IMG/VR virus record: IMGVR_UViG_3300043172_000001
Coordinates: 1-21,435 of that record
From: a virus
Reading direction: 5' to 3' (one strand)
DNA: 21,435 nt
The notes under the pieces were generated by a model. The model had not been told where the DNA came from, did not search any database, and saw only the letters and a program-made list of their open reading frames with translations. This document shows positions 1-21,435 of this stretch, in pieces. A program made the position numbers and the translations under genes. Each line of letters begins with the position of its first letter. The stretch's first letter is position 1.

Positions 1-35
1 AAGACCCTAACTACGCTAAGAAGAGTAAAAAATAA
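1..35 (+). CDS. 3' end of a basic protein gene (partial)
   Basis: Only the last ten codons are visible. Reading from base 3 the frame gives DPNYAKKSKK followed by TAA at 33-35, four bases before the next start codon. The Lys-rich C-terminus resembles the ends of the next genes, so this is probably another member of the left-end cluster of basic proteins. The choice of frame is an inference: the frame starting at base 2 meets a stop at once, and the frame starting at base 1 is open into the next gene. Confidence 0.5.
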   Translation, partial: DPNYAKKSKK

Positions 36-39
36 TATT

Positions 40-363
40 ATGCCTGATACAATAAAAAAATTTAGAAAAAGACACGCAAGGAATCTTGATAGAAATAAAT
101 CAGGGAGAAAAAGAACTGTATTAATGAGTGACTATACCGGTGGTGTAAACAATGAAAAAAATTATGTTGCCCCTACTATTACATTCAAAGGTAATGAAAA
201 AGAAAGACCTCAAACTTTTAATGAAGCATTAGCAGCAGGTGAAGTTTATGAATTTAGAAGAAAGAAACAAGCTGAAAGATTTGCTGCCGGGTCTTGGAAA
301 AAAGGTAAAGCAAAAAGAGATGCTATGAAAGCCTATAGACAAAGTAAAAAGAAGTCTTACTAA
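40..363 (+). CDS. Small Lys/Arg-rich phage protein, unknown function
   Basis: This 107-residue protein is strongly basic at both ends (residues 1-25 and 74-107), with a more neutral middle containing TFNEALAAGEVYEF at about 59-72. It has no signal peptide, TM segment or cysteine. The middle and the AERFAAGSWKKG stretch look like a small folded domain between basic tails. The start is the first ATG after the upstream stop, and the gene ends in TAATG shared with the next gene, so translation is probably coupled. The high charge suggests binding to nucleic acid or a place in the virion interior, but that is inference. I do not recognise the family with certainty. Confidence 0.8.
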   Translation: MPDTIKKFRKRHARNLDRNKSGRKRTVLMSDYTGGVNNEKNYVAPTITFKGNEKERPQTFNEALAAGEVYEFRRKKQAERFAAGSWKKGKAKRDAMKAYRQSKKKSY

Positions 364-608
364 TGGGAGCTTTAAAGAAGTGGAGAGATGAGAAGTGGGT
401 ACGAATAGGTACTGACGGTTCTATTAAGGGTGCTTGCGGTACAAGCAAGGATACTAAAAACCCTGACCGCTGTCTGCCACTTGCTAAGGCTAAGTCTATG
501 ACTAAAGCTGAGAGAGCATCTACTGCAAAGAAAAAGAAAAGGTCAAGTAAGACTGTTGTGTCTAACACCAAGAAAGGAAAAGTAACTAAAAAATATACTA
601 AAAGATAA
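363..608 (+). CDS. Small basic protein resembling DUF5872-type viral proteins
   Basis: An 81-residue protein with an N-terminal segment KKWRDEKWVRIGTDGSIKG, then two cysteines (GACGTS and DRCLP), the stretch LAKAKSMTKAERAST and a Lys-rich C-terminal tail from about residue 56. The arrangement W-V-x-I-G, C-G-x-S, P-x-C-x-P, AKAxSMT matches my memory of a domain of unknown function (DUF5872-like) in aquatic phages and some giant viruses. The two cysteines could form a disulphide or a metal site. It overlaps both neighbours by TAATG, so the three basic proteins are made together. Role in the cell or virion is unknown; the family match is from memory and unverified. Confidence 0.8.
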   Translation: MGALKKWRDEKWVRIGTDGSIKGACGTSKDTKNPDRCLPLAKAKSMTKAERASTAKKKKRSSKTVVSNTKKGKVTKKYTKR

Positions 609-898
609 TGGCTACGAAAAGTAAAATGAAGTGTAACGTAGTACGTTCAAGTACTAGACCAGGAAAGAAAAGAATGGTTAAGGCTTGCGAGAACGGCAAG
701 GAGAAGCTAATTCACTTTGGAGCAAAGGGTTACGGACATAATTACTCTGCTGCTGCCAGAAAGTCTTTTAAGGCTAGGCATAAATGTGGTACAGCTACCA
801 GTAAGCTGACTGCTAGATACTGGGCTTGTAAAAATTTATGGGCAGGAAAGGGAGGTTCGACTAAGAGTTCTCCGAAAAATAAAAAAGGAAAATATTAA
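608..898 (+). CDS. Small basic Cys-containing protein resembling DUF5754-type viral proteins
   Basis: A 96-residue, very basic protein with four cysteines (KCNVVRS, KACENGKEK, HKCGTATS and WACKNLW) and a conserved-looking core around residues 36-79: HFGAKGYGHNYS, AARKSFKARHKCG and KLTARYWACKNLWAG. This core is a pattern I recall from small phage and large-virus proteins of unknown function (DUF5754-like). The C-terminal 15 residues are a Gly/Ser/Lys tail. The paired cysteines and histidine (H-x-C, then W-x-C) could bind a metal ion, but spacing alone does not prove it. Its start overlaps the preceding stop as TAATG, and the next ORF begins at 900. Function unknown. Confidence 0.8.
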   Translation: MATKSKMKCNVVRSSTRPGKKRMVKACENGKEKLIHFGAKGYGHNYSAAARKSFKARHKCGTATSKLTARYWACKNLWAGKGGSTKSSPKNKKGKY

Positions 899-899
899 C

Positions 900-1043
900 A
901 TGGGAAGATTACTAGTAAAAATAGGGTTAAAGATTCAAAAAGGTTGGAGTGATTTTAAAACATGGTGGAACTTACAGATGTGTAAGCTAATGTTTGGAGA
1001 AAAATCATGTCCTAACAAGATATGTATTTGTAAAAAAAAGTAA
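900..1043 (+). CDS. 47-residue basic peptide with C-terminal Cys cluster
   Basis: The ORF starts with ATG one base after the upstream stop and encodes 47 residues ending in TAA. The product is basic, has an amphipathic, Trp-rich middle (WSDFKTWWNLQMCKLMFG, about 16-33) and a short Cys-rich end, SCPNKICICKKK. The packing (one base to each neighbour) supports it as a real gene although it is very short. The Trp-rich helix could associate with membrane or another protein; the C-x-C end resembles that of the next gene. Family unknown. Confidence 0.6.
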   Translation: MGRLLVKIGLKIQKGWSDFKTWWNLQMCKLMFGEKSCPNKICICKKK

Positions 1044-1044
1044 T

Positions 1045-1200
1045 ATGAAATCAAAAGGATTCGGGGACACGGTTGCTAAGATAACAAAGGCAACAGGAAT
1101 TAAAAAGGTTGTAGAAAAGGTTTCTGCAGCAACAGGTAAAGACTGCGGATGCAGCAAAAGACAAGATACATTAAATAGGGTTTTCCCATATAAAAAATAA
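1045..1200 (+). CDS. Small CGC-motif protein (51 aa), unknown function
   Basis: The frame is open from ATG 994, but that start would overlap the previous gene by 50 bases. The ATG at 1045, one base after that gene's stop, gives a 51-residue protein starting MKSKGFGDTVAK. It has a helical, basic body (KITKATGIKKVVEKV) and a C-terminal motif DCGCSKRQDTLNRVFPYKK. I recall this layout, GxGDT..KxTKATGIKK followed by CGCxKR and N-x-x-F-P-Y, from small proteins of flavobacterial phages, often near lysis genes. The paired cysteines suggest metal or disulphide chemistry. No function is known to me. Confidence 0.75.
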   Translation: MKSKGFGDTVAKITKATGIKKVVEKVSAATGKDCGCSKRQDTLNRVFPYKK

Positions 1201-1205
1201 AAAAA

Positions 1206-1472
1206 ATGGCATATCAAAAATTACAAGCTTCAAGAGCAGTGTTAGTTGTTCCTAGTGATACTGCAGAAATTCCTAATCCTGCAGCTCAAGACGGATTAGG
1301 TAACTACGGAAGTGTACTATACGTTGGAGTAGGAGGTAACTTAAGAGTTACTACTGTTGCAGGAGACGATGTTACTTTCGAAAATATTCAAAACGGATCC
1401 TTTGTGCCTGTTCAGGTAAAACAAGTTTTTGCTACAGGAACTAGTGCAGATAATATTATAGCATTATGGTAA
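1206..1472 (+). CDS. Small beta-rich virion protein, spike-base-like
   Basis: An 88-residue protein without signal or TM segment, predicted mostly beta. It begins MAYQKLQASRAVLVVPSD and ends FVPVQVKQVFATGTSADNII followed by ALW. The end pattern, F-x-P-V-x-V-x-x-V-x-ATGT-x-A-x-N-I-x-A-L-W, is one I associate with small structural proteins of marine phages and with the spike-base protein family of gene transfer agents (RCAP_rcc01079 type). If so it sits at a capsid vertex or baseplate as an attachment platform for spikes. The codons include many C-ending Asn/Tyr/Phe triplets, as in the capsid gene, which fits high expression. The family assignment is from memory and moderate. Confidence 0.7.
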   Translation: MAYQKLQASRAVLVVPSDTAEIPNPAAQDGLGNYGSVLYVGVGGNLRVTTVAGDDVTFENIQNGSFVPVQVKQVFATGTSADNIIALW

Positions 1473-1496
1473 TAGGAATAATAATAGCTATATAGC

Positions 1497-1571
1497 ATGT
1501 ACACACAAACAACAACCTTTCTAATAGATGATGTGGTGATTAACTACGTTTTTATTAAAAAAAAGAACTAA
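1497..1571 (+). CDS. Doubtful 24-residue ORF
   Basis: ATG at 1497 opens a 24-codon frame (MYTQTTTFLIDDVVINYVF, then IKKKN) whose TAA ends one base before the ATG of the holin-like gene. That tight spacing and the hydrophobic centre with a basic end would suit a tiny membrane or leader peptide, but such a short ORF can arise by chance. A 10-base palindrome, GCTATATAGC, lies directly before the ATG at 1487-1496. Confidence 0.25.
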   Translation: MYTQTTTFLIDDVVINYVFIKKKN

Positions 1572-1572
1572 A

Positions 1573-1905
1573 ATGATAGTAGAATTTTTTAAGATGAACT
1601 GGGATAACATTGTTATTGCTTTAGGCGGAGTCGGTGCTTATTTCGGAGGTTTAAAAATGAAAAGTATTAACGAAAAGAAAGCTGGAAGTGATGCAGTTGT
1701 TTCTATGCAATCTGCTTACAATGAATTTGTAATAGACCAGAAGGAAAGATACACAGAGTTAAAAGAAGAGTTGAATTACGTTAGAAGTGAATTAAAGTTG
1801 GTTAAGGAAGAAAGCCGAGATTTAAAGGAAGAAGTTAAAACCTGGAAAACAAAATACAATTCTTTAAAGAGAGAATTTGACAAATATAAAAGACTACACA
1901 AATAA
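1573..1905 (+). CDS. Single-TM coiled-coil protein, holin-like candidate
   Basis: The 110-residue product has one short Gly-rich hydrophobic segment, NIVIALGGVGAYFGGL at residues 12-27, followed by a long charged coiled-coil from about 50 to 108 (many Lys/Glu heptads such as LKEELNYVRSELKLVKEE). It lies directly upstream of, and overlaps by TAATG, a peptidoglycan peptidase gene, with a spanin-like gene after that. That order makes a holin or holin-accessory role likely: a small inner-membrane protein that oligomerises and permits lysis. The long soluble coiled coil is larger than in minimal holins, so a scaffold or antiholin-type role is also possible. Assignment rests on topology and context, not on a family motif. 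Confidence 0.8.
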   Translation: MIVEFFKMNWDNIVIALGGVGAYFGGLKMKSINEKKAGSDAVVSMQSAYNEFVIDQKERYTELKEELNYVRSELKLVKEESRDLKEEVKTWKTKYNSLKREFDKYKRLHK

Positions 1906-2300
1906 TGAAATTAACTGCTAATTTTACTTTAAGAGAATTTGAATGTAATGACGGAACGACTGTTCCTGAGAAGTATATTTCAAATGTCAATAAATTAGCT
2001 TATAACTTACAAGTGCTAAGGGATGAGTTGAAAAAACCTATTCATATAAACTCAGGGTACAGGCATCCAGCTTACAATAAGAGAATTGGAGGAGCTAAAT
2101 TTAGTCAACATCTAACTGCTTCTGCGAGTGATATTACCGTGAGGGATATTACACCAAAGAAATTAGCTAGAACTATCTTAAAACTCATTAAACAAGGCAA
2201 AATGACTGAGGGTGGAGTTGGTCTATACAATGGATTTGTTCACTACGATATTAGAGGAACAAAAGCAAGGTGGGATAACTCAAGTTTGTTTAATTTTTGA
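1905..2300 (+). CDS. Peptidase M15-family endolysin
   Basis: A 131-residue enzyme of the M15 (Peptidase_M15_3) type, predicted to cut peptide crosslinks in host peptidoglycan during lysis. The zinc site is visible: SQHLTASASD gives His69 and Asp76, and GFVHYDIRG gives His113. Upstream, INSGYRHPAYNKRIGG (about 48-63) is the usual family block. In the SxHxxGxAxD signature the Gly is Ala here (residue 72), a mild change that keeps the metal ligands. Length is normal for a single-domain phage M15 enzyme, and there is no signal peptide, so it probably reaches the cell wall through the holin. It overlaps the upstream gene by TAATG and is followed by the spanin-like gene. Confidence 0.9.
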   Translation: MKLTANFTLREFECNDGTTVPEKYISNVNKLAYNLQVLRDELKKPIHINSGYRHPAYNKRIGGAKFSQHLTASASDITVRDITPKKLARTILKLIKQGKMTEGGVGLYNGFVHYDIRGTKARWDNSSLFNF

Positions 2301-2318
2301 AAAAAAATAAAATAAAAT

Positions 2319-2723
2319 ATGAAACTAACAAGCATAATACTAATAATTTTCATATTTATTTCTTGCAGTCCTATTCAAAGGCATGCTCGGATAGTTAAAA
2401 AGTTTCCTTACGTTCATAGGGTAGATAGTGTTAAATTAATTGATACGATTAGGATAAACACGAATAAGGTTATTTTAGACACTGTAGTGCATAAAAATTA
2501 CTTACTCGACACAATTGTACTGACCAAAGATAATCTTACCGTAAAGGTTCTTAGATTCAGGGATTCGATATATATTAACGGAGAATGCGACACTATATTT
2601 GTTGAGAAAATAATTGAACGAAATATTCCAGTGAAGTATTACAAAGAAAATAAAAAGAATACATTTTACTGGCAAATTTTTGCTGTAATTTTGATATTAA
2701 TAATCATATATACTAAAAGATAA
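2319..2723 (+). CDS. Predicted unimolecular spanin (lipoprotein with C-terminal TM)
   Basis: The 134-residue protein begins with a lipoprotein signal, MKLTSIILIIFIFISC, with the lipidated Cys at position 16. The middle (about 20-112) is a soluble stretch rich in Val, Ile and Asp, with repeated D-T-I/V motifs (LIDTIRI, LDTVV, LDTIVL, CDTIFVEK), probably beta-stranded. It ends with a single TM helix, about residues 116-131, and a short basic tail. A lipid anchor in the outer membrane plus a C-terminal TM in the inner membrane is the layout of u-spanins such as T1 gp11, which fuse the two membranes in the last step of lysis. Its place right after holin-like and endolysin genes supports this. It is inferred from topology; I know no sequence motif for it. 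Confidence 0.75.
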   Translation: MKLTSIILIIFIFISCSPIQRHARIVKKFPYVHRVDSVKLIDTIRINTNKVILDTVVHKNYLLDTIVLTKDNLTVKVLRFRDSIYINGECDTIFVEKIIERNIPVKYYKENKKNTFYWQIFAVILILIIIYTKR

Positions 2724-2733
2724 TTTTTAGTAT
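2710..2733. promoter_or_regulatory. Inverted repeat overlapping promoter box (possible operator)
   Basis: ATACTAAAA (2710-2718) and TTTTAGTAT (2725-2733) form a perfect 9-base inverted repeat around a 6-base centre. The right arm overlaps the first three bases of the -7 box at 2731-2738. It could be a repressor or activator site, or an A/T-only hairpin at the end of the lysis operon. Confidence 0.35.
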
Positions 2734-2738
2734 CTTTG
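2731..2738 (+). promoter_or_regulatory. Bacteroidota-type -7 promoter box (TATCTTTG)
   Basis: TATCTTTG matches the Bacteroidota -7 consensus TAnnTTTG and lies 22 bases before the ATG of the first fibre gene, in a short gap between genes. No TTTG at the expected -33 spacing is visible, so it is either weak or uses another upstream signal. Confidence 0.5.
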
Positions 2739-2760
2739 TATAGTTTTAAAATAAAAAGAC

Positions 2761-3729
2761 ATGGCAATAATACCTGGAGGAAAAAGATTTATAGGAATAT
2801 CAGAGAGTGTAGACTTAAAAGAAAAAAAGTCAGCACTAATAAATTCAAAGACTGAACCGTACACAATGTCGGACATTGTAGATACTGTAGCAGCAAGTGG
2901 AGGTGGCGGTAAGTTTGTTGATGGAACGAACCCTTTAGACGCAGTTTACACAACTGGTAATGTAGGAATCGGAACAACAACACCAACTGAAGCTTTACAA
3001 GTAGTAGGAAAAATATCATTAAACGATGGTGGAAACTCTGTATATTTAGGAGAAAGTGCTGGTACAAATGATGTTACTGCGAACAATAGAAACGTAGGTA
3101 TTGGTGGAGAAGCATTGGATGCAAACACAACTGGAGTTAGTAACGTAGCTATCGGTTATCAATCCTTACGTCTTAACACAAATGGAGCTCAAAATGCATC
3201 GGTTGGAACTTTTTCTTTATGGAGCAATGTAGGAGGAGTAAGTAACACAGCTATTGGTTATCAGTCATTATTTTTTAACACAACAGGAAGTAATAACGTA
3301 GCAAGTGGATTACGTTCATTACGTTCTAATACATCCGCAAGTAGCAACGTAGCAATTGGATACGAAGCATTAAGTGATACCACGATTGGAAATAACAATG
3401 TAGCTTTAGGTACTCAGGCTGGGGATGTTAACACGACTGGAGAGAACAATGTTTTTTTAGGTACTCAGGCTGGGGATATTAACACGACTGGAGCGAATAA
3501 TGTTTTTTTAGGTGCTGGGTCAGGACCATTAAATATAAGTCAATCTAATCAGATTGTGATAGGATATCAAGCAGTAGGGAATGGAAGTAATACTGTAACG
3601 ATAGGAAATCCTAGTATAGTTGCAACTGTACTTAGAGGTACTTTAAACTTAGCTAACTTGCCAACTTCAGCTACTGGATTAAGTGCTGGAGATGTTTGGA
3701 GAAGTGGGAATGATTTAAAAATAGTATAA
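2761..3729 (+). CDS. Phage tail fibre with YadA-head-like repeats (paralogue 1)
   Basis: A 322-residue, probably trimeric fibre. Residues 1-46 are a short attachment-type N-terminus, followed by a Gly4 hinge (47-50) and KFVDGTNPLDAVYT. Next comes GNVGIGTTTPTEALQVVGKI, widespread in Bacteroidota surface and fibre proteins. From about 95 to 270 run degenerate 15-24 residue repeats of the form NxAIGxxAL..NTTGxx, typical of the beta-roll of trimeric autotransporter heads. The C-terminal 50 residues (QSNQIVIGYQAV, GNGSNTVTIGN, then GLSAGDVWRSGNDLKIV) match the end of the 7126 gene. No signal peptide. The protein probably binds or displays a receptor-binding tip. A -7 promoter box precedes it, so it may start its own transcript. 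Confidence 0.85.
   Translation: MAIIPGGKRFIGISESVDLKEKKSALINSKTEPYTMSDIVDTVAASGGGGKFVDGTNPLDAVYTTGNVGIGTTTPTEALQVVGKISLNDGGNSVYLGESAGTNDVTANNRNVGIGGEALDANTTGVSNVAIGYQSLRLNTNGAQNASVGTFSLWSNVGGVSNTAIGYQSLFFNTTGSNNVASGLRSLRSNTSASSNVAIGYEALSDTTIGNNNVALGTQAGDVNTTGENNVFLGTQAGDINTTGANNVFLGAGSGPLNISQSNQIVIGYQAVGNGSNTVTIGNPSIVATVLRGTLNLANLPTSATGLSAGDVWRSGNDLKIV
3405..3506 (+). repeat. 51-base in-frame tandem duplication in fibre gene
   Basis: Two neighbouring units, starting at 3405 and 3456, are nearly identical in DNA over TTTAGGTACTCAGGCTGGGG and on to AACACGACTGGAG, encoding LGTQAGDVNTTGEN and LGTQAGDINTTGAN. A third, diverged unit starts at 3507. The DNA identity is much higher than between other repeats of the gene, which points to a recent duplication that kept the frame (17 codons). 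Confidence 0.85.
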
Positions 3730-3742
3730 AAAACATAAAAAT

Positions 3743-3955
3743 ATGACATCAGAAGAAGTACAACAAAGCATATCTGCAGCTTACGATAGCGTAAATATTA
3801 TCAACGAAATGATATTAATAGAATCACCAACAGAAGATGATTTAGATATTATTAGAAGAAACAAGGAGCATCTTTCAATAATGATGGCTAAAACTTGGTT
3901 TGCTAAAGCTTTAACGTCTGAACAGACTGCAGAAATAAATAGTGTATCTTTGTAA
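3743..3955 (+). CDS. Small acidic helical protein between fibre genes
   Basis: A 70-residue, acidic, all-helical protein (MTSEEVQQSISAAYDSVNII, then EDDLDIIRRNKEHLSIMMAK and TWFAKALTSEQTAEINSVSL). It has no signal, TM or cysteine. The R-N-x-E-H-L-x-I-M-x-AK-x-W-F motif with a following ALTxEQ is a pattern I recall from small proteins located beside tail-fibre genes of aquatic phages. The position suggests a fibre-assembly or accessory role, but that is inference. The stop overlaps a -7 promoter box at 3945-3952. Confidence 0.75.
   Translation: MTSEEVQQSISAAYDSVNIINEMILIESPTEDDLDIIRRNKEHLSIMMAKTWFAKALTSEQTAEINSVSL
3945..3952 (+). promoter_or_regulatory. Bacteroidota-type -7 promoter box (TATCTTTG)
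   Basis: TATCTTTG lies 18 bases before the ATG of the 3971 gene. It falls inside the last codons of the upstream gene (coding Ser-Leu), so chance is a real possibility; the identical 8-mer and similar spacing to the other boxes are what support it. No -33 TTTG at normal spacing. Confidence 0.35.
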
Positions 3956-3970
3956 TTAAAAGAGATTACT

Positions 3971-4687
3971 ATGGGTAAAATAAGTCAATATACGAATGAC
4001 ACGGAAGTTGTGGGCTCTGACAGGTGGATTGGAACTGATTCACAGTCTAATAATTCTACTAAAAACTTTACAGCCCAAAAGGTAGCTAACTTTTTGAATG
4101 ATCAGAATCGTATTGACAATCCTGATTTACATTATAAGTTTCAAAATAAAACCGCTTTAGATACTAGAGACTCAGGAACAATATCTTTTGAAAATTCATT
4201 AGGGTCCTCAGTTCCTTTTAGTTCTGTATCTACATTTATGTTAAGCGAAAGACTGCTAGGAAATTCGTCAGATGTAAGTTCTTTTTATACTAATCCACTT
4301 ATAGGTGCTACCGTAATGATTAGTAATGGTAGTAATGTTTCTCAGTTTGGAATATACAAATGGGATTCATCGGTTCAAAATGTATTAGAACCTACATTCT
4401 ACGATATAGGATTAACCTATGCTACAGGGAACGGAAACTTAGTAAATAATAACAATTATATAGTTTCAATACTTTCTTATGGAGCAACTGGAGATAAAAA
4501 CTTTGTGTTTACTCAGACCGTAGCTTCTAACACTTGGACTATCAACCACACACTAGATAAATTTCCTTCGGTATCCGTTGTAGATTCAGCAGGAACTGAG
4601 GTGTTTGGTCAGGTACAATACGTAAACTTATCAAAAATAACCATAACATTTTCTTCAGCATTTGCAGGAGAGGCATTTTTAAACTAA
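3971..4687 (+). CDS. Fibre or receptor-binding protein with MGKIS N-terminal module
   Basis: The 238-residue protein starts with a module MGKISQYTNDTEVVGSDRWI, GTDSQSNNSTKNFTAQKVAN, shared in outline with the 8941 gene (MGKIS.Y.....V...D..VGTD...N.TK). The middle (about 60-170) is beta-rich and unassigned. The C-terminal 65 residues, from FVFTQTVASNTWTINHTLDK to FSSAFAGEAFLN, are a common tip domain of phage fibres (W-T-I-x-H-x-L-x-K-x-P-S-V-x-V-x-D-x-x-G, ending A-x-L-N). No signal peptide or TM. It is therefore a modular tail-fibre or tail-tip protein; the receptor cannot be told. A promoter box precedes it and the next fibre gene starts five bases after its stop. Confidence 0.75.
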   Translation: MGKISQYTNDTEVVGSDRWIGTDSQSNNSTKNFTAQKVANFLNDQNRIDNPDLHYKFQNKTALDTRDSGTISFENSLGSSVPFSSVSTFMLSERLLGNSSDVSSFYTNPLIGATVMISNGSNVSQFGIYKWDSSVQNVLEPTFYDIGLTYATGNGNLVNNNNYIVSILSYGATGDKNFVFTQTVASNTWTINHTLDKFPSVSVVDSAGTEVFGQVQYVNLSKITITFSSAFAGEAFLN

Positions 4688-4691
4688 AACA

Positions 4692-5588
4692 ATGGCAATA
4701 AAGTATCTAAACAACGTTTCGTTAGAGAATAATGAAATACAGAACGTAAAAATTCAAAATCTAGCATCAGACCCTGTAGTATCAGGTCAAGGACAGCTTA
4801 TTTTTAATACAGCTTCAACAGCTCTTAAATACTATGACGGTACTAGTTGGATATCTGTAGGGAGTTCTTCGGGTACTGTTACTTCTGTAGCAACAGGAGA
4901 GGGATTAACAGGAGGAACAATAAGCACTTCTGGAACGATAAGTTTAAAAAATGCTGCGGCATTTACAAACAATGCTATATTGAAATGGGATAATACTGGA
5001 ACTCAATTTATTGACTCCTCTATAGTGGATAGCGGAACTAATGTTACGATAACAGGAGGGTTAACTGTTACTGGTACTATAACAGGTACTGTAAGTACAG
5101 CAACTGCTTTAGCTACAGCTAGAAACTTCTCTATATCTGGAGATATGACATCGCCTACTGTTGCATTTGATGGAACTGCGAATGTTGTATTATCGAGTAC
5201 TTTAGCGACTGTTAACTCTAATGTAGGGACTTTTGGAACTGCATCATCTGTAGGGACTTTTACTGTAAATGGTAAAGGACTTATTACTGCAGCTTCTAGT
5301 ACGACTATAGCGATAACAGCATCACAGGTTACAGATTTTGCGACTGCTGTTGATACTGAGGTTGCAACAAGGGAGTTTGCTGCTAATATAGGAAATGGTA
5401 GTTTAACATCATACGTTGTTACTCATAATTTAGCTACTAGAGATGTTGCTGTTCAGTGTTACAATGCAACAACATTTGAGACAGTTTTTTTAAGTGTTGA
5501 AAGAACTACAACTAATACAATCACTCTGGCGACTACGGTTGCTCTTGCTACAGCAGCAGTTAGAGTAATAGTAACTAAAATAGGATAA
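4692..5588 (+). CDS. Tail fibre protein, Thr/Ser-rich shaft
   Basis: The 298-residue fibre begins with a module common in phage fibres, MAIKYLNNVSLENNEIQNVK, with GQLIFNTASTALKYYDGTSW at about 36-55. It continues with GTVTSVATGEGLTGGTISTS, a repetitive Thr/Ser/Gly/Ala shaft (about 60-225) and a C-terminal tip from about 233: IGNGSLTSYVVTHNLATRDV, VQCYNA, RVIVTKIG. The tip pattern G-x-G-x-x-T-S-x-x-V-x-H-N-L-x-T-R-D-V recurs in phage tail fibres. No catalytic motif. Low sequence complexity makes the shaft impossible to assign more closely. It lies between two other fibre genes, two bases from the next start. Confidence 0.8.
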   Translation: MAIKYLNNVSLENNEIQNVKIQNLASDPVVSGQGQLIFNTASTALKYYDGTSWISVGSSSGTVTSVATGEGLTGGTISTSGTISLKNAAAFTNNAILKWDNTGTQFIDSSIVDSGTNVTITGGLTVTGTITGTVSTATALATARNFSISGDMTSPTVAFDGTANVVLSSTLATVNSNVGTFGTASSVGTFTVNGKGLITAASSTTIAITASQVTDFATAVDTEVATREFAANIGNGSLTSYVVTHNLATRDVAVQCYNATTFETVFLSVERTTTNTITLATTVALATAAVRVIVTKIG

Positions 5589-5589
5589 T

Positions 5590-7113
5590 ATGCCAATAGA
5601 ATTTAAGGATTCGATAGATGTTGATGGAAATATAAAAGCAAGTCAAGCCTTTATTGACTCCAATGATTCTGCAGGAACTATAGGTCAAATATTAACATCT
5701 ACAGGTAGTGTAAGTCAGTGGTCTGATGTAGTACCAGGAGCGTCAACACTTGTAGAAATATCGTGTAAGAACACTTCAGGCGGAACTATAACAGTAGGTA
5801 CACCTGTATATCAAACAGGTACTGTTGGTGCAACAGCTACAATAGAGGTAGCTCCTGCAAATGCTTTAATAAGTGCAGGTAATTATCCAGCTATTGGATT
5901 ACTTAAAACTACATTAGTAAACAATGATATTGGCTTTGTGGTAATCACTGGAGAGTTAACAAATATTATAACATCTCCTATTGATGGAGTTGTTCCAACT
6001 ACAGGAGATACTATATATCTAAAATCAGGAGGAGGACTTACGTTAACTAAACCTACAGGAGAAGGTAACGCTATTCAAAACATGGGACTTGTTGGTAAGG
6101 TATCAACAGGAACTTCAGGTTCTATTACGGTGTCATCTATAATGAGGGCTAATGATGTTCCTAACCTTCCTGAAGGAAGAATTTGGATTGGAGATAGTAA
6201 TACATTAGTTTCTAATACAGTGTTCGTAGACGAGCCTAATTTAAGATTAGGAATAGGAACAACTGCACCTACACAAGCTTTAGATGTAAGAGGAAAGATA
6301 TCAGTTGTAGATGAGGAAAGTAATGTTTTTGTTGGTTACGATAGTGGTTTATCTGATTTAGGAGATAATCAAAATGTAGCTGTAGGAATTGAAACATTAA
6401 GAAATAATACAAACGGATATAACAATTTAGCTACTGGATATCAAGCACTGCGTAATAACACAACTGGATTTAACAATTCAGCTACTGGACATAGGGCAAT
6501 GCAAAACAACACAACTGGGCTGCAAAATACAGCTAGTGGTGCTACTGCATTAAGAAATAATACGACAGGACAAAGTAATGTTGCAAATGGATTTACCGCA
6601 TTACACAACAATATAACAGGTGGTGCTAATTCAGCAATTGGATTGTCTGCTGGATATTTTAATACTTCAGGAAATTTTAATACATCATGCGGTTATCAAT
6701 CTTTACTTAACAATACAACTGGAGCTAATAACACAGCAATAGGAAGTTCTTCTGGGTCTTTTAATTCAAATGGTTCTGGTAACACAACTGGAAGTAACAG
6801 CGTGTTTCTTGGCTTCGATACAAGACCATTAAATTCAGGACAAACCAATCAAATTGTAATAGGTCATAGTGCGATTGGAATAGGTTCAAACTCAGTTGTA
6901 TTAGGGAATGATAGTATTACTAAAACTTTATTGAGAGGTAATGTATCTACTGATGGAAGTGTGCAAGTTGGAGATAACACAGATAGTGCTACAGCTTCAA
7001 ATGTAGGTGCAATGAGATACAGCACGGATGGTTCAGCAAGTTATGTAGATATGTCTATGGAGGTAGCAAGTGGTACTTATGAGTGGGTTAACATAATTAC
7101 AAATACATTTTAA
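5590..7113 (+). CDS. Long tail fibre with beta domain plus YadA-head-like repeats (paralogue 2)
   Basis: The largest fibre here, 507 residues. Residues 1-46 form an attachment module (IEFKDSIDVDGNIKASQAFI). Residues 52-200 form a beta domain with NTSGGTITVGTPVYQTG and GDTIYLKSGGGLTLTKP, a pattern seen in other phage fibres. From about 215, LGIGTTAPTQALDVRGKI introduces roughly ten repeats of the NxATGxxALRNNTTGxx type, to about 430 (QTNQIVIGHSAIG). The C-terminus is a separate tip, GAMRYSTDGSASYVDMSMEV and EWVNIITNTF, unlike the ends of paralogues 1 and 3. No signal peptide or enzyme motif. It probably forms a trimeric fibre with its own receptor-binding or cap domain. Confidence 0.85.
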   Translation: MPIEFKDSIDVDGNIKASQAFIDSNDSAGTIGQILTSTGSVSQWSDVVPGASTLVEISCKNTSGGTITVGTPVYQTGTVGATATIEVAPANALISAGNYPAIGLLKTTLVNNDIGFVVITGELTNIITSPIDGVVPTTGDTIYLKSGGGLTLTKPTGEGNAIQNMGLVGKVSTGTSGSITVSSIMRANDVPNLPEGRIWIGDSNTLVSNTVFVDEPNLRLGIGTTAPTQALDVRGKISVVDEESNVFVGYDSGLSDLGDNQNVAVGIETLRNNTNGYNNLATGYQALRNNTTGFNNSATGHRAMQNNTTGLQNTASGATALRNNTTGQSNVANGFTALHNNITGGANSAIGLSAGYFNTSGNFNTSCGYQSLLNNTTGANNTAIGSSSGSFNSNGSGNTTGSNSVFLGFDTRPLNSGQTNQIVIGHSAIGIGSNSVVLGNDSITKTLLRGNVSTDGSVQVGDNTDSATASNVGAMRYSTDGSASYVDMSMEVASGTYEWVNIITNTF

Positions 7114-7125
7114 AAAATATATAAT

Positions 7126-8310
7126 ATGGCTAAAAAATATACATCCGATTTGTTTGTAAAAAATGGAGGTACTGAGTCTGAGTTCTTAATGGCTGATGGT
7201 AGTGTTTCCTCTGGTGGTGGTGGTGGTGGTAAATTTGTAGATGGAACAGACCCATTAAATGCAGTTTATACAGATGGAAACGTAGGTATTGGAACGGTTA
7301 CGCCATCTGCACCTTTAGAAGTAAGTGGTCGAATATCACAAATAGGATTAGGTAACTCAACTTTTTTAGGAGAATTTGCTGGTTTAAATGATGATGGAAC
7401 AAATAACAATAATGTAGCGATAGGATACGAAGCGTTGAAAAATAATGTTAGTGGTCCAACTAACGTAGCTATTGGTCAAGATGCTTTAAAAAATAATACT
7501 ACTGGTCAAGATAATGTAGCGATAGGAAACGGAGCATTAGTTTCAAATAATGGTCCAACTAATGTAGCAGTTGGTAGAAGTTGTTTATTAAGTAATCAAA
7601 CTGGAGGATACAATATAGCTTTAGGACTTCAAGCTATGAGTAGTGGGAACAAAGGCTGGAACAATATAGCTTTAGGTCAAAATGCTTTACAGACTTCAAA
7701 TAATTCAGCAAGTAATAACGTAGGAATAGGAGTAAAAGCTGGTCAAATTTCAAACGGTACTAACAATGTCTTTATCGGTTCAAGTGCTGGCATGCAACAA
7801 CAGAACGGAAATTCTAAAGTTGCTATTGGAGAAAATGCTGGAGCAAATGCTTCTGGTAATAATTCAGTCGGAATAGGTAAATACGGAGGTTATAATAATA
7901 GTGGTAACTCTTCTGTTGGAATAGGAGAAAATGCTGGTTTCGGTAACTCCGGAGCATATCAAATTGCAATAGGTCAGTATGCTGGATTAAATAATGCTGG
8001 AGCGTATAATATTAATATAGGAAGACAAGCTGGAATTTATGGTCCAGGATATGCAATTAATACAAATGGAACTAACTCGCTATTTATTGGTAGAGATACA
8101 CAACCAGCAACAACAAGCGATACAAATCAAACGGTAATAGGATACCAAGCAATAGGATATGGAAGTAATTCTGTAACATTGGGTAATGATTCGGTGGTAT
8201 TAACCGTTCTAAAAGGAGTTATAAGAATGACTGGAGTACCATCTTCAGATGCTGGATTAGATGTTGGGGATGTTTGGCAAGATGGAGGAACGTTAAAAAT
8301 AGTAACATAA
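7126..8310 (+). CDS. Tail fibre with YadA-head-like repeats (paralogue 3)
   Basis: A 394-residue fibre built like the 2761 gene: a short N-terminus, a Gly6 hinge (residues 30-35), KFVDGTDPLNAVYTDGNVGI with GTVTPSAPLEVSGRI, then about 16 repeats of NVAIGxxAL..NTTGQD or NSVGIG..AG..NSG type (about 90-345). It ends with SDTNQTVIGYQAIGYGSNSV and GLDVGDVWQDGGTLKIVT, the same tip as paralogue 1. The second half of the repeat region is shorter-period and richer in Ala-Gly-Asn (GENAGFGNSGAYQIAIG), so the beta-roll geometry may change there. No signal peptide. Shared ends but different repeat content suggest a duplicated fibre that has diverged in its shaft. Confidence 0.85.
   Translation: MAKKYTSDLFVKNGGTESEFLMADGSVSSGGGGGGKFVDGTDPLNAVYTDGNVGIGTVTPSAPLEVSGRISQIGLGNSTFLGEFAGLNDDGTNNNNVAIGYEALKNNVSGPTNVAIGQDALKNNTTGQDNVAIGNGALVSNNGPTNVAVGRSCLLSNQTGGYNIALGLQAMSSGNKGWNNIALGQNALQTSNNSASNNVGIGVKAGQISNGTNNVFIGSSAGMQQQNGNSKVAIGENAGANASGNNSVGIGKYGGYNNSGNSSVGIGENAGFGNSGAYQIAIGQYAGLNNAGAYNINIGRQAGIYGPGYAINTNGTNSLFIGRDTQPATTSDTNQTVIGYQAIGYGSNSVTLGNDSVVLTVLKGVIRMTGVPSSDAGLDVGDVWQDGGTLKIVT
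7213..7230 (+). repeat. (GGT)6 trinucleotide repeat encoding Gly6 hinge
   Basis: Six perfect GGT codons encode the hinge between the N-terminal attachment module and the fibre body of paralogue 3. The paralogue at 2761 has four Gly codons, mixed in sequence, at the same place. Slippage here would change hinge length without breaking the frame. Confidence 0.85.
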
Positions 8311-8325
8311 ATAAATAAATAAAAA

Positions 8326-8640
8326 ATGGCTTTAATAATTAAAGAGAAAGACCAAAGTAAAATATACTTTACTGGCACAGATGTTTCGATTAATCAATTT
8401 TACTCAAGAGTAGAATTTAACGCAGATGCAGATGGAGAAATGATGTTTGTTAGTATTACAAATTATCAAAATAAAATTGCATACGATTCTAAAGCAAATA
8501 ATATTTCTGTGAATTTTCCCTTTGGAGGAGGTTTACTTGCTTTATTACCTAATCAAACTCAAGACTTAAATACTGCTAATTTATATTGTAAAACTGAGAT
8601 TGAGAAATTAGGATATGAAGTGGAAATAGTGGATTTGTAA
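8326..8640 (+). CDS. Small protein in fibre block, unknown function
   Basis: A 104-residue protein without signal, TM or cysteine motif (one Cys in LYCKTEIEKLGYE). It opens MALIIKEKDQSKIYFTGTDV and contains SRVEFNADADGEMMFVSITN and FPFGGGLLALLPNQTQDLNT; predicted strands dominate, with a helix near the end. I do not recognise the family. Its position between the third fibre and the next promoter box suggests a fibre-associated or virion role. It starts after a short A/T linker and is followed by a 77-base gap. Confidence 0.75.
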   Translation: MALIIKEKDQSKIYFTGTDVSINQFYSRVEFNADADGEMMFVSITNYQNKIAYDSKANNISVNFPFGGGLLALLPNQTQDLNTANLYCKTEIEKLGYEVEIVDL

Positions 8641-8693
8641 AATTAGTTTAAAACAAACAAGATAGCGGAATAGGATGCTATTAAATAATTTAC

Positions 8694-8701
8694 TATCTTT
8701 A
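8694..8701 (+). promoter_or_regulatory. Possible -7 promoter box (TATCTTTA)
   Basis: TATCTTTA differs from the other boxes by its last base and lies 16 bases before the ATG of the 8718 gene, in the only gap of the fibre block larger than 40 bases. It is embedded in the right arm of an inverted repeat (AAGATAG at 8659-8665, CTATCTT at 8693-8699). No -33 element is visible. Confidence 0.35.
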
Positions 8702-8717
8702 TAAAAAATCAAATAAA

Positions 8718-8948
8718 ATGAATAAATTAACTAAAAAAGAATTAGAAAGAATACAGGAATTAGTAAACTCTTTCAACAAACTAAAAATCTCATTGGGAGA
8801 TACGGTTATTCAGCAGAACGCTTTAATGTCTGACATTTCAGAAATGAAAGCTGAGTATGCTTTAGAGGAGCAAAAACTAATGAAAAAATATGGCGAAGAC
8901 GCTGTAATCAATATACAAACAGGAGAAATAAAAAAAGAAAATGGGTAA
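8718..8948 (+). CDS. Small coiled-coil protein of Bacteroidota phages
   Basis: A 76-residue acidic, helical protein: two long helices (KKELERIQELVNSFNKLKIS and SDISEMKAEYALEEQKLMKK) joined by GDTVIQQNA, ending YGEDAVINIQTGEI. The ending K-Y-G-x-D-A-V-I-N-x-Q-T-G-E-I/V with the preceding hairpin is a pattern I recall in many small proteins of flavobacterial phages next to fibre or structural genes. The hairpin resembles prefoldin-type or scaffold-type coiled coils, so a chaperone or assembly role is possible but unproven. Its end overlaps the next gene by eight bases, so the two are probably coupled in translation. Confidence 0.8.
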   Translation: MNKLTKKELERIQELVNSFNKLKISLGDTVIQQNALMSDISEMKAEYALEEQKLMKKYGEDAVINIQTGEIKKENG

Positions 8949-9543
8949 GATAAGCACTTATAGTTTTGACAATGTAGTAACTGTAAATGATTTCCTTGTA
9001 GGAACTGATGTAGACGATTCCAACGCAACAAAGAGTTATTTGATTGGAGATATTATATCTTTAGTTCCTAATATAACAGCTCAATATGTTTTTCAAATAA
9101 AGGGAACTTCTTATGATGTTCAAAGTCCATTAACAACAGATACAGCCTTACAGGTTGAGTTTGGAGCTGATAATCAGTCTGTAAATGTAGAGATATTATC
9201 AAGTGGTAATATTTCGTTTGTTACAGCAGGTAACTACCTTGTAAACACTTTTATTTCTGTCTCAAAAGAAACAAACCCAGGGATTTATTCTGTTTTTGCT
9301 TTTAGAGCTTTAATTAATGGGGTTCAGGTAGGAGACCCTAAAGTTTTTAAAATCTCAGAGGAAAATTTATTAATTCCTTACGAATTAACAGTTCCTATAG
9401 TCGCTGCACAAGGTGATATTTTAACCTATGAAATTATTAGGGATTCTTCAGGTGATAACTCTGGAAGATTAGAGGGTGCAACTTTACTAGGATGGGTAGG
9501 TAATACTCCATCTGCTCAAATTGAAGTCTGGAAAAACGTATAA
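8941..9543 (+). CDS. MGKIS-module protein with C1q/TNF-like beta domain
   Basis: The 200-residue protein begins with MGKISTYSFDNVVTVNDFLV, then GTDVDDSNATKSYLIGDI, the module shared with the 3971 gene. From about residue 55 it is beta-rich, with FQIKGTSYDVQSP, NISFVTAGNYLVNTFISVSK and GIYSVFAFRALINGVQVGDP, then IPYELTVPIVAAQGDILTYE. That alternation resembles the jelly-roll C1q/TNF-like tips common on phage fibres (F-x-x-A-G-x-Y-x-V/x-x-x-x-S, then A-x-G-D-x-L-x-Y/V-x-I). It is probably a tail-tip or fibre-tip protein. No signal peptide. Fold assignment is by pattern only. Confidence 0.7.
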   Translation: MGKISTYSFDNVVTVNDFLVGTDVDDSNATKSYLIGDIISLVPNITAQYVFQIKGTSYDVQSPLTTDTALQVEFGADNQSVNVEILSSGNISFVTAGNYLVNTFISVSKETNPGIYSVFAFRALINGVQVGDPKVFKISEENLLIPYELTVPIVAAQGDILTYEIIRDSSGDNSGRLEGATLLGWVGNTPSAQIEVWKNV

Positions 9544-9544
9544 T

Positions 9545-9769
9545 ATGATAATTAGAAAAATATCAGTTGGTCCTGATTATAAGTCAGGTGCAATGCATTA
9601 CATAGTTGGACAATCTATATTAGGTGACAACTATATAATTGACACTATAAGGAAAAATAAAGAAACAGATAGTTTTGAGGTATGGATTAAGAAAGGGGAT
9701 GAAATAGTTCTCTGGAAGGAGTTCAATTCAACAGTTCCTGTTTCGATAGAAAACAATATAAATTTTTAG
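9545..9769 (+). CDS. Conserved small phage protein, unknown function
   Basis: The frame is open from ATG 9521, but that start overlaps the end of the 8941 gene. The ATG at 9545, two bases after its stop, gives 74 residues beginning MIIRKISVGPDYKSGAMHYI. The pattern I-R-K-I-x-V/I-G-P-D-Y-K-x-x-A-M-H-Y-x-V-G-Q is one I recall as conserved in small proteins of marine phages from several host groups. The rest is predicted beta (DNYIIDTIRKNKETDSFEVW, then LWKEFN). No enzyme motif is obvious. Function is unknown. It is followed by a tiny gene three bases after its stop. Confidence 0.8.
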   Translation: MIIRKISVGPDYKSGAMHYIVGQSILGDNYIIDTIRKNKETDSFEVWIKKGDEIVLWKEFNSTVPVSIENNINF

Positions 9770-9772
9770 AGG

Positions 9773-9952
9773 ATGACTGAGGAGGAAAAAAGAATGTTTG
9801 AATTAAAGATTGAACAACTACGTCTAGAAAAAGAAGGTAAAACTTGGATGGAAAGATTGGAGATTGAAGATTCTATTCATAACATAAAAATGAAATTAAA
9901 TGGAGTCAAGCCAACAGATAGTCACATAGATTGTATTGGTTGCGGCTCGTAA
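9773..9952 (+). CDS. 59-residue protein with C-terminal CxxC-GS motif
   Basis: ATG 9773 opens a 60-codon frame (59 residues) that ends TAA at 9950-9952. The protein is helical and highly charged (EEEKRMFELKIEQLRLEKEG, then WMERLEIEDSIHNIKMKL) and ends in NGVKPTDSHIDCIGCGS. The D-C-I-G-C-G-S ending, a C-x-x-C pair at the very C-terminus, recalls small proteins of marine Bacteroidota phages. The CxxC could be redox-active, bind metal or be an attachment point; nothing here decides this. Position, three bases after the previous stop and nine before the next start, supports a real gene although it is short. Confidence 0.75.
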   Translation: MTEEEKRMFELKIEQLRLEKEGKTWMERLEIEDSIHNIKMKLNGVKPTDSHIDCIGCGS

Positions 9953-9961
9953 AACCCAACT

Positions 9962-10525
9962 ATGAAATCACCATTTTACTTTATTGCTCAACCAATAAAC
10001 GGTAAGAGATACAATAATACAAAAGAAATTGGAGGATTAGATTTTATAACAAGTTCTTCTGAAGAGGATCACAGCTACTCAAATAGAGAAGCTGAAGTTA
10101 TATCTACCCCATTAGGTTATAATGGACCTATATCGAAAGGAGATAAACTCTTAGTACACCACAATGTTTTTAAATTTTACAATGATATGCAGGGTCGTCA
10201 GAAAAGCGGAAGAAGCTTTCTGAAGGATAACTTGTTTATGATAGATTCTGAACAGTTCTTTATGTATAAGAATGGTGCAGAATGGAAAGCGTATGACAGG
10301 TATTGTTTTGTTGAGCCTATTGATACAGAAGGGTCTTATCTGTATAAAAACATATCTAAAGAGCCTCTTGTTGGAATAATGAGATATCCTAATGAATACT
10401 TATTAAGTGAAGGGATAAATGAAGGTGACAAGGTATCCTTTACTCCTGAAAGCGAATATAAGTTTAATGTAGAAGGTGTAGAAATGTACCGTATTTATGA
10501 CCATCAAATAACAATTAAATTATGA
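9962..10525 (+). CDS. GroES-like co-chaperonin candidate
   Basis: The 187-residue protein looks like two GroES-type beta barrels in tandem. First barrel: EAEVISTPLGYNGPISKGDK at about 43-62 and LVHHNVFKFYNDMQGRQKSG at 64-83, with KDNLFMID and YDRYCFVEPI before the join. Second: PLVGIMRYPNEYLLSEGINE at 135-154, then GDKVSFTPESEYKFNVEGVE at 155-174 and MYRIYDHQITIKL at the end. The order G-x-V/I..P...L...G(I/V)..GD.V.F, followed by x-x-Y-R-x-x-x-x-I, fits the Cpn10 fold. Phage co-chaperonins (T4 Gp31-type) cap GroEL to fold the capsid protein; here the gene sits just before the head module. It overlaps the next gene by four bases (ATGA). Fold is inferred by pattern, not by a motif that is diagnostic alone. 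Confidence 0.65.
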   Translation: MKSPFYFIAQPINGKRYNNTKEIGGLDFITSSSEEDHSYSNREAEVISTPLGYNGPISKGDKLLVHHNVFKFYNDMQGRQKSGRSFLKDNLFMIDSEQFFMYKNGAEWKAYDRYCFVEPIDTEGSYLYKNISKEPLVGIMRYPNEYLLSEGINEGDKVSFTPESEYKFNVEGVEMYRIYDHQITIKL

Positions 10526-11088
10526 TAAATACTTTAGATAATTTTTTAGATAAAGAAACCTATGATTCGACATATCAAAAACTATTAGATAATGACTTTA
10601 TAGAAATATCATTAGGAGATAAGAATTTTCGTGTTCAGAATAGCGATAAGGATTTTAACGACATGATATTGAAAAAAATTTCTGTCATTGAAGGTGTTGA
10701 AAGAGAATGTCTTTTAGGATTTTTTAGAGTAGCAACAGAAGACTTTGATACTGATTGGAGAATACATGCAGACTCAAATGTAGGAGATATTAGTCCAGAA
10801 AGAGCACTTGTTCTATATATATCTCCATCCACCAAAAAAGGGCTACATGGAACTGCTTTTTGGAAACATAAGGAAAAGGGATATCAAATACCTGATGATT
10901 TTACTAACGAAGAGTTTGACAAGTTTCTTTTAGAGGAATCTAATAACTTAGATAGCTGGGAGCTTCATTCAGTAATTGGGTATAGACCTAATCGAGCTCT
11001 TATGTATCCTTCTGTTTACTTTCATAGTAAATATCCTAATACAGGATGGGAAGGAGGAAGAATGGTGTATGTAATGTTTTATAAATAA
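10522..11088 (+). CDS. 2-oxoglutarate/Fe(II)-dependent dioxygenase family protein
   Basis: A 188-residue protein with the iron-binding triad of 2OG dioxygenases: His82-x-Asp84 (DWRIHADS), distal His168 (SVYFHSKYP) and Arg180 (EGGRMVYVMFYK), the likely 2-oxoglutarate contact. Between them, ERALVLYISPSTKKGLHGTA and PNRALMYPS are beta strands of the double-stranded barrel typical of this fold. These enzymes hydroxylate or otherwise oxidise a protein, nucleic acid or small substrate; related genes are frequent in marine phages. The substrate is unknown. It starts within the stop of the co-chaperonin gene (ATGA), so the two are probably co-translated, and lies 18 bases before the packaging module. 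Confidence 0.8.
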   Translation: MINTLDNFLDKETYDSTYQKLLDNDFIEISLGDKNFRVQNSDKDFNDMILKKISVIEGVERECLLGFFRVATEDFDTDWRIHADSNVGDISPERALVLYISPSTKKGLHGTAFWKHKEKGYQIPDDFTNEEFDKFLLEESNNLDSWELHSVIGYRPNRALMYPSVYFHSKYPNTGWEGGRMVYVMFYK

Positions 11089-11106
11089 TTATATAACAAT
11101 TAAATT

Positions 11107-11400
11107 ATGATGGACTCAAACGAATTAAGAGCTGAAATTATAAAGGCAGGAAGAAGAGCTGTAGAAGAATTAATTAAGGTAGCTAAAGAATCTATAGTTG
11201 GTTTAGATATGGAGGATGACTTAGCTGCGGACAAGCTGAAGAATGCTGCTGCTGCAAAAAAACTTGCTATATTTGATGCTTTCGAGATACTATCTAGGAT
11301 AGATTCTGAGGAAGATAATTTAAAGGAAAATTCAGGAGAAGTTATTAATCAAAAAAAATCAAGTGGTGGATTCGCAGAAAAACGAGCTTCAGGGAAGTAA
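11107..11400 (+). CDS. Candidate terminase small subunit
   Basis: A 97-residue, mainly helical, charged protein: ELRAEIIKAGRRAVEELIKV at about 5-25, then DDLAADKLKNAAAAKKLAIF and DAFEILSRIDSEEDN, ending in a basic, Gly/Ser-rich tail (KKSSGGFAEKRASGK). It lies directly upstream of the large terminase, with a 38-base overlap, where the small terminase is usual, so it may recognise DNA ends or the pac site. No helix-turn-helix is obvious, so this is inference from position. I recall the AADKLKNAAAAKKLAIFDA-like stretch in other flavobacterial phages beside terL. An in-frame ATG three bases later (11110) could be the start instead. Confidence 0.75.
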   Translation: MMDSNELRAEIIKAGRRAVEELIKVAKESIVGLDMEDDLAADKLKNAAAAKKLAIFDAFEILSRIDSEEDNLKENSGEVINQKKSSGGFAEKRASGK

Positions 11401-13624
11401 TCTTTACAGAGTTCTTGAGGATTATGTTTCTGAGTCAAAAATACGAAGCAAGAATAAAAAATCTTCTTGGAAGTATGGATATGATGAGGAATTTGATTTA
11501 ATCATTATATCTAAAGATGGTACTCTAGGTGAGATTGTCATGATTAACGATTTAGTTATTGGACTTCCTTCTAATCCTATTAGAGCGAACTCAAGGAGTA
11601 CAAAGTCTGAAAATCAATACTGGGAGCGAGAGGATATCCCTAGGGAATTGGCTAAGATTAAATCTATATTTCAATGGAATGAAATGCACAGTTCTTTTAA
11701 AGATAAGTGGGTTGAGTATATTGAAAAAGAATTTGACAATAGAGAGTTAGGGTATTGGTTCATGAATAATGGATTGCCTACTTATATAACTGGAGCGCAC
11801 TACATGTATTTGCAATGGACAAGTATTGACATTGGTTATCCTGATTATAGGGATGCTAACAGAATACTTTTTTTACATTGGGAAGCATGTAAGGCTGACA
11901 AACGGAGTTTTGGTCAAGATTATTTAAAGATAAGGCGTTCAGGGTTTTCTTTTATGAGTTCTTCTGAATGTGTAAACACTGGTACTCTGGCTAAAGATGC
12001 TAGGGTTGGTATTTTATCTAAGACAGGTGGTGATGCCAAGAAAATGTTTACCGATAAAGTTGTTCCAATATCTACAAGATTACCATTTTTTTTTAAGCCT
12101 ATTCAGGATGGTATGGATAAACCAAAAACTGAATTAGCGTTTAGAGTTCCGGCATCTAAGATTACAAAAAAGAATATGTCGAACGCTACTGAAGAAGAGT
12201 TCGAGGGATTAGATACTACGATAGATTGGAAGAATACAGATGACAACTCCTATGATGGGGAAAAGTTGTTACTGCTTGTTCATGATGAATCTGGTAAGTG
12301 GTTAAAGCCAAATAATATACTAAACAACTGGCGTGTAACAAAAACTTGTTTACGTTTGGGTAGTAAGATTATAGGGAAGTGTATGATGGGTTCTACTTCG
12401 AATGCACTCAGTAAAGGTGGAGAAAATTTCAAGAAATTATATGATGATTCTAAAGTAACTAGTAGAAATGCCAATGGGCAAACCAAAAGTGGTTTGTATT
12501 CTCTTTTTATTCCTATGGAGTATAATATGGAGGGTTTTATAGACATATATGGTATGCCTGTCTTTAGAAAGCCTGATAAACCTATTCAAGGAGTGGATGG
12601 GGAACTTATAAAGAATGGTGCTTTAGACTATTGGGAGGCAGAAGTGGATTCTCTTAAGAACGACCCTGACGCATTAAATGAATTTTACAGGCAATTTCCT
12701 AGAACGGAATCTCATGCGTTTAGAGATGAGAGTAAGCAATCTTTGTTTAATCTTACTAAGATATATCAGCAGATTGATTATAATGATTCTTTGATACAAG
12801 ACAGGCATGTAACTAGGGGTTCATTTCATTGGAAAGATGGTTTGAAAGATACTAAGGTTGTATTTAGTCCTGACCAGAGAGGTAGATTTTATGTTAGCTG
12901 GACACCCAAGAAGTCTTTACAGAATAATACTATTACTAAGAATGGAATTAAGTATCCAGGAAACGAACATATAGGTTCTTTCGGTTGTGATAGCTACGAT
13001 ATATCAGGTACTGTTGGTGGAGGTGGTTCTAATGGTTCTCTTCATGGACAGACTAAGTTTAATATGGATGACGCACCAAGTAATTCGTTTTTCTTAGAAT
13101 ATATAGCTAGACCTCAAACGGCAGAGATGTTTTTTGAAGATGTACTAATGGCATGTGTGTTTTACGGTATGCCTATACTAGCAGAGAATAATAAACCAAG
13201 ATTATTATATCATTTTAAGAATAGAGGTTATAGAGGGTTCTCAATGAATAGACCTGATAAGGTTTATAACAAGCTCTCTAAGACAGAGAAAGAACTCGGA
13301 GGCATACCTAACTCATCAGAAGACATAAAACAGTCTCATGCATCAGCTATTGAGTCTTACATTGAAAAACATATTGGTTTTGATGTTGATGGAACTTACA
13401 GAGATTCTGATGAAATAGGTGATATGCCTTTCAACAGAACTCTTCAAGATTGGGCTAAATTTGATATTAACAATAGAACTAAACACGATGCCTCTATTAG
13501 TTCTGGATTAACCATAATGGCGAATCAAAAAAACCTATACACACCTCAAAAAACAGAGTCAAAAATAAGTATTAACTTTGCAAGGTATAGCAATGATAGC
13601 TCACGAAGTAAAATAATTAGATGA
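11363..13624 (+). CDS. terL: Terminase large subunit
   Basis: A 753-residue packaging motor. The ATPase has a deviant Walker A KIRRSGFS at 189-196, Walker B LLLLVHDE at 302-309 with Asp308/Glu309, and a coupling motif GSTSN at 343-347. The C-terminal RNase H-like nuclease has an early Asp543 (GSFGCDSYDISG) and a late Asp709 (TKHDASISSGL). It pumps DNA into the prohead and cuts it. No ATG is available upstream: the frame opens after TAA at 11321-11323 and the first start is GTG at 11363 (or 11366), overlapping the small subunit by 38 bases, which is unusual. The family shows many non-canonical Walker A sequences. Portal follows with an ATGA overlap. Length is on the long side for TerL but normal for crAss-like phages. 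Confidence 0.9.
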   Translation: MVDSQKNELQGSNLYRVLEDYVSESKIRSKNKKSSWKYGYDEEFDLIIISKDGTLGEIVMINDLVIGLPSNPIRANSRSTKSENQYWEREDIPRELAKIKSIFQWNEMHSSFKDKWVEYIEKEFDNRELGYWFMNNGLPTYITGAHYMYLQWTSIDIGYPDYRDANRILFLHWEACKADKRSFGQDYLKIRRSGFSFMSSSECVNTGTLAKDARVGILSKTGGDAKKMFTDKVVPISTRLPFFFKPIQDGMDKPKTELAFRVPASKITKKNMSNATEEEFEGLDTTIDWKNTDDNSYDGEKLLLLVHDESGKWLKPNNILNNWRVTKTCLRLGSKIIGKCMMGSTSNALSKGGENFKKLYDDSKVTSRNANGQTKSGLYSLFIPMEYNMEGFIDIYGMPVFRKPDKPIQGVDGELIKNGALDYWEAEVDSLKNDPDALNEFYRQFPRTESHAFRDESKQSLFNLTKIYQQIDYNDSLIQDRHVTRGSFHWKDGLKDTKVVFSPDQRGRFYVSWTPKKSLQNNTITKNGIKYPGNEHIGSFGCDSYDISGTVGGGGSNGSLHGQTKFNMDDAPSNSFFLEYIARPQTAEMFFEDVLMACVFYGMPILAENNKPRLLYHFKNRGYRGFSMNRPDKVYNKLSKTEKELGGIPNSSEDIKQSHASAIESYIEKHIGFDVDGTYRDSDEIGDMPFNRTLQDWAKFDINNRTKHDASISSGLTIMANQKNLYTPQKTESKISINFARYSNDSSRSKIIR

Positions 13625-16056
13625 GAGAAGTAAAAATATCCATAAAAACAGAAAGTTTTCCAGACCAATTTATAAAAGATTCCGTAAAAGCTACCCCTTC
13701 ATTTGGTCTTCAAATAGGTCAGGCTATTCAATACGAGTGGTTTAGAGGTCAAGGAGCAAGTTCAAGGTTTTACGACCAACAAAGAGAATTTCATAGAAGA
13801 AGAATTTATGCTAGAGGTGAGCAATCTGTAGCTAAATACAAGAATGAATTAGCTGTAGATGGAGATTTATCTTACCTTAATTTAGATTGGACTCCGGTTC
13901 CTATTCTACCTAAATTTGTAGATATAGTTGTTAACGGAATGTCTGATAGATTATTCAAGGTAAAAGCTTATTCTCAAGATGCTATGTCTCAGGAAAAGAG
14001 AAATTCATTTCAAGAAAACATACTAGGGCAGATGTTAGTTAAGCCTATTTTAGAAGATATGCAGGCTGAGACAGGAGTAAATCCTTTCAGTATGAATCCT
14101 GATGAGTTACCTAAAGATGATGATGAACTATCTTTATATATGCAGCTTAATTATAAGCCTGCTATTGAAATAGCTGAAGAGCAAGCGATTAACACTCTTT
14201 TAGACGAAAACAACTATAACGATTTAAGAAAACGACTGGATTACGATGCTACTGTTTTAGGTATTTCTATTGCTAAGCATGAGTTTTTATTAGGAGAAGG
14301 AGTGAGGGTTTCATACGTTGACCCTGCTAATGTTGTTTATAGTTACACAGAAGACCCTTACTTTAAAGATTGCTTTTATTGGGGAGAGGTAAAGACTGTT
14401 CCTGTGACGGAATTAGTTAAGATTGATCCTACATTAGAAACTGATGATTTAAAAAAGATTTCTGAATACAGTCAGAGTTGGTATGATTATACGAACCAAT
14501 CACAGAGACAAGATAATGATATTTTTACTAGAGACACTTGCACTCTTTTATATTTCAATTATAAAACAACTAAAAAAGTAGTTTATAAAAAGAAAGTTTC
14601 TGAATCAGGTAGTATTAAGATGATACAAAAGGATGATAATTTTAATCCTCCTGCTGAAATGTTAGAAGATGGAAATTTTGAAAAAATAGAAAAAACTATA
14701 GACGTTTGGTATGATGGTGTAATGGTAATGGGTACAGATATCATACTTAAGTGGGAGATGTCTGAAAATATGGTGAGACCTAAATCATCATCTCAGCATG
14801 CTATACCAAATTATATAGCAGTTGCTCCAAGAATGTACAAAGGTAATATTGAGTCTTTAGTTACAAGAATGATTCCGTTTGCTGACTTGATTCAAATTAG
14901 TCACTTAAAAATACAACAGGTTATTGCGAAAGTAGTTCCTGATGGTGTTTTTATTGATGCAGATGGTCTTAATGAAGTAGATTTAGGGACAGGAGCTTCG
15001 TACAATCCAGAGGATGCTTTAAGATTATATTTCCAAACAGGTTCTGTTATTGGTAGGTCTTATACTCAAGACGGAGATTTTAACAACGCAAGAGTTCCAA
15101 TTACACAACTTACATCTAGTTCTGGTGCAAGTAAGATGCAGATGCTTATAGGGAACTATAATCATTACATGGATATGATTCGTAATGTTACTGGGTTAAA
15201 TGAAGCAAGAGATGGTTCTAAGCCTGATTCAAATGCTTTGGTTGGTGTGCAGAAGTTAGCAGCACTTAATTCTAATACAGCTACTAGACATATACTTGAT
15301 GGTAGTCTTTATATTTACAAGACTTTATCAGAAGCTTTGACTTATAGAATTGCTGATATATTAGAATATTCTGATTTCAAAGAAGATTTTATAAATAAGA
15401 TTGGTAAATATAATGTTGGTATATTGGATCAGATTTCTGATTTGTATATTTATGATTTCGGAATTTTTGTTGAGATTGCACCTGATGAAGAACAGAGAGC
15501 TAAGCTAGAAGAGAACATACAAGTTGCTTTATCTCAAGGAGGTATAGATTTAGAAGATGCTATTGATATTAGAGAAATGAGAAATATTAAATTAGCCAAT
15601 CAGTTATTGAAACTGAAAAGAGTAAGAAAGCAAGAAAAAGCAGAGCAACAGGCTATGCAGGCTCAGGCTATGCAATCTCAGATGCAGATGCAGGTGCAAC
15701 AGATAGCTGCTCAGACTGCGGCTCAGAAGATACAGTTAGAATCTGAATCTAAGATACAGGTTAAAACAGTAGAGAATAACCTTGATATGCAAAAATTAGA
15801 AAGAGAAGCTGCTTTAAAAATGGAGTTAATGGATAAGGAGTTTAATCTTCAGATGAGTCTAAAGGGTGTGGAAATTAATTCTATACAGAAAAAAGATGAT
15901 AAGAAAGAAGAAGCTAAATCAAAAAGAATTAGTCAACAAAATACAGAGCAATCAAAATTAATCGAGCAAAGAAAAAATAATTTAGCACCTGTCAATTTTG
16001 AATCTAACGAAGACAGCCTTGATGGTTTTGACTTCGCTGAGTTCGAACCTAGATAA
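13621..16056 (+). CDS. Portal protein
   Basis: The 811-residue protein forms the twelve-fold vertex ring through which DNA enters. It follows terL and overlaps it by ATGA. The N-terminal part has the layout of Bacteroidota phage portals: EFHRRRIYARGEQSVAKYK at about 58-76 and LNLDWTPVPILPKFVDIVVN at about 86-105, a phrase I know from crAss-like portals. The centre holds the wing/stem region, including NVTGLNEARDGSKPDSNALVG. From about 660 there is a Gln/Met-rich coiled coil (EQQAMQAQAMQSQMQMQVQQ, 120 residues) and a charged C-terminal tail (NEDSLDGFDFAEFE). The long tail may reach into the capsid or scaffold. No catalytic function. Confidence 0.85.
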   Translation: MREVKISIKTESFPDQFIKDSVKATPSFGLQIGQAIQYEWFRGQGASSRFYDQQREFHRRRIYARGEQSVAKYKNELAVDGDLSYLNLDWTPVPILPKFVDIVVNGMSDRLFKVKAYSQDAMSQEKRNSFQENILGQMLVKPILEDMQAETGVNPFSMNPDELPKDDDELSLYMQLNYKPAIEIAEEQAINTLLDENNYNDLRKRLDYDATVLGISIAKHEFLLGEGVRVSYVDPANVVYSYTEDPYFKDCFYWGEVKTVPVTELVKIDPTLETDDLKKISEYSQSWYDYTNQSQRQDNDIFTRDTCTLLYFNYKTTKKVVYKKKVSESGSIKMIQKDDNFNPPAEMLEDGNFEKIEKTIDVWYDGVMVMGTDIILKWEMSENMVRPKSSSQHAIPNYIAVAPRMYKGNIESLVTRMIPFADLIQISHLKIQQVIAKVVPDGVFIDADGLNEVDLGTGASYNPEDALRLYFQTGSVIGRSYTQDGDFNNARVPITQLTSSSGASKMQMLIGNYNHYMDMIRNVTGLNEARDGSKPDSNALVGVQKLAALNSNTATRHILDGSLYIYKTLSEALTYRIADILEYSDFKEDFINKIGKYNVGILDQISDLYIYDFGIFVEIAPDEEQRAKLEENIQVALSQGGIDLEDAIDIREMRNIKLANQLLKLKRVRKQEKAEQQAMQAQAMQSQMQMQVQQIAAQTAAQKIQLESESKIQVKTVENNLDMQKLEREAALKMELMDKEFNLQMSLKGVEINSIQKKDDKKEEAKSKRISQQNTEQSKLIEQRKNNLAPVNFESNEDSLDGFDFAEFEPR

Positions 16057-16074
16057 CGTGTTATAAAAATTATG

Positions 16075-16082
16075 TATCTTTG
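16075..16082 (+). promoter_or_regulatory. Bacteroidota-type -7 promoter box (TATCTTTG)
   Basis: TATCTTTG lies 20 bases before the ATG of the scaffold-like gene, within the only intergenic gap between portal and capsid genes. No TTTG at -33 spacing. It would allow the scaffold and capsid genes to be transcribed more than terminase and portal, as their stoichiometry requires. Confidence 0.5.
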
Positions 16083-16102
16083 CAAATAAAATTAAATCAA
16101 AA

Positions 16103-17182
16103 ATGGGAATAACAGTAAAAGAAGTATCGGTAATAGAAGAGAAGTCAGTTCAAGAGATTGAATCTCAATTGCTTGAAAAGCACGAAGAGGAAATGGAATC
16201 TATGGATGCTGAAAAAGCTCCTGAAGCTCCTGAAGCTCCTGAAGCTCCTGAAGCAATAGAATTGAATGAGGATGACGTTCTTTCATTTATTAAGAATAAA
16301 TACGGTAAAGATGTGTCGTCATTAGATGAGCTAACTGCCGAAAGAGAATCTTCAGAGTTAGAACTTCCTGAAGATGTGTCTGCTTATTACAAGTATAAGC
16401 AAGAAACAGGAAGAGGTATAGAAGACTTTGTTAATTTAAACAGAGATGTAGACTCTATAGACTCGGATAGATTACTAAGAGATTATCTTTCAATTACTGA
16501 AGATGGTTTAGATGCTGATGATATCAGCGATTTAATGGATGAATATTCTTATGATGAAGATTTTGATGAGGAGTCCGATATTAAAAGAAAGAAATTAAAC
16601 AAGAAAAAAGAAATTGCTAAAGCTAAGAAATACTTTAATCAGCAGAAAGAAAAATACCGTATTCCTCTTGAGTCAAGTGGGGATGCTATTTCTAAAACTG
16701 ACGAAGGGTATGAAGAGTATAAGCAGTATGTAGAGGCGGCAAAGACAATACAGGAAGAGAATCAACGTAAGTCAGACTGGTTTTCAAACCAAACTGACAA
16801 AGTGTTTTCTGATGGATTCAAAGGTTTTGAGTTCAAATTAGATGAAAACTCTGTTGTGTTTAATCCGGGAGACGCTGCAGAGCTAAAAAACATACAATCG
16901 AATCCTCAGAACTTTATTAATAAGTTTTTGGATGACAAAGGTATGATTAGTGATGCTGTTGGATACCATAAGTCTTTAGCTGTAGCGATGAACCCTGAGA
17001 AGTTTGCTAAGTTCTTTTATGAACAAGGTAAAGCAACAGCGACTGATGGAGTAATGAAGAACATGAAAAACATAAACATGTCTGAAAGAAAATCAGGAGA
17101 GGTTACTTCTAAAGGTGGAACTCAGATTAGAGCCATAAATGCAGACTCAGGAAAAGGCTTAAAAATAAGGAGTAGAAAATAA
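16103..17182 (+). CDS. Scaffolding-like protein
   Basis: The 359-residue protein sits between portal and major capsid, where scaffolds usually are, and has the composition expected: very acidic and Lys-rich, mostly helical, without TM or signal. Residues 1-60 include four PEA repeats (about 40-50). The centre, about 135-200, is Asp/Glu-rich (DDISDLMDEYSYDEDFDEES) and then strongly basic (KRKKLNKKKEIAKAKKYFNQ). The C-terminal third has GMISDAVGYHKSLAVAMNPE and a basic ending GLKIRSRK, the kind of tail by which scaffolds bind capsid shells. Scaffolds are poorly conserved, so the assignment is positional. It is preceded by a promoter box. Confidence 0.75.
   Translation: MGITVKEVSVIEEKSVQEIESQLLEKHEEEMESMDAEKAPEAPEAPEAPEAIELNEDDVLSFIKNKYGKDVSSLDELTAERESSELELPEDVSAYYKYKQETGRGIEDFVNLNRDVDSIDSDRLLRDYLSITEDGLDADDISDLMDEYSYDEDFDEESDIKRKKLNKKKEIAKAKKYFNQQKEKYRIPLESSGDAISKTDEGYEEYKQYVEAAKTIQEENQRKSDWFSNQTDKVFSDGFKGFEFKLDENSVVFNPGDAAELKNIQSNPQNFINKFLDDKGMISDAVGYHKSLAVAMNPEKFAKFFYEQGKATATDGVMKNMKNINMSERKSGEVTSKGGTQIRAINADSGKGLKIRSRK
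16217..16252 (+). repeat. Four tandem GCTCCTGAA 9-mers (Ala-Pro-Glu)
   Basis: Four perfect copies of GCTCCTGAA encode an (APE)4 linker in the scaffold-like protein. Perfect identity of the copies points to recent expansion by slippage, in steps of three codons. Confidence 0.9.
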
Positions 17183-17211
17183 ATATTAAACATTAAAACA
17201 AAAAAACAATT

Positions 17212-18636
17212 ATGTCAGTACAAGCGACACCAGGGTTTAACTTACAGCCAAGTGCTGAGCAAGTAGCTCTACAATCAAACTACATTACCGATTTCGATTT
17301 TTTGAATCAGTATCTTCCAGATACTTATGAGAAAGAATTTGAAAGATATGGTAATAGAACAGTATCTTCATTCTTAAGAATGGTAGGAGCTGAAATGCCT
17401 TCTAACTCAGACCTTATCAAATGGGCAGAGCAAGGAAGACTACACATTAAATATGTAAACTGTACAACTACAGTTTTAGTAAACGCAGATACAACTACGT
17501 TTACGATTAACGATACATTAAATCCTGGTACAGGAGGTATCGCTATAAGAGTAGGTCAAACAATAATGTTGACGCCTAAAACTGTTGCTCCTTTAGCTAC
17601 AGCTACAGTAAACAAAGCAATTGTAACTGCTGTTGATACTGCTGCAGGGACTATCGAGGTAGCGTTCTACGAAGCAAACGGTATGAGTAACAGTGATGCT
17701 GCTACTATCTATGAAGTATTTATCTATGGTTCTGAATTCAAAAAAGGAACTACAGGAATGGAAGGTTCTTTAGAGGCTGACGATGAAATATTCGAAAACT
17801 CTCCAATTATCTTAAAAGATAAGTACGCAGTATCAGGTTCTGATATGGCTCAAATTGGATGGGTTGAAGTAACTACTGAAAACGGAGCTAACGGATACCT
17901 TTGGTATTTGAAGTCTGAGCATGAAACTCGTTTGAGATTTGATGACTACTTGGAAACTTCAATGATTGAAGCTGTTCCTGCTGCTACTAATTCAGGTGCT
18001 GCAGCGGCTACAGGTATTGTTGGAAACAAAGGTTCTGAAGGTGTATTCTATTCTGTTGAAAACAGAGGAAATGTATGGGCAGGAGCTAACCCTTCTGATT
18101 TAGCAGCCTTTGATACTATCATTCAAAGATTAGATAAGCAAGGTGCTATTGAAGAGAATGTATTATTCTTGGATAGAGAATTTGGTTTCAATATCGATGA
18201 TATGTTAGCAGAGCAAAACTCTTACGGTTCAGGAGGTTCATCTTACGGTCTTTTCGATAATGACAAAGAGATGGCTCTTAACTTAGGATTCACAGGATTC
18301 AGAAGAGGATACGATTTCTACAAGTCAGATTGGAAATACTTAAACGACCCAACAATGAGAGGTGGATTGGTAAATGGTAAAATCAACGGACTATTAGTTC
18401 CTGCAGGTTCTACTACTGTTTATGACCAAATCATGGGTAAAAACGCTAAGAGACCATTCTTACATGTTCGTTACAGAGCATCAGAGACTGAGAACAGACG
18501 TTACAAAACTTGGATGACAGGTTCAGCAGGAGGAGCTTCAAATAGTGATTTAGATGCTATGGAGGTTAACTTCTTGTCTGAGAGAGCTGTATGTACATTA
18601 GGTGCAAACAACTTCTTCTTATTCAAACAAGCATAA
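17212..18636 (+). CDS. Major capsid protein
   Basis: The 474-residue protein is placed after the scaffold-like gene and is the capsid protein of the HK97 type by context and sequence. The N-terminal half contains LNQYLPDTYEKEFERYGNRT (about 32-51) and SSFLRMVGAEMPSNSDLIKW, EQGRLHIKY, a block I know from crAss-like capsid proteins. An Ala/Thr-rich beta insertion (about 85-175) follows. Then GTTGMEGSLEADDEIFENSP and GANGYLWYLKSEHETRLRFD lead to the P/A-domain region (GFRRGYDFYKSDWKYL, AVCTLGANNFFLFKQA). Codons are C-ending for Asn, Phe and Tyr more often than in neighbours, fitting very high expression. No SD, an A-rich leader instead; an intrinsic terminator follows. Confidence 0.9.
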   Translation: MSVQATPGFNLQPSAEQVALQSNYITDFDFLNQYLPDTYEKEFERYGNRTVSSFLRMVGAEMPSNSDLIKWAEQGRLHIKYVNCTTTVLVNADTTTFTINDTLNPGTGGIAIRVGQTIMLTPKTVAPLATATVNKAIVTAVDTAAGTIEVAFYEANGMSNSDAATIYEVFIYGSEFKKGTTGMEGSLEADDEIFENSPIILKDKYAVSGSDMAQIGWVEVTTENGANGYLWYLKSEHETRLRFDDYLETSMIEAVPAATNSGAAAATGIVGNKGSEGVFYSVENRGNVWAGANPSDLAAFDTIIQRLDKQGAIEENVLFLDREFGFNIDDMLAEQNSYGSGGSSYGLFDNDKEMALNLGFTGFRRGYDFYKSDWKYLNDPTMRGGLVNGKINGLLVPAGSTTVYDQIMGKNAKRPFLHVRYRASETENRRYKTWMTGSAGGASNSDLDAMEVNFLSERAVCTLGANNFFLFKQA

Positions 18637-18652
18637 GCTTAAAAACTAAAGG

Positions 18653-18685
18653 TAGGGGTCGTAAATTGCGACCTCTATTTTTTTT
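18653..18685 (+). terminator. Intrinsic terminator after the capsid gene
   Basis: TAGGGGTCG (18653-18661) pairs with CGACCTCTA (18669-18677), eight Watson-Crick pairs plus one G-T, with a seven-base loop, followed by eight T residues (18678-18685). It would end or reduce transcription 16 bases after the capsid stop. Confidence 0.85.
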
Positions 18686-18713
18686 ATTATAAATCAAATA
18701 ACAATTATATTAA

Positions 18714-19457
18714 ATGAAAACAAAACACACACCAGCAGATAAAGTCTATAGATTATTATCTGATGCAGCACCATTATCATTAATGATTGCTACAAGAAGT
18801 TCTAAAAGAGTACCATTAGTATGGTACGATGAAGAAAAAAATGAAAGTAGACTACTTAGGTATGCTCGAAATCAAAAATCAGCGTTTGAAGATGAGCAAA
18901 ATGGCGAAGCAATTGTAGAGCCTATTATCTTTGAAGATGGTTTACTTATGGTCCCAAAGACCAATCCTGTATTACAACAATTCTTATCTTACCATCCTTC
19001 AAATGGAACACTGTTTATAGAGAAAGATGAAGAGAAAGATGCGTCTGAGACTGTTGAACAAATGCATATTGAGGTAGATGCCTTGGTAGCTGCAAGAGAC
19101 TTAGACATTAATCAGATAGAAATGGTTAGTATGGTTTTATTCGGAAAGAAAGCAGCAATGACTTCTACTGCCGAATTAAAAAGGGATTTATTAATTTTTG
19201 CACGAAAAGACCCTTATGGGTTTATGGATATATTAGAAGACCCTACTTTAAAATTGAGGTCTCAGGTTCAGTCATTCTTGGATAACGGAATATTGAGCAC
19301 TAGAAAGAAAAACAAGGAGGTATGGTTTAATACATCATCTAGTAAAAATAGAATGTTAATCGTTCCTTATGGTGATGATTATATAGATTCTATTGTATCT
19401 TACTTTAAAACGGATGATGGAATTGATGCTTTAAAGATGCTTGAGAGTAATCTTTAA
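18714..19457 (+). CDS. Conserved capsid-neighbour protein, unknown function
   Basis: The 247-residue soluble protein lies between two terminators directly after the capsid gene. N-terminal 105 residues are beta-rich (PLSLMIATRSSKRVPLVWYD, SRLLRYARNQKSAFEDEQNG, DGLLMVPKTNPVLQQFLSYH); the centre has FIEKDEEKDAS and a helical stretch (EMVSMVLFGKKAAMTSTAEL, LKRDLLIFARKDPYGFMDIL); the end is mixed, with VWFNTSSSKNRMLIVPYGDD. I recall similar proteins, with L-R-Y-A-x-N-Q and F-x-E-x-D-x-E-K-D-A, next to capsid genes of marine phages. Head decoration, head completion or assembly would fit; no function is established. No promoter box is visible upstream, so it probably depends on read-through from the capsid transcript. 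Confidence 0.8.
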   Translation: MKTKHTPADKVYRLLSDAAPLSLMIATRSSKRVPLVWYDEEKNESRLLRYARNQKSAFEDEQNGEAIVEPIIFEDGLLMVPKTNPVLQQFLSYHPSNGTLFIEKDEEKDASETVEQMHIEVDALVAARDLDINQIEMVSMVLFGKKAAMTSTAELKRDLLIFARKDPYGFMDILEDPTLKLRSQVQSFLDNGILSTRKKNKEVWFNTSSSKNRMLIVPYGDDYIDSIVSYFKTDDGIDALKMLESNL

Positions 19458-19481
19458 CATCATTCCAGTTGAAATGAAAAT

Positions 19482-19514
19482 AGGGTAGTCTTAAAAAGAC
19501 TACTCTTTTTTTTT
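19482..19514 (+). terminator. Intrinsic terminator after the 18714 gene
   Basis: AGGGTAGTCTT (19482-19492) pairs with AAGACTACTCT (19496-19506), eleven pairs with one G-T, a three-base loop, then a run of nine T (19506-19514). A promoter box follows four bases later, so a new transcript starts as this one ends. Confidence 0.9.
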
Positions 19515-19517
19515 GCT

Positions 19518-19525
19518 TATCTTTG
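19518..19525 (+). promoter_or_regulatory. Bacteroidota-type -7 promoter box (TATCTTTG)
   Basis: TATCTTTG lies 14 bases before the ATG of the 19540 gene and just after a strong terminator, the best-supported of the boxes by context. Upstream at -33 there is only the terminator hairpin and T-run, so no canonical TTTG is available. Confidence 0.6.
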
Positions 19526-19539
19526 TAAAAAAGTAACAC

Positions 19540-20493
19540 ATGATAAATTCAGTTAGAAACACAGTTTTATCTATACTAAACAAAAATAATTACGGTTATA
19601 TTTCTCCATCAGATTTTAATTTGTTTGCTAAGCAAGCTCAGATGGATATATTTGATGATTATTTCTCTCAGTATAATATGCAGATTAACCGAGAAAATTC
19701 TCGTTATGGAAGAAATAGTCTGCAGTCTTCAGGGACAGGCTATGCGGATATTACAAAAGGATTAGAGGAAGTAATTGATTACTTCAGTACAACTAAGTAT
19801 CTTAGGTATAGTTCAGGTAGTAAATTTTTACTTCCATCAGTAACTACTACAGGCGAAGATTATTATTTAATTAATAAGGTATTATCGTATCAAGATTTTA
19901 GAGTTAATAGCTCTAACACGTCTGTTTCAGCAAATCAACTTGTTGATACAACCGCTACATTTACAGCTACGGTAACTCAAGGCGATATTGTAGTGAATAC
20001 TTCAACTTATGAGTCTTCAGAAATATCTGCTGTAGTGAGTGATACTGTATTATCTTTAGACGATGATATATTTACAACATTCCCTCAGACGTATTCTATA
20101 TTTTCATCTGATCAGAATGAAGCAGAAAAAGTTAGTAATAGCAAAATTACTATGTTAAATACCTCAACACTTACAAAACCTACAAAAATATTTCCGGTTT
20201 ACAGCGAAGAAGGTAGCTTAATAAATTTGTTACCTAAAACTATAAAGAATGAAGGTAGTTTGCTGGCTCAGTATATTAGATACCCTAAAGAACCTAAATG
20301 GACTTTTGTCTCTATACTAGGTGGAGAACCGGTGTTTGATCAGACTCAACCGGACTATCAAGACTTTGAACTTCCTTTAGATGACGCAGTTACACTAGTT
20401 ACAAAGATACTTCAATACGCAGGTCTTTCGATAAGAGAGGTAGGAGTAGTTCAGTTTGGACAAGCAGAAGAAGTAAAAGAATCTCAAAAATAA
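19540..20493 (+). CDS. Candidate head-tail connector or neck structural protein
   Basis: A 317-residue protein. The N-terminus, MINSVRNTVLSILNKNNYGY with ISPSDFNLFAKQAQMDIFDD (about 21-40) and YFSQYNMQIN, is helical and matches a pattern I recall (NtVxxxLNKxxxGYxxPxxFNxFAKQAQxxIF) in connector-type proteins of Bacteroidota phages. A small beta module is inserted at about 128-190: ANQLVDTTATFTATVTQGDI, then VVSDTVLSLDDDIFTTFPQT. The rest returns to the main fold with LLPKTIKNEGSLLAQYIRYP and the helical DFELPLDDAVTLVTKIL. It follows a terminator and promoter box, and the next gene starts six bases after its stop. Ring, adaptor or stopper are all possible. Confidence 0.7.
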   Translation: MINSVRNTVLSILNKNNYGYISPSDFNLFAKQAQMDIFDDYFSQYNMQINRENSRYGRNSLQSSGTGYADITKGLEEVIDYFSTTKYLRYSSGSKFLLPSVTTTGEDYYLINKVLSYQDFRVNSSNTSVSANQLVDTTATFTATVTQGDIVVNTSTYESSEISAVVSDTVLSLDDDIFTTFPQTYSIFSSDQNEAEKVSNSKITMLNTSTLTKPTKIFPVYSEEGSLINLLPKTIKNEGSLLAQYIRYPKEPKWTFVSILGGEPVFDQTQPDYQDFELPLDDAVTLVTKILQYAGLSIREVGVVQFGQAEEVKESQK

Positions 20494-20499
20494 TTATAA

Positions 20500-21420
20500 A
20501 TGGCTTATATATCACAATATCAATACTACGAAAATGGAGGAGCTATTCCTGAAGATGAAAACTGGGGTTCTTATCAGTACGTTACACTTAAGGACATAGT
20601 AAACAACTTCATGCTGATGTATGCAGGAAACCATTCGTTAATAAATAATGAAGAGAGGTATAAGGTTTTGTTTCACGCTAAAAGGGGTGTACAAGAGCTG
20701 AATTACGATGCGTTTAAGGAAATAAAAGCGTTAGAGCTTAATGTGTCTGACTTACTTAGATTTGTTTTACCATCTGATTACGTTAACTGGGTAAGAATTT
20801 CTTTATATAAAGATGGTTTATTGATGCCGTTAACTGAAAATATTCAGGCTAACAGCTCTGATGCTTATCTTCAAGATAATAAATATAGAATATTATTTGA
20901 CATTGACGGAAATGTATTAAAGCCTGAGTTTTCTTTTTTAGATGAAGGCAGGATTAAAGGAACTAAAAAAAGTATATACCTAGGTCCAGGTAAGTATAAT
21001 GGACAATTAGGGTATAGCATTGATGGTGATTGGTATTTTGATTATAACATTGGAGCGAGATACGGATTAAATACAGAGACTGCTAATTCAAATCCTACAT
21101 TTAGGATAGATAAAAAGTCTGGAGTAATAAACTTTAGCTCAGAAATGGCAGGTGAATTATGTGTATTGGAATATGTTTCGGATGGTATGGAGAACGGAGA
21201 CGAATCAAGCATTAGTGTAAACAAGATGTTTGAGGAGTTTATTTATGCGTATATCAGGTATTCTATACTTAATTCTAAGTTAGGAGTTCAAGAGTATGTT
21301 GTAAATAGAGCTAAGAAGGACAAATCATCACTTCTAAGGAACGCAAAAATTAGAATCAGCAATATACATCCTGGAAGACTTTTAATGAATATGAGAGGTC
21401 AGAATAAGATTATAAAATAA
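20500..21420 (+). CDS. Candidate neck or ring structural protein
   Basis: The 306-residue protein has the helical N-terminus LKDIVNNFMLMYAGNHSLIN, RYKVLFHAKRGVQELNYDAF, KEIKALELNVSD (about 30-85), then FVLPSDYVNWVRISLYKDGL. The centre is beta-rich (GRIKGTKKSIYLGPGKYNGQ) and it ends with GELCVLEYVSDGMENGDESS, KMFEEFIYAYIRYSIL and NAKIRISNIHPGRLLMNMRG. The order N-N-F-M-x-x-Y-x-G..H-A-x-R-x-x-Q-E-L-x-Y/F-D, P-x-D-Y-V-x-W/Y, ending A-K-I-R-I/L-S-N-I-x-P..M-R-G-Q is one I associate with tail/neck (ring) proteins of crAss-like and other marine podoviruses. It is therefore probably a virion neck or tail-tube protein. No enzyme motif. Confidence 0.75.
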   Translation: MAYISQYQYYENGGAIPEDENWGSYQYVTLKDIVNNFMLMYAGNHSLINNEERYKVLFHAKRGVQELNYDAFKEIKALELNVSDLLRFVLPSDYVNWVRISLYKDGLLMPLTENIQANSSDAYLQDNKYRILFDIDGNVLKPEFSFLDEGRIKGTKKSIYLGPGKYNGQLGYSIDGDWYFDYNIGARYGLNTETANSNPTFRIDKKSGVINFSSEMAGELCVLEYVSDGMENGDESSISVNKMFEEFIYAYIRYSILNSKLGVQEYVVNRAKKDKSSLLRNAKIRISNIHPGRLLMNMRGQNKIIK

Positions 21421-21421
21421 T

Positions 21422-21435
21422 ATGGCGAATACAAC
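21422..21435 (+). CDS. 5' end of next structural gene (partial)
   Basis: ATG at 21422 follows the previous stop by one base and opens MANT before the window ends. The tight spacing is that of the whole region, so this is probably the next virion gene; nothing else can be said. Confidence 0.5.

Follow-up and report, generated by a model that had tools for sequence, protein, structure and literature searches.

In the phages studied here, the slot between a gene for a co-chaperonin lid and the terminase gene may be a chaperonin-coupled protein-modification site, whose enzyme would act on a folding client (the capsid protein) or on the chaperonin, and we give this reading a probability of about 0.45. 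The computed results that bear on it are the domain folds, the catalytic residues, the overlap of the two genes, the exchange of the oxygenase (A) as a cassette, the alternation of a second oxygenase (B) and SET proteins in the slot, and the loss of catalytic residues from B beside A. The window, that is, the whole stretch of DNA analysed, is a 21-kb fragment (21,435 nucleotides), and the statements on GroEL come from the records of its relatives. A preliminary description of this window had proposed a co-chaperonin and a 2OG dioxygenase in one coupled pair before the head genes. The two open reading frames were confirmed as such a pair at the coordinates of Table 1, with the four-base ATGA at 10522-10525 common to the end of the lid gene and the start of oxygenase A. 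The proposed H82-x-D84, H168 and R180 were all present when the translation was counted, and PHROGs placed the terminase, portal and virion structural proteins downstream of the pair.

Table 1. Features of the lid and oxygenase A genes and of their surroundings in the window.
Feature	Coordinates	Strand	Details
Co-chaperonin (lid) gene	9962..10525	+	187 aa, ATG start
Lid domain 1	about residues 1-106		predicted Cpn10 fold, in tandem with domain 2
Lid domain 2	about residues 107-187		predicted Cpn10 fold, in tandem with domain 1
19-bp direct repeat, copy 1	10508..10526	.	lid gene end / oxygenase start
Oxygenase A gene	10522..11088	+	188 aa, ATG start
H82-A83-D84 (predicted iron ligands)	codons 10765..10773	+	H82 10765-10767, D84 10771-10773; H82 and D84 invariant in 27 sequences
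H168 (predicted third iron ligand)	codon 11023..11025	+	nearly invariant in 27 aligned relatives
R180 (predicted 2OG-binding arginine)	codon 11059..11061	+	invariant in 27 aligned relatives
19-bp direct repeat, copy 2	11093..11111	.	spans the start of the following gene and the bases ahead of it
Small gene	11107..11400	+	97 aa; phrog_20415, E 3e-4; downstream bound of the slot; overlaps terminase
Terminase large subunit	11363..13624	+	phrog_6681, E 1e-178; head genes begin here
Portal protein	13621..16056	+	phrog_6547, E 4e-145
Virion structural protein	17212..18636	+	phrog_13704, E 2e-102

The lid protein belongs to PHROG 13932, "co-chaperonin GroES" (E 2e-25), and its AlphaFold2 model, built with 50 aligned sequences, reached a mean pLDDT of 82.4 and a pTM of 0.77. 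The top whole-length structural match was 7ekq_R, which is named "Cpn20 co-chaperonin subunit" in the PDB (Z 10.1, rmsd 4.6, 161 residues, over residues 1-187). Residues 107-187 matched single GroES/Cpn10 chains at Z 8-9 (8wuc_a: Z 9.0, rmsd 2.6, 78 aligned; 1aon_O: Z 8.2), and T4 gp31 (1g31) matched the second domain at Z 6.2. At the level of sequence, GroES was the top match of the lid family profile among PDB sequences, a weak one (E 0.057, residues 127-182). The second half of the phi38:1 homologue exceeded the Pfam Cpn10 cut-off (24.1 bits vs 21.1), three relatives closer to the window lid stayed under it (PF00166, 14.7-15.6 bits), and the window lid itself gave no match in Pfam, including PF00166. 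On the strength of the Cpn20 structural match, the Cpn10/GroES matches and the phi38:1 second half, the prediction that the first protein is a tandem, Cpn20-like lid of the Cpn10 fold is well supported, and the two GroES-like halves that had been read from the sequence were recovered in a model resembling Cpn10. An alignment of the two halves with hhalign found no sequence similarity except a GD motif; a sequence proof of internal duplication was thus dropped, and the tandem reading leans on the model and the Cpn20 match. In Cpn10/GroES proteins, a hydrophobic tripeptide in the flexible mobile loop binds GroEL. The low-confidence loops of the lid model lie at about residues 20-40 and 121-130, the consensus of the first being GGIEFIV, and domain 1 has a conserved HHNxF...KSG..F stretch.

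Chloroplast and apicoplast Cpn20 likewise consist of two Cpn10-fold domains head to tail, and a separate Cpn10 and GroEL occur alongside the lid as in chloroplasts (PMC5780408, in excerpt). Unlike Cpn20, the window lid is phage-encoded, shows 11% identity in the structural alignment, bears the domain 1 stretch given above and has a short second loop, and its assembly into a ring is predicted. The comparison with T4 Gp31-type co-chaperonins, which had been made in advance, held for the Cpn10 fold and failed for the type: gp31 is a single domain, whereas this lid is a tandem of 187 aa in a clade that brings its own GroEL and ordinary Cpn10. What it shares with T4 gp31 and other phage Cpn10 lids is a phage-encoded Cpn10 fold near the head genes, and capsid-folding phage lids are known. 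The GroES proteins of the Cellulophaga phage phi38:1 and of elemo and Panino (PHROG 13932) are true relatives with 34-36% identity in the same pre-terminase position; they are already annotated as GroES/cpn10, and there no enzyme lies between lid and terminase.

The lid is a core gene of its phage clade. It has at least 592 relatives, and 77 phage records carry one, 68 of them from Flavobacterium phages; in four named annotated records (MW202828, Panino, elemo and phi38:1) it stands ahead of the terminase. GroEL and a separate ordinary Cpn10 were found alongside the lid in 17/17 records of at least 59 kb. In a 28-record set that includes fragments, each had matches above the cut-off in 16/28, and a search for the ordinary Cpn10 within the 21-kb window gave no match. 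Phage GroEL is already known in the lid-bearing phage group (PMC5332604; PMC11590407, both in excerpt). In chloroplasts, Cpn10 and Cpn20 are reported to form seven-domain rings jointly (excerpts of PMC5780408 and PMC3542282), and by analogy mixed rings of Cpn10 and tandem lid may be formed in these phages. In the open-licence literature searched, we recognised no phage with a tandem Cpn20-like lid beside GroEL and Cpn10.

Oxygenase A matched DUF6445 (PF20043) with 25.8 bits, above the cut-off of 24, and its AF2 model had a mean pLDDT of 88.8. The model adopted the double-stranded beta-helix oxygenase fold, with Z values of 12.6-13.9 across the 50 structural matches listed, nearly all of which are named 2OG/Fe oxygenases. 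The nearest PDB neighbours were OGFOD1, PiuC (a Pseudomonas iron-uptake oxygenase), Pseudomonas P4H, PHD2, chlorella virus vCPH and mimivirus L230, and the P4H-EF-Tu complex and Tpa1 were also among the best. The H-D-H-R residues were present in 85/89 A rows (duplicates included), and two loci (L165, L166) have Y at the position of H168. From its model, oxygenase A is a DUF6445-like 2OG/Fe(II) oxygenase for which turnover is predicted. It shares the fold, the HxD...H iron triad and the 2OG arginine with PHD2/P4H/OGFOD1, vCPH and L230, but differs from them in its low identity (about 10-16%) and in being phage-encoded in one unit with a co-chaperonin. SnoN, OkaE and AlkB were also among the matches listed, with Z within 1.4 of the prolyl and lysyl hydroxylases and thus nearly tied. 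Since protein, small-molecule and AlkB enzymes score so closely, the fold suggests rather than shows a protein substrate, and the near tie of small-molecule and DNA enzymes counts against the reading preferred here.

A PDB sequence search with the oxygenase profile gave chance matches only, and the genome contig scan found no cellular relatives of oxygenase A (29 pattern matches, 0 confirmed). The PHROG labels "minor coat protein" (1644) and "DNA endonuclease V" (274) for these oxygenases look wrong and were not adopted, as the model, the Pfam matches and the residues indicate a 2OG oxygenase; in Panino (PP540027, 70501-71067), a 2OG oxygenase bears the "minor coat protein" label. The oxygenase A at L061:3565-4128 looks mosaic, with an L068-like N-terminal part and an L026-like C-terminal part, which suggests exchange inside the gene. 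Pelagiphages of the HTVC023P type, a podovirus group, also combine a core GroES with several 2OG-Fe(II) oxygenases, but there the oxygenases are reported as paired with ferrochelatase, not with GroES (PMC9599517, in excerpt). The open-licence literature searched yielded no protein-modifying enzyme that we could recognise as translationally coupled to a co-chaperonin, and no study of DUF6445 or of phage SET proteins that target the capsid.

The lid and its partner enzyme recur across many phages, as the preliminary description had asked to be checked, but the partner varies. Among the matches listed, 205 distinct loci remained from 285 after removal of identical stretches. The most frequent layouts were lid-B (84), lid-A (57) and an empty slot (40), followed by lid-B-amidase (6), lid-A-B (5), SET before lid (5; four directly upstream, and in L185 about 5 kb upstream) and A before lid (2). 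Single cases were lid-SET, lid-amidase, lid-A at a contig end, lid-A-amidase, lid-B-SET and amidase-lid-A-B. These frequencies are biased to near relatives, because only the best 80 were kept from each list of relatives (at least 592 for the lid gene, then 343, 231 and 180) and because slot members served to build the scans anchored on A and B. The lid-anchored scan (best 80 of at least 592) gave 67 distinct loci: 40 empty, 17 with B, five with A, two with A and B, and one each with SET, with amidase and B, and with amidase. Neither A nor B was found when they were sought in the near-full-length empty-slot genomes G003 (62.9 kb), MW202828 and phi38:1. An obligate pair of lid and oxygenase was therefore ruled out by the 40/67 empty loci and by complete relatives that have neither A nor B. 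Where an oxygenase follows, the four-base overlap is constant among the matches listed, from lid to A in 66/66 and from lid to B in 91/91 distinct loci; where the lid gene lies directly before the small gene, a four-base motif of this kind stands at its end in 27/42. The pairing is not due to chance, given at least 592 lid relatives and an ATGA overlap in 66/66 distinct type A loci. The coupling is real, recurrent and optional, and several relatives break the linkage.

Oxygenase A is an optional cassette. In the window it is flanked by a perfect 19-bp direct repeat, and locus L002 represents the empty site, having no oxygenase and a single repeat copy with one mismatch. The two are otherwise almost the same DNA, with 3697/3701 identical bases downstream of the junction and 1261/1291 upstream. 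In the divergent locus L083, on the other hand, the oxygenase differs from that of the window at 4/567 positions (a 99% block), while the lid differs at 171/560 and the small gene plus terminase at 549/2518; near-identity extends from one repeat to the other (10505 to 11110). The simplest reading of these alignments is that the oxygenase would have been precisely gained, lost or exchanged between phages, with no direction assigned. The other A loci lack such a flanking repeat (longest common stretch 8 bp or less), and eight B rows have one of 10 bp. A 35-bp "repeat" in L173 and L174, where the two genes are 7 bases apart, was discarded as an artefact, because the search windows overlapped there.

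The main rival is an insertion hot spot, in which the junction of the lid gene with the terminase genes would merely tolerate insertions by recombination and the oxygenase would be a moron with an unrelated target (host metabolism, nucleotides, iron or defence). The repeats with the empty site in L002, the L083 exchange confined to the oxygenase block, and a phage that lacks the oxygenase with a 99.9% identical terminase all speak for it, as do the amidase, which uses the slot in 8/205 distinct architectures listed, and the A homologues located elsewhere. In elemo (NC_055853), the A homologue is separated from the lid gene by about 28 kb and from GroEL by 20 kb, and in Gundel it lies amid unrelated genes with no chaperonin gene annotated nearby. 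Against a mere hot spot, the slot strongly favours two oxygenases and SET, catalytic residues were lost from B exactly where A is present, SET overlaps a canonical Cpn10 at a second site, and the Panino oxygenase is near GroEL. We consider the hot spot less likely than the modification site.

The loss of residues from B concerns a second, unlike 2OG oxygenase of 157-158 aa. Three members scored 25.8, 23.4 and 21.7 bits against PF13640 (cut-off 27) and a fourth scored 27.2; the similarity of B to A is only distant (hhalign E 0.003, probability 11%). Among the matches listed, the H-D-H-R residues were kept in 69/71 distinct B proteins without A, the last histidine being replaced by Y or Q in the two exceptions (L312, L279), and in 0/6 of those with A. 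Two intact B rows that are cut off upstream (L292, L324) stand outside the 71, and a broken B frame without A (L031) was counted by its longer piece. The association of B loss with A presence gave a Fisher's p of 1.2e-7, in which related proteins are treated as independent. The companion A genes of the residue-less B were intact in five cases, with L276 and L322 outside the check. The B tree requires at least two changes, with a warning of long branches, and the lost residues differ among the L026 type, the L068 type and L322. The dN/dS of pseudo-B was 0.15-0.19 (four pairs) vs 0.06-0.10 for intact B (three pairs), and these ratios indicate that pseudo-B is still under constraint. It seems that A replaces B. 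This residue loss in the presence of A is a natural experiment suggesting the same job for A and B; we infer that they share it and that the inactive B retains a non-catalytic role, perhaps as a partner of A.

The slot also receives SET proteins, and these have a second link to the chaperonin. Four of them exceeded the PF00856 cut-off of 22.4 bits (L024 34.0, L186 30.5, L182 48.6, L180 26.1). In L186, an ordinary Cpn10 (4058-4327) overlaps GroEL (2512-4083) at one end and, by GTGA, a SET gene (4324-4695) at the other, and L185 has the same GroEL-Cpn10-SET layout. In Panino, an A-type oxygenase (71067-70501) is followed by one gene and then by GroEL (70126-68516), all on the same strand. Both the SET gene overlapping Cpn10 behind GroEL and the Panino oxygenase near GroEL count in favour of a modification site tied to the chaperonin. 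In L180 (1257-2088), an intact oxygenase B is directly followed by a SET-domain gene downstream of the lid.

Under the preferred reading of a chaperonin-coupled modification site, the tandem lid would work with the phage-encoded GroEL to fold head proteins, probably in mixed rings with the ordinary Cpn10 of the phage, as chloroplast Cpn20 does with Cpn10. The active 2OG/Fe(II) protein oxygenase would be an optional cassette co-translated with the lid; being translated together with it, the oxygenase would share the place and time of the lid's synthesis. Its target for hydroxylation (or demethylation) would be a protein at the chaperonin: in the likeliest case a head-protein client, otherwise GroEL or a lid. 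The product of 17212..18636 is likely the major capsid protein, from its gene position, and is a candidate client. Here the activity of the enzyme, its protein substrate, the chaperonin client, the timing and the hetero-oligomer are what we infer. The pair hints that these phages chemically modify proteins during folding.

Several results count against this modification site. Most lid genes have no partner enzyme (the 40/67 empty loci given above, from the best 80 of at least 592), A homologues lie away from the lid in elemo and Gundel, and the slot amidase is no protein modifier. Moreover, the neighbouring genes of the window and L002 hardly differ despite the presence or absence of the oxygenase, and the lid domains have no mutual sequence similarity beyond GD. 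The earlier idea of an oxygenase that targets a virion protein or folding gains circumstantial evidence from B and SET in the slot, the SET-Cpn10 overlap and Panino, but the pairing from which it was drawn is not obligatory and is broken in elemo. A comparison of virion masses can address the substrate, as the window and L002 are near-identical with and without the oxygenase. A more elaborate picture, in which a chloroplast-like chaperonin set (GroEL, Cpn10 and the tandem lid) is joined to an exchangeable modification station, hydroxylases of two unlike kinds or a lysine methyltransferase, co-translated with the lid, modify the capsid protein during its folding (or the chaperonin), and the old hydroxylase is kept as a non-catalytic partner subunit once a new one arrives, can be put forward only tentatively.

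Protein modification is known in this phage group from another direction. Mass spectrometry showed that GroEL and a putative capsid protein of phi38:1 are lysine-methylated in infected cells and virions, and none of the three phages studied is known to encode a methyltransferase, as stated in the excerpt of that report (PMC13288928, 2026). Relatives in the present clade encode SET proteins, one of which overlaps Cpn10 behind GroEL. Because phi38:1 has neither A nor B, those data, as excerpted, speak to the plausibility of client or chaperonin modification and not to the oxygenase. They also lend something to another explanation, in which the oxygenases are demethylases with JmjC-like chemistry that strip host-applied methyl groups from capsid or GroEL, with SET doing the opposite. 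SET and the oxygenases do use one slot, and adjoin once (L180). We regard this antagonism as improbable, since prolyl and lysyl hydroxylases (OGFOD1, PHD2, P4H, vCPH, L230) lead the 50 structural matches listed and phi38:1 itself, in which the methylation was seen, lacks both oxygenases. No JmjC enzyme was among those 50 matches, which does not exclude them. According to Table 3 of the same excerpted report (PMC13288928), a methylated phage GroEL peptide occurred in free-virion samples of phi38:1, which raises the possibility that virions carry the chaperonin along.

In the least probable explanation, the oxygenase would modify a component of the translation machinery, either EF-Tu or a ribosomal protein, as Pseudomonas P4H or OGFOD1/Tpa1 do, and shared late expression would be its only link to the lid. 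The top structural neighbours listed do include OGFOD1, Tpa1 and the P4H-EF-Tu complex, and EF-Tu is one of the host proteins highlighted for methylation during Cellulophaga infection (PMC13288928, in excerpt), but the Z values are tied with many other enzymes and the link of SET and oxygenases to chaperonin genes is left unexplained.

The region around the pair showed further features. The terminase ORFs of Panino, elemo and phi38:1 have about 120 additional aa and no annotated small gene beside them, which suggests that the small gene may be a split-off N-terminus of the terminase. At eight loci (L046, L114, L116, L122, L150, L151, L153 and L247), the terminase matches are split by about 0.8-0.95 kb, as if the gene were interrupted by an intron or homing element. 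Upstream in the window, the proteins encoded at 2761-3729, 5590-7113 and 7126-8310 have NNVAIG-type repeats in common and are likely paralogous fibre or adhesin proteins.
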